Origin: Winogradskyella flava
GTDB lineage: Bacteria > Bacteroidota > Bacteroidia > Flavobacteriales > Flavobacteriaceae
Assembly: GCF_014243395.1 (NCBI RefSeq)
Contig: NZ_JACLCP010000003.1
Location: forward strand, 372,001 to 436,000
DNA: 64,000 nt
Direction of reading: 5' to 3'
The notes under the pieces were generated by a model. The model saw only the letters and a program-made list of their open reading frames with translations, was not told the origin of the DNA and did not search any database. This document shows, in pieces, positions 1 to 64,000 of the stretch (position 1 is the stretch's first letter; each line of letters opens with the position of its first letter). The position numbers and the translations under genes were made by a program.

Positions 1-1206
1 CTTTTCTAGCAATGCCATATAAAATCCATCAAAACCAGATTTATGTGCAAATATGCTTTTGTCTGTTACAAGAGTGAATTCTTTACCACTTTCCGAAGTT
101 AAAAATTTTTCTACTTGTTTTTCGTTTTCAGATGGTAAAATTGAGCAGGTTGCATAAACCATTTTTCCGCCTGGTTTTACCATTTTTGAATACTGTTGTA
201 ATACTTCAATTTGTATGTTCTTTATGTTTTCTATAAACTCCGGTTCTAATTTCCATTTGGCATCTGGATTTCGTCTTAAAACGCCTAAACCAGAACATGG
301 CGCATCGATTAATAAGCGATCTGCCTTGCCATGTAACTTTTTAATAGGTTTAGTCGAATCAATAACTTTCATTTCAATATTATGCACACCATTGCGACGT
401 GCTCTAATCTTGAGTTTCTTTAATTTACTTTCGTAAATATCCATGGCAATAACTTGACCCTTATTTTGCATTAATGCTGCCAAATGTAGTGTTTTACCAC
501 CTGCACCTGCACAAACATCTACAACTTTCATGCCTGGTTCTACATCCAAAAAGTCTGCAACCAATTGAGACGAGGCATCTTGGACTTCGAACCATCCATT
601 CTTAAAAGCTTCAGTTTTAAATACGTTGGCGCGTTCTTTTAATTTTAGAGCATAAGGATGATTGGGTAATATCTCAGTTTCAATTTCCTCGGACTGTAAT
701 TTAAGTTGAAGATCCTTTTTGTTAGTCTTAAGTGTGTTGACGCGCAAAATTACATCAGCTTGCTCATTTAGTTTGGTGATTTCTTGGGCCCAGAACTCTT
801 CTCCAAGCTCGGTAGTGCCAAGATTGTCCATCCAATCAGGTATGGATTCGCGATATTTTCTAATCTGGGACAATTCGTCAAAACGTCCTTTTATTTTTCG
901 AGAAGGTGTATCGGCAAAATACTTCCAATCTGGGAGTTTAATACCTTTCAATGTAGCCCAAACAGCAAATATTCGCCATAAATTATCTCTATCAAAAGGT
1001 GCCTTTACGTTAGCAATTTCTGCATACAAGCGTTTGTATCTTACAATCTCGTAAATAGTTTCAGCAACAAAACCTCTGTCACGACTTCCCCAGCGTTTAT
1101 CCCGTTTTAGTAATTGTTGCACGGCTTTATCTGCATACTCATTTTCGTTGAAGATTTTGTGTAATCCATCGATAACCGCAAAACATAAATTTCTGTGTAG
1201 TCGCAT
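1..1206 (-). CDS. RsmB-family rRNA cytosine-C5 methyltransferase, 3' end cut by the window edge
   Basis: The protein starts at the ATG at 1206 and is still open at base 1, so the last few residues are missing. It has the RsmB/NOP2/Sun methyltransferase layout: an N-terminal helical domain, then the SAM-binding fold with VCAGAGGKTLHLAAL, the PCSGLGVLRRNPD segment and ATCSILPSENEKQV, which carry the two family cysteines. Such enzymes make m5C in 16S rRNA using S-adenosylmethionine. The class is secure; the exact target base (C967 or another) cannot be told from sequence alone. It faces away from the ECF cluster and shares with it the 1207-1355 gap. Confidence 0.9.
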   Translation of the reverse strand, partial: MRLHRNLCFAVIDGLHKIFNENEYADKAVQQLLKRDKRWGSRDRGFVAETIYEIVRYKRLYAEIANVKAPFDRDNLWRIFAVWATLKGIKLPDWKYFADTPSRKIKGRFDELSQIRKYRESIPDWMDNLGTTELGEEFWAQEITKLNEQADVILRVNTLKTNKKDLQLKLQSEEIETEILPNHPYALKLKERANVFKTEAFKNGWFEVQDASSQLVADFLDVEPGMKVVDVCAGAGGKTLHLAALMQNKGQVIAMDIYESKLKKLKIRARRNGVHNIEMKVIDSTKPIKKLHGKADRLLIDAPCSGLGVLRRNPDAKWKLEPEFIENIKNIQIEVLQQYSKMVKPGGKMVYATCSILPSENEKQVEKFLTSESGKEFTLVTDKSIFAHKSGFDGFYMALLEK

Positions 1207-1298
1207 TTTAAAAAATTAAGCATGCAAAGGTAATGGAAAAGTTGGGATGTACGACACTTAGCTATAAAGTCTTATCTTTTGAAGAAAATAGAAATTAA

Positions 1299-1331
1299 GC
1301 ACAAGTTTTAGTAAAAAAATGAATCTAAAGT
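1299..1331 (+). promoter_or_regulatory. Candidate ECF promoter A (autoregulatory, before the sigma factor)
   Basis: A -35-like GCACAAGTTT at 1299 is followed exactly 24 bases after its first base by a -10-like ATCTAAAG at 1323. The same two boxes at the same distance recur at 1934, 2863 and 3319. The predicted start of transcription is a few bases past 1331, leaving a short leader before the TTG start at 1356. Assignment to the sigma factor of this cluster is inference from position and recurrence. Confidence 0.75.
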
Positions 1332-1355
1332 TAATAACCATTATAACCTTGATTT

Positions 1356-1934
1356 TTGACAGAGGCTGAATTTATAAAGGAATTACAATCAAAAAGTACA
1401 GTCGCCTATAATAAGCTTGTGGACGACTTTCAGCAGAAAGTCTTTGGTACTTGCATGTCCTTTGTACCGAACATGGAAGATGCCGAAGATATAGCTCAGG
1501 ACGTTTTTATGGAGGTTTTTAACTCGATCTCAAAGTTTAAGGGAGAATCTAAGTTATCTACATGGATTTATAGAATAACAACCAATAAGTGTTTAGAGTT
1601 TATAAGGAAAAAGAATACTAAAAAGCGGTTTGCTTTCATGCAATCTATAACAGGTAATGCCATTCCGTTTGATAAGACCAATTACTTTACAGAAATAAAT
1701 CATCCAGGTGTATTGTTAGAGAACAAAGAGTTAAGTGCTACCTTATTTAAGGCCATTAATAGCTTACCAGAAAGTCAGGCTATGGTCTTTACATTACATA
1801 AAGTCGATGGTAAGACCTATCAAGAAATAGCAGATATTATTGACCGAAGCTTGTCATCTGTAGAATCCGTAATGTTCAGGGCAAAAAAGAATTTAAAAAA
1901 AATATTAGAACACTATTACAGAAACGACTTTTAG
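1356..1934 (+). CDS. ECF RNA polymerase sigma factor (sigma-70 family)
   Basis: The 192-residue protein has sigma region 2 (NMEDAEDIAQDVFMEVF, then KGESKLSTWIYRITTNKCLE) and region 4 (LPESQAMVFTLHKVDGKTYQEI with the helix-turn-helix ending SVESVMFRAKKNLKK). It should direct RNA polymerase to a small regulon. The start is a TTG at 1356: an in-frame TGA sits at 1350-1352 and no ATG precedes region 2. Its stop codon shares a base with the next promoter element. It heads a sigma, anti-sigma, sensor series like CnrH-CnrY-CnrX; the metal link is inference. The family call is very safe, the signal it answers is unknown. Confidence 0.95.
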   Translation: MTEAEFIKELQSKSTVAYNKLVDDFQQKVFGTCMSFVPNMEDAEDIAQDVFMEVFNSISKFKGESKLSTWIYRITTNKCLEFIRKKNTKKRFAFMQSITGNAIPFDKTNYFTEINHPGVLLENKELSATLFKAINSLPESQAMVFTLHKVDGKTYQEIADIIDRSLSSVESVMFRAKKNLKKILEHYYRNDF

Positions 1935-1966
1935 CACAAGTTTTTTGAAACTTATGCATCTAAATA
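1934..1966 (+). promoter_or_regulatory. Candidate ECF promoter B (before the anti-sigma-like gene)
   Basis: GCACAAGTTT at 1934 and ATCTAAATA at 1958 have the same 24-base offset as the element at 1299. The first G belongs to the sigma gene's TAG stop, so the promoter is wedged between sigma and anti-sigma. This would let the regulator and its inhibitor be made in different amounts. It also argues that translation of the next gene begins at the ATG at 1975 and not at the upstream TTG or ATGs that lie inside the promoter. Confidence 0.75.
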
Positions 1967-1974
1967 CAATGATT

Positions 1975-2295
1975 ATGGAAACGAATTCTAAAATAGAAAG
2001 TAAAGTAGAACAAACTCTATCTTCTGTTGATCATATCAACCCGGTGAATGCATCTCCATTTTTTAAGGAAAAAGTGATGCAGCAAATTAGAAATGCTGCT
2101 GAAGATAAGGGTGATGTGATTTTAACTTGGTTTACGCCAAAACTACAATTCGCTGCGTTAGTATGTGTTGTAGTTTTGAATGTAGTAGCATTAACAAAAA
2201 TCACGGAAAACAATTATGATGAAAATCTTAGTGACTTTGTGGAATCTAATGGACTAAGCACAAGTAACGAAACTTTAATATTAAGTGACTTATGA
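1975..2295 (+). CDS. Small membrane-anchored putative anti-sigma factor
   Basis: The 106-residue protein has a soluble N-terminal part with the stretch NPVNASPFFKEKVMQQI, which resembles the PxxYFxxxExKV motif common in Bacteroidetes anti-sigma-like proteins, then one hydrophobic segment (LQFAALVCVVVLNVVAL) and a short acidic outer tail. This one-helix build, directly after an ECF sigma gene, fits a CnrY/RseA-type anchor that holds the sigma factor at the inner membrane. The ATG at 1975 is preferred because earlier starts fall within promoter B. It overlaps the next gene by four bases (ATGA). No named family is recognised; the function is inferred from context. Confidence 0.75.
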   Translation: METNSKIESKVEQTLSSVDHINPVNASPFFKEKVMQQIRNAAEDKGDVILTWFTPKLQFAALVCVVVLNVVALTKITENNYDENLSDFVESNGLSTSNETLILSDL

Positions 2296-2804
2296 AAAAA
2301 AATCTACCATTATATATATTGATTCTTGTTCTTGCAGTAATGAACGGATTTTTCTTGTTCAACTATTTGGGACATAATGATGAAAAGCCAGATAGACGGA
2401 AAGAACGGAATAACTTTATGGCAAAGAAGATTGGTTTTAAAGGTAAACAGTTAGATAGCTTTAAGAATTTTGAAGAATTGCACCGTGAGAGAATGCGTTT
2501 AATGTCAGGAGATGTCAGAAAGTTGAAAGATGTTTTTTTCGATAAACTATCCGATGACGAGGTAAGTGATTCTTACATTGATTCCTTAACAAATCTCATA
2601 GCTATTAAAGAAATTGACATGGATAAAGAAGTCTTTTCTTATTTTAAAAATGTCCGTAATTTATGTGATGATGCCCAAAAGGAAAAATTTGATAAAATCG
2701 TTAAAGATGCTTTGCATCGTAGGGATAAAAAAGGTAAAAGACGTTCTAAAGGAGATGAGAGGAATGGCTCAGAGCCACCACCAACTCCTCATGAGAAAAG
2801 TTAA
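2292..2804 (+). CDS. Membrane-anchored Spy/CnrX-like periplasmic sensor protein
   Basis: A single N-terminal membrane helix (about residues 6-25) is followed by a helical, charged periplasmic domain of about 145 residues with KERNNFMAKKIGFKGKQLD and a FEELHRERMRLM helix, ending in a basic, low-complexity tail. Length, anchor and helix pattern match the heavy-metal-sensor proteins of the CnrX/ZraP/Spy group, which in CnrYXH bind metal outside and release the sigma factor inside. The coupling by a four-base overlap to the anti-sigma-like gene supports a joint role. No clear CnrX metal-ligand set can be read, so copper, nickel or a non-metal signal all stay possible. Confidence 0.7.
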   Translation: MKKNLPLYILILVLAVMNGFFLFNYLGHNDEKPDRRKERNNFMAKKIGFKGKQLDSFKNFEELHRERMRLMSGDVRKLKDVFFDKLSDDEVSDSYIDSLTNLIAIKEIDMDKEVFSYFKNVRNLCDDAQKEKFDKIVKDALHRRDKKGKRRSKGDERNGSEPPPTPHEKS

Positions 2805-2812
2805 ATTTTATT

Positions 2813-2840
2813 AAAGACCTCTTTGCAGAGGTCTTTTTTT
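2813..2840 (+). terminator. Rho-independent terminator after the sensor gene
   Basis: AAAGACCTCT (2813-2822) pairs perfectly with AGAGGTCTTT (2827-2836) over a four-base loop and runs into seven T residues. It ends the sigma/anti-sigma/sensor transcript, so the EF-hand gene needs its own promoter, which is found at 2863. Confidence 0.9.
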
Positions 2841-2862
2841 ATGCTTTTTTTAACAATGCAAG

Positions 2863-2895
2863 CCACAAGTTAGTAGGACCAAATTCATCTAAATA
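2863..2895 (+). promoter_or_regulatory. Candidate ECF promoter C (before the EF-hand gene)
   Basis: CCACAAGTTA at 2863 and ATCTAAATA at 2887 repeat the spacing of elements A, B and D. It lies just past the terminator at 2813-2840 and 23 bases before the ATG at 2918. Confidence 0.75.
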
Positions 2896-2917
2896 CATAT
2901 AATTTAAAACAAAAGAT

Positions 2918-3211
2918 ATGAGTATTAAATATTTTAAAACAGGTTTGATAGCGGGTGTATTTTCATTAGTGTTTATGTTGGGTGCAAATGCTCAAGAAAA
3001 TAAAGGTGAAAAGGGTAGAAAAGAGCGACCAACGTTTGCCCAGCTTTTGGAAGATATGGATGCTAATGAAGATGGTAAACTTTCTAAGGATGAAATAAAA
3101 GGAAGATTAAAAAATCGCTTTGATAAAATTGATTTAAACGAAGATGGGTTCATCACCGAGGAAGAATTTAAAAAAGCACCTAGACCAAAAGGTAGAAAAC
3201 GAGATAATTAA
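2918..3211 (+). CDS. Exported EF-hand calcium-binding-like protein
   Basis: This 97-residue protein has a signal peptide (about residues 1-25, ending GANAQ) and two EF-hand loops: DANEDGKLSKDE at residues 48-59 and DLNEDGFITEEE at 72-83, both with full acidic ligand positions. A basic C-terminus follows. It is expected in the periplasm or outside the cell and should bind Ca2+ or a similar ion. It is a single-gene unit between its own ECF-type promoter and a stem at 3223-3253. Its job in the regulon is unknown; buffering or sensing divalent ions is one idea. Confidence 0.85.
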   Translation: MSIKYFKTGLIAGVFSLVFMLGANAQENKGEKGRKERPTFAQLLEDMDANEDGKLSKDEIKGRLKNRFDKIDLNEDGFITEEEFKKAPRPKGRKRDN

Positions 3212-3318
3212 AAGTTTTAAAAATCAAAAATTTTGTTTCTAGAAATTTTTGATGATTGGTTGGTTGAAAAGGCTTTGTGAGAAATCATGAAGCTTTTTCT
3301 ATTTTAAAAACTAAATAA

Positions 3319-3351
3319 GCGCAAGTTTATTCTTTCCTGCGCATCTAAATA
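3319..3351 (+). promoter_or_regulatory. Candidate ECF promoter D (before the YHYH gene)
   Basis: GCGCAAGTTT at 3319 and ATCTAAATA at 3343 again keep the 24-base offset. It should drive the 3381-5446 series (YHYH, MORN, SCO1), which ends in the terminator at 5469. Confidence 0.75.
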
Positions 3352-3380
3352 TATAATTCACAATTTTACAATCAGATAAT

Positions 3381-4172
3381 ATGAAAAACCTTTTAAGACT
3401 TTTAGCAATAATAGTGTCCTTATTTGTAATGAGTATAGCATGTTCAAGCAGTGATGATAGTTCTTCTTCGGACGATATGGGGACTACAGATGACGATGGG
3501 TCATTGCCGACGGAATTACATGGAGCATTTGCAGATTTCGATACAGATTATACAGATATTTATTTAGACGGATCAGATGTTGTTATTGAAACCATTGGAG
3601 TACCAAACCATTTAACACCTTATTATAGTTCAGCACACCCGTTGTATGTAGAACCTACCATTACTAGTGAGGCGACCATGACACCAACAAGAATTGATAC
3701 TTCTGGGCGTGATTTTGAAGCATCCTTGACAGTATCGTCAAATCCAGAGGCTGCCAGTTCTACCAGCGCTACCCAATTAGGTGCAATAGGTATTGCGGTA
3801 AGTGGTGCCTTTATTTATAATGACCAAGAAGGTAATGGGCCATTGGATGGTGCTGCAGGTAGCTTAGATTATACAGGAGGACATATTGGCCCATCCAATT
3901 ATCATTATCATTTAGAACCATTAGCATTTACCAATGATGACGAAAACCTGGTAGGCATTATTTCAGATGGATTCTTTATTTATGGTAGAAAATGTAATTC
4001 TACTGGAACATATCCTACGGACTTGGATGCTTCTGGTGGTCATGCAAGCGTAACACAGCATACAACTGAAGAAGAGTATCACTACCACATTATTAATGAA
4101 GTTTATGGTTCACTTGGAAGATATTTAGTTTTTGCTGGACCTTATCAAGGCATACCGAATGCAATTAATTAA
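3381..4172 (+). CDS. YHYH-domain lipoprotein
   Basis: The 263-residue protein carries a lipoprotein signal with the lipobox cysteine near residue 21 (MSIACSSSDD), a Ser/Asp-rich linker typical of surface lipoproteins in this phylum, then the YHYH domain with NYHYHLEPL at about residues 173-181 and EYHYHIINEVYG at about 232-243. The paired His-x-His motifs look like metal ligands, although the family's activity is not established to my knowledge. It lies under promoter D and its end overlaps the next gene by 14 bases. Neighbouring SCO1 makes a copper link attractive but unproven. Confidence 0.88.
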   Translation: MKNLLRLLAIIVSLFVMSIACSSSDDSSSSDDMGTTDDDGSLPTELHGAFADFDTDYTDIYLDGSDVVIETIGVPNHLTPYYSSAHPLYVEPTITSEATMTPTRIDTSGRDFEASLTVSSNPEAASSTSATQLGAIGIAVSGAFIYNDQEGNGPLDGAAGSLDYTGGHIGPSNYHYHLEPLAFTNDDENLVGIISDGFFIYGRKCNSTGTYPTDLDASGGHASVTQHTTEEEYHYHIINEVYGSLGRYLVFAGPYQGIPNAIN

Positions 4173-4767
4173 ATATATATGTTTAATAGGTGTATTTGTT
4201 TTTGTTGTTAGCTGTACTAATGACTCAACTAATAATAAGAATATTGTTACAACAAAAGGAATACCAACTATTAATGTTGAAAAATCATATTTAAAATTGA
4301 ACCAGGTAAAAGGACAATGGTTTTATAAAGACCAACCTTTTAACGGATATGCGATTACATATCATGAGAATGATAGCTTAGCCGAAAAAACGGGTTTTAT
4401 AAATGGTAAAAGAGAAGGTATATCTTATGCGTATTATTCTAATGGTACTATAAAGAAAGAGGCTGCTTACAAAGAAAATAAACTACATGGATTAAAAACA
4501 AATTACTTTAGAAATGGTAAAATTGTTTCAGAATTCAACTATGAAAAAGGTAAGTTGCATGGTGTGCAAAAAACTTGGTTTCCTAATGGCCAATTAGCTA
4601 AGAAACGAAGTCTAAATCTTGGACAGGAGGAAGGTATACAACAAGCTTGGTTAGAGAATGGTAAGCTTTATGTGAATTACGAGGCTAAAAATGGACGTAT
4701 TTTCGGTATGCAGCGTGCAACTTCTTGTTATAAACTTGAAGATGAGGTTGTAATTAAAACCAATTGA
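4159..4767 (+). CDS. MORN-type repeat lipoprotein (YwqK-like)
   Basis: The start at ATG 4159 gives a lipoprotein signal (CLIGVFVFVVSCTND) and overlaps the YHYH gene's end. The body is a run of about six imperfect repeats of the form GxxxGxxxxYYxNGxxKxE, for example GISYAYYSNGTIKKEAAY and GLKTNYFRNGKIVSEFNY, which is the MORN-variant repeat found in proteins annotated as YwqK-type antitoxins. There is no toxin gene beside it, so that label should not be taken as a function; it is more likely a surface or periplasmic repeat protein. It is followed four bases later by SCO1. Confidence 0.8.
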   Translation: MQLIKYICLIGVFVFVVSCTNDSTNNKNIVTTKGIPTINVEKSYLKLNQVKGQWFYKDQPFNGYAITYHENDSLAEKTGFINGKREGISYAYYSNGTIKKEAAYKENKLHGLKTNYFRNGKIVSEFNYEKGKLHGVQKTWFPNGQLAKKRSLNLGQEEGIQQAWLENGKLYVNYEAKNGRIFGMQRATSCYKLEDEVVIKTN

Positions 4768-4771
4768 TTTT

Positions 4772-5446
4772 ATGAAGTATGTAGCTGTTTTTTTAGTATT
4801 TGTTTTCATTAGCTGTAAGCGAGAAGTAAAAGAAGACACCATTAAATCTGTTGAAACGAGTAGGGTTGATTATTTACCATATTATAACGACGAATCCTTT
4901 ACTCCAAATTGGTTAACACCTGGAACCAAAGAGGAAGAAAGGTTTCATAAAATAGGAAGTTTTACATTGATTAATCAATTGGGAGACACTATTACACAGC
5001 AAACATTTGAAAAAAAAATTTATATAACCGATTTCTTTTTTGCAAGTTGCCCTGGCATTTGTCCACAAATGACTGGCAATATGTTTAAGCTACAAGAAGA
5101 ATTCATAAATGATCAAGACGTATTATTTTTATCCCATTCGGTAACACCAACGAAAGACTCGGTTCCTGTACTTAAGAATTATGCAGAAAAAAATGGGGTT
5201 TTAGACGGTAAGTGGCACTTGGTAACAGGTGATAAATCAGAAATTTATAATTTGGGCAGAAACCACTATTTTGTTGAGAACGATCTTGGTAAGCCAAAAG
5301 ATATTAATGATTTCTTACATACTGAAAACTTCTTACTTATCGATAAGAAGAGTCATATTAGAGGTATTTACAATGGACTTAATAGAGCATCTATGCAACA
5401 ATTAATAGTCGATGTAAGAGCACTTCAAAAAGAGATTAAGATCTAA
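4772..5446 (+). CDS. SCO1/SenC-family copper chaperone or thiol-disulfide protein
   Basis: A 224-residue lipoprotein (FISCKRE, Cys about residue 15) with a thioredoxin-like fold. It has the SCO1 motif CPGICP (cysteines near residues 93 and 97) and the later His in DFLHTENFLL that completes the copper site. SCO proteins deliver Cu to the CuA centre of cytochrome oxidase or act as redox partners. It is the last gene of the promoter-D unit, before a terminator at 5469. No cytochrome oxidase genes are seen nearby, so a regulon-specific copper role is possible. Confidence 0.93.
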   Translation: MKYVAVFLVFVFISCKREVKEDTIKSVETSRVDYLPYYNDESFTPNWLTPGTKEEERFHKIGSFTLINQLGDTITQQTFEKKIYITDFFFASCPGICPQMTGNMFKLQEEFINDQDVLFLSHSVTPTKDSVPVLKNYAEKNGVLDGKWHLVTGDKSEIYNLGRNHYFVENDLGKPKDINDFLHTENFLLIDKKSHIRGIYNGLNRASMQQLIVDVRALQKEIKI

Positions 5447-5468
5447 TTATTGATTATTGTTAATTTGA

Positions 5469-5510
5469 AGAGCTTTATGGTTTTATATCATAAAGCTTTT
5501 CTATTTTTAG
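5469..5510 (+). terminator. Terminator-like hairpin after SCO1
   Basis: AGCTTTATG (5471-5479) pairs with CATAAAGCT (5489-5497) and is followed by TTTCTATTTTT. It separates the ECF-regulon series from the lipoprotein gene at 5525. Confidence 0.75.
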
Positions 5511-5524
5511 AAAAAATAATCGTA

Positions 5525-6607
5525 ATGAAGTATTTTCTTCTATGTTTTCTCTTTTTTGGATTTATGTCTTGTAAGGACGATTACCAAAGACCAATTGATG
5601 TTTCTAAAGTTATTATTGAACCAATACTTAGTGATTCTATGTTAAGCGTTCGAGCCTTGGACTTCAATGATGAATTCATTTTTTATGGTAGCGCTGATCA
5701 TATCGGAAAATATGCACTGACTTCTCAATTTAAAATCAGCTTAAATGATGTATCTGCAGGTAGCGAAAAGGCTCACTCTAAAAACGTCATTACTCATGTC
5801 GATAAACCTCTTCATTTTAGGGCAATAAAAGCGATAAAAGGCGACTTGTTTGTAATATCAATTACTGATCCTGCTAAACTTTATAAACTCTATCGAAAGT
5901 CCAACGAGCCCAAATTAGTCTATGAAGAACATAATGAAAAAGTATTTTACGATTCGATGGACTTTTGGAACGATGAAGAAGGTATTGCCATAGGCGATCC
6001 CACGGATGATTGTATGAGTATTATCATTACACGAAATGGCGGAGAAACTTGGACAAAGCTTTCTTGTGATGGTTTGCCAGAAGCTAAAGAGGGAGAAGCC
6101 GCTTTTGCAGCCAGTGATACCAATATTTCCATTGTGGGCGATAAAACTTGGGTAGCCACAGGAGGGAAGTCAAGCCGCATTATGTTCTCACCAGACAAGG
6201 GTAAAACTTGGGAAGTCTTCGAAACACCAATTTTACAAGGCAAGGAGACTACGGGAATGTATTCTGTGGATTTTTATGATGAAAATAACGGTTTTGCTAT
6301 TGGAGGCGATTACACAAAACCAAATGATACTTTAGCCAATAAAATAAGAACAAAGGATGGCGGTGAAACCTGGAAAGTCGTCGCTGATGGAAAAGGACCA
6401 GGTTATAGAAGTTGTGTACAATATATCCCAAATGGTAATGGAAAGGAATTGGTTGCCATTGGTTTTAAGGGTATTGATTACAGCAATGACTCGGGACATT
6501 CTTGGAAACACTTAAGCGATGAAGGATTTTACACCATACGTTTTTTAAACGATTCTGTGGCTTACGCTGCTGGCAGAGGGCGCATAAGTAAGTTGACTTT
6601 TAGATGA
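5525..6607 (+). CDS. BNR/Ycf48-like beta-propeller lipoprotein
   Basis: The ATG at 5525 gives a lipoprotein signal (CFLFFGFMSCKDDY) and 360 residues; the open frame reaches further up but those codons lie in the terminator. Repeats with Asp-x-GxTW pattern (ITRNGGETWTKL, SPDKGKTWEVF, TKDGGETWKVV, SNDSGHSWKHL) mark a BNR/sialidase-like or Ycf48-like six- or seven-bladed propeller. Proteins of this kind in the phylum are often annotated as oxidoreductases without proof. It should sit on the periplasmic or outer face. Whether it belongs with the upstream ECF regulon is unclear because the hairpin at 5469 lies between. Confidence 0.82.
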   Translation: MKYFLLCFLFFGFMSCKDDYQRPIDVSKVIIEPILSDSMLSVRALDFNDEFIFYGSADHIGKYALTSQFKISLNDVSAGSEKAHSKNVITHVDKPLHFRAIKAIKGDLFVISITDPAKLYKLYRKSNEPKLVYEEHNEKVFYDSMDFWNDEEGIAIGDPTDDCMSIIITRNGGETWTKLSCDGLPEAKEGEAAFAASDTNISIVGDKTWVATGGKSSRIMFSPDKGKTWEVFETPILQGKETTGMYSVDFYDENNGFAIGGDYTKPNDTLANKIRTKDGGETWKVVADGKGPGYRSCVQYIPNGNGKELVAIGFKGIDYSNDSGHSWKHLSDEGFYTIRFLNDSVAYAAGRGRISKLTFR

Positions 6608-6631
6608 TAAAAAAGCGGCCAAAAGGCTGCT
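6608..6631 (-). terminator. Terminator for the Spy-like gene (minus strand)
   Basis: On the minus strand AGCAGCC, a TTTT loop and GGCCGCT are followed by a T run (6613 down to 6608). It lies between two convergent genes and may slow transcripts from both sides. Confidence 0.8.
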
Positions 6632-6638
6632 CTAATTA

Positions 6639-7094
6639 TCAATTTTTGTTAGCGCGACGTTGTCGCATTTCTCTGAGGCGTTCCAATAGTTTTTTATTAA
6701 ACTGGTCTTCTGCAATTTTTAATTTTATAATTTTTTTGGCCGAAATGACTTTCTTCAAGTCCTTGACCAATTGAAGTTTTGCTTCATGCATATCACTTTC
6801 AGCTTCCATTAACTTTTCTAATATATCATTGGCTTTCTCATCTGAAATCCCCTCTCCAGCTTTACGCATTTCCATTTTTAGGGTTCCTAGGTCGTCTGAC
6901 TTAATTTTTTCTATTTTGGCTTCGTATGTATTGTATATAGGCCAAAACTGTTGAGCTTCGTCAGAAGTAAGACTTAGTTTTTCAGTGATGAATGCTATCT
7001 TTTGTGCTTTGATGCGTTCTTTCATTTTTGCGCCTCCTTGAGCAAAAGCAGAAAGGCTTACAAATAAAATGAGTATGGGTAATATTTTTTTCAT
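6639..7094 (-). CDS. Spy/CpxP-like periplasmic protein of the second ECF module
   Basis: A 151-residue protein with a signal peptide (MKKILPILILFVSLSAFAQ) and a fully helical, charged body. It has the LTSDEAQQFWPIYNTYE segment, typical of Bacteroidetes proteins annotated as sensors of ECF-type sigma factors, and ends with a basic helix RLREMRQRRANKN. It resembles Spy/CpxP chaperone-sensors. It lies six bases after the anti-sigma-like gene, giving the order sigma, anti-sigma, Spy that also occurs at 1356-2804. Unlike the 2292 protein it seems to be released by signal peptidase and not anchored. Confidence 0.82.
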   Translation of the reverse strand: MKKILPILILFVSLSAFAQGGAKMKERIKAQKIAFITEKLSLTSDEAQQFWPIYNTYEAKIEKIKSDDLGTLKMEMRKAGEGISDEKANDILEKLMEAESDMHEAKLQLVKDLKKVISAKKIIKLKIAEDQFNKKLLERLREMRQRRANKN

Positions 7095-7100
7095 GTTGTC

Positions 7101-7601
7101 TTATTCTAAATAGGTTTCTATATCTGCATTATCAAGAAGATAATCTTCAAGGTTCTCTTCTTCGTAAGGGGTTGTTATAATTGTAAAATCTTCTTCCAGT
7201 AAATTGGCGTCAGAAAGTAGTTCTGCTAATTCATAACTATCCAAGTTTCTATTTTCAAGATACGTTTCAACCATTTCTACGGAAATATCTTCACTTGTAT
7301 TTTTATTTATAAATATAGCTAGTAATAACATAATTGACGCAGCAAGACCAGCTATGTAGTAGAGTGTTTTTCTAGAACGTAATTGTACAACAGGAGTGTA
7401 TTTGTCATTAAGCTTACTAAACACCTTATCTTCAATTGTATCAAAATAGTCATCAGGAACTCTAAAACCCTCATCTTGAATACCACCTACAGATTCTTTT
7501 TCGGACAAACGTGTAAATATTTTATCCTCGACCACTTCGAAATAATTATCTGGTGTTTTATAACCAGTCGATTTAATATTATGTAATTTATCTTTTTTCA
7601 T
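7101..7601 (-). CDS. Membrane protein, putative anti-sigma factor with duplicated N-terminal motif
   Basis: The 166-residue protein has two copies of one motif in its cytoplasmic half, GYKTPDNYFEVVEDKIFTRL (about residues 13-32) and GFRVPDDYFDTIEDKVFSKL (about 45-64), then one membrane helix (YYIAGLAASIMLLLAIFI) and a very acidic outer tail. Placement directly after an ECF sigma gene and before a Spy-like gene supports an anti-sigma role. Both motif copies could be sigma-contacting helices. No named family is recognised with certainty. Confidence 0.72.
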   Translation of the reverse strand: MKKDKLHNIKSTGYKTPDNYFEVVEDKIFTRLSEKESVGGIQDEGFRVPDDYFDTIEDKVFSKLNDKYTPVVQLRSRKTLYYIAGLAASIMLLLAIFINKNTSEDISVEMVETYLENRNLDSYELAELLSDANLLEEDFTIITTPYEEENLEDYLLDNADIETYLE

Positions 7602-7673
7602 CTTTTTTCCTTAAACAAGGAATACTTTTTTATTTCAAGTTACACATATTTGACTTTAAATTACCAAAATGGT

Positions 7674-8216
7674 TTAATCTGAGGTCAGAAAGGATTCTAT
7701 TTTTTTCACTGCAATGTGATAGGATGCCTTTAGAGCACCTTCACTCGTCTCTAATATATCCGCGATTTCCTTATACTTTAGATCATCAAAATATTTCATA
7801 TTAAAAACCAATTGTTGTTTTTGCGGTAGCGTTGCAATGGCTTTTTGTAATTTTAATTGAATCTCATCCCCTTCGAAATAAACATCAGCTGCTAAATTAT
7901 TAATCGCTGTATTTTGATGCTCTTCGTTTGAAATTTGAAGGCGCTTAGCATTTTTATTAATAAGTGTGATGGATTCATTAGTGGCAATACGATACAACCA
8001 AGAGTATAATTTACTTTCTCCTTTAAATTTATCGATGCTACGAAACACTTTTATAAAGGTGTTTTGTAATACGTCATCTGCATCATCGTGAGAAATCACA
8101 ATTTTACGTATATGCCAATACAAACGTTCCTTGTAGAACTGCATAAGTTCTCTAAAGGCTGTTTCCTTTGAAGTAGGATTTTGTAAACGTTTTATAAATT
8201 CGGTTTCGTCGACCAA
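7674..8216 (-). CDS. ECF RNA polymerase sigma factor (second module)
   Basis: The 180-residue protein shows sigma region 2 (SHDDADDVLQNTFIKVF, KGESKLYSWLYRIATNESIT) and region 4 (ATLPQKQQLVFNMKYFDDL, YKEIADILETSEGALKASYH). It is clearly related to the 1356 sigma factor, including the N-terminal pattern EFIK-LQ. The start is TTG at 8216, since there is no ATG upstream of region 2. It heads a minus-strand series with the anti-sigma-like and Spy-like genes. A possible promoter with the same -10 sequence as the first module lies at 8231-8263. Confidence 0.95.
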   Translation of the reverse strand: MVDETEFIKRLQNPTSKETAFRELMQFYKERLYWHIRKIVISHDDADDVLQNTFIKVFRSIDKFKGESKLYSWLYRIATNESITLINKNAKRLQISNEEHQNTAINNLAADVYFEGDEIQLKLQKAIATLPQKQQLVFNMKYFDDLKYKEIADILETSEGALKASYHIAVKKIESFLTSD

Positions 8217-8230
8217 GTCAATTACTTTAG

Positions 8231-8263
8231 TATTTAGACTTCATAATTTACTAAAAGTTTAAT
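8231..8263 (-). promoter_or_regulatory. Possible ECF promoter of the second sigma gene
   Basis: On the minus strand ATTAAACTTT (from 8263) is followed, 24 bases from its first base, by GTCTAAATA (from 8239). The -10 box shares TCTAAATA with the first module's promoters and the spacing is equal, while the -35 box differs. A single example, so only tentative. Confidence 0.4.
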
Positions 8264-8456
8264 TGAAATTAGTGCATATCTAATGAGTGATTCATTTTAC
8301 TTTGATTACCAGTTAGTTACAATTAAAAAGTTCGATTAAACGCAAAAAAACACGATAAATAGCATTTTTTTCTTGGTTCGTAAATTTATTTATTATATGT
8401 TTGACACAGCTTAACCTATTAACTGTTATCAGTTCCCCAAATCTGGTAACAACAAG

Positions 8457-8486
8457 AAAAGGATGCATGGTTACATGCATCCTTTT
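8457..8486 (-). terminator. Terminator after the ABC exporter gene
   Basis: AAAAGGATGCATG (8457-8469) and CATGCATCCTTTT (8474-8486) form a perfect 13-bp stem with a GTTA loop. It works in either direction; the gene it serves is the minus-strand exporter ending at 8509. Confidence 0.93.
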
Positions 8487-8508
8487 TGTTTTATTTTGTT
8501 ACGATCAA

Positions 8509-10335
8509 TTATTCGAAGCTCTGCATCTCAACGAGCTTTTTATAGACACCGTCACTTGCAATAAGCTCTTCATGTGTACCTTGTTCCGCAATTTCACCTT
8601 TTTGCATCACTACGATGAGGTTTGCATTTTGTATAGTGGACAATCTATGAGCAATGACAATAGAAGTTCTGTTTTTCATCATATTTTCCAAAGCATCCTG
8701 AACTAAGCGTTCACTTTCTGTATCTAAAGCCGATGTGGCTTCATCCAAAATCATTATAGGAGGATTTTTGAGTACAGCTCTAGCAATGCTGATTCTTTGT
8801 TGTTGTCCACCAGAAAGTTTCCCACCAGAATCGCCAATATTGGTATCAATGCCACTAGGTAAATCCTCTACAAATTCCCAAGCATTAGCAATTTTTAACG
8901 CGTCAACAATCTGCTCATCAGAGGCATCTTCTTTTCCAAGTAAAAGATTGTTTTTTATGGAGTCGTTAAATAAAATAGAGTCTTGTGTCACCAATCCCAT
9001 TAAACTACGTAAAGAATGTTTGGTAAGATTCTTAATGTTTTCTCCGTCTATGGCTATATTACCCTCATTAACATCGTAGAACCGCGTTACCAGATTTGCA
9101 ATGGTGCTCTTTCCACTTCCAGATTGTCCGACTAGCGCTACACTCTTTCCTTTAGGCACCTCAAGTGAAAAGTTTTTTAGGACTAAATCATCGTCATACT
9201 TAAACGAAATGTTGTTAATGCCAATTTCAGAGTCGAAACTTGTTTTGGTTATAGCATCAGGTTTATCCTCTAACACGCTTTTGGTTTCAATAATCTCTAA
9301 GATACGTTCTGCAGCAGCATTTCCTGTTTTTACTTGATAGCTAGCTTTACTAATAGCTTTGGCTGGAGTTAAAATTTGGTAAGCCAATGCCATATAGCCA
9401 ATGAATGCTCCTCCAGATAAAGTTTTCTCTACCATAACCATATTACCACCGTACCATAGTAGTGCAGCAATTGTAGCGATACCAAGAAATTCACTCGTAG
9501 GCGACGCCAAATTTTGACGATTTAATAGGGTATTTGAAAAATTATAAAAGCGTGTGGTGGATTCTTGAAATTTCTTATAGAATCGATTCTCGGCATTAAA
9601 ACCCTTTATAACTTTTAAACCTCCCAAAGTTTCTTCTAAAGTAGAAAGAAAAACACCTTGTTCGCGCTGTACTTTATCAGATTTGCGTTTTAAGCTTTTA
9701 CCAATTCGTGATATAATGAATCCTGCAATAGGTATGAAAATGAAAACGAAGAAGGTTAATTTTACAGAAATCATAAACATTGCTATTATAGCAAAAATTA
9801 TGGTTAATGGTTCTTTCACAATGAGCTCTAAAACTGAAAGCATCGAATTTTTGACCATATTGACATCTCCAGATATTCTAGCGATGATATCACCTTTTTT
9901 CTTTTCAGAATAGTAGGAGATAGGAAGCGTCACTACTTTCTGATAGATTTCGTCTCTTATGTCACGCAATACACCATTTCTTAAAAAAGTAATGAAAAAT
10001 AAGGCTAAGTAATTGAAAATGTTCTTTAAAAGAAATAATCCAATAATTAGGATTATCATGTATAGCAATGCGCGTTGTGGACCGTCAGCCTCTGTAGTAG
10101 TGGTAACCAAATAATTAAGATAATTCTCGGCATAGTCCTTAATATCACTTATGCCTTTATAAATGGGTTTTACATAAACTTTTTCGCTTTCCCCAAAAAG
10201 CACATTAATCATTGGCATCAATGATAGCATAGCCAATGTACTAAATAGCGCATAAAAAACATTGCAGACAATATTTAGTATAGCAAAACGCTTATAAGGT
10301 ATTATAAAGCGCGACAATTTCTTTATGTAATCCAT
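8509..10335 (-). CDS. MsbA-like ABC exporter (fused permease and ATPase)
   Basis: A 608-residue half-transporter: six membrane helices in the first 320 residues, then a nucleotide-binding domain with Walker A GQSGSGKST, signature LSGGQQQR and Walker B IMILDEATSALD, plus the H-loop IAHRLSTI. As a dimer it should export a lipid, lipid A precursor or drug from the inner membrane. The ATG at 10335 is chosen; it lies three bases past the stop of the phosphoglucomutase gene, so the two are probably cotranscribed. The substrate cannot be told from sequence. Confidence 0.93.
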   Translation of the reverse strand: MDYIKKLSRFIIPYKRFAILNIVCNVFYALFSTLAMLSLMPMINVLFGESEKVYVKPIYKGISDIKDYAENYLNYLVTTTTEADGPQRALLYMIILIIGLFLLKNIFNYLALFFITFLRNGVLRDIRDEIYQKVVTLPISYYSEKKKGDIIARISGDVNMVKNSMLSVLELIVKEPLTIIFAIIAMFMISVKLTFFVFIFIPIAGFIISRIGKSLKRKSDKVQREQGVFLSTLEETLGGLKVIKGFNAENRFYKKFQESTTRFYNFSNTLLNRQNLASPTSEFLGIATIAALLWYGGNMVMVEKTLSGGAFIGYMALAYQILTPAKAISKASYQVKTGNAAAERILEIIETKSVLEDKPDAITKTSFDSEIGINNISFKYDDDLVLKNFSLEVPKGKSVALVGQSGSGKSTIANLVTRFYDVNEGNIAIDGENIKNLTKHSLRSLMGLVTQDSILFNDSIKNNLLLGKEDASDEQIVDALKIANAWEFVEDLPSGIDTNIGDSGGKLSGGQQQRISIARAVLKNPPIMILDEATSALDTESERLVQDALENMMKNRTSIVIAHRLSTIQNANLIVVMQKGEIAEQGTHEELIASDGVYKKLVEMQSFE

Positions 10336-10338
10336 CAA

Positions 10339-12066
10339 TTATAAATTCATATCCTTAAGGATATTGTCAATTCTGTTTTCCAACAACTGCTCCGTTTCTA
10401 TAAAAGCAGACATATTGTCCAGTTTTGTATTGACACTGATGTAGAATTTTATTTTTGGTTCGGTACCACTTGGTCTTAAGGCGATTTTACTACCATCTTC
10501 GGTGTAGTAAATCAAAACGTTGGATTTAGGAATGTCAATCTGCTCTTCGGTACCTTTAACCATATCCTTTGCGATGGAAAGCTGATAATCTTCGATGCGC
10601 ACAACTTTTGAGCCATTCACTTCTTCTAATGGATTTTTGCGAGCGTCAACCATCATTTGTTTGATTTCCTCAGCGCCTTCAATACCTTTTTTAGTGAGTG
10701 ATATGAGACGTTCTTTGAAGAAACCATGTGTAACATAAAGGTCGATAAGTTTCTCATACAATGATTTGCCTTCAGCTTTGGCTTGTGCTGCAATTTCACA
10801 TGCTAATAACGTAGATGTTACAGCATCCTTATCGCGCACAAAGTCACCAACCATAAAACCAAAGCTCTCCTCGCCACCACCAATAAAGTCTTGTTCTGGA
10901 AAATCCTTGATCATCTTGGCAATCCATTTAAAACCTGTAAGTCCAATTTTATATTCAACATTATAGGCATTTGCCAATACAGACATCATTGGTGTAGATA
11001 CAATAGTGCTGGCTATAAATTGGTTACCACTAATTCTTCCTGTATTCTTCCATTGTTTTAAAAGAAAATCCGTCATCAAGAGCATGGTTTGGTTACCATT
11101 TAGAATGACTAGCTCGTTTTCTAGGTTTCTAACAACAACGCCCAATCTATCGCAATCAGGATCTGTTCCAATTACAATATCTCCATCTACTTTTTCCGCT
11201 AGCTTCATGGCCATTTTAAGCGCTTCTGGTTCTTCAGGATTTGGAGAAACAACTGTTGGGAAATCACCGTTTGGAACTTTTTGTTCGTTAACTATATTCA
11301 CATTGGTATAACCCGCTCGTTGTAATGTTTCTGGAATGGACATGATGGATGTGCCATGTAACGACGTAAATACAATATTTAAGTTTTGTTTAGCTTCTGA
11401 GGAAGTATCAAAACTTCCATTTTTAATGGAGGCGTCAATAAATACATCATCAATATCTTTTCCTATGTATTGGATTAAATTCGAATTTGATTCAAACTTT
11501 ATTTCAGAATAATCCAACTTATTTATTTCGGAAATTATCTCTCCATCTTGTGGTGGTACCAACTGACCACCATCTTGCCAGTATACTTTGTAGCCGTTGT
11601 ATTCCGGTGGGTTATGTGAAGCTGTTAAAACTATGCCACAATGACAATCCAAATATTTTAAAGCAAAGGATAATTCTGGTGTAGGTCTTAAATCTTCAAA
11701 CAAATAGACCTGAATACCATTTGCTGAAAACACATCTGCCACTACTTTACCAAAAGTATTGCTATTGTGCCTGCAATCGTAGGCAATGGCAACTTTTACT
11801 TGTTCATTGGGAAAAGATTCTTTTAGATAATTACTTAAACCTTGAGTATTTTTTCCAAGTGTATATTTATTGATTCTGTTGGTGCCTAAGCCCATGATGC
11901 CTCGCATACCACCAGTGCCAAATTCTAAATCTTTATAAAAGCTTTCTTCCAACCCTTTTGGGTCGGAGGCAATCATATGCTTTATTTCCTCTTGTGTGTC
12001 ATTGTCGAATGCTGGTGTTAACCAAGAATTAACACGTTCTAAAATTTCAGGTTTAATGTAAATCAT
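10339..12066 (-). CDS. Phosphoglucomutase/phosphomannomutase
   Basis: The 575-residue alpha-D-phosphohexomutase has all four family signatures: phosphoserine loop [13 protein letters not shown], metal loop [10 protein letters not shown], sugar loop GGGEESFG and phosphate loop RPSGTEPK. It interconverts hexose-1- and hexose-6-phosphate, feeding cell-wall and polysaccharide sugar nucleotides. Length and [19 protein letters not shown] match the long PgcA/PGM2-like branch. An ABC exporter follows directly and a glycosyltransferase lies upstream on the same strand, consistent with envelope glycan work. Confidence 0.95.
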
Positions 12067-12142
12067 GCTTAAAAATTATGGTAATACAAAAGTAAACAAT
12101 CTTTGATGTGCATTGAATTATCAAGAAGATAATTCTGTTTTC

Positions 12143-13093
12143 TTAGGATAAATTTACAGATTCTTTAATATAATAACGCTGCTCTTGACGTTTAGATCTT
12201 AATATAAGCTCACCTAAAAAGCCAGCGATAAAGAATTGAGAACCAATAATCATTGTTGAAAGTGCAATGTAAAACTGAGGTCTTTCTGTGATGAGACGAC
12301 CAGTTGGGTTAAAAAATAATTTATCCAAGCCTAAGTAGAAAGCAAATCCAAATCCAATAATAAACATAATGACACCGAGTGCACCAAAGAGATGCATAGG
12401 TCGTTTGCCAAAACGCGAAATAAACCAGATAGTTATCAGGTCCAAGAAGCCATTAATAAAGCGGTTCATGCCAAATTTGGTTTTACCGTATTTACGAGCT
12501 TGGTGCTTTATCACTTTTTCTCCAATGTTGTTGAAACCAGCATTTTTAGCTAATACAGGAATATAGCGATGCATTTCGCCATAAACGTCGATATGTTTTA
12601 CTACTTGATTTGAGTAAGCTTTTAGGCCGCAATTGAAATCATTTAACTTTACCTTTGACGTTCGTCGTGCCGCCCAATTGAAAAGTTTTGATGGTATATT
12701 CTTTGAAATGACTGAATCGTAACGTTTTTTCTTCCAACCAGAGACAAGGTCGTAACCTTGCTCGACAATCATCTTATAGAGTTCAGGAATTTCCTCAGGA
12801 TTATCTTGTAAATCCGCATCCATTGTAATGACGACATCACCTTTAGCCTTTGCAAAACCAGCATGTAAAGCTTGAGATTTTCCAAAATTCTTTAAAAATT
12901 GTATCCCTTTAACGTTGGTATTTGTCTCTGAGAGCTTAGAGATAACATTCCAAGAATTATCAGTACTGCCATCATCAATAAAAAGAAGTTCGTAAGAAAA
13001 CGAATTGGACTGCATCACTGATACAATCCAATCGTGTAGTTCTTTTAAAGAGTCTTCTTCGTTGAGTAGCGGTATTACTACTGATATGTTCAT
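12143..13093 (-). CDS. Family 2 glycosyltransferase (DPM1/GtrB-like) with two C-terminal membrane helices
   Basis: From the ATG at 13093 the protein begins NISVVIPLLNEEDSL, the usual GT2 nucleotide-binding start; a longer frame to 13123 adds only unusual residues. It has the acidic metal site DADLQDNPEE and ends with two hydrophobic helices (about residues 235-265 and 280-305). Enzymes of this class move glucose, mannose or aminoarabinose onto polyprenyl phosphate at the inner membrane. The sugar is unknown. It lies on the minus strand between the mutase and the DUF4199 gene. Confidence 0.9.
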   Translation of the reverse strand: MNISVVIPLLNEEDSLKELHDWIVSVMQSNSFSYELLFIDDGSTDNSWNVISKLSETNTNVKGIQFLKNFGKSQALHAGFAKAKGDVVITMDADLQDNPEEIPELYKMIVEQGYDLVSGWKKKRYDSVISKNIPSKLFNWAARRTSKVKLNDFNCGLKAYSNQVVKHIDVYGEMHRYIPVLAKNAGFNNIGEKVIKHQARKYGKTKFGMNRFINGFLDLITIWFISRFGKRPMHLFGALGVIMFIIGFGFAFYLGLDKLFFNPTGRLITERPQFYIALSTMIIGSQFFIAGFLGELILRSKRQEQRYYIKESVNLS

Positions 13094-13145
13094 ATGGATG
13101 TGGTCTAAATTCTTAGACTCCAAAAATAAAGAAATTATTTAAGCA

Positions 13146-13664
13146 TTAGCTTGGATTACTTCTCATTACTAATCCACCAATTAAAGAATAGATTAATCCA
13201 AAAAATAAGCTCATAGCTATCCATCCTGCAGAAGCAGCTGCAGGACTTGAGAACATTTCCATCCATTCTAAACTTTGATCAATTTGTTCTTCAGTCATAT
13301 TTGGGTTTTCAAGCATTTTGTCTTTTACCATTTCCATAGATTGAGCTGTAAACTCGGGATCAATAACATAATTGAAGATAAATATCCAGACGACGTATAC
13401 CAGAGCACTAATTATGGCAATTGCTAATCCAACTTTCATTGCGTCTCCTATGCTCAATGTATTGGCATTATTTTTTTTATACTGACTAATGCCGTACATG
13501 ATAATTATAGGAAACAGAATATAATAAATAAAAACCGGCCATTGTACACCTTCAAGTGCCATTCCGGTTACATACATTATCACAGATATACTTAACATTA
13601 CCAGTCCTAATATTAGACCATAGTTGAGTGCAAATTTACCTGCGGTTGGTTTTTGATGTTCCAT
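13146..13664 (-). CDS. DUF4199 membrane protein
   Basis: A 172-residue protein with four membrane helices and the ordered features of DUF4199: paired N-terminal helices, a SIGDAMKVGLAIAIISALVY segment, a soluble loop with many Met and Glu residues (EMVKDKMLENPNMTEEQID), and a last helix. The family is largely confined to Bacteroidetes and often sits just before DPM1-like glycosyltransferases, as here. Its function is not known. It is read towards the glycosyltransferase and probably cotranscribed. Confidence 0.85.
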   Translation of the reverse strand: MEHQKPTAGKFALNYGLILGLVMLSISVIMYVTGMALEGVQWPVFIYYILFPIIIMYGISQYKKNNANTLSIGDAMKVGLAIAIISALVYVVWIFIFNYVIDPEFTAQSMEMVKDKMLENPNMTEEQIDQSLEWMEMFSSPAAASAGWIAMSLFFGLIYSLIGGLVMRSNPS

Positions 13665-13756
13665 AATAAAATGAGTTTTTGTGGTTAATTGTTTAGTTAG
13701 TACTCAAATATAGTTAAATGTTACATGAATTAATAGAATAAAAAATATTAAAAAGA

Positions 13757-13786
13757 TTGTACATTTATAAAAATTACTTAAATTTG
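13757..13786 (+). promoter_or_regulatory. Housekeeping promoter of rpmE2 (TTG-N19-TAAATTTG)
   Basis: TTG at 13757-13759, a 19-base gap, and TAAATTTG at 13779-13786 match the Bacteroidetes -33/-7 consensus. It stands 38 bases before the L31 start. Confidence 0.75.
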
Positions 13787-13824
13787 CACCTCGAAAAAAT
13801 CGAATTATTTTAAAGCATTTAGTG

Positions 13825-14076
13825 ATGAAAGCAGGAATACATCCAGAAAATTATAGAGTAGTAGCATTCAAAGACATGTCTAATGACGACGTGTTTTTAA
13901 CTAAATCTACTGCGGATACAAATGAAACTATTGAAGTTGATGGTGTTGAATATCCATTAGTAAAGTTGGAAATTTCTAGAACATCACATCCGTATTATAC
14001 CGGTAAATCGAAATTGGTAGATACTGCCGGTCGTATTGATAAATTTAAGAACAAATACGCTAAGTTTAAGAAATAA
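13825..14076 (+). CDS. rpmE2: 50S ribosomal protein L31, type B
   Basis: The 83-residue protein starts [19 protein letters not shown] and contains the L31 core [15 protein letters not shown], ending [12 protein letters not shown]. It lacks the CxxC zinc-binding cysteines of type A L31, so it is the zinc-independent B form that in many bacteria replaces the zinc form under zinc shortage. The ATG at 13825 is chosen over the GTG right before it. It is a single-gene unit with a clear promoter and terminator. Confidence 0.97.
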
Positions 14077-14097
14077 GCTTAACGTTTAGATATTTTA

Positions 14098-14127
14098 AAA
14101 GCCTTTCCCTCAGAAGAAAGGCTTTTT
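14098..14127 (+). terminator. Terminator after rpmE2
   Basis: AAGCCTTTC pairs with GAAAGGCTT across an eight-base loop and is followed by six T residues. Confidence 0.9.
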
Positions 14128-14223
14128 TGTTTTCTGTATTTAAACTACTTTTGATATAGTAAAGCATATTGGAATCATAGAAGATGGATTTCCTAAAGCT
14201 GAGACATCAAACATCAATCTCTC

Positions 14224-15399
14224 ATGAACTACATTTTATTTGACGGTCCTTATCGAAACAATTTATTACCTTTTACATTCACTAGACCTGTTGCGGACAT
14301 TAGAGTTGGTATTTTAACGATCCGTCAGAAATGGGAGTCGTATTTAGAATATACCACAACTACGGTTACTGAAGATTACCTGTCTCATAAGTTTCCAATG
14401 GTTGAAATGGAGGAAAATATTATGATTAATGCTTCTTTTCTTCCAAATGGCGAAGTCGTAGAATTAGTTAAGAACTTGACCCATAATCAAGCTTTGTTTA
14501 AAGGGGAAGATGTTATTGCTTTTTTTGCAAAAGAGGGCGAGGAAGTCAATGATTTTTCAAAATTTGAAGCTGTAGAGTTCAACGGTGAAATTTTGAAGGT
14601 TGAACATACTTGGGACATTTTTTCGAAAAATGGTGAAGCGATTGAAGAAGACTTCAGGCTAATAACAAAAGATAGAAAATCAGAACCTATTCCGGTTACA
14701 GTAAATACAATACATCCTGAGAATATTTTTATAGAAAAAGGAGCCAAGCTAAATTTTGCAACATTGAACGCGAGTTCTGGTCCAATTTACATTGGTAGAG
14801 ATGCAGAAATCATGGAAGGCTCTATTGTAAGGGGACCATTTGCCCTTTGTAATAATGCAACTTTAAAGTTGGCAAGTAAAATTTATGGGCCAACAACAGT
14901 GGGACCTCACAGTAAGGTTGGTGGTGAGGTTAATAATTCCGTGATTTTCGGTTATTCTAACAAAGGACATGATGGCTTTTTGGGTAATTCCGTTTTAGGC
15001 GAATGGTGTAACCTTGGAGCAGACACGAATAATAGTAATTTGAAAAATAATTATGCCGAGGTACGTCTTTGGGATTACCAAACAGGTGGATTTGCCAAAA
15101 CAGGTCTGCAATTTTGTGGACTTATGATGGGAGACCATAGTAAATGCGGTATCAATACTATGTTTAATACTGGTACGGTTGTTGGTGTTAGTGCTAATAT
15201 CTTTGGAAGTGGTTTTCCTAGAAACTTTGTCCCGAGTTTTTCTTGGGGAGGAAGTAAAGGCTTTGTCACTTATAAGACGACTAAAGCTTTTGAAGTGGCA
15301 GAAGTAGTTATGGCGAGACGAAAAGAAGCATTTACGGAAAAAGATAGAACGATTTTAGAACATATTTTTGAAGAAACAAAAAACTATAGACGAGAATAA
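14224..15399 (+). CDS. GlmU-like putative sugar-nucleotidyltransferase
   Basis: A 391-residue protein whose N-terminal third (ILFDGPYRNNLLPFTFTRP, RVGILTIRQKWE) is a diverged nucleotidyltransferase-like domain, and whose C-terminal half is a left-handed beta-helix with hexapeptide pattern (IYIGRDAEIMEGSIVRGP, IYGPTTVGPHSKVGGEV). The common GlmU pyrophosphorylase loop LAAGxGTR is missing and replaced by LFDGPYRN, as in the GlmU-family proteins of Bacteroidetes. An acyl- or nucleotidyl-transfer role on sugars is likely; the substrate is unknown. A PD40 protein follows 15 bases on. Confidence 0.82.
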   Translation: MNYILFDGPYRNNLLPFTFTRPVADIRVGILTIRQKWESYLEYTTTTVTEDYLSHKFPMVEMEENIMINASFLPNGEVVELVKNLTHNQALFKGEDVIAFFAKEGEEVNDFSKFEAVEFNGEILKVEHTWDIFSKNGEAIEEDFRLITKDRKSEPIPVTVNTIHPENIFIEKGAKLNFATLNASSGPIYIGRDAEIMEGSIVRGPFALCNNATLKLASKIYGPTTVGPHSKVGGEVNNSVIFGYSNKGHDGFLGNSVLGEWCNLGADTNNSNLKNNYAEVRLWDYQTGGFAKTGLQFCGLMMGDHSKCGINTMFNTGTVVGVSANIFGSGFPRNFVPSFSWGGSKGFVTYKTTKAFEVAEVVMARRKEAFTEKDRTILEHIFEETKNYRRE

Positions 15400-15414
15400 C
15401 TATTACTTATAATT

Positions 15415-16317
15415 ATGAAGACCAAATTTACACTCCTACTTATTTTAACCTTAACCTATGGATTTTCACAAGGTGAAGACGTTTCCATTAAAAAACTTGA
15501 AATCAATAATAAACTAGATCATTTTGCAGCACGTGTTGTTGGTGACAAAGTCTTTCTTAGTTCTAATTTAACCAATAAAAGAGGTAAACCATTAAAAGAT
15601 AAATTTTCGCAAAGTATTTATGGACTCTATGAAGGGGAATTAGATGGTAATGGCGAAATAAATAATGTTGAGCCAATTAAAATGATGGAAATAGGGACAT
15701 TTAATATGTCTATAGCTACTTTTTCCAAGGATGGGAAATACATGTACTTTACATCTAATCACGATACAAAAGCCGAGAATAAAATCAAAGGCTATACTAC
15801 TCGTAACCTTATTATTCAACGTGCAGAGTATAAAGAAGGTAGAGGCTGGGTTAATTTTACAACTTTGCCATTTTGTACTGCAGAGCATAATTTTGGGCAT
15901 CCTGCTTTAAGCCCAGACGGTTCAACTTTGTATTTCTTTTCAGATTTTAAAGGCACAAAGGGGAAATCCGACCTGTTTAAAGTATCTGTTTCTGATCATA
16001 AGACCTATGGAGAAGTAGAGCGCTTAAGTGATTCTATAAACTCTCCACGCTCTGAAGGCTATCCTTTTATAAGTGCTGATAATAAGCTGTATTTTACGTC
16101 TAATCGACGAGGAGGCAAAGGCGGATTGGATATTTATGTCTATGATTTAGAATCTGATGATGAAGAACAAAAGCCAATTTGTTTGGATGATCCTATAAAT
16201 ACCATAGGTGATGATTTCTCTTTTTTCTTAAATGATGACTTAACTACTGGATATTTGTCATCTCGAAGAACACGCGGTGAAGGCGGCGATGATTTGTATT
16301 ATTTTGAGAAGTTTTGA
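15415..16317 (+). CDS. Exported PD40/TolB-like propeller protein
   Basis: The 300-residue protein has a signal peptide (MKTKFTLLLILTLTYGFSQ) and WD40-like PD40 repeats such as FGHPALSPDGSTLYFFSDF and EGYPFISADNKLYFTSNRRG. This is the N-terminal propeller common in OmpA-linked proteins of the phylum, but here the OmpA domain is absent and the protein ends YLSSRRTRGEGGDDLYYFEK. A role in envelope structure is likely. It ends 86 bases before the 7-bp tandem repeat array. Confidence 0.85.
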   Translation: MKTKFTLLLILTLTYGFSQGEDVSIKKLEINNKLDHFAARVVGDKVFLSSNLTNKRGKPLKDKFSQSIYGLYEGELDGNGEINNVEPIKMMEIGTFNMSIATFSKDGKYMYFTSNHDTKAENKIKGYTTRNLIIQRAEYKEGRGWVNFTTLPFCTAEHNFGHPALSPDGSTLYFFSDFKGTKGKSDLFKVSVSDHKTYGEVERLSDSINSPRSEGYPFISADNKLYFTSNRRGGKGGLDIYVYDLESDDEEQKPICLDDPINTIGDDFSFFLNDDLTTGYLSSRRTRGEGGDDLYYFEKF

Positions 16318-16403
16318 ATTTAGTTGTTGGTAGGCTTGTTCGTTGAGGTTGATTATAATTTTGATAAGTTTATTTGCTGATTCGTTTAGAGGCTTAGTAG
16401 TTT

Positions 16404-16518
16404 CACTAATCACTAATCACTAATCACTAATCACTAATCACTAATCACTAATCACTAATCACTAATCACTAATCACTAATCACTAATCACTAATCACTAA
16501 TCGCTAATCACTAATCAC
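16404..16518. repeat. 7-bp tandem repeat array (CACTAAT, 16 full units)
   Basis: Sixteen full head-to-tail units of CACTAAT plus three bases, with only one variant unit (CGCTAAT at 16502). It lies between two convergent genes and supplies the last four codons and the TAG stop of the minus-strand gene. Because 7 is not a multiple of 3, each frame rotates through all registers and meets a stop within 21 bases on either strand. Array length should vary between strains by slippage. Confidence 0.98.
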
Positions 16519-18120
16519 CTTTTTTACAGATTTAAGTTCCAGTAAATTAGTCGCATTAATGCCCAAGCCATTGACTTCTTTTCTAGTAAACCGAACAACT
16601 TCATCATAGAACATTGGAACAATAGGAGCAGAAGACATGACTAAAGAATCCATTTTGGTGTATAGCTGTTCTCGCTTAGAAATATCGGTTTCTAGATAAG
16701 CCGCTTCATACATTTTATCGAATGTTTCGTTTTTAAAATGTGTATAATTTGGACCATTTGGAGCAAAATTCTTGCTGTAAAATAACGATAGATAGTTCTC
16801 AGCATCAGGATAGTCGGCAACCCAACTGGCTCGAAAGAAGTCGAGTTGACCGTTAGCTTTGGCATCTTTTAAACTTGATGCAGGTATCACATCGACATTG
16901 ACGTTGATTCCAATTTTTTGAATCTCACGTTGAATAAATTCACAAAAACTTAAGTAGTTACTGGTTGTTGTTAAAGTGACTTCAGGATTTTGAATACCTG
17001 TTTCAGATTTGAACTGAGCGACAAGTTGTTTCGCTTTTTCAGGCTGATAGCTAAAACCGATAGAATTATCGAAGCCTGGTAAGCCTTTCGGAATAAATCC
17101 ACCCGATGCTGGAATCCCAATACCATTGCGTAAATAGGTCATCATTTTTGCACGATCGAAGCCTAAGTTTATGGCTTTTCTTAGTTGTAAAGCTTGCAGT
17201 TCTTCAATTTCAGTTTCCATAAAAAATGCTAGGTATTCAGTATTGAGATATGGACCACGAATCATATTGACATCATTAGCATAAAGTTCTCGTAACTTGC
17301 CATCAGTAGTTAAAATTTCATCTTTATAAGAGGCATCCAAACCGGAAACAAAATCAATATTACCTTGTGCAAACTGTAGAAATTCACTTTGTTTATCTGG
17401 AAGAAATGTTATAGCTACGGCTTCGAGATACGGAAGTTGTGTCCCATTATCATCTTTTTCAAAATAGAGATTATTTAGTCTGAAAACGAGCTTGATATTT
17501 TCTTCCCAACGCTTAAATTTAAAGGGTCCAGTCCCGATGGGATTCGATCTAAAATCATTGCCATAATACTCTACGATTTCTCTAGGAACTACTGAACAAT
17601 ACTTCATGGTTAAAAGCCCTAAAAATGCGGGGAAAGGCTGTTTTAACGTAATCTGAAATGTACTATCGTTTATGGCGGAAAAGCTTTCGACCTTTTTCAG
17701 TACCCAACTTCCCGGAGATGCAACGGACTCGTCATTTAAGCGATTAAAACTATACTCAAAATCGAACGCCTTTACGGTTCTGGTAGAATCGTTTCCGAAA
17801 AGTTTATGTTTATGAAAAAATACGTCCTTTCTTAGATTAAAGGTGTAGATTTTTGCACTGTCAGTTATTGTCCAGTTTTTAGCTATGCATGGTTTTACAT
17901 TCAGTTGGTCATCCATTTGCACCAAACCGTTAAATAATTGGTGTGTAGCCCAAATATCAGCTAGATCCTTAGAAAATGCAGGATCTAGGGAACCAATATT
18001 TTTATGTTCATTATATCTAAAAACGAGATGATCTTTATCAGTACTTCTGTTAGAAACACAAGAACTTACTACTATTAATAGTATAATGGAATATAATAGG
18101 GGTTTTATGTGTTTTAGCAT
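16504..18120 (-). CDS. Extracellular solute-binding lipoprotein, family 5 (oligopeptide/dipeptide type)
   Basis: The ATG at 18120 gives a lipoprotein signal (YSIILLIVVSSCVSN) on a 538-residue protein of the DppA/OppA family: SLDPAFSKDLADIWATHQL near the start, the NPIGTGPFKFKRWEEN motif and a late YPDAENYLSLFYSKN segment. It should bind peptides or a related ligand in the periplasm. No DppBCDF-type permease or ATPase lies nearby, so it is an orphan. Its last residues VISD and the stop codon are encoded by the 7-bp repeat array. Confidence 0.9.
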   Translation of the reverse strand: MLKHIKPLLYSIILLIVVSSCVSNRSTDKDHLVFRYNEHKNIGSLDPAFSKDLADIWATHQLFNGLVQMDDQLNVKPCIAKNWTITDSAKIYTFNLRKDVFFHKHKLFGNDSTRTVKAFDFEYSFNRLNDESVASPGSWVLKKVESFSAINDSTFQITLKQPFPAFLGLLTMKYCSVVPREIVEYYGNDFRSNPIGTGPFKFKRWEENIKLVFRLNNLYFEKDDNGTQLPYLEAVAITFLPDKQSEFLQFAQGNIDFVSGLDASYKDEILTTDGKLRELYANDVNMIRGPYLNTEYLAFFMETEIEELQALQLRKAINLGFDRAKMMTYLRNGIGIPASGGFIPKGLPGFDNSIGFSYQPEKAKQLVAQFKSETGIQNPEVTLTTTSNYLSFCEFIQREIQKIGINVNVDVIPASSLKDAKANGQLDFFRASWVADYPDAENYLSLFYSKNFAPNGPNYTHFKNETFDKMYEAAYLETDISKREQLYTKMDSLVMSSAPIVPMFYDEVVRFTRKEVNGLGINATNLLELKSVKKVISD

Positions 18121-18235
18121 GTAACTAATATGTTGTAAATTTGCAGCCACAAAATTAAAAAGGCACTGTTTGGCTTTTAGTAAAGGCTAAAGGTAAATTT
18201 AAAAAGATACTGAAGCAAGTTCAGGATAGCAAAAA

Positions 18236-19564
18236 ATGGAAACAAAAAAAGTCGCATTTTACACCTTAGGATGTAAGCTTAACTTCTCCGAAACTTCTAC
18301 AATTGCAAGAGGTTTTAAAGACGAGGGTTTTGAACGTATAGACTTTAGTGAAAAGGCAGATATCTATGTGATAAATACGTGCTCTGTTACAGAAAATGCA
18401 GATAAGCGATTTAAAACCATTGTTAAGCAGACCCAAAAAGTGAATCCAGATGCCTTTGTAGCTGCTATTGGCTGTTATGCGCAATTAAAACCAGAAGAGC
18501 TGGCTGATGTAGATGGAGTAGACCTAGTTTTGGGTGCAACTGAAAAGTTTAAAATTACAGATTACCTGAATGACCTCACCAAGAACGACTTTGGCGAAAT
18601 CCATTCGTGCGAGATTGAAGAGGCAGATTTCTATGTTGGAAGTTATTCTATTGGTGACAGAACCAGAGCTTTCCTAAAAGTACAAGATGGTTGCGACTAT
18701 AAATGTACCTATTGTACGATTCCGCTAGCTAGAGGAATCTCTCGAAGTGACACTATGGATAATGTGCTTAAGAATGCTAAAGAGATATCGGCACAAGGTA
18801 TTAAAGAGATCGTGTTAACAGGTGTCAATATTGGAGATTATGGCAAAGGAGAATTTGGCAATAAAAAACATGAGCATACTTTTTTAGATTTAGTTACAGA
18901 ACTTGATAAAGTAGAAGGTATAGAGCGTCTTAGAATTTCTTCAATAGAACCTAATTTATTAAAGAATGAAACCATTGAGCTAGTTTCAAAATCCAGAGCT
19001 TTTGTGCCACATTTTCACGTGCCATTACAAAGTGGGAGTAATGATATTCTTAAGAAAATGAAACGTCGTTACATGAGGGAGTTGTATGTAGACCGTGTTT
19101 CAAAAATAAAAGAAGTTATGCCACATGCATGTATTGGTGTTGATGTTATTGTTGGTTTTCCTGGTGAGACTGAAGAACATTTTTTAGAAACGTATAATTT
19201 TTTAAATGAATTAGACATTTCTTATCTACATGTATTTACATACTCTGAGCGCGATAATACTGAAGCGGCCGAAATGGATGGTGCAGTGCCTAAGAATATT
19301 AGAGCAAAACGTAGTAAGATGTTACGAGGACTTTCTGTGAAGAAACGCCGGGCTTTTTACGAACAACAAATAGGGACAGAATGTACCGTTTTATTTGAGG
19401 GCGAAAACAAGGAAGGTTATATTCACGGATTCACTGAAAACTACGTCAAGATAAGAACACCGTGGAATCCAGAATTGGTGAACACATTACACAAGGTTAA
19501 GCTTGTAAAAATTGATGAAGATGGTTTGGTAAGATTAGAGTTTACCGAAGCTATAGTGGCATAA
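18236..19564 (+). CDS. mtaB: tRNA t6A37 methylthiotransferase (MtaB family)
   Basis: A 442-residue radical-SAM methylthiotransferase. The N-terminal UPF0004 domain carries the three cysteines (TLGCKLN, NTCSVTENADKR, AIGCYAQ), the radical-SAM core has CDYKCTYCTIPLARG, and a C-terminal TRAM-like part follows (CTVLFEGENKEGYIHGFT). It makes ms2t6A at position 37 of tRNAs reading ANN codons. TLGCKLNFSE near the start is the MtaB variant and separates it from MiaB and RimO. Single gene, ending in a strong terminator. Confidence 0.95.
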   Translation: METKKVAFYTLGCKLNFSETSTIARGFKDEGFERIDFSEKADIYVINTCSVTENADKRFKTIVKQTQKVNPDAFVAAIGCYAQLKPEELADVDGVDLVLGATEKFKITDYLNDLTKNDFGEIHSCEIEEADFYVGSYSIGDRTRAFLKVQDGCDYKCTYCTIPLARGISRSDTMDNVLKNAKEISAQGIKEIVLTGVNIGDYGKGEFGNKKHEHTFLDLVTELDKVEGIERLRISSIEPNLLKNETIELVSKSRAFVPHFHVPLQSGSNDILKKMKRRYMRELYVDRVSKIKEVMPHACIGVDVIVGFPGETEEHFLETYNFLNELDISYLHVFTYSERDNTEAAEMDGAVPKNIRAKRSKMLRGLSVKKRRAFYEQQIGTECTVLFEGENKEGYIHGFTENYVKIRTPWNPELVNTLHKVKLVKIDEDGLVRLEFTEAIVA

Positions 19565-19570
19565 ATAAAA

Positions 19571-19604
19571 AAAACCCGAAACTTTAATAGTTTCGGGTTT
19601 TTTT
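19571..19604 (+). terminator. Terminator after mtaB
   Basis: AAAACCCGAAACT (19571-19583) pairs with AGTTTCGGGTTTT (19589-19601) around TTAAT, with a T run. Symmetric A/T flanks make it usable by the convergent gene as well. Confidence 0.95.
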
Positions 19605-19622
19605 ATATAATTCTGTTTCAAT

Positions 19623-19919
19623 TTAGATTCGAATTCCAACTGGTAGCATACGTTTGTATTTCCTGTTGCTTCTTACGAATTTCGCAATTTCAGGACTAGT
19701 TGGAACCACGCTAATGTTACGTTCCTTAATATTATCAAATACCATAGCTAAAAACTCTTTTTCAAACCCGTCACTATTTATAGCATCTGGTATTACCATT
19801 TTAGTTAAGAATATTTTACGCTCTTGTAAGGAATACTCAATAACAGCCATCTCATTTTCAACCTTTAATTCGTATTGGCGCAGAAAGTCATTATCAATCA
19901 GTTCAGCAGTGTCAGTCAT
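19623..19919 (-). CDS. YjdJ-type GNAT N-acetyltransferase
   Basis: From ATG 19919 the 98-residue protein matches the short GNAT-like family of E. coli YjdJ: ENEMAVIEYSLQERKIFLT, a central GFEKEFLAMVFDNIKER and the SPEIAKFVRSNRKYKRML end. These small proteins keep a partial acetyl-CoA fold; substrates are unknown. The longer frame to 19952 adds an 11-residue extension with poor start context. It converges on mtaB. Confidence 0.8.
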   Translation of the reverse strand: MTDTAELIDNDFLRQYELKVENEMAVIEYSLQERKIFLTKMVIPDAINSDGFEKEFLAMVFDNIKERNISVVPTSPEIAKFVRSNRKYKRMLPVGIRI

Positions 19920-20085
19920 AATTTTCTTTGTTTTTAAGTTAGCGGTTGGCAAGTAGATACTATATTTTATATAGTTTTGCAGTGCAAAGGTACAAAAAAT
20001 CGACGAGACTTTAAGGGCTTGGTTGTTAAAACCTTAAAATTTAGGGCTTTATGTTTAAACATTTTGTTCTAGAAAGAACTATAAA

Positions 20086-20760
20086 TTGACAAAATTGAAT
20101 AACTCAAATCTTACACATGTGTATTTGATGCCAGGAATGGCAGCAAACCCATCTATATTTGAATATATAAGGTTACCAGAGGAGCGTTATGAAATTCATT
20201 GGTTGGAATGGCAAATGCCCGAAAAGAATGAAACTATTGAAGTATACGCCAAGCGCATGTGCCAATTTATAGAGTTTGATAATGCCGTTTTATTAGGGGT
20301 TTCTTTTGGTGGTATGCTGGTCCAAGAAATGAGTAAATATTTAAAGTTGAAAAAACTCTTTGTGGTATCCAGCGTCAAATCCCATCACGAATTACCCAAG
20401 CGCTTGAAACTTCTTAAGATCACTAAAGCTTACAAAATATTGCCTACACAATTGGTTGGTAATATTGATCTTCTCGCTAAATATGCTTTTGGAGAAACGA
20501 TTAAAAAGCGTGTAGACCTCTATAAAAAGTATCTTTCTGTTAGTGATAAAGTATATTTGGATTGGGCAATTAAGCAGGTAGTTTGCTGGTCTCAAGAGGA
20601 GCCAAACCCCAAAGCTATTTATATACATGGTGATAAAGACATCGTTTTCCCACATTCTTGTGGCGGAAATTGCATTGTGATAAAGGGGGGATCCCACATA
20701 ATGATTATCAATAAATACAAGTGGTTTAATGAAAATTTGCCCAAACTTATTGAAGACTAA
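20086..20760 (+). CDS. Alpha/beta-hydrolase-fold protein
   Basis: A 224-residue protein with an oxyanion part VYLMPGMAANPSIF, the nucleophile elbow GVSFGGMLVQE (Ser), an acid after YIHGDKDIVFP, and the His in KGGSHIMI. This is a full Ser-Asp-His triad, so it is probably an active esterase or similar hydrolase in the cytoplasm; no signal peptide is seen. The start is TTG at 20086 because no ATG comes before the first strand. The lytic transglycosylase gene follows after 48 bases. Confidence 0.85.
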   Translation: MTKLNNSNLTHVYLMPGMAANPSIFEYIRLPEERYEIHWLEWQMPEKNETIEVYAKRMCQFIEFDNAVLLGVSFGGMLVQEMSKYLKLKKLFVVSSVKSHHELPKRLKLLKITKAYKILPTQLVGNIDLLAKYAFGETIKKRVDLYKKYLSVSDKVYLDWAIKQVVCWSQEEPNPKAIYIHGDKDIVFPHSCGGNCIVIKGGSHIMIINKYKWFNENLPKLIED

Positions 20761-20808
20761 ATTTGTAGAATTCAATAGTTTTTTTACATTGTAACAAATT
20801 ATTATGCC

Positions 20809-21744
20809 ATGCAAATCTTAAAAAATGTTTTAGCCGCTGTCGGATTGGTCTGTATTTCAGGTCTATTTATCTTCTCAATGCAGAAAGCACCATCCGATGA
20901 AACTATAGGAAAAGAAACACCTATCATCAACGATTATAACGTCTATGCGTTAGAAATGCCAGAGAATCTCAACTTCGCTGGTGAAGCAGTACCTATTGAG
21001 AATCCAGACATCTACGAGCGCATGGATAGAGAACTTTTAGTAAACACGTACTGGCAATCCAATGGATTGCTAATGTTTAAGCGTGCGCAAAAGTATTTTC
21101 CAATTATCGAGCCTATCTTAGAAAAGAATGGAGTTCCAGATGACTTTAAGTATTTGGCTGTCATAGAAAGTGGATTGACAAATGCTGTATCTCCTGCAGG
21201 AGCTAGAGGATTCTGGCAGATTATGAAAGCTACAGGAAGAGAAAATGGACTTGAAGTTAATGATAATGTAGACGAACGCTACAATCTAGAATTGGCAACA
21301 GAAGTAGCTTGTAAATACTTGAAAAAGGCTAAAGAACGATTAGGGTCTTGGACTTTGGCTGCTGCTGCCTATAATGCAGGTAATGCAGGAATTTCCAGAC
21401 GTCTAAAGGAACAGAAAGTTAATGATTATTATGATTTGTTATTGGGAGAAGAAACGGGTCGTTATATGTTTAGAATTGTGGCTTTAAAGGAAATCTTAAA
21501 TAATCCTTCAAAATATGGCTTCAATTTTAACCAAAGTGATTTGTACTCTTTCGTTCCAACTTATAAAGTTGAGGTGGATTCAGCTGTGACCAATTTTGCT
21601 GGATTTGCGAAGCGATTTGGTATTAATTATAAAATATTGAAACTGCATAATCCTTGGTTAAGAGAGCGACATTTAAATAATAAATCAAAGAAATCATACA
21701 TTATAGAAATTCCTAAGGAAGGCTACTACAAAACCAATCCTTAG
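20809..21744 (+). CDS. Membrane-bound lytic murein transglycosylase (MltD/Slt-like)
   Basis: The 311-residue protein has an N-terminal signal or anchor (VLAAVGLVCISGLFIFSM) and a goose-type lysozyme/SLT domain with catalytic Glu in LAVIESGLTNAVSPAGARG and the motif FWQIMKATGRENGL, then AAAYNAGNAGISRRL. It cuts peptidoglycan glycan strands to 1,6-anhydro ends. The usual MltD LysM repeats are absent; the C-terminus shows only a short, weak LysM-like stretch (FAKRFGINYKILKLHNPWL). The cardiolipin synthase gene follows after three bases. Confidence 0.92.
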   Translation: MQILKNVLAAVGLVCISGLFIFSMQKAPSDETIGKETPIINDYNVYALEMPENLNFAGEAVPIENPDIYERMDRELLVNTYWQSNGLLMFKRAQKYFPIIEPILEKNGVPDDFKYLAVIESGLTNAVSPAGARGFWQIMKATGRENGLEVNDNVDERYNLELATEVACKYLKKAKERLGSWTLAAAAYNAGNAGISRRLKEQKVNDYYDLLLGEETGRYMFRIVALKEILNNPSKYGFNFNQSDLYSFVPTYKVEVDSAVTNFAGFAKRFGINYKILKLHNPWLRERHLNNKSKKSYIIEIPKEGYYKTNP

Positions 21745-21747
21745 GTT

Positions 21748-23196
21748 TTGGATTTTATTAGGAATTACATATGGGAAATATTGATTGGGCTAAACTATGT
21801 TTTAGCCCTTTCTGCTGTTATCACAATTCTTCTTAAAAAGCTTAACCCTACAAAGACTCTAAGTTATATTATTGGCTTATTAGTATTTCCATTTGTGGGA
21901 CTCATAGTTTATTATCTTTTTGGTCAGGAATATCGGAAGTCTAAGATTTTTAGCAGAAAGAATGTACTCAATCAATCCGTAGTAAAAAAGATACAAGAGC
22001 AACTGGAGTTAGATTCACCTGAAATAGATAAGGTTGATAATCTATTAGACGAAAAGTCGAAACTCATTCCACTATTATATAATAGTTTAAAGTCCAAATT
22101 AACAATAAATAATGAAGTCAAACTTATAAAAGATGGTGATTTTAAATTTGAATTACTTCTTGAGGATATAAAGAACGCCAAACATCATATTCATATGGAG
22201 TATTTCATTATTAAGGATGATAAAATTGGCACTAAACTATTGAAGCTTTTGTGTGATAGGGCTCAGGATGGTGTGGAAGTTAGAATTATTATTGATGATG
22301 TTGGAAGTTCCATCTCTTCTAGAATGAAACGACAGCTCAAGGATGCTGGTGTAGAGATGTTTTCTTTCATGCCGGTATTGTTCTCAAAATTCACAGGTAA
22401 GATGAATTATCGGGACCATCGCAAAATAATAGTTATTGATGGAACAATAGGTTATGTAGGAGGTATTAATATATCAGATAGTTATGTCAATGCCAATAAT
22501 GATCGTTATTGGAGGGATACACATATTAGGATATTAGGAGAAGGGGTTAAGCCATTACAAATCTTATTCTTTACAAGTTGGGATTTCGCTAGTGAGGAAG
22601 AATTAAATATTTCAGGAGTATATTTTCCTGAACACGGTTGTAAGGCAAAAACACCTTTACAAATCGCAGCTAGTGGTCCTGATACGGATTGGTCTAACAT
22701 TATGGAGGCGATTTTTGTAGCGATAACCAATGCAGAAACTTCTATTTATATTACTACACCATATTTTATTCCCAACGATGAGATCATAACTGCATTGCAA
22801 GTTGCGGCGAGGAGTAATTTGGATGTCAAGGTAATTGTACCCAAGGACTCAGATTCTTGGGTAGCAGAATATGCAACTAATTCCTATCTAGAACAATTAC
22901 TTGAAGCAGGAGTTGAGGTCTATCAATATACTAAAGGTTTTGTACATGCAAAAACTATGGTCGTTGATAATGTTTTTGGTACAGTGGGAACGGCTAATCT
23001 TGACTACAGGAGCTTTAATATTAATTTTGAAGTCAACGCTCTTGTATATGATAGGAATTTTAGTAAAGAACTCACAGCATTGTTTAATAAAGACTTAGAA
23101 GATTCCAAAAAAATAGAGTATGAAAAATGGAAAAATCGAGCCAAGACCACTAAGTTTATTGAGGCCATAGCTAGGTTAGCGGCTCCTCTACTTTAA
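21748..23196 (+). CDS. cls: Cardiolipin synthase (phospholipase D family)
   Basis: A 482-residue protein with two N-terminal membrane helices and two HKD motifs (HRKIIVIDGTIGYVGG and HAKTMVVDNVFGTVGTAN). It joins two phosphatidylglycerol molecules to cardiolipin and glycerol at the inner membrane. The start is TTG at 21748, three bases after the transglycosylase stop, so the two are cotranscribed. Motif spacing and length are normal for bacterial Cls. Confidence 0.95.
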   Translation: MDFIRNYIWEILIGLNYVLALSAVITILLKKLNPTKTLSYIIGLLVFPFVGLIVYYLFGQEYRKSKIFSRKNVLNQSVVKKIQEQLELDSPEIDKVDNLLDEKSKLIPLLYNSLKSKLTINNEVKLIKDGDFKFELLLEDIKNAKHHIHMEYFIIKDDKIGTKLLKLLCDRAQDGVEVRIIIDDVGSSISSRMKRQLKDAGVEMFSFMPVLFSKFTGKMNYRDHRKIIVIDGTIGYVGGINISDSYVNANNDRYWRDTHIRILGEGVKPLQILFFTSWDFASEEELNISGVYFPEHGCKAKTPLQIAASGPDTDWSNIMEAIFVAITNAETSIYITTPYFIPNDEIITALQVAARSNLDVKVIVPKDSDSWVAEYATNSYLEQLLEAGVEVYQYTKGFVHAKTMVVDNVFGTVGTANLDYRSFNINFEVNALVYDRNFSKELTALFNKDLEDSKKIEYEKWKNRAKTTKFIEAIARLAAPLL

Positions 23197-23197
23197 A

Positions 23198-23776
23198 TTA
23201 GCGTCTACTTCTGCGGTTCTGTCTTGCAGAAGTTGGTTGGCCATAATGTTGCTTAGGTATCGAAGCCTTTTTCATTTGTTGCTTCATCATTTTAATTTGG
23301 TCGGCCAGCATATCACGCTTATCTAACTTTTCAGCCTCAGATAATAACTTTTGGGCTTCCTGCTTACGTCGCTTGGAAAAAGCGATACCTGCTAAATTCA
23401 ATTTCGCCATGGCCAAATCATGATCCATGGACAAACCAAGGGTGATGGCTTTCTTAAAATATTTTTCGGCCTCATTCATATTTGTTTGCGATACCATGAT
23501 GCCGTTCAGGTAATTAAGATAACCTTGTTGCTTTTTTACAAGTGCGCCCTCCGGGTTTTTAATTTTATCGAGCCACCTTTTTGCTCCATCGAAGTCTTGT
23601 TTACGTAATTTTAAAAACGCCAATAGAATCAATTCATTCTTAAAATAAAGGAAAATAAAAATTAAAGAGAGTAGGATTAGCATAATGCCATTGCCAATTT
23701 GCCCATCTACAAACATGTAGACAGCGTAGCCAATAATTAGGGTAGATATAACTAGTTTTATATTTTTATTGAACAT
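23198..23776 (-). CDS. Membrane protein with TPR-like helices
   Basis: From ATG 23776 the 192-residue protein has two N-terminal membrane helices (about residues 6-22 and 28-46), then helix pairs spaced like tetratricopeptide repeats (NYLNGIMVSQTNMNEAEKYF, DLAMAKLNLAGIAFSKRRKQ) and a basic, Gln/Arg-rich tail. A longer frame to 23896 overlaps the rpmH promoter region and is not credible. It is a probable scaffold protein of unknown partner. Confidence 0.78.
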   Translation of the reverse strand: MFNKNIKLVISTLIIGYAVYMFVDGQIGNGIMLILLSLIFIFLYFKNELILLAFLKLRKQDFDGAKRWLDKIKNPEGALVKKQQGYLNYLNGIMVSQTNMNEAEKYFKKAITLGLSMDHDLAMAKLNLAGIAFSKRRKQEAQKLLSEAEKLDKRDMLADQIKMMKQQMKKASIPKQHYGQPTSARQNRRSRR

Positions 23777-23843
23777 TGTTCTTTTTATTTTTTGAAGTGA
23801 GCAAAGGTAATAAAAACTAATAGAAATATTTTTATTTAGGTTC

Positions 23844-23873
23844 TTGCTAAAGTAAAAACTTGTTGTATATTTG
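23844..23873 (+). promoter_or_regulatory. Housekeeping promoter of rpmH (TTG-N19-TATATTTG)
   Basis: TTG at 23844-23846, a 19-base gap and TATATTTG at 23866-23873 give a full match to the Bacteroidetes consensus, 59 bases before the L34 start. Confidence 0.8.
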
Positions 23874-23932
23874 CACGCAGTTTTGAGAATACTCAATTAG
23901 AAAAGTATAAAAGATTTTAAAAATATAGGACA

Positions 23933-24094
23933 ATGCCAAAAAGAACGTTTCAACCGTCAAAAAGAAAGAGAAGAAACAAACACGGTTTCAGGGAAAGAAT
24001 GGCTTCTGTTAACGGAAGAAAAGTTTTAGCACGTAGAAGAGCTAAAGGAAGAAAGAAATTGTCTGTGTCTTCAGAATTAAGACATAAAAAATAA
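23933..24094 (+). CDS. rpmH: 50S ribosomal protein L34
   Basis: A 53-residue open frame from ATG 23933 reads [19 protein letters not shown] at the start, [20 protein letters not shown] in the middle and ends [10 protein letters not shown]. This is the standard L34 sequence, very rich in Arg and Lys, part of the large ribosomal subunit near the exit tunnel. The gene has its own promoter and terminator; the dnaA/rnpA neighbours found in many other bacteria are absent here. Confidence 0.98.
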
Positions 24095-24117
24095 TGATTA
24101 ACAATTGTTAATATTTT

Positions 24118-24149
24118 AAAGGTGTTACTTAGGTGTAGCACCTTTTTTT
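24118..24149 (+). terminator. Terminator after rpmH
   Basis: GGTGTTAC (24121-24128) pairs with GTAGCACC (24135-24142, one G-T pair), lengthened by flanking A and T residues and followed by seven T residues. Confidence 0.85.
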
Positions 24150-24192
24150 ATATCCTATTGATAACTATTTTTGCAAACCAAAAGATAATCCC

Positions 24193-27048
24193 ATGCCAAA
24201 AAACAAAAACATTAAGTCCATTTTACTTATCGGTTCAGGTCCAATTATTATAGGTCAAGCCTGTGAATTTGATTATTCTGGTTCACAAGCGTTAAGATCA
24301 TTAAGAGAAGATGGAATAGAGACCATTCTTATCAATTCCAATCCAGCTACGATAATGACGGATCCAACAATGGCGGATCACGTTTACCTATTGCCGCTAA
24401 CAACAAAGTCGATAGTTAAAATTTTAAAAGAACACCCTCAAATTGATGCTGTATTACCAACCATGGGTGGACAGACAGCATTAAACCTTTGTATAGAAGC
24501 TGATGAAAAAGGAATTTGGGACGATTTCAATGTAGAAATTATTGGTGTAGATATTGATGCAATTAATATTACAGAAGATAGAGAGCAGTTTAGGGATTTA
24601 ATGACTAAAATCGGTGTTGGCATGGCACCACAAGAAACGGCTACATCTTTTTTAAGAGGAAAAGAGATTGCTCAAGAATTCGGATTTCCTTTATGCATCA
24701 GAGCCTCTTTTACTTTAGGAGGCGCAGGAGCTTCCATCGTATATGATGAAAAGGAGTTTGATGAATCCTTAACTAGAGGATTAGAGATTTCTCCTATTCA
24801 TGAGGTAATGATTGATAAAGCATTATTGGGTTGGAAGGAATATGAGCTTGAGTTGTTACGCGATAAAAATGACAATGTTGTAATTATTTGTACAATAGAG
24901 AACATGGATCCAATGGGTATTCACACCGGTGATTCCATTACTGTTGCACCAGCAATGACCTTATCCGACAAGACCTTTCAAAAAATGCGTGATATGGCAA
25001 TTCATATGATGCGTAGTATTGGTGATTTTGCAGGAGGTTGTAATGTACAGTTTGCAGTAAGTCCAGACGAAGAAGAAGATATAATAGCCATTGAGATTAA
25101 TCCTCGAGTATCGCGCTCGTCGGCTTTAGCAAGTAAGGCAACAGGTTATCCAATTGCTAAAATTGCGGCCAAATTGGCTTTAGGCTATACGCTTGATGAA
25201 TTAAATAACCAGATTACGAAATCAACCTCTGCTTTATTCGAACCTACATTAGACTATGTTATTGTGAAGATTCCACGTTGGAATTTTGACAAGTTCGAAG
25301 GTTCTGACAGAACCTTAGGTCTTCAAATGAAAGCGGTAGGTGAAGTTATGGCTATTGGACGCTCATTCCAAGAGGCCTTGCACAAGGCAACCCAATCCCT
25401 TGAGATTAAGAGAAATGGTCTAGGTGCAGACGGCAAGGGTTATAAAGACTATGACACCATAATCAATAAGCTTAAATATGCGAGTTGGGATCGTGTTTTT
25501 GCCATATATGACGCTATAGAAATAGGAATTCCTTTGAGCCGAATCTTCGAAATTACCAAAATAGACATGTGGTTTTTGAAACAATACGAAGAGTTATTTC
25601 AATTACATAAAGAAATTTCTACTTATAAAATTGACACAATAGAAAGGGAATTAATGCTTGAGGCGAAGCAAAAAGGTTATGGTGATAGACAGATCGCACA
25701 TATGCTTGGCTGTTTGGAAAGTCAAGTGTATAATAAAAGACGAGAGCTAAATATAAACCGCGTTTATAAGTTAGTAGATACCTGTGCGGCTGAATTTAAA
25801 GCACAGACTCCATACTACTATTCAACTTTCGAAAGTGAAGTAGAAACTGCAGATGGAAACGTCTTTGTGGATAATGAAAGTGTTGTTACTGATAAAAAGA
25901 AAGTTATCGTATTAGGTTCTGGCCCAAACCGCATTGGTCAAGGTATCGAGTTTGATTATTGTTGTGTTCACGGTGTTTTGGCGGCGTCAGAATGTGGTTA
26001 TGAGACGATTATGATCAACTGTAACCCAGAGACAGTTTCTACAGATTTTGATATTGCAGATAAGCTCTATTTCGAACCTGTATTTTGGGAGCATATTTAT
26101 GATATTATTGAGCATGAAAAACCAGAAGGTGTGATTGTTCAACTTGGTGGGCAAACCGCATTAAAGCTCTCAGAAAAGTTAGAACGTCATGGTGTTAAAA
26201 TTATGGGCACGAGCTTTAAGTCTTTAGATTTAGCTGAAGATAGAGGAAGTTTCTCTACCTTATTGAAAGAAAATAATATTCCTTATCCTGAGTTTGATAC
26301 TGCAGAGACTGCAGATGAAGCCCTTGCTATTGCAGATCACTTAGACTTCCCAATCTTAGTAAGACCATCTTATGTACTTGGAGGTCAAGGTATGAAAATT
26401 GTGATTAATAGACAGGAACTCGAGGAGCATGTTATAGACTTGCTAAAATCGATTCCAGGAAATAAATTATTGTTGGACCATTACTTAGATGGTGCTATTG
26501 AAGCAGAAGCAGATGCTATCTGTGATGCAGATGGAAATGTATACATCATTGGTATTATGGAGCATATTGAGCCTTGCGGAATACACTCAGGCGATAGTAA
26601 TGCGACTTTACCAGCTTTCAATCTTGGTGATTTGGTAATGCAACAGATAATTGACCATACGCATACTATCGCTAGAGCATTAAATACCGTTGGTTTAATT
26701 AATATTCAATTTGCTATAAAAGACGATACAGTTTATATCATTGAGGCAAATCCTAGAGCATCTCGTACTGTACCTTTTATCGCAAAAGCCTACAAGGAAC
26801 CTTATGTTAACTATGCTACAAAAGTGATGTTAGGAAAGAATAAGGTAACGGATTTCGATTTTAACCCTCAATTGGAAGGTTATGCCATTAAGCAACCTGT
26901 ATTCTCATTCAATAAATTTCCGAATGTAAATAAGAAACTTGGACCAGAAATGAAGAGTACTGGAGAAAGTATTTTGTTCATTGAAAGCCTAAAGGATGAT
27001 GAGTTTTACGATTTGTATTCAAGACGAAAAATGTATTTGAGTAAGTAG
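24193..27048 (+). CDS. carB: Carbamoyl-phosphate synthase large subunit, lacking the C-terminal allosteric domain
   Basis: The 951-residue protein holds two homologous ATP-grasp halves: IGSGPIIIGQACEFDYSG opens the first and LGSGPNRIGQGIEFDYCC the second, each followed by its ATP-grasp domain (FTLGGAGAS and YVLGGQGMK loops). It makes carbamoyl phosphate from bicarbonate, ammonia and 2 ATP for pyrimidines and arginine. CarB of E. coli has about 1070 residues with a final MGS-like regulatory domain; here the chain ends right after the second half (MKSTGESILFIESLKDDEF), with no remnant frame downstream. carA is not in the window. Confidence 0.97.
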   Translation: MPKNKNIKSILLIGSGPIIIGQACEFDYSGSQALRSLREDGIETILINSNPATIMTDPTMADHVYLLPLTTKSIVKILKEHPQIDAVLPTMGGQTALNLCIEADEKGIWDDFNVEIIGVDIDAINITEDREQFRDLMTKIGVGMAPQETATSFLRGKEIAQEFGFPLCIRASFTLGGAGASIVYDEKEFDESLTRGLEISPIHEVMIDKALLGWKEYELELLRDKNDNVVIICTIENMDPMGIHTGDSITVAPAMTLSDKTFQKMRDMAIHMMRSIGDFAGGCNVQFAVSPDEEEDIIAIEINPRVSRSSALASKATGYPIAKIAAKLALGYTLDELNNQITKSTSALFEPTLDYVIVKIPRWNFDKFEGSDRTLGLQMKAVGEVMAIGRSFQEALHKATQSLEIKRNGLGADGKGYKDYDTIINKLKYASWDRVFAIYDAIEIGIPLSRIFEITKIDMWFLKQYEELFQLHKEISTYKIDTIERELMLEAKQKGYGDRQIAHMLGCLESQVYNKRRELNINRVYKLVDTCAAEFKAQTPYYYSTFESEVETADGNVFVDNESVVTDKKKVIVLGSGPNRIGQGIEFDYCCVHGVLAASECGYETIMINCNPETVSTDFDIADKLYFEPVFWEHIYDIIEHEKPEGVIVQLGGQTALKLSEKLERHGVKIMGTSFKSLDLAEDRGSFSTLLKENNIPYPEFDTAETADEALAIADHLDFPILVRPSYVLGGQGMKIVINRQELEEHVIDLLKSIPGNKLLLDHYLDGAIEAEADAICDADGNVYIIGIMEHIEPCGIHSGDSNATLPAFNLGDLVMQQIIDHTHTIARALNTVGLINIQFAIKDDTVYIIEANPRASRTVPFIAKAYKEPYVNYATKVMLGKNKVTDFDFNPQLEGYAIKQPVFSFNKFPNVNKKLGPEMKSTGESILFIESLKDDEFYDLYSRRKMYLSK

Positions 27049-27125
27049 TTTGTGGCACAGTTTTCGATGAAGTGTTAAGTGAATTGATTAATAATTAGTA
27101 ACTTAGTATTCTAAAGCCCTTATCT

Positions 27126-27476
27126 ATGAGATTAAAATTACTCTTTTTAATGACTATGGTGGCATCCTTATCTTTTGCTGTAACTCTTACTGAGGATTTC
27201 GGTTTTAGTTTTAGCAAGGAAGACGTTTTGCTGACCCAAGATAAAGATTTTACCATTTCTCCCAATCCAGGTAAAGATAAGCTGAATATAAAGTTGCCTT
27301 CATCAATTGCTGATACGAATATTGAAGTTTTTGATGTATTAGGTAAACGTGTTTATAAAGGCGTTATAACACAGTTGGAATCTTCAATAAATGTATCTAA
27401 TTGGAAAAGTGGCGTGTATTTGGTCAAGGTTTCTGATGGTAAAAGTACGCAGACCAAACGCTTTATTAAGCAATAA
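27126..27476 (+). CDS. Short exported protein consisting almost only of a type IX secretion sorting domain
   Basis: The 116-residue protein has a signal peptide (about residues 1-18), a linker of about 25 residues and then the type A T9SS C-terminal domain: FTISPNPGKDKLNIKLP, IEVFDVLGKRVYKG, SGVYLVKVSDGKSTQTKRF. Normally this domain is the last 80 residues of a large secreted enzyme or adhesin. Here there is no cargo domain. It may be an intact minimal protein or the leftover of a shortened gene; no upstream in-frame cargo exists. Confidence 0.88.
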   Translation: MRLKLLFLMTMVASLSFAVTLTEDFGFSFSKEDVLLTQDKDFTISPNPGKDKLNIKLPSSIADTNIEVFDVLGKRVYKGVITQLESSINVSNWKSGVYLVKVSDGKSTQTKRFIKQ

Positions 27477-27490
27477 GTTAGGATATATAA

Positions 27491-28039
27491 TTAATAGTTT
27501 TCTGGTAATTCTACCTTAACACGATAGCCTTCAAGTTCCTTTAAGTAGTTTTGTAATGAAAAGCTAGTGCTGTTGAATTCTGATTGACGTTGTCGTTTTG
27601 TTTTAATTCTTTTCAAGGCTTTAAGAAAGCGTTTCACTTCGGTTTTATCATTTAGTATCAGTCCAGGTACTTCTGTTGCTCTTCCGTTGTCATTTTTGGC
27701 TACCATGGTAAAGTATGATGAATTGCAATGTTTTTTATCACCGTTTTGAATATTCTCGGATTCTACCCTAATGCCAACAACCATTGAGGACTTACCAACA
27801 TAATTTACAGAAGCTTTCATGGTAACAAGTTCGCCCACTTCAATAGGGCTAATAAAATCCACGGTATCTACTGATGCAGTAACACAGTAACTTCCAGAGT
27901 GTTTAGAAGCACAGGCAAAAGCAATTTGATCCATTAAATTAAGAATATAACCGCCATGAATTTTACCACCAAAATTAGCATTGGATGGCAACATCAGTTG
28001 TGAGATTTGAATCCTCGAAGCGTCAATGGTCTTATACAT
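27491..28039 (-). CDS. Acyl-CoA thioesterase (hotdog fold, YciA-like)
   Basis: The 182-residue protein has the hotdog core of the BACH/YciA type: QLMLPSNANFGGKIHGGYI with the catalytic-region Asn and Gly-His-Gly pattern, LMDQIAFACASKHSG, and DTVDFISPIEVGELVTMKA. It should cut acyl-CoA esters in the cytoplasm. A Lys/Arg-rich C-terminal extension of about 50 residues is beyond the usual core. It is the third gene of a minus-strand operon, overlapping the DUF3307 gene by eight bases. Confidence 0.92.
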   Translation of the reverse strand: MYKTIDASRIQISQLMLPSNANFGGKIHGGYILNLMDQIAFACASKHSGSYCVTASVDTVDFISPIEVGELVTMKASVNYVGKSSMVVGIRVESENIQNGDKKHCNSSYFTMVAKNDNGRATEVPGLILNDKTEVKRFLKALKRIKTKRQRQSEFNSTSFSLQNYLKELEGYRVKVELPENY

Positions 28040-28748
28040 AATTATTAAGTTTTAAATAAATCAAGCTTACTACAATAGCAATTCCGAAGCTAATAAGCGT
28101 CCCTATTAATATGTATTCTGTAAGTTTTCTTTCTTTTGTTGAGGTTAAATCACCGAATCTAAAAACTGATTTGGCAGTGATTAAAAACCCAACAGCTTCC
28201 CAGTGACCAACGACTATAAAAATAAATACTAAAAGGCGCTCTAAGATACCAATATATTTTCCAGCGTCCTTAAGGGATTCATTATTCTTGGTGAGCTTGG
28301 AAATATCCCATTTGGAGAATATAATCTTCATTATTATCGATGTAGGCGACGTTAAGAAACTTGCACAAATAATGAGAAAGAGAAATTGTGCACTTAAAGT
28401 TAAAGTAAATTCATAGTCACCTATGTAAAATAGCACACTCAAGGCAAGAATTGTTATAAGATGTAATATTTGATCAATAAAAAAGAATAACCGTTTTGTT
28501 TTTTTCTTTTGAAGCATAAGTTTTAAAGCATCTATTATAAAATGTACAGCACCAATAGATAGTATTAAAGGTGTGTAGGATAAATCCCATAAGATGACAA
28601 ACAGTAATACAATATGAATGGCGATATGTGCGTACAACCAAACAGATTTGAGCTTCTTTTTTTCTTTATCCTTGACCCATTTTTGAGGTTGTAAAAAGAA
28701 ATCACCTATGAGATGAGCGAGAATAAGTTTTAATATTAATACAATCAT
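28032..28748 (-). CDS. DUF3307 integral membrane protein
   Basis: A 238-residue protein with six or seven membrane helices. Its start LKLILAHLIGDFFLQPQKW is the DUF3307 hallmark (His and Asp in the first helix), followed by HIAIHIVLLFVILWDL and HFIIDALKLMLQK, giving several conserved membrane-embedded His residues. The activity is unknown. It overlaps the SatD-like gene by four bases (ATGA), a coupling that suggests the two proteins act together. Confidence 0.88.
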   Translation of the reverse strand: MIVLILKLILAHLIGDFFLQPQKWVKDKEKKKLKSVWLYAHIAIHIVLLFVILWDLSYTPLILSIGAVHFIIDALKLMLQKKKTKRLFFFIDQILHLITILALSVLFYIGDYEFTLTLSAQFLFLIICASFLTSPTSIIMKIIFSKWDISKLTKNNESLKDAGKYIGILERLLVFIFIVVGHWEAVGFLITAKSVFRFGDLTSTKERKLTEYILIGTLISFGIAIVVSLIYLKLNNYV

Positions 28749-29362
28749 GATATTAATTTTTCCAATTTTAATCTAAACATTAAGTCAAGTTCAAAAAGTT
28801 TATCAAGATGTGCTCTTTTGGCCCTTTTGCTAACAGCATCTTGACTTATATTAATGAGTTTTGCTAACTCTTCTTGTGTGCTTTTTGGGTATTCATAAGA
28901 TAGCTTGGCGACTTCTGCAGAATTTGGTGTCCAGTTATCCATAGCTATTGACGCTAGCTTAAAGTAAAGATTCATTTCTTTGTCGAAATCAGAATACTTT
29001 GATTTAATCATTAAGTTGGCTTTCTCTTTTTTTAAGTTTTCTAGTGTATTTCCTGAAAATTGAAAAGCTTCTCCATTTGATTCTGCAATTGTTTTACCCT
29101 CGAAGGTTTTATTACCCACACCAATAGCTATGCGAACGTCTAGATTCTTTATTACTTTAATACATGCTTTGAGATATAAGCTTATGATAAAGCTTTCTTG
29201 GATATTTCTAACTTCAATTTGAAAACTATCTCCACGATATATTTCCCAATATTTTCTATCAACGCCAGTTTTAATCAAGGATTCTTTTAAAGGAACTAAC
29301 CATACTTCTGGACTTTTGAATTGTCCTGAATTAATAATATCTCCAGTTATAACACTTGTCAT
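28745..29362 (-). CDS. SatD-family protein with C-terminal helix-turn-helix
   Basis: The 205-residue protein begins SVITGDIINSGQF, the SatD pattern, followed by WEIYRGDSFQIEV and VRIAIGVGNKTFEGKTIAES, which resemble a nucleotide-cyclase-like fold with acidic metal residues. The C-terminus holds a helix-turn-helix (TQEELAKLINISQDAVSKRA). The joined sensor-like and DNA-binding parts suggest a transcription regulator. Three phased 20-bp repeats lie 22-98 bases upstream of its start and are candidate binding sites. The SatD name comes from the streptococcal secretion and acid-tolerance locus; function here is inference. Confidence 0.8.
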   Translation of the reverse strand: MTSVITGDIINSGQFKSPEVWLVPLKESLIKTGVDRKYWEIYRGDSFQIEVRNIQESFIISLYLKACIKVIKNLDVRIAIGVGNKTFEGKTIAESNGEAFQFSGNTLENLKKEKANLMIKSKYSDFDKEMNLYFKLASIAMDNWTPNSAEVAKLSYEYPKSTQEELAKLINISQDAVSKRAKRAHLDKLFELDLMFRLKLEKLIS

Positions 29363-29379
29363 AATACATGAATTTAATT

Positions 29380-29387
29380 CAAATATA
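29380..29387 (-). promoter_or_regulatory. -7 element of the satD operon (TATATTTG)
   Basis: TATATTTG reads on the minus strand from 29387 to 29380, 17 bases before the SatD start codon. No good TTG is seen at the normal -33 distance. The first iteron covers the spacer and touches this element, so a protein bound there would meet RNA polymerase. Confidence 0.55.
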
Positions 29388-29460
29388 TGCCTTAAAAATG
29401 GAATAAACTAATATATGCCTTAAAAATGGAATATTTTATATTATGCCTTATCTATAGAAT
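29385..29460. repeat. Three phased iterons before the satD operon
   Basis: ATATGCCTTAAAAATGGAAT occurs exactly at 29385-29404 and 29413-29432, and a diverged copy TTATGCCTTATCTATAGAAT lies at 29441-29460. The copies begin every 28 bases. They fill almost the whole 101-base gap between satD and rmuC. Direct repeats of this size next to an HTH gene are typical operators; autoregulation by the SatD-like protein is inference. Confidence 0.95.
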
Positions 29461-29463
29461 ACC

Positions 29464-30786
29464 TTAATTATCGTCTTCAGACGCGCGCTTTATGATACTC
29501 TCTGGTAGTGACTTTTTAGCTTTGGCACCCATTTTTTTGATACTCTCAACTCTACTGATGAGATTACCTTTACCTTCGACCAACTTATTCATAGCTGCAG
29601 AATAATCATTTTTGGCGGCATCTATCTTTTTTCCAACACCTGTTAAATCAGAGACTAAGCCTTCAAATTTGTCATAAAGTGCACCAGCTTGTCTGGCAAT
29701 CTCAATGGCGTTTTGTTGCTGTTTTTCGTTATTCCACATACTATCAATAGTCCGAAGCGTAGCCAAAAGGGTAGAAGGTGTCACGATCACAATATTTTGC
29801 TCAAACGCTTTATTGTATAGCGTATTATCTTCGTTTATGGCAACTGCAAAGGCAGGTTCTATAGGAATAAACATTAATACAAAATCAGGAGATTCGATAT
29901 CATATAAATCTTGATAGTTTTTTGCTGAAAGCTGATCGACATGTTTTTTGATAGAGTTAACATGAGCTTTTAAATGAATAATGCGTTCTTCTTCATCTGC
30001 ATTGACCAAACGTTCGTAATCGGTTAACGAAACTTTGGAATCAATAATCATTTTCTTTGAATCTGGAAGGTGAAGAACTACATCTGGCATAACGCGAGAG
30101 CCATCTTCTAACTGAAAACTTTGCTGAACAAAATATTCCCTATCTTTCTCTAGGCCTGATTTTTCTAAAACACGCTCTAAAACCAATTCGCCCCAATTCC
30201 CTTGGGTTTTACTATCGCCTTTAAGAGCTTTGGTTAGGTTGGTAGCTTCCTTGGCCATTTGTTGATTAAGATCTTTAAGCCCAAGTAATTGCTCTTTTAA
30301 TGCAGAATGCATGCTAATGCTTTCTTTCTGAGTATCCTCAACTTTCTTTTCGAAAGTTTTTATCTTTTCTTCAAGTGGGTTCAGAATGCTTTTGATGTTC
30401 TCTTTATTCTGAAGTGTGAATTTTTCTGACTTCTCATCCAAGATTTTTGAAGCCATCAACTCAAAATCTTTTCTAAGTTGTTCCTGTTGTTTGGCTAGTT
30501 CCTCATCTCTTTTTAAGTTCTGTTCCTGTAGATTTTCATACTCCGTATTTTTTCTAGATAATTCAGAATTTAAAAACTCTTTTTCCCGACGAATCTCTTC
30601 ACGCTCTGATTCAATTTTGGAAATATTTTGTTTTAAGTCATCTATGGTTAAGCCCAATTGGTTTTGACGTTCTTCCAAAGTACTTTGTTCACTTTTACTT
30701 TTCAACTTTGTAAAAAGCATACCTAGATAGGCACCAATAACAGCAGAAACAACAATAGCAATTAACAGAATAAGAGTTTCGTTCAT
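29464..30786 (-). CDS. rmuC: DNA recombination protein RmuC
   Basis: The 440-residue protein has an N-terminal membrane helix (ETLILLIAIVVSAVIGAYLG), a long coiled coil (about residues 30-180) and the RmuC nuclease-like domain: KGDSKTQGNWGELVLERVLE, EDGSRVMPDVVLHLPDSK, MIIDSKVSLTDYERLV and FVLMFIPIEPAFAVAI. The Asp and Lys of DSKVS match a PD-(D/E)xK site. RmuC limits rearrangements at inverted repeats. It is a single gene; its stop lies three bases beyond the third iteron. Confidence 0.95.
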   Translation of the reverse strand: MNETLILLIAIVVSAVIGAYLGMLFTKLKSKSEQSTLEERQNQLGLTIDDLKQNISKIESEREEIRREKEFLNSELSRKNTEYENLQEQNLKRDEELAKQQEQLRKDFELMASKILDEKSEKFTLQNKENIKSILNPLEEKIKTFEKKVEDTQKESISMHSALKEQLLGLKDLNQQMAKEATNLTKALKGDSKTQGNWGELVLERVLEKSGLEKDREYFVQQSFQLEDGSRVMPDVVLHLPDSKKMIIDSKVSLTDYERLVNADEEERIIHLKAHVNSIKKHVDQLSAKNYQDLYDIESPDFVLMFIPIEPAFAVAINEDNTLYNKAFEQNIVIVTPSTLLATLRTIDSMWNNEKQQQNAIEIARQAGALYDKFEGLVSDLTGVGKKIDAAKNDYSAAMNKLVEGKGNLISRVESIKKMGAKAKKSLPESIIKRASEDDN

Positions 30787-30822
30787 AAATCAAAAGAGAA
30801 ATTTACCAAAGATAATTGATTT

Positions 30823-30848
30823 GTCATTCAGAGCGAAGCGAAGAATCT
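30823..30848. repeat. Copy of a short dispersed repeat of the GAGCGAAGCGAAGAATCT type
   Basis: GTCATTCAGAGCGAAGCG followed by AAGAATCT resembles a short element I recall as scattered in intergenic DNA of many Flavobacteriaceae. Only one copy is seen in this window, so it is labelled by memory and not by repetition here. Confidence 0.5.
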
Positions 30849-30874
30849 ATATTTATTAAGAGAAGCTACGGTCA

Positions 30875-30889
30875 TTAGAATTTTTCTAA
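30875..30889. repeat. Inverted repeat TTAGAA-TTT-TTCTAA
   Basis: A perfect 6-3-6 palindrome between rmuC and the B12 ATPase gene. The same 15 bases recur at 42991-43005 and a near copy is at 63830-63843. It could be an operator of a dimeric regulator or, because it lies past the 3' end of the ATPase gene, part of a weak transcription end. Confidence 0.5.
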
Positions 30890-30908
30890 ATTTCAACTAA
30901 TTAGTGCT

Positions 30909-31703
30909 TTATTTCGTCACTCTAAAACTTCCAGAATTATTATCGAACGAAATCAAATCTTTTGGAAATAGCGACTCAAAAATACCTTTTGAAATTAAAT
31001 GGCGAGGTTGGTCGCAAACTACGTCATTGTTCTGCATTACAATCATGGTATCGCATAACTGAATTGCCAAATCAATTTCGTGAGAAGAAAACAAAATAGT
31101 TTTACCGGTATCTTTGGTTAACTTTTGCAATAATTTTAAGATATAGGCTTTATGATACATGTCAAGATGTGTTGTAGGCTCATCCAACACAATAATATCG
31201 GTATCTTGAGCTAAGGCTCGAGCAATCATTACCTTTTGAAGTTGCCCGTCACTCAATTCAAAACACTTTTTATCTTTTAAACCTATAATATTGACGAGCT
31301 CCAGAGCATTGTTAATTATGGACACATCGTTTTCTGTAAGATTTCCTATCCAATTGGTGTAAGGATGTCTGCCCAAAGCAACAAGTTCATAAACCGACAG
31401 ATTTTTTGAGGAGAGAGGTTCTGTTAAAACAATACTCAATTGTTTTGCTAGATCTAGAGTTCCTGTTGACTTTAAATCGTTACCATTTAAGGTGATTGCG
31501 CCTGATAATGCTGGTTGCACTTTTATCAGTGTTCTTAAAAGCGTGGATTTTCCAATACCATTGGCACCAACCAAACCAATTAGTTGCCCTTTGTGTAGTT
31601 CAAAATTAATATTTGATGCAATAATGGATTCAACCTTTTTGGTCTTATAACCGATGGAAAGTTGATTGGCTTTTAGAATGATATTTGTGGTTTGTTCTCC
31701 CAT
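30909..31703 (-). CDS. btuD: ABC transporter ATPase, cobalamin/iron-siderophore type (BtuD/FecE-like)
   Basis: From ATG 31703 the 264-residue protein has Walker A GANGIGKSTLLRTL, signature LSDGQLQKVMIARAL, Walker B DIIVLDEPTTHLD and a His switch SSHEID. It powers the FecCD-type permease encoded upstream: the permease stop and this ATG share one base. A cobalamin riboswitch before the divergent receptor gene points to vitamin B12 as cargo; haem or siderophore remains possible. A longer frame to 31739 would lie inside the permease gene and is not needed. Confidence 0.9.
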   Translation of the reverse strand: MGEQTTNIILKANQLSIGYKTKKVESIIASNINFELHKGQLIGLVGANGIGKSTLLRTLIKVQPALSGAITLNGNDLKSTGTLDLAKQLSIVLTEPLSSKNLSVYELVALGRHPYTNWIGNLTENDVSIINNALELVNIIGLKDKKCFELSDGQLQKVMIARALAQDTDIIVLDEPTTHLDMYHKAYILKLLQKLTKDTGKTILFSSHEIDLAIQLCDTMIVMQNNDVVCDQPRHLISKGIFESLFPKDLISFDNNSGSFRVTK

Positions 31704-32731
31704 TAGAACATCATTTGTCTTTGCCTTACCAATAACCAAATCACAACTGGTGCTCCTACTAAGGCTGTAATTGCATTAATGGGTAATGTGTAATCACTTC
31801 CTGGAATTTGAGCAATACTATCACATATAAGCATCACAATGGCACCAAATAAAAAGACCGCTGGCATTAATATTTTATGGTTTGAGGTCTTGAAAATTTG
31901 TCGTGTTAAATGTGGGATGGCCAGTCCTATAAAAGCAATTGGACCAGCAAACGCAGTAATTGTTCCTGCGATTAAACTTGTTGCCAAGATTATGATCAAT
32001 CGGCTTTGTTTTAAATTAAGGCCTAAGCTTTTGGCATAATTATCACCAAGTAAAAGACTGTTTAAACCTTTTATAGACGCTATGCTTAGCACTATTCCCA
32101 CTAAGTAGATACCAAAGAAAATTAATAATTCGTCCCATGATAAATTACCTAAACTCCCAAATCCCCAAAAAATATACTGCTGTAGCTGTTCGGCAGAACT
32201 GAAGTAGGAGAGTACACTGACCACAGCTGCTGTGATGCTGCCAAACATTAAACCAATAATAAGAATGGCCATGGTGTCTCTTACTTTATTAGAAACTGCT
32301 AAAACAGCTAATAACACTAAAAAACTACCAAGACTCGCAGCAATAATTATGCTCCATTTTGACACGAGTGCCGTAGCAAAGAAACCACCAAATAATCCCG
32401 AACCTAAAATAACTATAGCAACACCCAAACTAGCGCCAGAACTAATACCCAAAACGAAAGGACCTGCCAGCGGATTTCTAAAAAGTGTTTGCATTAATAA
32501 TCCTGAAATCCCCAAACCAGAGCCTACTAAAATTGCCGTTAGTGCTTTTGGTAATCGCACTCGATTAATAATGACTTCCCAGGTCGAATTTTCGATAGCT
32601 CCAAATAAGCTTTCGAAAACACTTTTAATAGGAATATTTACTGAACCTAAACTGATGTTTACAAAAAAGCATATTATTACTACTGCTATGAGTAGTAAAA
32701 ACTGAGGTCTATATGTTTTTTGCTTATTCAA
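31703..32731 (-). CDS. btuC: FecCD-family ABC permease (BtuC-like)
   Basis: The 342-residue integral membrane protein has about ten helices and FecCD landmarks: RLPKALTAILVGSGLGISG, LMQTLFRNPLAGPFVLGISS, GPIAFIGLAIPHLTRQIF and the final PINAITALVGAPVVIWLL. It forms the inner-membrane channel for B12 or a related metal chelate. It follows the binding-protein gene directly (stop and start are adjacent) and overlaps the ATPase gene by one base. Confidence 0.92.
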   Translation of the reverse strand: MNKQKTYRPQFLLLIAVVIICFFVNISLGSVNIPIKSVFESLFGAIENSTWEVIINRVRLPKALTAILVGSGLGISGLLMQTLFRNPLAGPFVLGISSGASLGVAIVILGSGLFGGFFATALVSKWSIIIAASLGSFLVLLAVLAVSNKVRDTMAILIIGLMFGSITAAVVSVLSYFSSAEQLQQYIFWGFGSLGNLSWDELLIFFGIYLVGIVLSIASIKGLNSLLLGDNYAKSLGLNLKQSRLIIILATSLIAGTITAFAGPIAFIGLAIPHLTRQIFKTSNHKILMPAVFLFGAIVMLICDSIAQIPGSDYTLPINAITALVGAPVVIWLLVRQRQMMF

Positions 32732-33874
32732 TTAATTGAGTCTTTTAAAGAAATATGGCGTGTAGTCCAGTAACAACTGAGGGTGACAAATCTTGATGAT
32801 GTCTTTTAAAACTAAATCTGGTCTCGCAGTGCCAAGTTCATAATATAGCACACCTCCAGTTTCGCCTGTAGTATCTGAAAATGTATAAATTGCTTGATTC
32901 TTAAACGCCTTGAAGTTAGTATAAAGCTCACTGGCTTCTTCCAATTGTTTAAAACTGGTATAGTATGAAGGGTTTAACCATAAATCTGCATTCTTGCCCT
33001 TATCAAAAACGGTTTCAAAACTTAAAGCTAGACTGCCATTTCCAGTGGTGTCGCTCCATAAGTAGTTCACATTGGCATCTTTTAGAAATTGTGCTTCGGG
33101 ACTAGAACCATTTGGTAAGTACCATACATCTTTGTGCATGGCACCACTTAGAATCGTAGGTTGAGATTTCGCCTGCTTTGCAATCGCTTTAGCGGCAAGA
33201 TAATCTACTTCAATTTGGTTAAAAATGGAGTCAGCTTCTTTTTCCTTATTGAACAACACTCCAAAAAACTTGATCCATTCGGCTTTTGCTAGTGCGGAAG
33301 ATTCCACCCAATCGCCATTATAGATAACAGGAATTCCAGCGTTTTTTAAAGTTTCAAAAGTCTTATTAACGCCATCTACACCAAAACCAATCAATACATC
33401 TGGATTGAGCTCTAATAATACTTCTGTGTTAATACCTTCATTTTTGCCTAACTCCCTAACTTCACCGTCAGTAATGCGCTTTCTAGTTTTCTTTGAAGAA
33501 ATATAATCTGTACCAGGAAAACCAACTAAGCTTTGTTCGACACCTAGGAGTTCTAGTCCAGGAATATGTGTTGTGGAAGTAACAACTATTTTGCGTATAT
33601 CATTGGTTATGATGCCATCATAGTAGTCTTTTGGAAAAGTCATTTTAGATAATACCTCGCTAGAAGCTATTAGATATTTATAGCTTTTACTCGCTTTTGG
33701 CCAAGGTTTTAAAATACTAAGCACTTTGAAATTACCATTGTCATCTACTGAAAAACCTTCGGCATATTTTAATGCTAGTGTAATATTTTTAGTTTGAAAA
33801 GGAATTTCCTCTTTTGGCTCATTTTTACAGGAAACAAACGCAACTAAAAACAAAAATAAAAATGATAATTTCAT
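32732..33874 (-). CDS. btuF: ABC substrate-binding lipoprotein (BtuF/FecB-like)
   Basis: A 380-residue lipoprotein (LFLFLVAFVSCKNE) of the cobalamin/iron-siderophore binding fold: IVVTSTTHIPGLELLGVEQ, LVGFPGTDYISSK, LLELNPDVLIGFGVDG and NAGIPVIYNGDWVESSALAK. It traps the ligand in the periplasm and hands it to the permease. It is the first gene of the btuF-btuC-btuD operon, divergent from the B12 receptor. The ligand is inferred from the riboswitch. Confidence 0.92.
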   Translation of the reverse strand: MKLSFLFLFLVAFVSCKNEPKEEIPFQTKNITLALKYAEGFSVDDNGNFKVLSILKPWPKASKSYKYLIASSEVLSKMTFPKDYYDGIITNDIRKIVVTSTTHIPGLELLGVEQSLVGFPGTDYISSKKTRKRITDGEVRELGKNEGINTEVLLELNPDVLIGFGVDGVNKTFETLKNAGIPVIYNGDWVESSALAKAEWIKFFGVLFNKEKEADSIFNQIEVDYLAAKAIAKQAKSQPTILSGAMHKDVWYLPNGSSPEAQFLKDANVNYLWSDTTGNGSLALSFETVFDKGKNADLWLNPSYYTSFKQLEEASELYTNFKAFKNQAIYTFSDTTGETGGVLYYELGTARPDLVLKDIIKICHPQLLLDYTPYFFKRLN

Positions 33875-33896
33875 TGTGAAAAGTAGATATTAAATT

Positions 33897-33904
33897 CAAA
33901 AGTA
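33897..33904 (-). promoter_or_regulatory. Probable -7 element of the btuFCD operon
   Basis: TACTTTTG reads on the minus strand from 33904 to 33897, 23 bases before the btuF start. If used, the leader is too short for a riboswitch. No strong TTG is seen at the usual distance. Confidence 0.45.
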
Positions 33905-33945
33905 AGATTATTTGAAGTTTTAAGTAAACACTTAAACAAAATGTT

Positions 33946-33953
33946 TAATTTCG
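33946..33953 (+). promoter_or_regulatory. Probable -7 element of the riboswitch-btuB transcript
   Basis: TAATTTCG at 33946-33953 is one base off the TAnnTTTG consensus and would place the transcript start near 33960, just where the riboswitch begins. Confidence 0.45.
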
Positions 33954-33961
33954 CATCGAAA

Positions 33962-34160
33962 TTAGGTTCTAATCGTTAACCGATTGGATTAAAAGGGAAT
34001 CTGGTGAGAAACCAGAACTGTTCCCGCAACTGTAAGCTATAAAGCTTGTTATAAACTTCAATGTCACTGGAATTATTTTCTGGGAAGACTAATAACAAGA
34101 CGCAAGTCAGGAGACCTGCCAATTTCAACATAGAAGTCAAACTTTCGGGATAAAAGTTTA
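33962..34160 (+). ncRNA. Cobalamin riboswitch before btuB
   Basis: The leader has the cobalamin aptamer landmarks in order: GGTTCTAATCG at the 5' side, AAAAGGGAATCTGGTGAGAA, CTGTTCCCGCAACTGTAAGC, and the B12 box region GCAAGTCAGGAGACCTGCC at 34102-34120. A downstream stem, AAACTTT (34139-34145) with AAAGTTT (34153-34159), is a probable expression-platform hairpin whose loop could join the kissing interaction. Binding of adenosylcobalamin should shut off the receptor gene 42 bases later, most likely at translation because no T run follows. Confidence 0.95.
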
Positions 34161-34201
34161 CGTATAGTTCGCTGTATGTTCTCGAGCAATTAAATTTTAA
34201 A

Positions 34202-36133
34202 ATGAACAAGACAAAACTGTTTTGTAACATACTTGGTATGGGTATGTTATCTATTGGATTCGCACAAACAAAGCAAGATTCAGTAAAAGTTGAAAAATTG
34301 GATGAAGTCGTTATTACGGATTCTAGATTTAACCTTAAACGTGAAAATTCTGGTAAAGTAATTACTAAAATCACGGCTCAAGACCTAGAAAAGCTACAAG
34401 GTCAATCTGTCGCAGAAATTATTGGAAGAACTGCTGGAGTGGAAGTAAATGGTGTGCGCAGTAATGCTGGCCAGAACCTAAGTTATTTTGTCCGTGGAGG
34501 ACGAAACCGACAAGTATTAATTATGATTGATGGTGTTCAGGTTACCGATCCTTCGCAAATAGCCAATGACTACGATTTGCGTTTACTAAATGCAGATCAA
34601 GTTGAATCCATTGAAATTCTTAAGGGAGCGTCGAGTACACTATATGGTACAGGAGCGGCAACGGCTGTGATTAACATTAAACTAAAAGATGCCTCTAAAA
34701 AGGCATTTAATTTAAATTTACGAAGTACACTTGGTACTAACCAATCTTCAGATGATAATAATTATGCTATTGAGGATTTTAGAAATAGTGTTTCTGTAAA
34801 CGGAACAGTTGGTAAATTTAATTACTTGGCGAGTTTTGGTCAGCAATTTACAGATGGATTATCAGCTATAGAGAGCGGTATAGAATCAGATGCCTTTAGT
34901 AGCAACAATGGAAATTTAAAATTAGGTTATAGGTTTAGTAATAATTTTAAGCTTAATGCCTATGGGAGTTTTGATAACTATAATGCTGATTTTGATGATA
35001 GTTTTGGAATGGTGGATTCTGATAATGAATCAATTTCTAGGCAATATAGAATTGGATTGTCTCCAGAATTTAAATATAATAATGGAAGCATTATTTTAAA
35101 TGCCGCTTATAATGATGTTGAACGCGAAATCGAATCTAGTTTCCCATCAATGTTTAATGCTCAAAGCATCATTGTAGACGCTTTTAATCGTTATAACTTT
35201 AGTGATAAGTTTTATACCGTTTTGGGCATTAATTATCAAGATAACCAAATGGAAAGTTTCTCAATTCCTTTTGGTGAAACCGATTTTAGTCAAGCTATTG
35301 ATCCAGAAACTGCGCAATTTACTATCACTGATCCATATGCTAATGTGGTATATGTTTCTGATTTTGGTTTAAATGTAAATGCGGGTATGCGTCTTAATAA
35401 CCATAGTGAATATGGAAGTCATTTGGTATATAGCTTAAATCCATCTTATAAAGTAGATTTAGATTTTGGATATGTAAAAGGTTTAGCGAGTTATAGTACA
35501 GCTTTTATAACACCTTCTTTGTTTCAATTATTTGAACCAAGTTTTGGGAATGCAGATTTAGAACCTGAAGAAAACCAAACTATTGAAGTTGGAACAGAAG
35601 TTTCAATAAAAGATAAGGCAACTTTTAGCTTGGTGTATTTTAATAGAAATGAAGATAACTTTATTGATTTTATTGACACAGGAAATTTTGTATTTCAATA
35701 TCAAAATATTTCTGAATCTTTTACCGCGAGTGGTTTAGAGTTTGTTGCTCAAGCTAATTTGACTAAAGATTTAGATGTTAATTTAAATGCAACGTATACA
35801 TCTTTAGATGAAGATTTAAGTTTAAGAATTCCTGAGATTAAAATTAATACGCGATTAGACTATTCATTATCTGAAGCAACACAATTGAGCTTATCTTATC
35901 AATATAATGATGATAGAGAAGACGTAGTATTTAATAACATGACGTTTGAAAATGATTCAGTAACTCTCGATTCTTATGGTCTGTTAGATTTTTACATCAG
36001 TCATAAAATTATAAATAGTAAGATGACCGTTTTCGCTAACTTCACTAACATCTTTAATGAGGATTATCAAGAGTTATTTGGTTTCACAACAAGGGGGCGA
36101 GGATTTAATTTAGGATTTAATTTAAATTTATAA
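34202..36133 (+). CDS. btuB: TonB-dependent vitamin B12 receptor (BtuB-like)
   Basis: A 643-residue outer-membrane receptor: signal peptide ending GFAQT, TonB box region KLDEVVITDSRF, plug domain (LEKLQGQSVAEIIGRTAG, QNLSYFVRGGRNRQVLIMID, SIEILKGASSTLYGTGAA) and a beta-barrel ending in RGFNLGFNLNL with a C-terminal aromatic/hydrophobic pattern. The cobalamin riboswitch in its leader and the divergent BtuFCD-like transporter support B12 as ligand. The carboxypeptidase-like domain common in larger receptors is absent. Confidence 0.93.
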   Translation: MNKTKLFCNILGMGMLSIGFAQTKQDSVKVEKLDEVVITDSRFNLKRENSGKVITKITAQDLEKLQGQSVAEIIGRTAGVEVNGVRSNAGQNLSYFVRGGRNRQVLIMIDGVQVTDPSQIANDYDLRLLNADQVESIEILKGASSTLYGTGAATAVINIKLKDASKKAFNLNLRSTLGTNQSSDDNNYAIEDFRNSVSVNGTVGKFNYLASFGQQFTDGLSAIESGIESDAFSSNNGNLKLGYRFSNNFKLNAYGSFDNYNADFDDSFGMVDSDNESISRQYRIGLSPEFKYNNGSIILNAAYNDVEREIESSFPSMFNAQSIIVDAFNRYNFSDKFYTVLGINYQDNQMESFSIPFGETDFSQAIDPETAQFTITDPYANVVYVSDFGLNVNAGMRLNNHSEYGSHLVYSLNPSYKVDLDFGYVKGLASYSTAFITPSLFQLFEPSFGNADLEPEENQTIEVGTEVSIKDKATFSLVYFNRNEDNFIDFIDTGNFVFQYQNISESFTASGLEFVAQANLTKDLDVNLNATYTSLDEDLSLRIPEIKINTRLDYSLSEATQLSLSYQYNDDREDVVFNNMTFENDSVTLDSYGLLDFYISHKIINSKMTVFANFTNIFNEDYQELFGFTTRGRGFNLGFNLNL

Positions 36134-36136
36134 GAT

Positions 36137-36165
36137 AAAAAAAGCCGCTTTAAGCGGCTTTTTTT
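36137..36165. terminator. Bidirectional terminator between btuB and the S41 protease gene
   Basis: GCCGC and GCGGC form the stem with a TTTAA loop, flanked by seven A and seven T residues. Its end touches the stop codon of the convergent protease gene at 36164. Confidence 0.88.
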
Positions 36166-37597
36166 ATCTAAGTTCTATATACATGTCTTGTTCTAAAGGG
36201 TGAATTAGTCCATCTCGTTTTATTAATTGAAAGTCCATAAAGCGATCTTGAATATCCGAAGATCTTCCAGAACCTAGTATGTCAGTAATTGCTTCTGCTA
36301 GTAGTGGTTCTTCAGGATTACCAAGTGTTCCTAAGGCGTATCTTACTTCGATAAGTGGAATGTCTGGAGTTATTCCGTTCGCTGGAACAAGTTCGTCATT
36401 AACATTAGTTGAGTTGGCCACTAAAGGTTGCATCGCATAGTTATGGTTAGGGTTAACGTCTTCAAATGCTAAATTTGCAGAGTCATAAATGGTTATTGAA
36501 GCTTGTGTTTTACCTACTGTATTTTCACCAATAACGACAACATCTATGTAGGCGTCTAAACTATTAATTACAAGTTCACTTGCAGAGGCTGTTCTACGGT
36601 TAGTGGTAAGCACGTAGACTTTATTGAGATTAAGACTGTTAATAGCACCACTTCCTTCAATAGTATTAGTAAACAAGAAATCTCGGTTATTATCTTGTAA
36701 ATTTTCGTTATAAAAAAGCTTAGAATATACTTGACTAGTAAACTGACCAGTTATCATGCTACCTAAATAAGCAGCCGTTTGTACTGATCCTCCACCATTA
36801 TATCTTAGATCTAAGACTAATTCTGTTACACCATCTGCTTGAAAACCGGCAAAAGCAGTATTAAGCTCATTCTCAAAGTTATTATTAAACCCATTATACA
36901 TTAAATAACCAACTTTGGTATTATCACTCAGGGTTAGAGTTTGGGCTATATGAACAGGGTTTTCCGTGTATTGTACCTTAGTAAGAGTTTCACTATTACC
37001 ATTTAGGGTTATGATATCATCATTTATATCAGAAGTGCCATTATCATCGTAATCTGCAAAATTTAAAGTATAGGAATCTTGTGAAAGAAGACTTACAAAG
37101 TTTGTCTCTGTAAGATTAACATCGTCTACTGCTTTAAAAATCATACCACGTTGTAGACCTAAATTATCGGCAACACTATTATTTAAAACCAATGTAATCG
37201 CACCAAAAACTTCACTACTGCCCTCAGTGACTCTGTATAAATTAAACTCCAGTCCGTTGCTTAGACTAACACCTTGTTGCTGGTTTTGAAGATCGAAATA
37301 ATTATCGGTAATTCTGCTAAATCTATCCACTGTATCTGGCAGATACTTTAAGGATTCAAAGAGTATTTCGGGCGAATCAAAACCCGCAAGATAGCTCGCA
37401 TAGTCCTCATTGGTTGAAAATCGGTCATTAGCTAAATCTGGAATTTCAGATTTATACAAATAAACAGCATTCATACCTTTCCAAACAAAGTCTTTGATAT
37501 CGGAAACGGCAATAGCATTATCGTCATTGTCTTCAAAACAGCCTGAAAGCATAAAGGAGATGGCGCAGAGTGCTACCAATAGTTTGCAATTTTTCAT
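36164..37597 (-). CDS. S41-family C-terminal processing peptidase, lipoprotein
   Basis: The 477-residue lipoprotein (ISFMLSGCFEDND) has an N-terminal helical part (SDIKDFVWKGMNAVYLYK), a PDZ-like middle and the S41 core: ELVLDLRYNGGGSVQTAAYL, TNRRTASASELVINSLDAY with the catalytic Ser, and the Lys in ENTVGKTQAS. It should cut C-terminal or unfolded proteins in the periplasm or at the outer membrane. Proteases of this phylum-specific branch sit on the outside with unknown targets. Single gene. Confidence 0.92.
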   Translation of the reverse strand: MKNCKLLVALCAISFMLSGCFEDNDDNAIAVSDIKDFVWKGMNAVYLYKSEIPDLANDRFSTNEDYASYLAGFDSPEILFESLKYLPDTVDRFSRITDNYFDLQNQQQGVSLSNGLEFNLYRVTEGSSEVFGAITLVLNNSVADNLGLQRGMIFKAVDDVNLTETNFVSLLSQDSYTLNFADYDDNGTSDINDDIITLNGNSETLTKVQYTENPVHIAQTLTLSDNTKVGYLMYNGFNNNFENELNTAFAGFQADGVTELVLDLRYNGGGSVQTAAYLGSMITGQFTSQVYSKLFYNENLQDNNRDFLFTNTIEGSGAINSLNLNKVYVLTTNRRTASASELVINSLDAYIDVVVIGENTVGKTQASITIYDSANLAFEDVNPNHNYAMQPLVANSTNVNDELVPANGITPDIPLIEVRYALGTLGNPEEPLLAEAITDILGSGRSSDIQDRFMDFQLIKRDGLIHPLEQDMYIELR

Positions 37598-37922
37598 AAT
37601 TTCTTTTTTCTCGTAAATAACAATCTTCTACATATGTCTGTAAAACTCTAAAATTACTTACATTATTATAAAAAAAAAAACTGAAGTAATTTATTCTTAT
37701 TGTTTGTGAGCGAGAATGATGGCTTTTGTGACCTAATGAAGTTAATTTTAGGTTGCATAGCCTTGTTACGGAACGATAAAATTGACAAGATTAGGCTGTG
37801 AAATGCGTATTTGTAGATAAAAGAATAAGATTAATTTACTTCTTCGTGTAACAAATTGTAATGTGTATCGTCGTAATATTGAAAGCGAATAAAAAGCGCT
37901 TTTACCACCAATCAAATTAGTA
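37598..37922. other. 325-base gap between the S41 gene and the third ECF sigma gene
   Basis: It holds an 11-base A run near 37670, a T/A-rich stretch, and the ECF-type promoter at 37848-37875. No gene, tRNA or convincing hairpin is seen in the rest. Confidence 0.6.
37848..37875 (+). promoter_or_regulatory. ECF-type promoter of the third sigma operon (GTAAC-N16-CGTCGTA)
   Basis: GTAAC at 37848-37852 and CGTCGTA at 37869-37875 are 16 bases apart, the textbook ECF pattern (AAC at -35, CGTC at -10). The sigma start codon is at 37923. Its boxes differ from those of the 1299-3351 set, so this sigma should have separate targets. Confidence 0.6.
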
Positions 37923-38432
37923 ATGAAGCAGGCAGATTTTGTAAGCTTAGTAATGCCATTTAAGGATAAGGTGTTTCGTTTAGCAAAACGTTTACTGGTT
38001 TCTCGAGAAGAAGCCGAAGATGCTACGCAAGAAATACTGTTGAAATTATGGAGAAACAAAGAGAAGATAGGTGACTATAAAAATGTAGAAGCATTCTCAA
38101 TGACGATGACAAAGAATTTCTGTTTAGATCGATTAAAATCGAGACAGGCACAGAATTTGAAAATTGTTCATAGTAACTATACAGATAATAGTTCGTCATT
38201 GCAGAAACAGGTAGAAGCCAGAGATAGTATGGATTGGGTATCTCGAATTATGGAAGATTTGCCCGAACAACAAAAAATAATAGTGCAGTTAAGAGATATA
38301 GAGCAGTACGATTATGCTGAAATTGCAAAAATGCTAGATATGAATGAAACAGCAGTAAGAGTAAATTTATCTAGAGCACGTAAAACAATAAGAGAAAAAT
38401 TGACTAATACACATAGATATGGTATTAAATAA
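37923..38432 (+). CDS. ECF RNA polymerase sigma factor (third system)
   Basis: A 169-residue sigma factor with region 2 (LLVSREEAEDATQEILLKLW, NVEAFSMTMTKNFCLDRLKS) and region 4 (EDLPEQQKIIVQLRDIEQY, YAEIAKMLDMNETAVRVNL, SRARKTIREKL). It belongs to a different branch from the two earlier sigma factors. It overlaps the next gene by 14 bases and heads an operon with a membrane protein and two DUF4252 proteins, whose probable ECF promoter suggests autoregulation. Confidence 0.95.
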   Translation: MKQADFVSLVMPFKDKVFRLAKRLLVSREEAEDATQEILLKLWRNKEKIGDYKNVEAFSMTMTKNFCLDRLKSRQAQNLKIVHSNYTDNSSSLQKQVEARDSMDWVSRIMEDLPEQQKIIVQLRDIEQYDYAEIAKMLDMNETAVRVNLSRARKTIREKLTNTHRYGIK

Positions 38433-38913
38433 CGTAGAAAAACTATTAGAAAAGTACGATAACGCTGAGACTTCGCTAAAAGAAGAAGCACAGTTACGTG
38501 TTTATTTTGAAAGTGATGATGTAGCACCGCACTTAGAGCATTATAAACCAATGTTCTTGTACTTTTCACAATCACAGCAAGAACAGTACACTAAAGACGT
38601 TCCATTAAAACCTAAGAGAACAAAATTGTATCAATGGATTTCTGTCGCAGCTGTAGCCGTTCTAATGCTTGGTTTTATTATTCCGACTGTTATTGGACCA
38701 ACTCAAGAAGAATTGAAAAAACAAGAGTTAGCCATGGAAGCTTACAACAAAACTATGGAAGCTTTTAAATTAGTATCGCTAGGAATTAATGAAGGCAAGC
38801 AACAACTTAATTCACTTGCTATGGTCTCTGATAATTTTAACCAAGGGATAGAAGAAGCAGGAAGATTAAGTGAATTTTCAAAAACAACGAACAAAATTTT
38901 TAAAAACAAGTAA
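38419..38913 (+). CDS. Membrane protein, putative anti-sigma factor of the third ECF system
   Basis: The 164-residue protein has a cytoplasmic half with the NVEKLLEKYDNAETSLKEEA segment, typical of Bacteroidetes proteins encoded after ECF sigma genes, one membrane helix (YQWISVAAVAVLMLGFIIP) and a helical periplasmic part of about 75 residues rich in Gln, Asn and Glu. The 14-base overlap with the sigma gene implies translational coupling. An anti-sigma role is inferred from topology and position. Confidence 0.75.
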   Translation: MVLNNVEKLLEKYDNAETSLKEEAQLRVYFESDDVAPHLEHYKPMFLYFSQSQQEQYTKDVPLKPKRTKLYQWISVAAVAVLMLGFIIPTVIGPTQEELKKQELAMEAYNKTMEAFKLVSLGINEGKQQLNSLAMVSDNFNQGIEEAGRLSEFSKTTNKIFKNK

Positions 38914-38933
38914 CACACAAAAATTAAGAAATC

Positions 38934-39506
38934 ATGAAAAAAGTAATTGTAATAATCGCACTAGTATTGGCACCTATGTTGTCTGGAGCTCAAAGTATTT
39001 TTGACAAATACGAAGATATGCCAGAAGTAGCCTCTGTTATCGTAAATCAGAAAATGTTTAGTATGATCGCTACTATTGATGTTGATATGGATGATCCAGA
39101 AGCGCAGCAATATATGGATATGGTAAAAAAGATTACAGGTCTTAAAGTATTTACAACTGGAGATGAAAAAATATCCGCAGATATGAAAGCTACGGTAACA
39201 AAATATCTTAGATCTTCTGATCTTGAAGAGTTAATGAGAATTAAAGATGGTGAGCAAACTGTAAAGTTCTATGTAAAAGAAGGTAAGGATGAAAACCACG
39301 TAAAAGAATTACTAATGTACGTTAGTGGTTTAAAAGAACTTACTGAAGGACAGAATATTGAAATTAATGGAAAGAAGCGTGAGATAGAAACGGTTTTATT
39401 AAGTCTAACAGGTGATATTGATTTAAGACAAGTATCTAAAATCACAAATCAAATGGATATTCCAGGTGGTGAGCAGTTAAAGAAAGCGGGAGAAAAGAAA
39501 AACTAA
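38934..39506 (+). CDS. DUF4252 exported protein (first copy)
   Basis: A 190-residue protein with a signal peptide (IIALVLAPMLSGAQS) and the DUF4252 pattern: FDKYEDMPEVASVIVNQKMF, ITGLKVFTTGDEKISADM, DGEQTVKFYVKEGKDENHVK and KELLMYVSGLKELTEGQ. The family occurs with ECF systems in Bacteroidetes; its function is unknown. A second, more diverged copy follows. Confidence 0.85.
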   Translation: MKKVIVIIALVLAPMLSGAQSIFDKYEDMPEVASVIVNQKMFSMIATIDVDMDDPEAQQYMDMVKKITGLKVFTTGDEKISADMKATVTKYLRSSDLEELMRIKDGEQTVKFYVKEGKDENHVKELLMYVSGLKELTEGQNIEINGKKREIETVLLSLTGDIDLRQVSKITNQMDIPGGEQLKKAGEKKN

Positions 39507-39602
39507 TACTATAATGAAATGAGCCTATAACTATCTTGATATCAAATAAGATATTTATAGGCGAATTCCATCTGACCATTAAAAAAAAATAAAAGTAAAC
39601 AG

Positions 39603-40148
39603 ATGAAACAGTCAATCAAAAAATCAGTTATGATGTTGCTTTTGGTTGTTGCTTTTACAAGCTGCAACCAAGGGCCAACATTGCAAACCTACTTTGTAGA
39701 TAATGAACTAAAGCCAGGTTTTATATCTGGAGATATACCAGCTAGTTTTATAGATGTCGAAAAAGTAGAACTAACAGATGAACAGCAAGAAGCATATGAG
39801 TCTGTAGACAAACTCAATGTCTTGGCTTTTACGCTTGGAGAAGAAAATAAGGAAGAATACAAGTTAGAACTTGATAAAGTCAAAGCTATTTTAAAGGATT
39901 CAAAATATCAAGAGCTGATGCGAGGAGGCAATACTGCCGATGGTAAATTTATGGTGAAGTTTATAGGTGATGTAGAGAATATCGATGAACTTATTATTTT
40001 TGGCAATGCAAATGATAAAGGTTTTGTGGTTGCGAGGGTACTAGGAGATGATATGAATGCAGGAAAGTTAATGTCTTTGCAATCTGTATTAAAGGACGTT
40101 AATTTTGATGACACTAACCTTAATGGGCTAAAAGATTTTTTTAAATAA
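39603..40148 (+). CDS. DUF4252-like lipoprotein (second copy)
   Basis: The 181-residue lipoprotein (LLVVAFTSCNQGPTLQ) repeats the plan of the preceding protein: TLQTYFVDNELKPGFISGDI, KLNVLAFTLGEENKEEYKLE and a KFMVKFIGDVENIDELIIF strand, ending VNFDDTNLNGLKDFFK. It is the last gene before the terminator at 40183. Having one soluble and one lipid-anchored copy suggests partners at different sites of the envelope. Confidence 0.8.
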   Translation: MKQSIKKSVMMLLLVVAFTSCNQGPTLQTYFVDNELKPGFISGDIPASFIDVEKVELTDEQQEAYESVDKLNVLAFTLGEENKEEYKLELDKVKAILKDSKYQELMRGGNTADGKFMVKFIGDVENIDELIIFGNANDKGFVVARVLGDDMNAGKLMSLQSVLKDVNFDDTNLNGLKDFFK

Positions 40149-40174
40149 AAAACTGACAATATTTATTTAAAATG

Positions 40175-40402
40175 TTAATGCGAATCGTCTTGAAGTTTAT
40201 CTTCAGGACGATTTTTTTTAGTGTCATTTTTTATGCCATAGACAATAGCGGCACTAAATAAAATACCAAAACCAATGAGCAGTAGGGCTTTAACGATGAA
40301 ATAATCTAAAATTTCCAATAATCCTGAAACAAATAAACCTATGGTCACCGCAGCAGTTAAAATGAGTGCCATGTAATTTCTATTTAAGGGAAATAGCTTC
40401 AT
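40175..40402 (-). CDS. Small membrane protein encoded after purB
   Basis: A 75-residue protein with two membrane helices (YMALILTAAVTIGLFVSGLL and IVKALLLIGFGILFSAAIVY) and a charged C-terminal tail. Its start overlaps the purB stop by four bases (ATGA), so it is coupled to purB. No family is recognised. Its C-terminal codons carry the terminator of the convergent ECF operon. Confidence 0.75.
   Translation of the reverse strand: MKLFPLNRNYMALILTAAVTIGLFVSGLLEILDYFIVKALLLIGFGILFSAAIVYGIKNDTKKNRPEDKLQDDSH
40183..40219 (+). terminator. Terminator of the third ECF operon, inside the convergent coding region
   Basis: AATCGTCTTGAAG (40183-40195) pairs with CTTCAGGACGATT (40201-40213, one G-T pair) and runs into a T tract to 40219. 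It lies within the last codons of the minus-strand gene ending at 40175. Confidence 0.88.
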
Positions 40403-41742
40403 ATACCAGTATAATTGCTCGGAGAAATGGCTTTCAGTTCGGCCTTGATAATCTCAGAGATCTCTAAGGTATCAATAAAATTAGAAATTGAGGTTTCTGT
40501 AATGGCTTCATTGGTGCGTGTTAATCCTTTTAAAGCTTCATAGGGATTGGGATAACCTTCACGTCTCAATATGGTCTGAATAGCTTCAGCAACTACCGCC
40601 CAATTATTTTCTAGATCTTCCTTAAACTTGGATTCATTCAGAAGTAGTTTGCCCAAACCTTTTAAAGTGGATCTAAAGCCAATGATTGTATGTCCAAATG
40701 GTACACCAACATTTCTTAAGACGGTACTATCTGTAAGATCGCGTTGTAATCTTGAAATCGGTAGTTTGGCGGCCAAGTGCTCAAAAATAGCATTGGCAAT
40801 TCCTAAGTTACCTTCACTATTTTCAAAATCTATTGGATTAACTTTATGTGGCATCGCAGAACTACCAACTTCTCCTTTTTTAATTTTTTGCTTAAAATAA
40901 TCCATAGAGACGTACGTCCAAATGTCTCTATCTAAGTCTATAATAATGGTATTGATACGTTTTAAGCCATCAAATAGTGCAGCAGCATGATCGTAGTGCT
41001 CAATCTGTGTTGTTGGGAAAGAATGTTGCAAGCCTAAAGTTTCTTGTACAAATGTCGTTCCGAACGCTTTCCAATCAATATTTGGATAAGCTACTTTATG
41101 TGCATTAAAATTTCCTGTAGCGCCACCAAATTTAGCTGCACTTGGTACATCATTTAATAAGTTGAACTGCTCTTTTAATCGTACTGCAAAAACTGAGATT
41201 TCCTTTCCAAGTCGAGTAGGCGACGCAGGCTGTCCATGTGTTCTTGCCAACATTGGTATCGTTTCCCACTCTTTGGCTAAATATTCAATTTTTTCTAGTA
41301 GCGCGAAATATTCAGGCACATAAACATCGTTCATGGCATCCTTTATACTTAGTGGAATAGCAGTGTTATTGATGTCTTGAGAGGTTAAACCAAAATGTAT
41401 AAATTCTTTGCGGTCTGATAAGCCTAAAGCATCAAATTTTTCTTTAATAAAATACTCAACTGCTTTTACATCATGATTAGTGATTTTTTCAATCTCTTTA
41501 ATCGCAGCAGCATCAATTGGAGTAAAGTTTTTATAAATAGCTCTTAAATCTTCAAAGATTGAACTAGTTACAGACTCTAATTGTGGCAGTGGTAATTCAC
41601 AAAGTGCGATAAAATATTCAATCTCTACCAAAACTCGATATTTAATCAATGCTTCTTCTGAGAAATAGTTGGCTAAAGATGCTACTTTAGATCTATATCT
41701 ACCATCTATTGGTGAAATTGCGTTAAGCTGTGAAAGTCCCAT
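40399..41742 (-). CDS. purB: Adenylosuccinate lyase
   Basis: The 447-residue protein begins LNAISPIDGRYRSKV and has the fumarase-superfamily signature GEVGSSAMPHKVNPIDFEN with the catalytic Ser, and TARTHGQPASPTRLG with the His. It makes fumarate from SAICAR and from adenylosuccinate in purine synthesis. Length is normal. It is followed by a coupled small membrane protein; other purine genes are not in the window. Confidence 0.97.
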   Translation of the reverse strand: MGLSQLNAISPIDGRYRSKVASLANYFSEEALIKYRVLVEIEYFIALCELPLPQLESVTSSIFEDLRAIYKNFTPIDAAAIKEIEKITNHDVKAVEYFIKEKFDALGLSDRKEFIHFGLTSQDINNTAIPLSIKDAMNDVYVPEYFALLEKIEYLAKEWETIPMLARTHGQPASPTRLGKEISVFAVRLKEQFNLLNDVPSAAKFGGATGNFNAHKVAYPNIDWKAFGTTFVQETLGLQHSFPTTQIEHYDHAAALFDGLKRINTIIIDLDRDIWTYVSMDYFKQKIKKGEVGSSAMPHKVNPIDFENSEGNLGIANAIFEHLAAKLPISRLQRDLTDSTVLRNVGVPFGHTIIGFRSTLKGLGKLLLNESKFKEDLENNWAVVAEAIQTILRREGYPNPYEALKGLTRTNEAITETSISNFIDTLEISEIIKAELKAISPSNYTGI

Positions 41743-41842
41743 TTGCTCTAAAATTTTGAAGCATCAAAGATAAGTAAGTTAGTTAGAAGTACGAAGTTAG
41801 CCGATAGAAGTTTTCAACCTTTAATGAACTAAATTCCTTTTG

Positions 41843-42409
41843 CTATTTTGGTTTTATTTTTCTTAATATATGTCTAGCTCTCGCTTTAAAACCGGAGCTT
41901 TGCATTTGGAAATCGCGTTCCAAAATTATAGCCAATTCAGGATGAATCCAATCGTACTCTAAGCCAAGTAAGTAAAGGGAATTCATGGAGTAAGCCTTAG
42001 GTGCAATTTTTTCGTCATTAATCATCCAATCGAAACAGGCTTCAACGATTTTTTCTTTATGATTTTCTGTCAGATATTTCTTTATGTTATTATCTGTTTT
42101 GGAATAGTATGTGGTTATTAAATATTCACAAATTTTTGCCACCGGTCGCACTGCAGAATCTTGATGCACTCTCGATATATTCAGTGTAAAAATGTCTAAA
42201 TGAGGAATAATGGCTTCTAGCTTTTCGCTACACATAAATTCAAAAACCCAAGCGGCTCTGCAGGAAATTTTATTATCTACTTCAAAGAGAATTTCTAAAA
42301 GTGGTACTACCAATTCAGGATTGTCAATAATTAGGTTGGCATAGAACAAACGTTTTTCACGCGAATGATTCACATAATTTAATTCCTCGTAAAGTTCGTC
42401 TTTTTTCAA
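41843..42409 (-). CDS. HEAT-like helical-repeat protein next to purB
   Basis: The 188-residue protein is all-helical with HEAT-like pairs (NPELVVPLLEILFEVDNK, SCRAAWVFEFMCSEKLEAI, DSAVRPVAKICEYLITTYY). No catalytic motif is seen. In database entries I recall, proteins of this size upstream of purB are sometimes named adenylosuccinate lyase, which must be a transferred label, as it lacks every PurB motif. It probably binds another protein. The divergent haem-domain gene begins 42 bases away. Confidence 0.75.
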   Translation of the reverse strand: MKKDELYEELNYVNHSREKRLFYANLIIDNPELVVPLLEILFEVDNKISCRAAWVFEFMCSEKLEAIIPHLDIFTLNISRVHQDSAVRPVAKICEYLITTYYSKTDNNIKKYLTENHKEKIVEACFDWMINDEKIAPKAYSMNSLYLLGLEYDWIHPELAIILERDFQMQSSGFKARARHILRKIKPK

Positions 42410-42450
42410 AAGGTTTGTTAATTTAACAGTTCTAAAATAGCCAAAATAAC

Positions 42451-42930
42451 ATGATAAAAAAACTCCTCAAAAATGCATTTTCAGTAATTCTCATTGTGTT
42501 TGTGTTAGCGCAGTTCTTTGGTCCTGAAAAAAATGATGGTGATTTGACGACAATTGAAGGGTTTATGGCGGATACTAATCCACCTGAGGATGTGAAACTA
42601 ATTCTCAAGAATGCCTGTTTAGATTGTCACAGTGATCATACGCGTTATCCGTGGTATAATAGTATCACTCCAGTTAATTATTGGCTTGCCGATCATATAA
42701 GACATGGTAAAGGGGATTTTAATGTTTCCAAATGGAATGATTATTCAGATCGAAAGAAAGATCATAAATTGGAGGAATTAGCAGAAGAAGTTCAAGGCAG
42801 GCACATGCCTTTACCAAGTTATTCTTGGACGCATAGTGACGCTAAGTTAACAGATACCCAAATTGAATCTATTACGGCATGGATTAAAATAGCTAGGTTA
42901 AAGTATGCCTTTATAAAAGATCCGGAGTAG
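42451..42930 (+). CDS. Haem-binding-domain protein (CxxCH)
   Basis: The 159-residue protein has one N-terminal membrane helix (about residues 8-22) and a periplasmic domain with the CLDCH haem motif, then YPWYNSITPVNYWLADHI, RHGKGDFNVSKWND and RHMPLPSYSWTHSDAKLT, the conserved order of the Haem_bd family. The Met near MPLPSY is a likely sixth haem ligand. It probably moves electrons at the inner membrane, partner unknown. Confidence 0.88.
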   Translation: MIKKLLKNAFSVILIVFVLAQFFGPEKNDGDLTTIEGFMADTNPPEDVKLILKNACLDCHSDHTRYPWYNSITPVNYWLADHIRHGKGDFNVSKWNDYSDRKKDHKLEELAEEVQGRHMPLPSYSWTHSDAKLTDTQIESITAWIKIARLKYAFIKDPE

Positions 42931-42990
42931 ACATCTTTTGTAGTTTCTAAGTTTCAATTTTAAGAAAAAAGCTTACTGTTAAAATATTAT

Positions 42991-43005
42991 TTAGAATTTT
43001 TCTAA
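42991..43005. repeat. Inverted repeat TTAGAA-TTT-TTCTAA before the 43078 gene
   Basis: It is identical over 15 bases to the palindrome at 30875-30889. Here it lies 29 bases before a TAGTTTTG -7 element (43034-43041), where an activator or repressor could act. Confidence 0.55.
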
Positions 43006-43033
43006 ATAATTTTTATTTCCAAGGTTTCGTATG

Positions 43034-43041
43034 TAGTTTTG
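43034..43041 (+). promoter_or_regulatory. -7 element of the 43078-44168 operon
   Basis: TAGTTTTG fits TAnnTTTG. It overlaps the first possible TTG start at 43039, which argues for a start further down, at 43078. Confidence 0.5.
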
Positions 43042-43077
43042 CACTGTCAAATTAAGATTAATAGATACGTCAATCAT

Positions 43078-43485
43078 TTGAGTTTAAAGAGAGTTATTAT
43101 TTTGGCTTTTGTAATTATGATGGCAGGTACAGTTTTAGACTTGTATCTACTAAGTCATTATGAAAGTATTTTACAACTTATTCCGATACTCTGTATAAGT
43201 GTAATGATGTTGATCGTACTCCTTTTAATTTTTCTAAGAACAAGATTATTAAAGAATATTTTTAAGCTAATCTTGATAATAGCTGCATTAAGTGGTTTTT
43301 ACGGCTTCTATTTACATTTAAATTCAAATTTTGAGTTTGAATTCGAAATGACACCAACAGCCAGTAATTGGGATTTGTTTATAGAAAGTTTATCAGGTGC
43401 TCTACCAACTTTAGCACCATTTAGTATGATAGTTTTGGCATTAATCGGATATTCATATTTAATCCTTATAAATCAAAAACAATGA
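43078..43485 (+). CDS. Membrane protein of unknown function (four helices)
   Basis: Starting at TTG 43078 it has about 135 residues with four hydrophobic helices and a short acidic outer loop (NSNFEFEFEMTPTASNW). The frame is open back to TTG 43039, but that codon is in the promoter. It overlaps the HhH lipoprotein gene by four bases (ATGA), so the two are coupled. No family is recognised. Confidence 0.65.
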   Translation: MSLKRVIILAFVIMMAGTVLDLYLLSHYESILQLIPILCISVMMLIVLLLIFLRTRLLKNIFKLILIIAALSGFYGFYLHLNSNFEFEFEMTPTASNWDLFIESLSGALPTLAPFSMIVLALIGYSYLILINQKQ

Positions 43486-44168
43486 AAAGTATATTTAAGT
43501 TATTAGTCCTATGTATTTTGTTATTAACAGTTGGGTCTTGCAAAAATGAAAAAGAAGAAAAGCAAGAAGCGACAGAAGTAATTGAAACGAAAGCGGAAGT
43601 AGAGAATATTACTGTTGAAACAAAAATTAGTAAAGTTCTTAATGCGAACTTGGCTACTGAGGCTGATTTAACCGCACTTGGATTATCTGCTGAAATCGTT
43701 GCACAAATTCTTTCTAAACGACCGTTTCTTAGTATGAATGATTTAGATGCTTTACTTACTGATACGAATAAAGAAGAACTTTATAAAACCCTTTTTGTTC
43801 CATTTAATTTAAATACAACTGCAGAGGCTGATTTTAAAATGATTCCTGGTGTTGGTGATAAAATGGCTCATGAATTTGAAGAGTATAGACCTTATGTAAG
43901 CGTTAAACAGTTTAAAAGAGAAATAGGTAAATATGTTGATGAAGATGAAGTAGAGCGTTACCTAAATTATGTATTTGTGCCAGTAGAATTAAATACAGCA
44001 TCAGAAGAAGACATCAAATCATTACCTGGTGTTGGTAAAAAAATGACACACGAGTTTGAAGAGTATAGACCGTATAAAAGTATGGAACAGTTCAGAAAAG
44101 AGATTGGTAAATATGTAGATGATAAAGAGCTTAAGCGCTTAGAACGTTTGGTTTATTTAAAGAAGTAA
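43482..44168 (+). CDS. Lipoprotein with tandem helix-hairpin-helix (ComEA-like) domains
   Basis: A 228-residue lipoprotein (ILLLTVGSCKNEKEEK) with a Glu/Lys linker and three HhH units: a diverged one (NLATEADLTALGLSAEIVAQ) and two near-identical ones, with cores FKMIPGVGDKMAHEFEEYRP and IKSLPGVGKKMTHEFEEYRP, each continuing into a matching REIGKYVD or KEIGKYVD end. HhH domains of ComEA bind DNA during uptake. Here the protein sits at a membrane by its lipid. The duplication of about 60 residues looks recent. Confidence 0.88.
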   Translation: MKSIFKLLVLCILLLTVGSCKNEKEEKQEATEVIETKAEVENITVETKISKVLNANLATEADLTALGLSAEIVAQILSKRPFLSMNDLDALLTDTNKEELYKTLFVPFNLNTTAEADFKMIPGVGDKMAHEFEEYRPYVSVKQFKREIGKYVDEDEVERYLNYVFVPVELNTASEEDIKSLPGVGKKMTHEFEEYRPYKSMEQFRKEIGKYVDDKELKRLERLVYLKK

Positions 44169-44225
44169 TAAACATGTACTCTATATATTTTATAGACAGT
44201 TTTAAATTTCTATTTAAAGGTTGTT

Positions 44226-45461
44226 ATGTCTAGTAACAACCTTTTGATTATAGGTTTTGTTTGGCCAGAACCCAAAAGTTCTGCTGCAGGTAGTAGAATC
44301 CTGCAGCTTATAGAGCAATTTCAAAATCAAGGCTATGACATTACTTTTGCTTGTGCAGCTAAGACCTCTAAAAATACTTTTGATTTAGAGCGAATAAATG
44401 TAAATACGCGCACAATTGAATTAAATAATAGTTCGTTTGATGACTTTATTTCAGATTTAAATCCAGATGTGGTTTTATTTGATCGCTTTATGATCGAAGA
44501 ACAATATGGTTGGCGTGTCGCAGAGCAATGTCCCGAAGCCTTAAGGATTTTAGATACCGAAGATTTTCACGGTTTACGAAAAGCAAGGGAATTGGCCTTA
44601 AAAGAAAATTCTGAAATTACTATTGAGCATTTACAAAATGATACCACTAAACGCGAAGTTTCAAGTATCTACCGTTGTGATTTAAGTTTGGTAATTTCTG
44701 AAACCGAAATGAAGATGCTAACCAAGCAGTTTAAAATTGATCATAGTTTACTGTACTACCTACCATTCTTATTAGATTCTATATCTGATGATGAGATTGA
44801 TAAATTACCAATTTTTAAAGAGCGACAGCATTTCATTACTATTGGTAATTTTTTGCATCCACCAAATTATGACGCGGTTTTGCACTTAAAGAAAAGTATT
44901 TGGCCTTTAATCCGACAGCAATTACCAAAAGCAGAATTGCATATTTATGGAGCTTATGAATCCCATAAAGTAACTCAATTACATAATAAAAAAGAGGGTT
45001 TTTTAATCAAGGGTTTTGCTGAAGATGTTAATACAGTAATGCAAAACGCTAGAGTATGTCTAGCACCTTTGCGTTTTGGAGCGGGACTTAAAGGTAAACT
45101 TATAGATGCCATGAAGTACGGAACACCTTGTGTAATGTCGAATATTGCTTCAGAAGGGATGTTTGGAAAATTAGAATCAAACGGATTTATAGAAGATAAT
45201 CCTGAAAATTTTAACCAAAAAGCGGTGGAGTTATATACTAATCATGATATCTGGCAAAAGAAGCAAGACCATGGTTTTAAAGTTTTAAATCAACGTTTTA
45301 ATAAATCAGCTTTTGATACTGATTTTGCTTCAAGAATAGCGGAATTAAAAACAGATTTGAAAACACATCGTCAAAACAACTTTATTGGTAATGTGTTACA
45401 ACACCAAACGCTACAAAGTACCAAGTATTTAAGCAAGTGGATAGAGGAGAAGAACAAATAG
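44226..45461 (+). CDS. Family 4-like glycosyltransferase
   Basis: A 411-residue GT-B protein with the N-terminal IIGFVWPEPKSSAAGSRILQ, the C-terminal donor-site region (GNFLHPPNYDAVLHLKKS) and RVCLAPLRFGAGLKGKLIDA plus YGTPCVMSNIASEGM, which are usual in GT4 glycosyltransferases. The acceptor is unknown. It stands alone and is not inside a clear polysaccharide cluster. Confidence 0.85.
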   Translation: MSSNNLLIIGFVWPEPKSSAAGSRILQLIEQFQNQGYDITFACAAKTSKNTFDLERINVNTRTIELNNSSFDDFISDLNPDVVLFDRFMIEEQYGWRVAEQCPEALRILDTEDFHGLRKARELALKENSEITIEHLQNDTTKREVSSIYRCDLSLVISETEMKMLTKQFKIDHSLLYYLPFLLDSISDDEIDKLPIFKERQHFITIGNFLHPPNYDAVLHLKKSIWPLIRQQLPKAELHIYGAYESHKVTQLHNKKEGFLIKGFAEDVNTVMQNARVCLAPLRFGAGLKGKLIDAMKYGTPCVMSNIASEGMFGKLESNGFIEDNPENFNQKAVELYTNHDIWQKKQDHGFKVLNQRFNKSAFDTDFASRIAELKTDLKTHRQNNFIGNVLQHQTLQSTKYLSKWIEEKNK

Positions 45462-45512
45462 CTTTAAACAAGTGTAAAGACTATTTTATAGTTATGCAAG
45501 CGCCAGTTTCAC

Positions 45513-47930
45513 TTAATTTTCATTTGTAATCAAGGTTTTGATTTCTGAAACTAAATCCCCATTTTCAGTGGCACCTTCAATAAAAAGTTTTAGGTTATTA
45601 TTTCCGGGATTATGTATGGTAAAATTTAAATACCCTTCTTTATCAAGTTTGCAACTAGGTAACCAATCAATAACACCGTATTCTATAAAAAAATCACTAT
45701 TGTAATTGTTATATTTTGGTACATAAAATTTCTTTTCTTCTGAAAAGGCTAAGGGAAACTTATATTTCTCAAATGGATTTTGTTGGTTTTTGACAATGTA
45801 GTCTAAGGATGTATAAATTTTTATGACGCCTCTAGATCCGAGAAAACCTTCACCAAATCCGTTAGGATTTATTGCAATATAATCAACATTGTTCATGTAA
45901 AACGCATAGAAATAATTAGTATCTGTCATGAGCATGTCATCTAAATAGATAGCAGGGCCACCTCCAATAGAATCTCGAGTGAACGATGGATTTCTCCTTG
46001 AAATGAATAATTGGCCTAAATACTCACTCGCTTGATATTGCAGCACATATCCATTAATGTAATTGGCAAATGTGAGATTCATTCTTCGTTTGGCGTCATC
46101 AAATACATCGACTCTATAGAAAGCATCATTTTTAAGCTTTTCTATTTTTGCTTTTTTAATGTCTGCTTTAACCACTACCTCATCTAGAACTTGTGTGTCC
46201 TTAATACTATTTGCTATTAATTCATTATTTTGAAGAGCCTCAAAGATGCTCATTCTTTTTGTAGGTAAAGCATGAGTCTCAAAGGGGTAATCTGGTAGTT
46301 TTGACGGAAAAAATTGGGAATAAATATCTGGCTTTTTGGCCTTACCTTTTTTATTTAAGGCTCCAATATTCAGTGTTTCATTTTCCAATGGATACAACTT
46401 AGGGACTACAAAACTATTTTGGCCCTCTTCTAGATTTACAGTTAGCCCATCAGAAAGTTGAAGTGGAAATACAATAAAATCTTTTTGGTCCTTGCCATTT
46501 TTATTGGCCTTTAGAACGATGCCATCTTCAAATACATGGCGATCGGAAACATTATTATTAAAGATATCGGTCCAATTATAACTGCTCCAGCCCTGTGTCA
46601 TTAGCAATTTATCGAGATCATATTTTTTTTTGGAATCAATATCGGTGAAATAGTACTGTGCATTTTCTATGTAACTCCTAACATAAGGTTGGAGATACGT
46701 GTGGGAAATAATGTTATGATGTCTTTTGTAGGATTCTGTTTTTTCTGGCAACACTGAAATACTAAGATTATAATCATCTGCCATATCACTAGTGAAATGG
46801 TTCACTGGGATACGAATTTGCATAGAATCTTTTTCTGTTGTAAAGCTTGGAGGTCCAGTGGTAGCTATTTTTAGATTTTCGTAATTAAAGATCATACGCT
46901 CCAAAATAGGCTTATTGTTTTCATCAAAAAGTGTTATGATATTTATGCCAGTGTATAATTCAGCACGCTCAAATGCCTTAACGAGGCTCGTTTGATAAAA
47001 AATAACAGGTATTCCGTTAACCTGACTGCCGTTGTGAATAGTAAGCTTAAATTCTTTTCCATTAATATCTTCCAGAGTGCGTTCGTTGGTATTTAGTTGT
47101 ACAACAAGATTTCTCAAGGAATTATTGACATTAATCGAAATTCCTTTGGATTTGAAATCATCAATAACATATTCAAATGGTTTATTAAAATGAGTAATCC
47201 GTACTAAATACTTTTTACCTAACTCTGGATAGAGCATAAATTTCCCTATACCTAGACTATTAGTTCTAAATGTTGTGATTGGTTTTTCATCTGAATCATA
47301 AACGGTTCCTGTTACATCAGAAACGCCGTACCCCTTGGTATCTTTTATTATGACACCAACATTCGTTTTAACTTGATCTATAAAGTGTCCACCCTCTGGT
47401 AGGAACTGAACATCCAATATATTCTCAGTGAGCATATTCTTAACGGTTCCGTCTATGTTGGGATCAATAACCTTGAAAGATTCAACAAAAGCATTAGGTT
47501 CGTCAAAATTCCTCATCCAATTGGTGTAGGCCTTGAACATGTAATTTCCTGAAGTAAAAGTGCTATCTATAATGAAAATATTATTGACATACCCATTGTC
47601 TACTTTTACCAATTTTTGCTTTACGACCTGATCGTTTTTATCTGTGATGACACAATAAAGATTTTTGGTCATTTTTGACGGTATCTTTAGGTCTTTATCA
47701 AAAATGTATCCACTAAAACCGAGCATTTCACCAACAATAAAAGTGCTTTTATTCAAATGACAATAAGCCACTTCTCGGTAAGATGAACTATACTCGTCAA
47801 ATGACATTAGTATACTGTCTATGCCTTTCTCCTGTGCTCTTAAGGGGTTGTTTATAAAACAAAACAGAGTAATTAGTACTAACCAGTTTTGTTTTACCCT
47901 TGGTACTCGTGAGGGTTTTATATAAAGCAT
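45513..47930 (-). CDS. Large exported protein with MG2-like domains and a TonB-receptor plug-like end
   Basis: The 805-residue protein has an N-terminal signal (LITLFCFINNPLRAQE), a first part like alpha-macroglobulin MG2 domains (EVAYCHLNKSTFIVGEMLGF, TSGNYMFKAYTNWMRNFDE), beta-rich middle domains, and close to the C-terminus a plug-like piece (GGPAIYLDDMLMTDTNYFYA, RGVIKIYT). There is no beta-barrel. Such proteins are common in Bacteroidetes and may act at the outer membrane with partner receptors. Single gene. Confidence 0.75.
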   Translation of the reverse strand: MLYIKPSRVPRVKQNWLVLITLFCFINNPLRAQEKGIDSILMSFDEYSSSYREVAYCHLNKSTFIVGEMLGFSGYIFDKDLKIPSKMTKNLYCVITDKNDQVVKQKLVKVDNGYVNNIFIIDSTFTSGNYMFKAYTNWMRNFDEPNAFVESFKVIDPNIDGTVKNMLTENILDVQFLPEGGHFIDQVKTNVGVIIKDTKGYGVSDVTGTVYDSDEKPITTFRTNSLGIGKFMLYPELGKKYLVRITHFNKPFEYVIDDFKSKGISINVNNSLRNLVVQLNTNERTLEDINGKEFKLTIHNGSQVNGIPVIFYQTSLVKAFERAELYTGINIITLFDENNKPILERMIFNYENLKIATTGPPSFTTEKDSMQIRIPVNHFTSDMADDYNLSISVLPEKTESYKRHHNIISHTYLQPYVRSYIENAQYYFTDIDSKKKYDLDKLLMTQGWSSYNWTDIFNNNVSDRHVFEDGIVLKANKNGKDQKDFIVFPLQLSDGLTVNLEEGQNSFVVPKLYPLENETLNIGALNKKGKAKKPDIYSQFFPSKLPDYPFETHALPTKRMSIFEALQNNELIANSIKDTQVLDEVVVKADIKKAKIEKLKNDAFYRVDVFDDAKRRMNLTFANYINGYVLQYQASEYLGQLFISRRNPSFTRDSIGGGPAIYLDDMLMTDTNYFYAFYMNNVDYIAINPNGFGEGFLGSRGVIKIYTSLDYIVKNQQNPFEKYKFPLAFSEEKKFYVPKYNNYNSDFFIEYGVIDWLPSCKLDKEGYLNFTIHNPGNNNLKLFIEGATENGDLVSEIKTLITNEN

Positions 47931-48088
47931 ATTAAATCGATGTTGGTGTTTGTATAAAGATAGCTAAATAGGATTGAATAAAAAATCATAAAAGCCTGAA
48001 GCGCTTTGAATTAACACTTAATTAACTTACTGAATGGTAACTGTATAACTTCTATTGGTGAAAATTAATTTAGTTTAATTGAACAAAT

Positions 48089-48164
48089 TTGCATAATTCA
48101 AAAATGTAAAGTATATTTGTCATATAGTAAAAATAATTTTACTTAATAGAAAATATATTTGTCA
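48089..48164 (+). promoter_or_regulatory. Promoter and probable operator of the XRE pair
   Basis: TTG (48089-48091), a 20-base gap and TATATTTG (48112-48119) form a good promoter. TATATTTGTCA is repeated exactly at 48112-48122 and 48154-48164. Between them is an inverted repeat, AGTAAAA (48126-48132) and TTTTACT (48137-48143), that would sit at about the transcript start. This pattern suits a dimeric repressor, most simply the XRE protein encoded at 48614. Confidence 0.65.
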
Positions 48165-48167
48165 ATT

Positions 48168-48614
48168 ATGAGTAAGAAAAGTTTTGTAGAGTGTGAGCGT
48201 CATCGTTTACAGAAATTATTAAATTTTAGGTTGCCAATAGCATTCAAGTGGTTGGGAGTACTTTTATTAGTTTCGGCATTTGTGCTGTTCTTTTTTAGAA
48301 TACAGTTTCCAGATCAAGGTGAGCTACTTAGAAGTATAGGCAGAAAAGCCTTTATTGTTGGCTTATTATGTATTTCATTAGCGAGAGATAAGGAAGAAGA
48401 TGAGATGACAGTGGGCTTGAGGGCACAATCTTATGCCATAGCTTTTATCGTTGGTGTCATTTATGCTTTAATCATGCCTTATGTTGAATTTGGAGTTTCC
48501 AATGCAGTGCATTCTGGAGGAGAAGTTTATAAAGACCTAGGTGATTTTCAAGTGCTGTCATTTATGCTAATGATACAATTAGGGATTTATCATACTTTAA
48601 AGCGCTATAGATAA
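48168..48614 (+). CDS. Membrane protein paired with an XRE regulator
   Basis: From ATG 48168 the 148-residue protein has four membrane helices with a central charged motif (LARDKEEDEMTVGLRAQSYA) that recalls small proteins, often DUF2178-like, encoded beside short XRE regulators. It may sense a membrane state and control the regulator. It overlaps the XRE gene by one base (TAATG). Confidence 0.72.
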   Translation: MSKKSFVECERHRLQKLLNFRLPIAFKWLGVLLLVSAFVLFFFRIQFPDQGELLRSIGRKAFIVGLLCISLARDKEEDEMTVGLRAQSYAIAFIVGVIYALIMPYVEFGVSNAVHSGGEVYKDLGDFQVLSFMLMIQLGIYHTLKRYR

Positions 48615-48814
48615 TGGATAATACAATCAAAGTAGAACGGGCTATTTTAAACTTAACACAGGACGATTTAGCTAAGAAAATAGGAGTGTCTCGACAGACC
48701 ATAAATTCCATAGAAGCCAATCGTTATGTTCCATCAACAGTTTTAGCTTTAAAACTCTCTGATGTTTTTGGAAAACCCGTGAACGACTTTTTTAAATTAA
48801 ATACAGATGATTAG
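48614..48814 (+). CDS. Short XRE-family transcription regulator
   Basis: The 66-residue protein is nearly a bare helix-turn-helix: VERAILNLTQDDLAKKIGVS, RQTINSIEANRYVPSTVLAL and a C-terminal KPVNDFFKLN. It matches the YozG/Cro-like group of about 65-70 residues, often encoded with an integral membrane protein. Probably a repressor of its own operon via the palindrome at 48126-48143. Confidence 0.93.
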   Translation: MDNTIKVERAILNLTQDDLAKKIGVSRQTINSIEANRYVPSTVLALKLSDVFGKPVNDFFKLNTDD

Positions 48815-48907
48815 TCTTCTCATTATGGCCATAAAACTATTATTGAATTTTTTGATGACATTATTTTAGAACATCGATATAGTAGTGAACAAAAAATCAA
48901 CACTATT

Positions 48908-49414
48908 ATGAAAACTAAAATTCAATCTTTAATTCTTTTAATCCTTTGTCTCGTGATTTCATCCTGTTCGTCAGATGACGATAGTAGTTCTTCATCAGAC
49001 TTGGAGGGTCAATGGTTTGTAACTTCACTTTTGGTAGAATCAGCATTCGACTTTAACGGTGATGGAAATGCATCTAGGGATTTATTTCAAGAAACCTCTT
49101 GTTATGATGGAAATTTCATCCAATTTTTTGATGATGGCGATGTAACCATTGTGGTTGACTTCACTAACATTTTTGTGGATAGTAATAATGAACAGGATTT
49201 TGAATGCCAAAGTGGACTTGCCTTATCATCTATTTGGACACAAAATGGAGACAGTGTAACGGTCGAAAATGGGAATGAAGATATTACTGGTCTTATTTCT
49301 GGAAACACATTAACAGTAACTGTTCCAGATGGATTTGAAATGGAATTATATGATCCAGCAATTGGACATTATCCTGCTGAAGAAGACTTTACCATCGTAT
49401 TTACAAAAGAGTAA
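48908..49414 (+). CDS. Lipocalin-like lipoprotein
   Basis: The 168-residue lipoprotein (LILCLVISSCSSDDDSSSSS) has a Ser/Asp linker, then a beta-rich domain with the lipocalin-like LEGQWFVTSLLVESAFDFNG start and GNFIQFFDDGDVTIVVDF, IWTQNGDSVTVENG strands; two cysteines (SCYDG, FECQSG) may form a disulfide. Its ligand is unknown. It follows the XRE pair but after a 93-base gap, so it is probably separate. Confidence 0.8.
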   Translation: MKTKIQSLILLILCLVISSCSSDDDSSSSSDLEGQWFVTSLLVESAFDFNGDGNASRDLFQETSCYDGNFIQFFDDGDVTIVVDFTNIFVDSNNEQDFECQSGLALSSIWTQNGDSVTVENGNEDITGLISGNTLTVTVPDGFEMELYDPAIGHYPAEEDFTIVFTKE

Positions 49415-49445
49415 TTTAATCATTATTAAATTAGTTAGTTGGAAT

Positions 49446-49475
49446 CTGCCTAGGGAAATGTTCCTTTAGGCAGTT
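49446..49475 (+). terminator. Terminator after the lipocalin-like gene
   Basis: CTGCCTAGGGAA and TTCCTTTAGGCAG pair nearly perfectly around ATG, followed by TTTTT. It lies a few bases before the convergent sirtuin gene end. Confidence 0.88.
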
Positions 49476-49477
49476 TT

Positions 49478-50155
49478 TCATTTCAAAAGCGTCAAGAGTT
49501 CTTTCATCCCTTCAGTAGCAGTTTTAGCAATAACTTTAATGTTTGAATTGTTTTCTATCGCAGGTTTAGGATCGATATAATATATCTCTGTATCTGGTTG
49601 CACGTAATTTATTAGACTCGCTGCAGGATATACCTGCATGCTCGTACCAATTATGATCAAGATATCAGCAGCATAACATATTTTAACCGCAGTTTCAATT
49701 TCTGGTACATCTTCGCCGAACCAAACAATATGTGGTCGTAATTGATAACCTTTGTCACATACATCTCCTAGATTAATGTCTTCTGTCCAAAATTTTATAT
49801 CCTGTGGATTTCCTATGCTTCTAATTTTTAGTAGTTCACCATGCAGATGTACGACATCACTGCTTCCCGCACGTTCGTGCAAGTCGTCTACATTTTGTGT
49901 TACGATTGTGACTTTAAAATCATGTTCTAAAGCTGCCAAATCTTTATGTGCTTGATTGGGCTTAACCTCTTTGAGCTGTCGTCTCCTTTGGTTGTAAAAG
50001 TCTAGAACTAATTCAGGGTTTTGTCGAAAACCTTCAGGTGAAGCTACTTTCATAACGTCATGTCCTTCCCACAAACCATCATGGTCTCTAAAGGTTTTTA
50101 CGCCACTTTCGGCACTCATTCCTGCACCTGTTAATACTACGATGTGTTTTTTCAT
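49478..50155 (-). CDS. cobB: Sirtuin (NAD-dependent protein deacylase) without the zinc-ribbon cysteines
   Basis: The 225-residue Sir2 protein has the NAD loop GAGMSAESGVKTFRDHDGLW, NVDDLHERAG, the catalytic His (about residue 105) in VHLHGELL, and YNQR (Tyr 54, Arg 57), the Y-x-x-R pattern tied to desuccinylation in class III sirtuins. The four zinc cysteines are absent: only two Cys occur (DVCDKG and KICYAAD). It should remove acyl groups from lysine using NAD. Gene symbol is by family. Confidence 0.92.
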   Translation of the reverse strand: MKKHIVVLTGAGMSAESGVKTFRDHDGLWEGHDVMKVASPEGFRQNPELVLDFYNQRRRQLKEVKPNQAHKDLAALEHDFKVTIVTQNVDDLHERAGSSDVVHLHGELLKIRSIGNPQDIKFWTEDINLGDVCDKGYQLRPHIVWFGEDVPEIETAVKICYAADILIIIGTSMQVYPAASLINYVQPDTEIYYIDPKPAIENNSNIKVIAKTATEGMKELLTLLK

Positions 50156-50282
50156 GATTTAAAATTAGTGAATTTTGTATCATTGAGAAGTAGACATTTT
50201 TGTCTGCTTTCATAATCTATGTGAATTTAAAAGATAACCATGTCTCTTTGTTCTTCGACATGACATTTGCTATTTTTGAGTT

Positions 50283-50939
50283 ATGCAAGACCAAAAACTT
50301 CTCGAATACCTCGAAACATACCTTACAGAAAACAGAAAGGATAGATTTATTGAGGTTTTATCGAAGCGAACAAAGCACTTTACCGTTGCAACAGAAGACG
50401 TTTACCAACTTCATAATACTAGCGCCGTAATACGCTCTTGTGATGTTTTTGGAATACAAGAAGTGAATATTGTAGAGGAGGTCAACTCTAAGCGTATCGA
50501 TAGGGAAATTGCAATGGGAGCACAAAAATGGGTGGACTTAAATCGTTATCATACCACTAAATCTTGTATTGAAGACTTAAGAACTAAAGGTTACCAAATC
50601 GTTGCGACAACACCACACATAGAGGATTGCGGTTTAATTGATTTCGATGTTTCTAAAAAGTCATGTTTTTTCTTTGGTAGAGAAACTGAGGGTTTATCAC
50701 AACGAGTTTTGGACGAAGCAGATTACTTTTTAAAGATTCCAATGGTTGGTTTTACGGAAAGTTTAAATATTTCGGTTTCAGCGGCCATAATTCTTCAACA
50801 TGTGACTTCAAAGCTTCGAAAGTCCAACGTTAAATGGCAACTAACTGAAGAAGAGCAGATAGAAAAGCGTTTCGATTGGATTAAAAAGACCATTAAAAAT
50901 TACGATGCTATTGTGGAGCGCTATCATGAGCAAAACTAA
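50283..50939 (+). CDS. trmH: SpoU/TrmH-family tRNA ribose 2'-O-methyltransferase
   Basis: A 218-residue SPOUT enzyme with NTSAVIRSCDVFGIQEVNIV, the knot motifs SCFFFGRETEGLSQRVLDEA and MVGFTESLNISVSAAI, and a C-terminal tail as in TrmH (tRNA Gm18 methyltransferase). The Asn/Glu and Ser sites are intact. The RNA target (tRNA or rRNA) is inferred from the TrmH-like length. Confidence 0.9.
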   Translation: MQDQKLLEYLETYLTENRKDRFIEVLSKRTKHFTVATEDVYQLHNTSAVIRSCDVFGIQEVNIVEEVNSKRIDREIAMGAQKWVDLNRYHTTKSCIEDLRTKGYQIVATTPHIEDCGLIDFDVSKKSCFFFGRETEGLSQRVLDEADYFLKIPMVGFTESLNISVSAAIILQHVTSKLRKSNVKWQLTEEEQIEKRFDWIKKTIKNYDAIVERYHEQN

Positions 50940-50976
50940 TTTTTTGTAAATTTAACTATTAACTAATATCAACATT

Positions 50977-51339
50977 ATGGTAGGATGGTTTGAAATTCCG
51001 GTAAACGATATGCAACGAGCTAAAACGTTTTATGAAGCTGTTTTTAAAGTTGAAATTAGAGATGTTAATTTCGGTGGACTGAAAATGGGTTGGTTTCCTG
51101 ATAATAATGGCGCATATGGAGCTACAGGAACCCTAATTAAGCAAGAGTCGTACATACCTAGTCAAGAAGGTACTCTGGTCTACTTTATGAGCGAAAATGT
51201 GGAAGATGAATTAGATAGGGTAGAAGCGGCTGGAGGTAAGGTGTATCAACCAAAAACTAAAATTTCAGACGAACACGGTTTTATGGGTGTATTTATAGAT
51301 TCTGAAGGTAATAGGTTGGCATTACATTCTAACGCTTAG
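50977..51339 (+). CDS. VOC-family protein (glyoxalase/bleomycin-resistance fold)
   Basis: The 120-residue protein shows a typical VOC pattern: WFEIPVNDMQRAKTFYEAVF at the start, then GAYGATGTLIKQESYIPSQE, YFMSENVEDELDRVEAAGGK and MGVFIDSEGNRLALHSN. It should bind a metal and a small ligand; which is not known. It lies 37 bases after trmH and may be cotranscribed. Confidence 0.9.
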   Translation: MVGWFEIPVNDMQRAKTFYEAVFKVEIRDVNFGGLKMGWFPDNNGAYGATGTLIKQESYIPSQEGTLVYFMSENVEDELDRVEAAGGKVYQPKTKISDEHGFMGVFIDSEGNRLALHSNA

Positions 51340-51342
51340 AAG

Positions 51343-52152
51343 TTAGGCTTTGTCTTTTTTCTTTTTGCTCTTACGCTCCTTACTTCGTTGAATCACCTTA
51401 TATTCTTCATAGCATTCGCTTATGGCATCTAGCATCTGCAGATCATTTGCTGTATTGATGAAATCTTTGGAGTAGTTACATTGATTGACGATTTCGTCTA
51501 GATCGTACTTCGTTACCTGAAGTAATACCATGAGCATCTCCCTATCAAAACGTTTAGCCAGCTGATTTCTAATTTCATCATCTTCCTTAATCTTCTTTAA
51601 CTTATGCATTTCGTTTGGTTTCTTACCAAACATATTATAGAGAAAGTCCGCTGGATTAAAGATGGCGCCCAGAACTTTAGTTGCAATATTGGTCTTTCTG
51701 CCTTCATAGGCTTTTCCGTATAAACCTGATATTCTATATTGGTTATTAGATTGAATAGGAACTTGTTTCATGTCCACCTCTAAATAACCCGTGAGTTCTA
51801 ATTGTTTTACGGTAACCTCTTCAAGAGCAAGCGCCAACTCGGTCATGGTGATTTCAGTATTCCCAAACTTTAACCAGTCATTGGTTACTCTAACTTTGAT
51901 GGATTTATAACCTATATAGGAAAGATGTAGCGTGTCATTAACTTTGGCCTTAATTTCAAACTGTCCATTATCGTCTGTTGCTGTACCTACTACTTGGTTT
52001 ATGTTAACAATATTAACTTCACTCAAAGGTTCCTGACTTGTGGAGCTAATAATTGTTCCTTTTACCCTTTCTGGTGTTTTGGTAGCAGTACTGTCTTGAC
52101 TATAGCTATTAACTGTAGTGAAGCATAATAGTAAGATTAAAAAATAGCGCAT
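51343..52152 (-). CDS. Carboxypeptidase-like-domain outer protein
   Basis: From ATG 52152 a 269-residue protein with a signal peptide (FLILLLCFTTVNSYSQDS), the carboxypeptidase regulatory-like beta domain (RVKGTIISSTSQEPLSEVNI, DNGQFEIKAKVNDTLHLSYI, GYKSIKVRV), and a helical second half that ends in a Lys-rich tail (SKERKSKKKKDKA). Such proteins lack the receptor barrel and have no known function. Single gene. Confidence 0.82.
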   Translation of the reverse strand: MRYFLILLLCFTTVNSYSQDSTATKTPERVKGTIISSTSQEPLSEVNIVNINQVVGTATDDNGQFEIKAKVNDTLHLSYIGYKSIKVRVTNDWLKFGNTEITMTELALALEEVTVKQLELTGYLEVDMKQVPIQSNNQYRISGLYGKAYEGRKTNIATKVLGAIFNPADFLYNMFGKKPNEMHKLKKIKEDDEIRNQLAKRFDREMLMVLLQVTKYDLDEIVNQCNYSKDFINTANDLQMLDAISECYEEYKVIQRSKERKSKKKKDKA

Positions 52153-52270
52153 TAATATCATTTACGTTGTAAAGGTAGTAAACAAAACGCATTTTAACAT
52201 ATCGCCATTGCGGATTTGACGTAATATTAACAACTAAAGCATTTGTTTAAATCCCAAAAAATTAAAAACG

Positions 52271-52304
52271 AAATTCCAAGAAGTCTTAAACGGTCTTGGA
52301 ATTT
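52271..52304 (-). terminator. Terminator after the DEAD-box helicase gene
   Basis: On the minus strand AAATTCCAAGA and TCTTGGAATTT make an 11-bp stem with a 12-base loop, followed by CGTTTTT. It sits 23 bases past the helicase stop. Confidence 0.8.
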
Positions 52305-52326
52305 CAAACTTGTCATTTGGAGTTTT

Positions 52327-54192
52327 TTACTTCCGTCTAGAACGTCTAGGTCTATCTGAAGTAGAACCAGTCGATTCTCGTCTTCTTTCACTGGATTTTC
52401 TATCTCCCCTTGAATCTTCAGAACGTCTTCGGTCACTTCTGTTTCCAGAACCAGATGATCTTCTATCACTAGAGCGTCTATCTCCTCTCGGCTTGTCATC
52501 ACGCCTGCGACTTCCGCCACCAGAGCGTCTGTCATCTCTGCCACGTCCTCTGTCGCGTCTTCCGCCACCGCTACGACCTTTATTTTCACTAACTTCAACA
52601 TTCACAAATCGTCCCTCGTGTTTGAAATCCGTGAAGAAGGCTAAAACTTTTTCCTGCAGTTCTTTTTCAGTATTGAAGAACGAAAAACTTTCTTTAACAT
52701 CGACTTTAAATACATCGTCCCGCCCTAATTCCAATTGTTCTTTTAAGAAATCTTTCAACTTCATCCAATCAAAACCATCTTTGCGGCCAACATTTATAAA
52801 GTAACGCGTGTCATTAGATTGCTTACCATAATCACGTCCACCACTATCTCTATCGGAGCCTTTGGATTCGGAGACTGTTAAGTCTTTCGATTTTTGATAA
52901 TAGTTATAGAAACGGTTGAATTCTACCGAAAAGAATTTTTTGATGAGTTCATCTTTATCTGTATTGGCAAATAGTTCGTTGATACTTTCAAGATGCTTAT
53001 CAATGTCGTGATTAGTCTCTGTGTTATGGATTTTATTGGCTAAAGCCATTAATTGCACTTCAACAATATCAGTTCCTGAAGGAATATCTTTCTTCTCGAA
53101 TTGCTTTTTAATAATGCGCTCTATACTTTTTATTCTTCTAACTTCACTTTTTGAGACAATAGCCATTGAGATACCTGTTTTTCCAGCACGTCCTGTACGA
53201 CCAGATCTGTGAGTGTATATCTCAGGTTCATCCGGTAATTGGTAATGGATAACGTGTGTAATATCATCGACGTCAATACCACGAGCAGCAACATCTGTGG
53301 CAACCAATGTTTGTATTTGTCTATTTCTAAAGGACCTCATCACCATATCACGCTGATTCTGACTTAAATCACCATGTAAAGCACCTGCTGAATATCCATC
53401 TTCAATAAGGTTTTCGGCTACTTTTTGCGTATCTCGTTTTGTTCTACAAAACACTACAGAGAATATTTCAGGGTTAGCATCGGACAAACGTTTTAAAGCT
53501 TGGTAACGATCTCTTGCATTTACTAGGTAGTATTCGTGGGACACCTGATTAGTACTTTCATTCTTGTTTCCTACCGTAATTTCAATAGGATCGTACATGA
53601 ATTTCTTAGCTATTGTAGCGACTTCTCTAGGCATTGTTGCAGAAAACAACCATGTACTTTTATCGTCCGGTGTATGTGATAGGATATCGGTAATATCTTC
53701 GTAAAAGCCCATGTTTAGCATCTCATCTGCTTCATCAAGTACGCTATACTGTATTTTTGAGATGTCTACCATTTTGCGACTAATCATATCTTTCATACGA
53801 CCTGGTGTCGCTACAATAATTTGTGCACCTCGTTTTACGGATCTTGCTTGTTCAGAAATACTTGCACCACCATAAATGGCAGTAACGTTTAAGCCTTTGC
53901 AATATTTACCGTAAAGTTTAAGTTCGTTAGTGATTTGTAGACAAAGCTCTCTTGTAGGAGATAGGATCAAACCTTGTGTGGTTCTGCTATCGATATTTAT
54001 TTTTTGCAACATCGGAAATCCGAAAGCTGCGGTTTTTCCCGTACCTGTTTGTGCTAAAGCTACTAAGTCCTTATCTTCTTCTAATAATTGTGGGATTGCT
54101 TTTTCTTGGACTTCACTAGGCGTTGTAAACCCTAAATCCGTAATAGCGTTGAGAAGGTCTTCATTAAGACCTAGTTCTTGGAATGTGCTCAT
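52327..54192 (-). CDS. deaD: DEAD-box ATP-dependent RNA helicase (DeaD/CsdA type)
   Basis: The 621-residue protein has motif I AQTGTGKTAAFGFPM, Ia PTRELCLQI, the DEAD box VLDEADEMLNMGF, SAT in FSATMPREV, and motif VI HRSGRTGRAGKTG. After the core come a DbpA/CsdA-like RNA-binding domain (FINVGRKDGFDWMKLKDFLK) and a 75-residue Arg/Gly/Ser/Asp-rich tail. It unwinds RNA, often in ribosome assembly and cold adaptation. A 280-base gap before it may hold a leader. Confidence 0.96.
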   Translation of the reverse strand: MSTFQELGLNEDLLNAITDLGFTTPSEVQEKAIPQLLEEDKDLVALAQTGTGKTAAFGFPMLQKINIDSRTTQGLILSPTRELCLQITNELKLYGKYCKGLNVTAIYGGASISEQARSVKRGAQIIVATPGRMKDMISRKMVDISKIQYSVLDEADEMLNMGFYEDITDILSHTPDDKSTWLFSATMPREVATIAKKFMYDPIEITVGNKNESTNQVSHEYYLVNARDRYQALKRLSDANPEIFSVVFCRTKRDTQKVAENLIEDGYSAGALHGDLSQNQRDMVMRSFRNRQIQTLVATDVAARGIDVDDITHVIHYQLPDEPEIYTHRSGRTGRAGKTGISMAIVSKSEVRRIKSIERIIKKQFEKKDIPSGTDIVEVQLMALANKIHNTETNHDIDKHLESINELFANTDKDELIKKFFSVEFNRFYNYYQKSKDLTVSESKGSDRDSGGRDYGKQSNDTRYFINVGRKDGFDWMKLKDFLKEQLELGRDDVFKVDVKESFSFFNTEKELQEKVLAFFTDFKHEGRFVNVEVSENKGRSGGGRRDRGRGRDDRRSGGGSRRRDDKPRGDRRSSDRRSSGSGNRSDRRRSEDSRGDRKSSERRRESTGSTSDRPRRSRRK

Positions 54193-54472
54193 TCTTTAAT
54201 GTAAGTATTCGATATCAATTATGTAGTGTTACATAAGAAGCGTATCGACATACTTAAACCTATACTTCTGGTAACACATCCTCGCGCTGAGGAATTTTTA
54301 AACCCGATCCTTTGAGTTTTGCGCTGCAAAGATAGTCTTTTAATTGGATTGGCAATTTTTCAATGTAGAATCGGCTTGATAACTAAATCAATCTATCATA
54401 GATTAAAATACCTTTAGAAAATGTTAATATTGGTATTCCCAAAAGAGCTTTCAATGTATCTTTGCCTTGCGA

Positions 54473-55948
54473 ATGAAAGGAAAAACTATTATCATAATTG
54501 GATCTGGTATTGCAGGTATGGCTACCGCAATTCGGCTTCGGTCTCAAGGTCATGAGGTGACGGTTTTTGAATCCAATGATTATCCAGGAGGAAAACTTAC
54601 AGCGTTCTCTGCCGATGGCTATCGTTTTGATATGGGGCCATCTTTATTCACAATGCCTCACTTCGTCGAAGACTTATTCAAAGTGACTGGTAAATCCACG
54701 GAAGATTATTTCGCTTATAAAAAGAAAGACACTGTTTGTAATTATTTTTATGAAGACGGCACCAAATTTTCTGCTTCGGCTAATATCGAATCGTTTGCTG
54801 AAGACGCATCTAATACCTTTAATGTAGATAAGGCGGCACTGCTAGAATACTTGAATAAAAGCAAGAGAAAGTACGATTTAACCTCGTCTTTGTTTTTGGA
54901 AAAATCACTGCATAAAGTAGGAACATATCTATCAAAAGATACACTAAAAGCCATATTTCAAATGGGTAGTTTGGATATTAGTACGACTTTGGCGGAACTT
55001 AATAGGAGTGTTTTTAAAGATGAGCGTTTGGTTCAGTTTTATAATAGATTTGCTACCTACAACGGCTCTTCTCCATACAAGACTCCTGGGATTATGTCCA
55101 TGATTCCGCATTTGGAGCAGTATTTTGGTACTTACTTCCCAAAAGGCGGTATGCATTCTATAACTCAAAGTTTATTTCAGCTATCCAAAGATATTGGTGT
55201 TGTATATCAGTTCAATAAAAAGGTAGAGGAGATTGTAACTACCAATAATAAAGTTCTGGGCATAAATGTAGGTGGTCAATTGGTTAAAAGTGACATTGTT
55301 GTTTCAAATTCTGATGTTGTACCAACGTACAGACGGTTATTACCAAAGCATAAGTCGCCAGAAAAAATATTAAAACAACCTCGAAGCAGTTCTGCGCTGA
55401 TTTTTTATTGGGGAATTAATAAGAAATTTCCAGAGTTGGATTTGCATAATATCTTTTTTTCTGATGATTATGAAATAGAGTTTGATCACATATTCAACAA
55501 GAGACAGGTTTGCAATGATCCAACCGTTTATATAAATATAACCTCAAAAGAAGAGGAAAGTGATGCGCCAAAAGGTTGTGAAAATTGGTTTACAATGATT
55601 AATGTCCCTAGTAATATAGGGCAGGATTGGGACACCATTATAGCAGAATCTCGTAAGCATATAGTTAAGAAATTAAGCCGATTACTTAACGAAGACATTC
55701 AATCTTTGATTGAATTTGAAAGTGTTTTAGATCCCAGGTTAATAGAATCTAAGACGCAGAGTTATCAAGGTGCGTTATATGGTGCTTCAAGTAATAATAA
55801 GTATGCTGCTTTTTTAAGACATCCGAATTTTAAGAATTCCATTAAGAATTTGTATTTCTGTGGAGGTAGTGTTCATCCAGGAGGAGGCATTCCATTATGC
55901 TTGCTATCGGGGAAAATAGTATCAGAATTAATAATGAAAAAGAACTGA
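54473..55948 (+). CDS. crtD: Carotenoid desaturase, probably 1-hydroxycarotenoid 3,4-desaturase (CrtD), of the CrtI family
   Basis: From ATG 54473 the 491-residue protein has the FAD motif GSGIAGMATAIRLRSQGHEV, KLTAFSADGYRFDMGPSLFT, TYFPKGGMHSITQSLF and the C-terminal YFCGGSVHPGGGIPLCLLSG found in CrtI-type enzymes. It stands first in an operon with cruF and crtY. CruF hydroxylates C-1' of monocyclic carotenoids, and CrtD desaturates next to it, so CrtD is preferred over the phytoene desaturase CrtI; both remain possible. A -7 box TATCTTTG at 54457 lies nine bases before the ATG. Confidence 0.85.
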   Translation: MKGKTIIIIGSGIAGMATAIRLRSQGHEVTVFESNDYPGGKLTAFSADGYRFDMGPSLFTMPHFVEDLFKVTGKSTEDYFAYKKKDTVCNYFYEDGTKFSASANIESFAEDASNTFNVDKAALLEYLNKSKRKYDLTSSLFLEKSLHKVGTYLSKDTLKAIFQMGSLDISTTLAELNRSVFKDERLVQFYNRFATYNGSSPYKTPGIMSMIPHLEQYFGTYFPKGGMHSITQSLFQLSKDIGVVYQFNKKVEEIVTTNNKVLGINVGGQLVKSDIVVSNSDVVPTYRRLLPKHKSPEKILKQPRSSSALIFYWGINKKFPELDLHNIFFSDDYEIEFDHIFNKRQVCNDPTVYINITSKEEESDAPKGCENWFTMINVPSNIGQDWDTIIAESRKHIVKKLSRLLNEDIQSLIEFESVLDPRLIESKTQSYQGALYGASSNNKYAAFLRHPNFKNSIKNLYFCGGSVHPGGGIPLCLLSGKIVSELIMKKN

Positions 55949-56583
55949 TGGAAATAAAGAATACACTAAAGATGAAGCTGTCTATCTTCATAATATGGCT
56001 ATTTACTATTTCAGGTATTTTTGGTGTTTTGTCAACTTATGAGGGGTGGTTTTTAAGCCTAACACCTTTGAGTCTATTGCTGAGTTTTTTGATGATTCTA
56101 TGGCATATGGAAAAATTCAAGCCAAAGATATTATATGCCCTAAGCATTCCTTTTTTCCTAGGATTTATTACAGAAGCATTGGGTGTTAAGTACGGCCTCA
56201 TTTTTGGAGATTATGCATATGGAGAGAATCTCGGTTCCAAGATTTTTGGAGTTCCTTTAATGATATGCATTAATTGGACGCTTTTAACTGTAGCTACGGC
56301 AGATGTAGCTCGTAGTTTCACCAAGAATTTTATATTGGCTTCTGCAATAGGCGCACTTTTAATGACAGGTTTAGACTTTATTTTAGAGGTTTCAGCACCT
56401 CGATTTGATTTTTGGGAGTTTGAAAATGGAATTGTGCCGCTGAAAAACTATATAGGCTGGTTCGTAACAGCTTTTTTAGCTCATTTGGGTTATCAATCTT
56501 TTAAGATCGCAACGAACAAAGTTATATCTTGGCATGTATTAATTTCAATTGTTGTATTTTTTGCAGTCTTTTTATTTTTTTAA
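55948..56583 (+). CDS. cruF: Carotenoid 1',2'-hydratase (CruF family)
   Basis: The 211-residue membrane protein has seven helices and the CruF/DUF422 landmarks FFLGFITEALGVKYGLIFGD, YAYGENLGSKIFGVPLMICI, LLMTGLDFILEVSAPRFDFW and an Asp in FEN. It adds water at the psi-end of gamma-carotene on the way to myxol-type carotenoids. Its ATG overlaps the crtD stop by one base (TGATG). Confidence 0.9.
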   Translation: MEIKNTLKMKLSIFIIWLFTISGIFGVLSTYEGWFLSLTPLSLLLSFLMILWHMEKFKPKILYALSIPFFLGFITEALGVKYGLIFGDYAYGENLGSKIFGVPLMICINWTLLTVATADVARSFTKNFILASAIGALLMTGLDFILEVSAPRFDFWEFENGIVPLKNYIGWFVTAFLAHLGYQSFKIATNKVISWHVLISIVVFFAVFLFF

Positions 56584-57723
56584 ATGAGTAATCCAGATTA
56601 CATAATAGCAGGAGCAGGCGCATCAGGTTTGATGTTGGCGTATCGGATGTCTCAGGATACTTTTTTTGATGATAAATCGGTTCTGATCATTGATGAAGTG
56701 AAAGATAAGGGAAATGACAGGACCTGGTGTTTTTGGGAAAGCGGTGATGGCGAATGGGATAGTCTTCTCACTAAGACTTGGCCAAAAATTTTCTTTGGCA
56801 GTAATAATCATTCCAAAGAAATCGTTATTTCACCTTACAACTATAAAATGATTAGGAGTAAGGATTTTTACTCACAACTTTGGAAATCCATAAACTCAAA
56901 ACCCAATTTCAATTTTGTTGAAGATAGCATTGATAGTACGACTGAATTGAAGGGTGGTGTTCAAGTTATTACCAATAAAGGAAGCTATTTGTGCGCGAAA
57001 TTATTTAATAGCATACCTAGTACTGAGGTTTATAAATCTCAGAACAAGTATCCTATTTTACAACAGCATTTTGTAGGTTGGTTTGTAAGAACTAAAACGG
57101 ATTGTTTTGATGATACCGTTGCCAAATTTATGGACTTTACTGTTCCGCAAAAGGGCAATACACGTTTTATGTATGTTTTGCCTATTGATAAACAAACGGC
57201 ACTTTTTGAATACACCTTGTTTTCTAAAACACTGCTAAAACTATCAGATTACGAAGATGCAATATCTAGCTATCTTGAAGACAAAGGCATATCTAATTTT
57301 GAAATTGTAGAAAAAGAAATTGGAACCATACCTATGACGTCTTTTAAATTCCATGAATTAAACACTAAGCATGTCTTAAATATTGGTACATCAGGTGGTT
57401 GGACCAAAGCTAGTACAGGTTATACATTTAAAAATACGTCGAAGAATACCAAAGCACTGGTAGCTTTTTTAAAAAAAGAAAGCGATTTGTCCAAATTCCA
57501 TAAGAAATCTAAATTTTGGTTTTACGATTTAATCTTTTTAGATGTTTTGGCAAATCACAATGACGAAGGTTCAGCTTTATTTTCTTCAATGTTCAGAAAG
57601 ACAAATGTTAAAAACATTTTTAAATTTTTAGATGAAGAATCTTCACTATTTGAAGATTTTAAAATCATCTTTTCGGTGCCTCCAAAACGATTTACACAAG
57701 CACTGCTCAAACGTTTATTCTAA
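56584..57723 (+). CDS. crtY: Lycopene beta-cyclase (CrtY family)
   Basis: A 379-residue FAD enzyme with the N-terminal IIAGAGASGLMLAYRMSQD, the lycopene cyclase motif DRTWCFW, and FMYVLPIDKQTALFEYTLFS plus IGTSGGWTKASTGYTF. It closes lycopene ends to beta-rings. It starts one base after the cruF stop, in one operon with crtD and cruF. Its stop overlaps the end of the minus-strand gene by four bases. Confidence 0.93.
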   Translation: MSNPDYIIAGAGASGLMLAYRMSQDTFFDDKSVLIIDEVKDKGNDRTWCFWESGDGEWDSLLTKTWPKIFFGSNNHSKEIVISPYNYKMIRSKDFYSQLWKSINSKPNFNFVEDSIDSTTELKGGVQVITNKGSYLCAKLFNSIPSTEVYKSQNKYPILQQHFVGWFVRTKTDCFDDTVAKFMDFTVPQKGNTRFMYVLPIDKQTALFEYTLFSKTLLKLSDYEDAISSYLEDKGISNFEIVEKEIGTIPMTSFKFHELNTKHVLNIGTSGGWTKASTGYTFKNTSKNTKALVAFLKKESDLSKFHKKSKFWFYDLIFLDVLANHNDEGSALFSSMFRKTNVKNIFKFLDEESSLFEDFKIIFSVPPKRFTQALLKRLF

Positions 57724-57959
57724 GCCCCACTATAAACTTGACCACGATGTGGTTTTAAGGCGTCTCGCAAGGGTTTCATTTCTGCCTCATCAACGACTAT
57801 ATAGGCCAAACTATGCATATCACTTAAAGTTTCAACCCCTGTGATCTCAATGTCTAAAGCTTCACGTTCAATATATTCTTTTAAATGAATTAGATGGTGT
57901 TCAGCAGTTTTTGAGCTGGTAGGACCTCTAAAATCCCAAATCAATTTTAATTTACGCAT
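57720..57959 (-). CDS. Small protein of unknown function beside the SRPBCC gene
   Basis: From ATG 57959 the 79-residue protein reads RKLKLIWDFRGPTSSKTAEH and VVDEAEMKPLRDALKPHRGQ. It overlaps the preceding SRPBCC gene by eight bases and ends tail-to-tail with crtY (four bases shared). A charged alpha/beta fold is likely. No family is recognised. Confidence 0.7.
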   Translation of the reverse strand: MRKLKLIWDFRGPTSSKTAEHHLIHLKEYIEREALDIEITGVETLSDMHSLAYIVVDEAEMKPLRDALKPHRGQVYSGA

Positions 57960-58407
57960 GAGCCACGGAAGTTCCTTTTTCAGCAAAGTTCTTAAAATTG
58001 CCCATATAGGTTTTAGTTTGCTTTTTAAACGCCCTAGGCATCAAAAATAGCATGGCATTCATCATAAAGTTAGTAGGTTGAAACTCATTTTTACAAATCC
58101 ATCTGGTATGACCTCTATCAGTACTTTCAAAATAATTTTGCTGTATGTTTCGCATACCTTTGGTGCTGTAAGTAGCGTGGAACTCACTGGGAAAGTCTTG
58201 TTTTGTAATGGTTTCCACCAATTCCATTTTTCGTTTACCAAAATCATAATTTAGTTTCATCTTGGCACCAAATTCGCCAGGTGAGCCTGAGATATGCTCA
58301 GCACTAACTAAACCCTCTTGCCAATGTTTCATATTTTCAGTAGAGTTCATTTTTTTAATGACTTCTTCTAAGGGTTTTTCAATGATTATTTCGGTTGTAT
58401 ATGTCAT
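57952..58407 (-). CDS. SRPBCC (START/Bet v 1-like) family protein
   Basis: The 151-residue protein shows the SRPBCC pattern: TTEIIIEKPLEEVIKKMNST, MKHWQEGLVSAEHISGSPGE, then FHATYSTKGMRNIQQNYFES and KNEFQPTNFMMNAMLFLMPR, ending in FKKQTKTYMGNFKNFAE. A hydrophobic ligand pocket is likely. It faces the carotenoid operon but no link is shown. Confidence 0.85.
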   Translation of the reverse strand: MTYTTEIIIEKPLEEVIKKMNSTENMKHWQEGLVSAEHISGSPGEFGAKMKLNYDFGKRKMELVETITKQDFPSEFHATYSTKGMRNIQQNYFESTDRGHTRWICKNEFQPTNFMMNAMLFLMPRAFKKQTKTYMGNFKNFAEKGTSVAHA

Positions 58408-58545
58408 CTATATTAGAGATATATTCAAAGATAAAAAAAGCATGGATAATAACTTTAATTTATCGACGTTCATACCATTTTAGAAGTTGTAATCGGCAAT
58501 ATTTCCATTGTGATGATAACATCTTAATAACAGTATTGCTACAAC

Positions 58546-58575
58546 TTGTAATATAAGTGATTTATGTTATTTTTG
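58546..58575 (+). promoter_or_regulatory. Housekeeping promoter of the SurA-type operon (TTG-N19-TATTTTTG)
   Basis: TTG at 58546-58548, a 19-base gap and TATTTTTG at 58568-58575 match the consensus fully, 61 bases before the ATG at 58637. Confidence 0.75.
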
Positions 58576-58636
58576 CTGAACTTTAAAACAGTACAAATTC
58601 AGTATTAAATTTTTGCGATTAAAAGAGAAATATATT

Positions 58637-60583
58637 ATGAAAATTATGTTTAGATGTTTGCTTCTGATGCTTTTGGCATTCAATTTTTCTTTTGGACAGG
58701 ATAAGGACGATGTATTATTAACAGTTGATGGAGATCCAATAATGACATCCGAATTTTTGAGGGTTTATAATAAGAACTTAGACTTAGTTAAAGATGAAAG
58801 CCAAAAGGATATAGATGGCTATTTAAAACTATTTACAGAGTATCAATTGAAATTAAAGGAGGCTAAGCGATTAAAGCTTAATGAAGATGCCAAATACCAA
58901 CGCGAATTCTTGAGATACAAAAAGCAGCTTACCAAAAACTACCTTTCTGAGAATAAAGTCACTGACGTGCTTGTTCAAGAAGCCTATGATCGCAGTAATA
59001 TCGATATTAAGGCGTCACATGTATTGGTCCGACTAGACGAAAATGCTAAGGATACATTGAGCGCATATAATCAAGTACTTACTTTAAGAGAGCATTTACT
59101 AAACGAGGGTTTTGATAAGTTAAAGAAAGAAGCACATGACGGTAAAACGGTATTCGTTGAAGATTTGGGTTATTTTTCGGCATTTAAGATGGTTTATAAT
59201 TTTGAAACTGCCGCATACAATACAGCAGTAGGTGAAATATCCATGCCATTTAGAACACGGTTTGGGTATCATGTCGTCAAAGTTGATGACAAGCGACCAT
59301 CTAGAGGAACGATTACCGCTGCACACATCATGATAGCCTTGCAACAGAAAGATTCGTTATTGGATCCGGAGGAAAGAATCAATGATATTTATAAAAAAAT
59401 GCAGCAAGGAGAGAGTTTTGAGTCATTAGCAAAGCAGTTCTCGGATGATAAGAGTTCTGCGGCTAAAGGAGGTCAGTTAGCGCCCTTTAAGAGCGGTCAA
59501 CTGAGTTCAACTAAATTTGAGGATGAAGCTTTTACCCTAAAAAATGATGGCGATATCAGTGAGCCTTTTAAAACGGAGTATGGATGGCACATTGTAAAGC
59601 GTATCAGCCTAAAACCAATTCAACCTTTAGAAGATTTAAAGCCATCATTGGAGTCTAGAGTAAAACGGGATTCTAGGTCTAAGCTTATAAATGCTGCTAT
59701 GGTAAAAGAGCTTAAAAAGCGTTACGAGATTTCTTATAATTCAAATGCGAAAGCCTACTTTGAATCGTTGCTAACCAACAATTATTTTACACGCTCATGG
59801 AGATTGCCCGAGGATTTCAAAAAAGATGAAGAGCTTTTTAAGATTAATGATAGATCATTTACCTATAATGAGTTCGGTCGTCATTTAATGTCTGCTCAGC
59901 GCATTTATATGAATAAAAATACGGCTTTCTTAAATATCATTGATAAAGAGTTTGAGAGCTTTTTCGAAAAGTCCATACTACAATTTAGAGAAGACAACCT
60001 TGAATTGGAGAATAAAGATTTTGCAGATATTCTCAAAGAATACAGAGATGGTTTATTGCTATTTGATTTAATGGAAAAGGAAGTCTGGAACAAGGCAGCA
60101 AAGGACACTGTAGGTTTAGAGGCTTATTACGAAAAATATAAATCCAAATACCAGTGGAATGAAAGGGTTAAGGTGGTTATGGCATCTTCAGCAGATAAGG
60201 CAGTTGCCGAACAGGCTGCAAAAATGATGAAGAGAAATAAGAGCGAAGATGATATCAATAATGCACTTAACACAGAAAAAGAGAAGAACGTCATTTTCAC
60301 AAAAGGAACCTTCGACTTCAATGACAATAAGTTGCCAGACGATTTTGAGACTAAGAAAGGTGTCTCTAAAATATATGAGAACAATGAAGCGTTTCATGTT
60401 ATAGAAGTCAATGATATTTTACCAGCAGGAGTAAAGACTCTAGAAGAAGCCAAAGGAAATGTCATTAACGATTACCAAGCAGAACTTGAAACGAATTGGA
60501 TAAAAGATCTCCATGACCGCTTTAAAATAGAAGTGAATGAAAAAGCTTTGAAGAAAGTGAAGAAGAAAATTAAAAAACAATAG
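58637..60583 (+). CDS. Periplasmic peptidyl-prolyl isomerase with two PpiC/parvulin domains
   Basis: From ATG 58637 a 648-residue protein with a signal peptide (LLLMLLAFNFSFGQDK), an N-terminal SurA-like chaperone part, and two parvulin domains, one around KASHVLVRLDENAKDT with RTRFGYHVVKVDD and one around AAHIMIALQQKDSLLDPEE with FKTEYGWHIVKRIS. A long helical C-terminus follows. It probably folds outer-membrane proteins. It is the first of three such genes in one operon. Confidence 0.9.
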   Translation: MKIMFRCLLLMLLAFNFSFGQDKDDVLLTVDGDPIMTSEFLRVYNKNLDLVKDESQKDIDGYLKLFTEYQLKLKEAKRLKLNEDAKYQREFLRYKKQLTKNYLSENKVTDVLVQEAYDRSNIDIKASHVLVRLDENAKDTLSAYNQVLTLREHLLNEGFDKLKKEAHDGKTVFVEDLGYFSAFKMVYNFETAAYNTAVGEISMPFRTRFGYHVVKVDDKRPSRGTITAAHIMIALQQKDSLLDPEERINDIYKKMQQGESFESLAKQFSDDKSSAAKGGQLAPFKSGQLSSTKFEDEAFTLKNDGDISEPFKTEYGWHIVKRISLKPIQPLEDLKPSLESRVKRDSRSKLINAAMVKELKKRYEISYNSNAKAYFESLLTNNYFTRSWRLPEDFKKDEELFKINDRSFTYNEFGRHLMSAQRIYMNKNTAFLNIIDKEFESFFEKSILQFREDNLELENKDFADILKEYRDGLLLFDLMEKEVWNKAAKDTVGLEAYYEKYKSKYQWNERVKVVMASSADKAVAEQAAKMMKRNKSEDDINNALNTEKEKNVIFTKGTFDFNDNKLPDDFETKKGVSKIYENNEAFHVIEVNDILPAGVKTLEEAKGNVINDYQAELETNWIKDLHDRFKIEVNEKALKKVKKKIKKQ

Positions 60584-60588
60584 TCTTT

Positions 60589-61440
60589 TTGAAAAAATCC
60601 CTCTACATAATTACATTGAGTTTATTGGTTTTTGGTTGTGATTTGTTCAAGAAAACGGATGATCGTAAACCAATAGCAAGAGTAAATGACACCTATCTGT
60701 ATGAAGATGATATTGCTGGTGTAGTGCCTGATGGGGCTACAAAAGAGGATAGTACACTATTGGTAAATGCCTTTATTAATAGATGGGCCAGACAGTTGTT
60801 ACTCATGGATGGTGCACAACTTAACCTATCTGAGAATAAACAGGAAGAATTTTCAAAATTAGTTAAGCAGTACCAAAATGACTTGTACACTAAGGCATAT
60901 TTAGAGGCTTTGGTAAAGAAAAATATAGACACTACCGTTCAGTCCGACGAAACACAAGTGTTTTATGAAGCTAATAAGGAATCTTTCAAGCTAAATGATG
61001 ACTTGTTGCAATTTAGATATATTAGTTTACCCTTAAATCCAATTGATTTTGATACCATTGAGAAGCGATTTAAAAGATTTAAGGCTAGTGATAAGCAGTA
61101 TCTAGATTCAATTTCTGTGCATTTCAAATCGTACTCACTTAACGATTCGCTTTGGGTGAAATTCAGCCAGGTTGTAGAGAAAGTTCCTGTAGTGAATTCA
61201 GAAAATAAAAATCAACTGTTAAAAAAATCTAATTTCTTACAGCTCAAAGATTCATTAAACCTATATTTGATGCAAGTTAATGACGTGCGCCTGCAGAACG
61301 ATTATGCGCCCTTGGAATACGTTATACCGTCAATAAAACAAATTGTTATAAACAAGCGTAAGCTCGAGCTCATAAAGCAACTCGAAAATGATATTACAAA
61401 AGATGCCATTAAAAATAATCAATTTCAGATATATAACTAG
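60589..61440 (+). CDS. SurA-like lipoprotein without a clear parvulin domain
   Basis: The 283-residue lipoprotein (LSLLVFGCDLFKKTD) starts at TTG 60589, five bases after the previous stop. It resembles the N-terminal chaperone part of SurA (RKPIARVNDTYLYEDDIAGV, RQLLLMDGAQLNLSENKQEE) but lacks the usual parvulin core. Its 3' end overlaps the following gene by about 38 bases. Probably a helper or substrate-binding subunit. Confidence 0.78.
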   Translation: MKKSLYIITLSLLVFGCDLFKKTDDRKPIARVNDTYLYEDDIAGVVPDGATKEDSTLLVNAFINRWARQLLLMDGAQLNLSENKQEEFSKLVKQYQNDLYTKAYLEALVKKNIDTTVQSDETQVFYEANKESFKLNDDLLQFRYISLPLNPIDFDTIEKRFKRFKASDKQYLDSISVHFKSYSLNDSLWVKFSQVVEKVPVVNSENKNQLLKKSNFLQLKDSLNLYLMQVNDVRLQNDYAPLEYVIPSIKQIVINKRKLELIKQLENDITKDAIKNNQFQIYN

Positions 61441-62845
61441 AGCAGCGATTCTTAGCTGCTTTTTTGCATTTAATAGTTTAAACGCGCAGGAAATTATCTC
61501 AGATGAAGATCCAGTTGCAAAGAAAAAAGATAGTGTAATCAATACATCTAGAATCAAGGCAGATGGTGTTGCTGCCGTAGTTGGTGATTACATCGTTTTA
61601 GAATCTGATCTAGATCGCGAAATTGCTCAGCTAGAAGCACAAGGTGCTGATTTATCTGGTGTAACACGCTGCGAACTTTTTGGCAGTTTACTTGAGAAAA
61701 AATTATACGCTCACCAAGCTATACAAGATAGTGTTATTGTCAATGAATTATATATTCAATCTCTTGTAGACCAACAAATACAAGGTATTTTGGCACAAAC
61801 CAATGGTGATATGCAAGGTATGTTGAAATTTTACAAAAAAGATTCGGAACAAGCACTTCGTGATGAGATGTATGAGATCAATAAGAACAATTATTTATCT
61901 CAAGAAATGCAGAAAAAGGTGATCCAGGATATCGAAGTAACTCCAGAAGAGGTAAGACAGTTTTTCAACGCTATTCCAAAAGATGAAAGACCAACTTTTG
62001 GCACAGAACTTAAAGTAGCTCAGATTGTAATTATACCCGAAGTCACAGAAGAGGCGAAGCAAGCAGCCATAGATAAGTTAAAGGGCTTTAAAAGAGATGT
62101 TGAGGAAAATGGTGCAAGTTTTACAACTAAGGCATTATTTTATTCTGATGATGGCGGTTCTAAAAATAATGGTGGTTTGTTACCTACCATGAACAGAAAG
62201 CGACCTAGAATGGTTAAGGAATTTAGGGATGTTGCTTTTAATTTGGAAGAAGGAGAGATATCAGAACCATTTAAAACTGATTTTGGTTATCATATTGTAT
62301 ATCTAGAAAAAATCCGTGGGCAAGAGTATGATGTAAGGCATATTTTAATTCGTCCTGAATTAACTCAAGACGCCATTCAGAAAGCAAAAGATGAAATAGA
62401 CGTGGTAAGAGAGAAAATTGTAGACGGAAGTATTTCTTTTGCTGCAGCGGCTTTTGAGTTTAGTGATGAAAAGGAAACGAAGTTCGAAGGTGGTCAATTA
62501 ACCAATCCTACAACGCAAGATTTCAATTTTGAGCTGACTAAGATGGATACGGAAATGTACACACAGATTCAAGGTTTAAAGGATGGAGAAGTTAGTGAGG
62601 TCATTCAAGATGAGGATAGGATTAATAGCATTAAGTTTAAAATCATGACGGTCACAGATAGAATAGATGACCACGAGGCAGATTTTGCAAGAGACTACTT
62701 AAAAATTAAAGAACTAGCATTGCAAGACAAGCAAATTAAGGCTATTGAAAAATGGCAAAAAGAGACTATCTCAGAAACTTATATTAAAATTAATGGAGAA
62801 TATAGAGATTGTGATTATCAAAGCAATTGGTTAAAAACACAATAG
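61403..62845 (+). CDS. surA: SurA-like periplasmic peptidyl-prolyl isomerase
   Basis: From ATG 61403 a 480-residue protein with a signal peptide (AILSCFFAFNSLNAQE), SurA N-domain (DGVAAVVGDYIVLESDLD) and two parvulin domains, one with VAQIVIIPEVTEEAKQ and FKTDFGYHIVYLEK, another with VRHILIRPELTQDAIQ. It should act in outer-membrane protein folding. The start may be ATG 61388 instead; both lie inside the previous gene. Confidence 0.92.
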   Translation: MPLKIINFRYITRAAILSCFFAFNSLNAQEIISDEDPVAKKKDSVINTSRIKADGVAAVVGDYIVLESDLDREIAQLEAQGADLSGVTRCELFGSLLEKKLYAHQAIQDSVIVNELYIQSLVDQQIQGILAQTNGDMQGMLKFYKKDSEQALRDEMYEINKNNYLSQEMQKKVIQDIEVTPEEVRQFFNAIPKDERPTFGTELKVAQIVIIPEVTEEAKQAAIDKLKGFKRDVEENGASFTTKALFYSDDGGSKNNGGLLPTMNRKRPRMVKEFRDVAFNLEEGEISEPFKTDFGYHIVYLEKIRGQEYDVRHILIRPELTQDAIQKAKDEIDVVREKIVDGSISFAAAAFEFSDEKETKFEGGQLTNPTTQDFNFELTKMDTEMYTQIQGLKDGEVSEVIQDEDRINSIKFKIMTVTDRIDDHEADFARDYLKIKELALQDKQIKAIEKWQKETISETYIKINGEYRDCDYQSNWLKTQ

Positions 62846-62848
62846 CAT

Positions 62849-63802
62849 ATGTCTGATGTAACCATTATTGAAAACTTCGTTAACAAGTATAAGGCTCTAA
62901 AGCAAGAGATCGCCAAGGTTATTATTGGTCAAGATGATGTTGTTGACCAAATTTTGATCTCCATATTTTCGGGAGGACACTCCCTGCTAATAGGTGTTCC
63001 TGGATTGGCAAAAACGTTGATGGTGAATACCATTGCTCAGGCATTAGGCTTAGATTTTAAGCGTATTCAGTTTACTCCAGATTTAATGCCAAGTGATATT
63101 CTAGGAAGTGAAATCTTAGATGAAAATCGTCACTTTAAATTCATTAAGGGACCCATTTTTGCCAACATAATTTTGGCCGACGAGATCAACAGAACACCAC
63201 CAAAAACGCAAGCTGCTTTATTGGAAGCTATGCAAGAGCGTGCTGTAACGGTAGCAGGCCATCAGTACAAATTAAATTTGCCATACTTTGTTCTAGCGAC
63301 TCAAAATCCAATTGAGCAAGAAGGGACTTACCCATTACCTGAGGCACAATTAGACCGCTTCATGTTCGCCATTAGATTAGAATATCCATCTTTTCAGGAG
63401 GAAGTGGATGTTGTAAAAGCGACAACGACAGATGTTCAAATGTCCGTTAATTCCTTATTTACGGCTCAGGAAATTATAGATTTTCAAAACGTTATACGTC
63501 GTATTCCTGTAGCCGATAACGTTGTGGAGTATGCGGTTTCCTTGGTGAGTAAAACAAGGCCAAATGCAGATACTGCCGCAGATATTGTTAAGGAGTTTGT
63601 AGATTGGGGAGCGGGTCCAAGAGCTTCACAGAATTTAATTCTTGCAGCTAAAACACACGCTGCAACTATTGGGAAATTCTCACCAGATATTGAAAACATA
63701 AAAGCTGTAGCTACTGGAATTCTAAGGCACAGAATAATAAAAAATTACAAAGCTGAGGCAGAAGGGATAACGGACGAAAGAATTATTCAAAGCCTGTTTT
63801 AA
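62849..63802 (+). CDS. MoxR-family AAA+ ATPase
   Basis: The 317-residue AAA+ protein has Walker A GVPGLAKTLMVNT, Walker B IILADEINRTPPKTQ, sensor 1 LATQNPIEQEGTYPLPEAQL and a C-terminal lid with RASQNLILAAKTHA. MoxR ATPases help fold or load partner proteins, often with DUF58 and VWA proteins encoded next. Here it follows surA after three bases, and the usual DUF58 gene does not directly follow. Confidence 0.93.
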   Translation: MSDVTIIENFVNKYKALKQEIAKVIIGQDDVVDQILISIFSGGHSLLIGVPGLAKTLMVNTIAQALGLDFKRIQFTPDLMPSDILGSEILDENRHFKFIKGPIFANIILADEINRTPPKTQAALLEAMQERAVTVAGHQYKLNLPYFVLATQNPIEQEGTYPLPEAQLDRFMFAIRLEYPSFQEEVDVVKATTTDVQMSVNSLFTAQEIIDFQNVIRRIPVADNVVEYAVSLVSKTRPNADTAADIVKEFVDWGAGPRASQNLILAAKTHAATIGKFSPDIENIKAVATGILRHRIIKNYKAEAEGITDERIIQSLF

Positions 63803-64000
63803 TTGGCAGTATAATCCCTGACCCTAAATTCAGAATTATTCTAAATAATACTAACTGTTAAATTATTAAACAACATTAATTTTTACTGTTAATCTTCAAT
63901 CTAATTGATAGTTTTTTGATTCAATTATGAGTTATTTTCAAAGAATCTTCAATTTCGTTACATATTTTCAAATACCCTTTGAATTTTGTATTTTTGTGCT
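63803..64000. other. Non-coding tail after the MoxR gene with repeated short motifs
   Basis: The stretch holds a near copy of the TTAGAA-TTT-TTCTAA palindrome (CAGAATTATTCTAA at 63831-63844), two ACTGTTAA copies (63854 and 63885) and a -7-like TATTTTTG at 63989-63996 at the edge, so a further promoter and gene probably begin past the window. An open frame from ATG 63927 is not convincing. Confidence 0.5.

Follow-up and report, generated by a model that had tools for sequence, protein, structure and literature searches.

The window, a 64,000-nucleotide stretch of the Winogradskyella flava genome, carries on its plus strand a series of genes headed by an ECF sigma factor (1356..1934; Pfam Sigma70_r2 7.4e-17, r4_2 2e-14). 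The protein of about 190 residues contains sigma-70 regions 2 and 4, as expected of ECF (group IV) factors, and its closest solved relative by sequence is E. coli sigma-E (3.6e-25). Its gene starts with TTG, as do those of 71 of the 74 orthologs checked. The next gene (1975..2295) belongs to a conserved family and encodes a putative anti-sigma factor, a role suggested by its position, its size and one membrane helix read in the sequence; it gave no significant Pfam match, the best being DUF2275 at 0.032, below the cut-off. It is followed by a gene for a membrane-anchored, Spy/CnrX-like protein (2292..2804; predicted-structure model, pLDDT 86.2), which probably acts as a sensor, and a hairpin resembling an intrinsic terminator (2813..2836; -12.9 kcal/mol, z -5.5) closes the anti-sigma/sensor unit. 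Downstream lie genes for a secreted protein with two EF-hands (2918..3211; EF-hand_5 1.7e-10), a YHYH lipoprotein (3381..4172; YHYH 3.6e-11), a MORN-repeat lipoprotein (4159..4767; MORN_2 6.9e-15) and an SCO1/SenC protein (4772..5446; SCO1-SenC 5.4e-23). The MORN gene is probably co-transcribed with YHYH, and the SCO1/SenC gene is probably on the same transcript. Terminator-like hairpins are found 3' of the EF-hand gene (3266..3299) and of SCO1 (5467..5501).

A pattern scan of the window located CAAGTT-N15-ATCTAAA exactly four times on the plus strand, at 1302-1329, 1937-1964, 2866-2893 and 3322-3349, against 0.01 expected, and none of 100 shuffles reached four. These box pairs, in each of which ATCTAAA begins 24 bases after the start of a 10-mer, had been described in the first-pass annotation; both their positions and the genes named after them proved correct, the ECF sigma, EF-hand and YHYH assignments being confirmed by Pfam. 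Candidate promoter P1 (GCACAAGTTT / ATCTAAA; 1299..1329) ends 26 nt 5' of the sigma start, and P2 (1934..1964) overlaps the sigma stop codon, with the conserved anti-sigma start 10 nt further on. The EF-hand start lies 24 nt downstream of P3 (2863..2893) and the YHYH start 31 nt downstream of P4 (3319..3349). The units behind P2, P3 and P4 all end in hairpins of the terminator type. When up to three mismatches to CACAAGTT-N15-ATCTAAA were allowed, the window gave seven matches with 5.8 expected; since this is chance level, the signal resides in the near-exact matches. A scoring matrix trained solely on 75 sigma/anti-sigma intergenic sites, all from other genomes, placed the four sites at ranks 1 to 4 of the window (38.0, 26.0, 21.5 and 8.9; next 0.9). 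By every indirect test run, the four sites are very probably ECF-type promoters.

Conservation of the motif and its targets

Four of the five exact matches in the 3.85-Mb genome are the window sites. The fifth (C1:54574) was rejected as a regulon member, as it lacks the flanking consensus and has no matrix score. With up to one mismatch, the genome gave 28 matches against 24 in the backward control, which is near background and makes such a scan useless as a regulon finder. At 80 loci with orthologs of the sigma gene, the sigma strand carries 236 sites of spacing 15, of which 177 are exact and 59 have one mismatch, compared with two on the other strand and seven in the backward control; spacings of 14 or 16 added seven exact sites, five of them on the sigma strand, and none in the control. 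The boxes are kept across genera while the spacers differ, and the base before ATCTAAA, which is A in P1 of the window, is C in 99% of the 236 sites. As ECF promoters of Bacteroidota have been little mapped, a sharp, searchable matrix is now at hand for one conserved ECF group.

The gap between the sigma and anti-sigma genes holds a site in 76 of the 80 loci, and the sites end 5-33 nt upstream of anti-sigma start codons. In 40 of the 80 loci, a site also lies no more than 200 nt 5' of the sigma gene; the other 40 have no spacing-15 site with up to one mismatch there. Because of these loci, and because P1 itself has A for C, the predicted self-regulation of the sigma is less universal than the predicted regulation of the anti-sigma. 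In a count that covered plus-strand genes, sites accompany, within 250 nt, 74 of 75 anti-sigma genes, 32 of the 35 in the short EF-hand cluster and 42 of the 75 in the YHYH cluster. None of the 38 MORN-related and 36 SCO1-related genes, which sit inside the YHYH unit, has a site of its own. Of the proposed shared, self-controlled promoter, an ECF-type promoter tied to the sigma gene has strong support from conservation, from co-occurrence with the sensor and from its repeated appearance in front of similar genes; control of the sigma by its own promoter is a presumed further step.

Presence of the motif follows that of the sensor gene. In the genus set, where, as in the other sets, related genomes share descent and counts of genomes and loci are not independent, the extended motif was found in 38 of 68 genomes and never in the backward control. 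The adjoining sensor gene is also present in 37 of these 38, and in the remaining one the contig ends there; conversely, 37 of the 39 genomes with a sensor (E<=1e-3) have the motif. In the family set, the motif occurs in 18 of 149 genomes, all within the 30 sensor-positive ones, and again not in the backward control. The exact motif is absent from the other 12 sensor-positive family genomes, which comprise nine with weak sensor matches (E>=1e-8) together with G086 (7.5e-39), G076 and G122; G086 contains the near form CGCAAGGTTTTG...CATCTAAA (L284). In a phylum sample of 296 genomes, 132 other sensor-positive genomes lacked the exact motif, and the pattern search gave one match in the backward control (G227). 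No report of the motif was found among the literature matches listed or in the consulted parts of PMC7406223, PMC12596196, PMC8103513 and PMC3817407, and a published logo for the group may exist. Similarly, nothing was found on YHYH with EF-hand and sigma or on CotH with VTC and DUF4956, nor was anything relevant among the matches listed for YHYH, CotH and Flavobacteria.

The regulon, described earlier as compact, is so in this genome but not in relatives, which add distant targets. Of eight off-locus matches fetched, five (L160-L164) were kept and three (L165, L166 and L167) were dropped, as they had no matrix score. The distant targets encode exported proteins, twice a YHYH protein far from the locus (L160 and L202). 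A further apparent off-locus YHYH target, L208, was rejected: it belongs to the sigma locus, which runs on into a second contig with YHYH and then MORN, and the tally of off-locus YHYH genes is thus two instead of three. That contig also bears the neighbouring ECF gene discussed below. The targets also include CotH and T9SS-sorted proteins, which, with the EF-hand and YHYH proteins, form a defined set of exported targets. At L160, an ArsR-type gene and an SBF-family transporter gene lie downstream of the target YHYH gene.

The putative sensor and its possible signal

A Foldseek search with the predicted sensor model returned CnrX/NccX at all of ranks 1-15 (probability 1.00; best E 0.012, none below 0.001), which assigns a CnrX-type fold to the model. 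VIA placed ZraP at the top (Z 11.1) and CnrX rows at 10.2-10.8, and is not specific alone, because unrelated helical chains score up to 10.4. By sequence, the best solved relative of the sensor profile is Spy (9.9e-6). Of 39 sensor members, 25 match the LTXXQ (Spy/CpxP) family at E<=1, with 1.9e-6 as the best value; the match of the window protein, 0.07, is below the Pfam cut-off.

The nickel/cobalt system CnrYXH of Cupriavidus metallidurans is likewise built of an ECF sigma, a short anti-sigma in the membrane and a sensor anchored to it. It differs in that the window sigma is nearer to E. coli sigma-E than to CnrH (1.8e-5), no nickel/cobalt efflux gene was recognised among the annotated targets, and the sigma gene comes first here, unlike in cnr. 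CnrY, presumably similar in size to the window anti-sigma and also with one helix, was absent from the PDB sequence matches of the latter up to E 10. The metal ligands of CnrX, H42, H46, E63, H119 and M123, were mapped onto the sensor with a gapless offset of 2; the H42 equivalent is unaligned. Among the 39 members, position 44 is His in none, position 61 Glu in nine (Glu in the window), position 117 His in 21 (Tyr in the window) and position 121 Met in one. A CnrX-type metal site was therefore rejected, most of the CnrX ligand positions not being kept in sensors of this type. His64 and Cys125, conserved in 37 and 35 of the 39 members, are potential metal ligands.

The leading guesses for the inducer are a divalent metal and an envelope-folding cue. 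That the sensor acts like Spy/CpxP, responding to misfolded envelope protein rather than to metal, is a serious contender, if one we rate somewhat below even: the relationship to Spy and the mostly unkept CnrX ligands favour it, while the first place of CnrX/NccX in the fold search, the two conserved potential ligands, and the EF-hand proteins and SCO1 gene among the targets speak against it. A lack of calcium, the cue suggested for CaBP, an EF-hand protein of Caulobacter, and its neighbouring ECF sigma SigV, is an unlikely signal, even though EF-hand proteins are often targets of this motif. In the consulted part of PMC13171946, CaBP is likewise secreted, has EF-hands, stands under an ECF sigma encoded next to it and is induced by EGTA, but the link from calcium to the sigma is unsettled there too, and a membrane link, possibly an anti-sigma, is left unnamed. 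No calcium site was identified in the sensor of the window.

Box variants and the neighbouring ECF system

The description of the boxes as unlike GAAC/CGTC holds for the window, where the -35 box reads CAAG at all four sites instead of the canonical AAC, and the -10 box reads CATC (P2-P4) or AATC (P1) instead of CGT(C). Distant relatives have the same kind of -35 box but G at the -10 position of the window's A in 41 of 48 scored sites, mostly as CGTC or CGCC; CATC therefore looks like a lineage variant of CGTC. The masked -31 position is G in 47 of the 48. These sites come from a column-masked scan with a 2% shuffle threshold, which 48 of the 176 regions passed and three or four would be expected to pass by chance; three of the 92 loci were dropped for want of a sigma gene, and the set contains several near-copies (L223-L226, L229) and many members of family f17.

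The promoters of E. coli sigma-E and B. subtilis SigW share the A-tract -35 box and a comparable frame, but have GGAACTT where CCAAGTT-like boxes occur here, and thus C instead of G at -31. According to the contacts given in the consulted part of PMC6713349, this base is read by R171 of sigma-E; the equivalent residue here is Glu in 80 of 81. The G in place of the usual C coincides with Glu in place of Arg/Lys in the window sigma. The -35 consensus of Caulobacter SigV, GGAAG/CC, also permits G for the C of AAC, although its promoter, as presented in the consulted part of PMC13171946, is otherwise unlike that of the window. F. psychrophilum SM6 provides another ECF-type promoter in Flavobacteriaceae; according to the consulted part of PMC9723704, its targets are of the T9SS and its -10 box is CGT, compared with CATCTAAA here.

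A second ECF sigma gene, on the minus strand (7674..8216; identified by Pfam), encodes Lys at the -31-reading position. Its promoter, AAACTT-N15-GTCTAAA (8233..8260, minus strand), served for comparison; 29 of the 30 orthologs read retain a TTAAAC/GTC pair, and the gene was found in 39 of the 41 genus genomes. The promoters of the two adjacent ECF systems differ at three bases, CAAGTT/ATCTAAA versus AAACTT/GTCTAAA. This natural pair makes the reading of bases by residues directly testable and is a candidate for non-crossreacting switches.

We tentatively suggest, with rather less than even confidence, a phylum-wide ECF family whose promoter has been rewired by a two-residue code, Glu170 and residue 81, and two adjacent ECF/CpxP-like modules in the window that three promoter bases would hold separate. 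Glu170 (Arg171 of sigma-E) would pair with G, not C, at -31. The -10 base that follows C would be set by residue 81, the counterpart of Asn92 in M. tuberculosis sigma-H: G (CGTC) with Asp or Asn, A (CATC) with Glu. Glu81 with CATC was sought in a distant clade (L292, L294, L296, L297, L299 and L300), where no site was seen, and L105 combines Asp81 with CATC, contrary to the code. If the code is true, one or two substitutions might be enough to exchange the specificity of the sigmas. CATC as a lineage form, the pairing of the -35 G with Glu and the neighbour's promoter are new relative to the first-pass annotation.

The proposed circuit and its alternatives

In our interpretation, the locus encodes a self-regulating ECF sigma, its small membrane-bound anti-sigma and a sensor of the CnrX/Spy kind, a system that would drive secreted proteins, among them EF-hand, YHYH and CotH proteins. 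We hold with high confidence that the sigma encoded at 1356 uses the four sites as its promoters, in the circuit that follows. In the resting state, the anti-sigma would hold the sigma, and a periplasmic cue acting through the sensor would release it. Free sigma would then activate its own gene via P1, as a positive loop, and the anti-sigma/sensor pair via P2, replenishing both proteins as negative feedback; P3 would serve the secreted EF-hand protein and P4 the YHYH-MORN-SCO1 unit. The model draws on the identity, spacing, conservation and orientation of the sites, their co-occurrence with the locus, the hairpins after three units and the predicted sensor fold, while sigma-dependence, anti-sigma binding and the direction of sensing are presumed.

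Some sites are distant from the sigma locus, as would suit a separate DNA-binding regulator encoded elsewhere. Such a regulator is nevertheless very improbable, given the short distances to anti-sigma start codons, a second box that is placed where an ECF -10 box belongs and is CGTC-like in distant relatives, and the joint presence or absence of motif and locus across genomes. Slightly less probable still is that P1-P4 belong to a different sigma, for instance the neighbouring ECF: its promoter is similar, but differs at three key bases and keeps its TTAAAC/GTC pair, and the CAAGTT/CATC motif tracks the sensor locus, while the neighbour is found in nearly all of the 41 genus genomes, including three (G159, G161 and G162) in which the motif is absent. 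Finally, chance or a copied repeat, which the AT-richness of the genome might favour, was rejected as having a negligible probability in view of the window counts, the conservation of the boxes with differing spacers at the 80 loci and the co-occurrence in the genus and family sets.

Probable promoter set and predicted transcription units in the window

Four plus-strand sites of the form CAAGTT-N15-ATCTAAA (P1–P4, at 1299, 1934, 2863 and 3319) lie upstream of an ECF sigma gene, a predicted anti-sigma gene, an EF-hand gene and a YHYH gene. Judging from sequence, P1–P4 are very probably a real, conserved and sigma-linked promoter set, a case that rests on conservation and co-occurrence. The first-pass annotation, which had read the sites as a shared promoter of the sigma factor, was right in essence, and its coordinates and identical box spacing are borne out by the window sequence. 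Four exact copies of the motif stand in the window where chance would give 0.01, and none of 100 shuffles of the window had four matches. The own genome (3.85 Mb in 10 contigs) has five exact matches, four of which are P1–P4. A weight matrix trained on 75 sigma/anti-sigma gap sites from other genomes, with the window left out, ranked these four first to fourth (scores 38.0, 26.0, 21.5 and 8.9; next 0.9) and passed over the fifth.

Each site heads one plus-strand unit, with gene families assigned by Pfam. The P1 unit consists of the sigma gene (1356–1934), which starts with TTG at 1356. P2 overlaps the sigma stop codon and heads the anti-sigma (1975–2295) and predicted sensor (2292–2804) genes, a unit that ends at a strong plus-strand hairpin (2813–2836; -12.9 kcal/mol, z -5.5). 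P3 heads the EF-hand gene and P4 the YHYH, MORN and SCO1 genes, with terminator-like hairpins behind them at 3266–3299 and 5467–5501, respectively; the fourth listed hairpin (3788–3810) lies within the YHYH gene. TTG is the start codon in 71 of the 74 sigma orthologs checked (six whose match did not start at residue 1 were left out), and it could limit sigma output in relation to anti-sigma. Among the 33 relatives measured, 25 have the conserved anti-sigma start 5–11 nt past the -10 box and the other eight have it 18–33 nt past; the window's distance is 10 nt (1964–1975). If transcription begins about 6 nt past the box, the shorter distance would make the anti-sigma leader very short, nearly leaderless; leaderless mRNAs account for 5.5% in F. 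psychrophilum (PMC9723704). Divergent from sigma, the minus strand carries an RsmB/F-type rRNA methyltransferase gene (1–1206), and the same place in relatives is taken by minus-strand genes of one cluster (54 members), which have the same N-terminus.

Conservation and distribution of the motif

Sigma orthologs were compared at the best 80 loci of 148 relatives, mostly Flavobacteriaceae with a few other Bacteroidota. With spacing 15 and at most one mismatch, these 80 loci contain 236 sites on the sigma strand (177 exact) versus two on the opposite strand, and the reversed-motif control gave seven at this spacing over both strands together, none exact. The wider consensus of the 236 sites is about AGCRCAAGTTTTT-N10-GCATCTAAA, and the base preceding ATCTAAA is C in 99% of them and A in window P1. 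The gap between sigma and anti-sigma holds a site in 76 of the 80 loci (exceptions L102, L104, L107 and L108), and 40 of the 80 have one within 200 nt upstream of sigma. Counted per gene cluster in the same best 80 loci (plus-strand genes, site within 250 nt upstream), sites precede 74/75 anti-sigma, 32/35 short EF-hand, 11/14 larger EF-hand, 42/75 YHYH and 10/29 CotH genes, and none of the MORN (0/38) or SCO1 (0/36) genes or of one unassigned cluster (0/15). The CotH, VTC and di-haem peroxidase domains found downstream of sites were confirmed by Pfam in single representatives.

Across 68 genus genomes, the extended motif CRCAAGTT-N14-CATCTAAA is present in 38 and its reversed control in none. 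The sensor profile (E ≤ 1e-3) matched 39 of these genomes, 37 of them motif-positive; the two other matches are weak (about 6e-4) and lie within frames of ~700 aa. Only G181 has the motif and no sensor match; its sites fall on the coordinates of locus L040, whose contig breaks off some 50 nt past the start of the sensor gene. In a family sample of 149 genomes, the motif was found in 18 and the sensor in 30, and the reversed control gave no matches. Each of the 18 genomes with the motif also matches the sensor (E ≤ 8.4e-46, a limit noticed post hoc), and the 119 sensor-negative genomes lack the motif; its exact form is absent from 12 of the 30 sensor-positive ones. The Fisher tests were based on the strong-sensor grouping and take no account of shared descent. 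With a looser pattern, 48 of 57 matches fell within 10 kb of the sensor (manual tally, 21 sensor genomes). Of 296 genomes sampled from the phylum, only the own genome has the exact motif, and the sensor profile matches 133; outside this clade, the sensor family in this sample is accompanied by other -10 forms, or none was seen.

Targets away from the sigma locus

Twenty genus matches are remote from the sensor, either on a different contig or more than 100 kb away. One, L208, was rejected as the sigma locus itself, split by a contig end. The commonest target is a secreted protein family, which follows 13 of the remaining 19 sites within L198–L217 (tblastn with L207) and whose five checked members match the CHU_C type IX sorting domain in Pfam. 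One site each precedes a YHYH gene (L202), a Porph_ging protein gene, an Lcl_C protein gene and a di-haem peroxidase gene (L214), and the last two (L205, L209) have no family given. In other genera, off-locus sites lie upstream of a YHYH gene (L160), sulfatases (L161, L163), a PAP2-type protein (L162) and a di-haem peroxidase (L164). The finding of two YHYH and two peroxidase genes off the locus argues for a real regulon. At L160 (666–3165), the site and YHYH gene are followed by genes for an ArsR-type regulator and an SBF-family transporter, a gene set with a possible link to arsenic.

Sigma residues, sensor fold and a neighbouring ECF system

The first-pass description of both boxes as unlike GAAC/CGTC holds for the window, which has a G in the -35 box and CATC (AATC in P1) in the -10 box. 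In 41 of 48 scored sites of distant relatives, however, G stands in place of the A of CATC, so this -10 box appears to be a lineage-specific variant of CGTC. In E. coli sigma-E, C-31 of the GGAACTT box is read by R171, through a hydrogen bond to the template G that pairs with it (PMC6713349). The aligned residue here is Glu170 (Glu in 80/81 sequences) and, in contrast to the sigma-E promoter, the base at the C-31 position is G. This G is not unheard of, since the Caulobacter consensus GGAAG/CC (PMC13171946) also permits it. For the -10 box, M. tuberculosis sigma-H N92, which touches the template strand at the first base pair of the box (PMC6411747), corresponds to residue 81 here, with the shared Trp, Ile and Asn as reference points (Glu in 77/81).

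A scan with both tested columns hidden, in which self-promoters were scored beside distant sensor loci, covered 176 regions in the 89 of 92 loci that have a sigma gene and passed 48 regions in 41 loci. Position -31 is G in 46 of the 47 passing sites with Glu170, the residue of the forty-eighth being unread. Residue 81 and its base pair across the 48 sites as Asp-G (37), Asn-G (4), Glu-A (3), Asp-T (2), Asp-A (1) and Asp-C (1). On the tree, Glu81 needs six changes, at least three forced by well-supported branches; one Glu81 clade has no site at all, and L241 (Glu81, below the scan threshold) reads CATC. The pairing is correlative, drawn from a small number of independent Glu events, and does not amount to proof.

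The predicted sensor probably works like a CnrX/Spy-type sensor, judging by its structure model (39-row alignment, pLDDT 86.2) and its sequence profile. Foldseek placed CnrX and NccX chains at ranks 1–15 (best E 0.012, probability 1.00), with no match under E 0.001, and a VIA comparison put ZraP on top (Z 11.1) and CnrX rows at 10.2–10.8, near unrelated helical chains. The sequence profile found Spy first (9.9e-6) and NccX at 0.024. Gln53 and Gln129 (39/39 each), His64 (37/39) and Cys125 (35/39) are conserved, and the metal ligands of CnrX are mostly not kept; nickel or cobalt as the sensed signal is not supported.

A second ECF sigma gene (7674–8216, minus strand), with Lys at the -31-reading position, is present in 39 of 41 genus genomes. 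Its promoter AAACTT-N15-GTCTAAA (8233–8260, minus) is the sole window match with at most one mismatch and, with 0.49 matches expected in the window, significant only through conservation. By reading, TTAAAC and a GTC -10 box occur upstream in 29 of 30 loci, the window included (the thirtieth, L272, is cut by a contig start), and the strict pattern in 16 of 30. The promoter equals P1–P4 in spacing and differs from them in the -35 box at -34 and -31 and in the -10 box at its first base. The minus-strand stretch 6639–8216 contains this sigma gene, a membrane protein gene (no Pfam matches) and an LTXXQ-like gene (0.0044, under the Pfam cut-off), a layout as in the first system.
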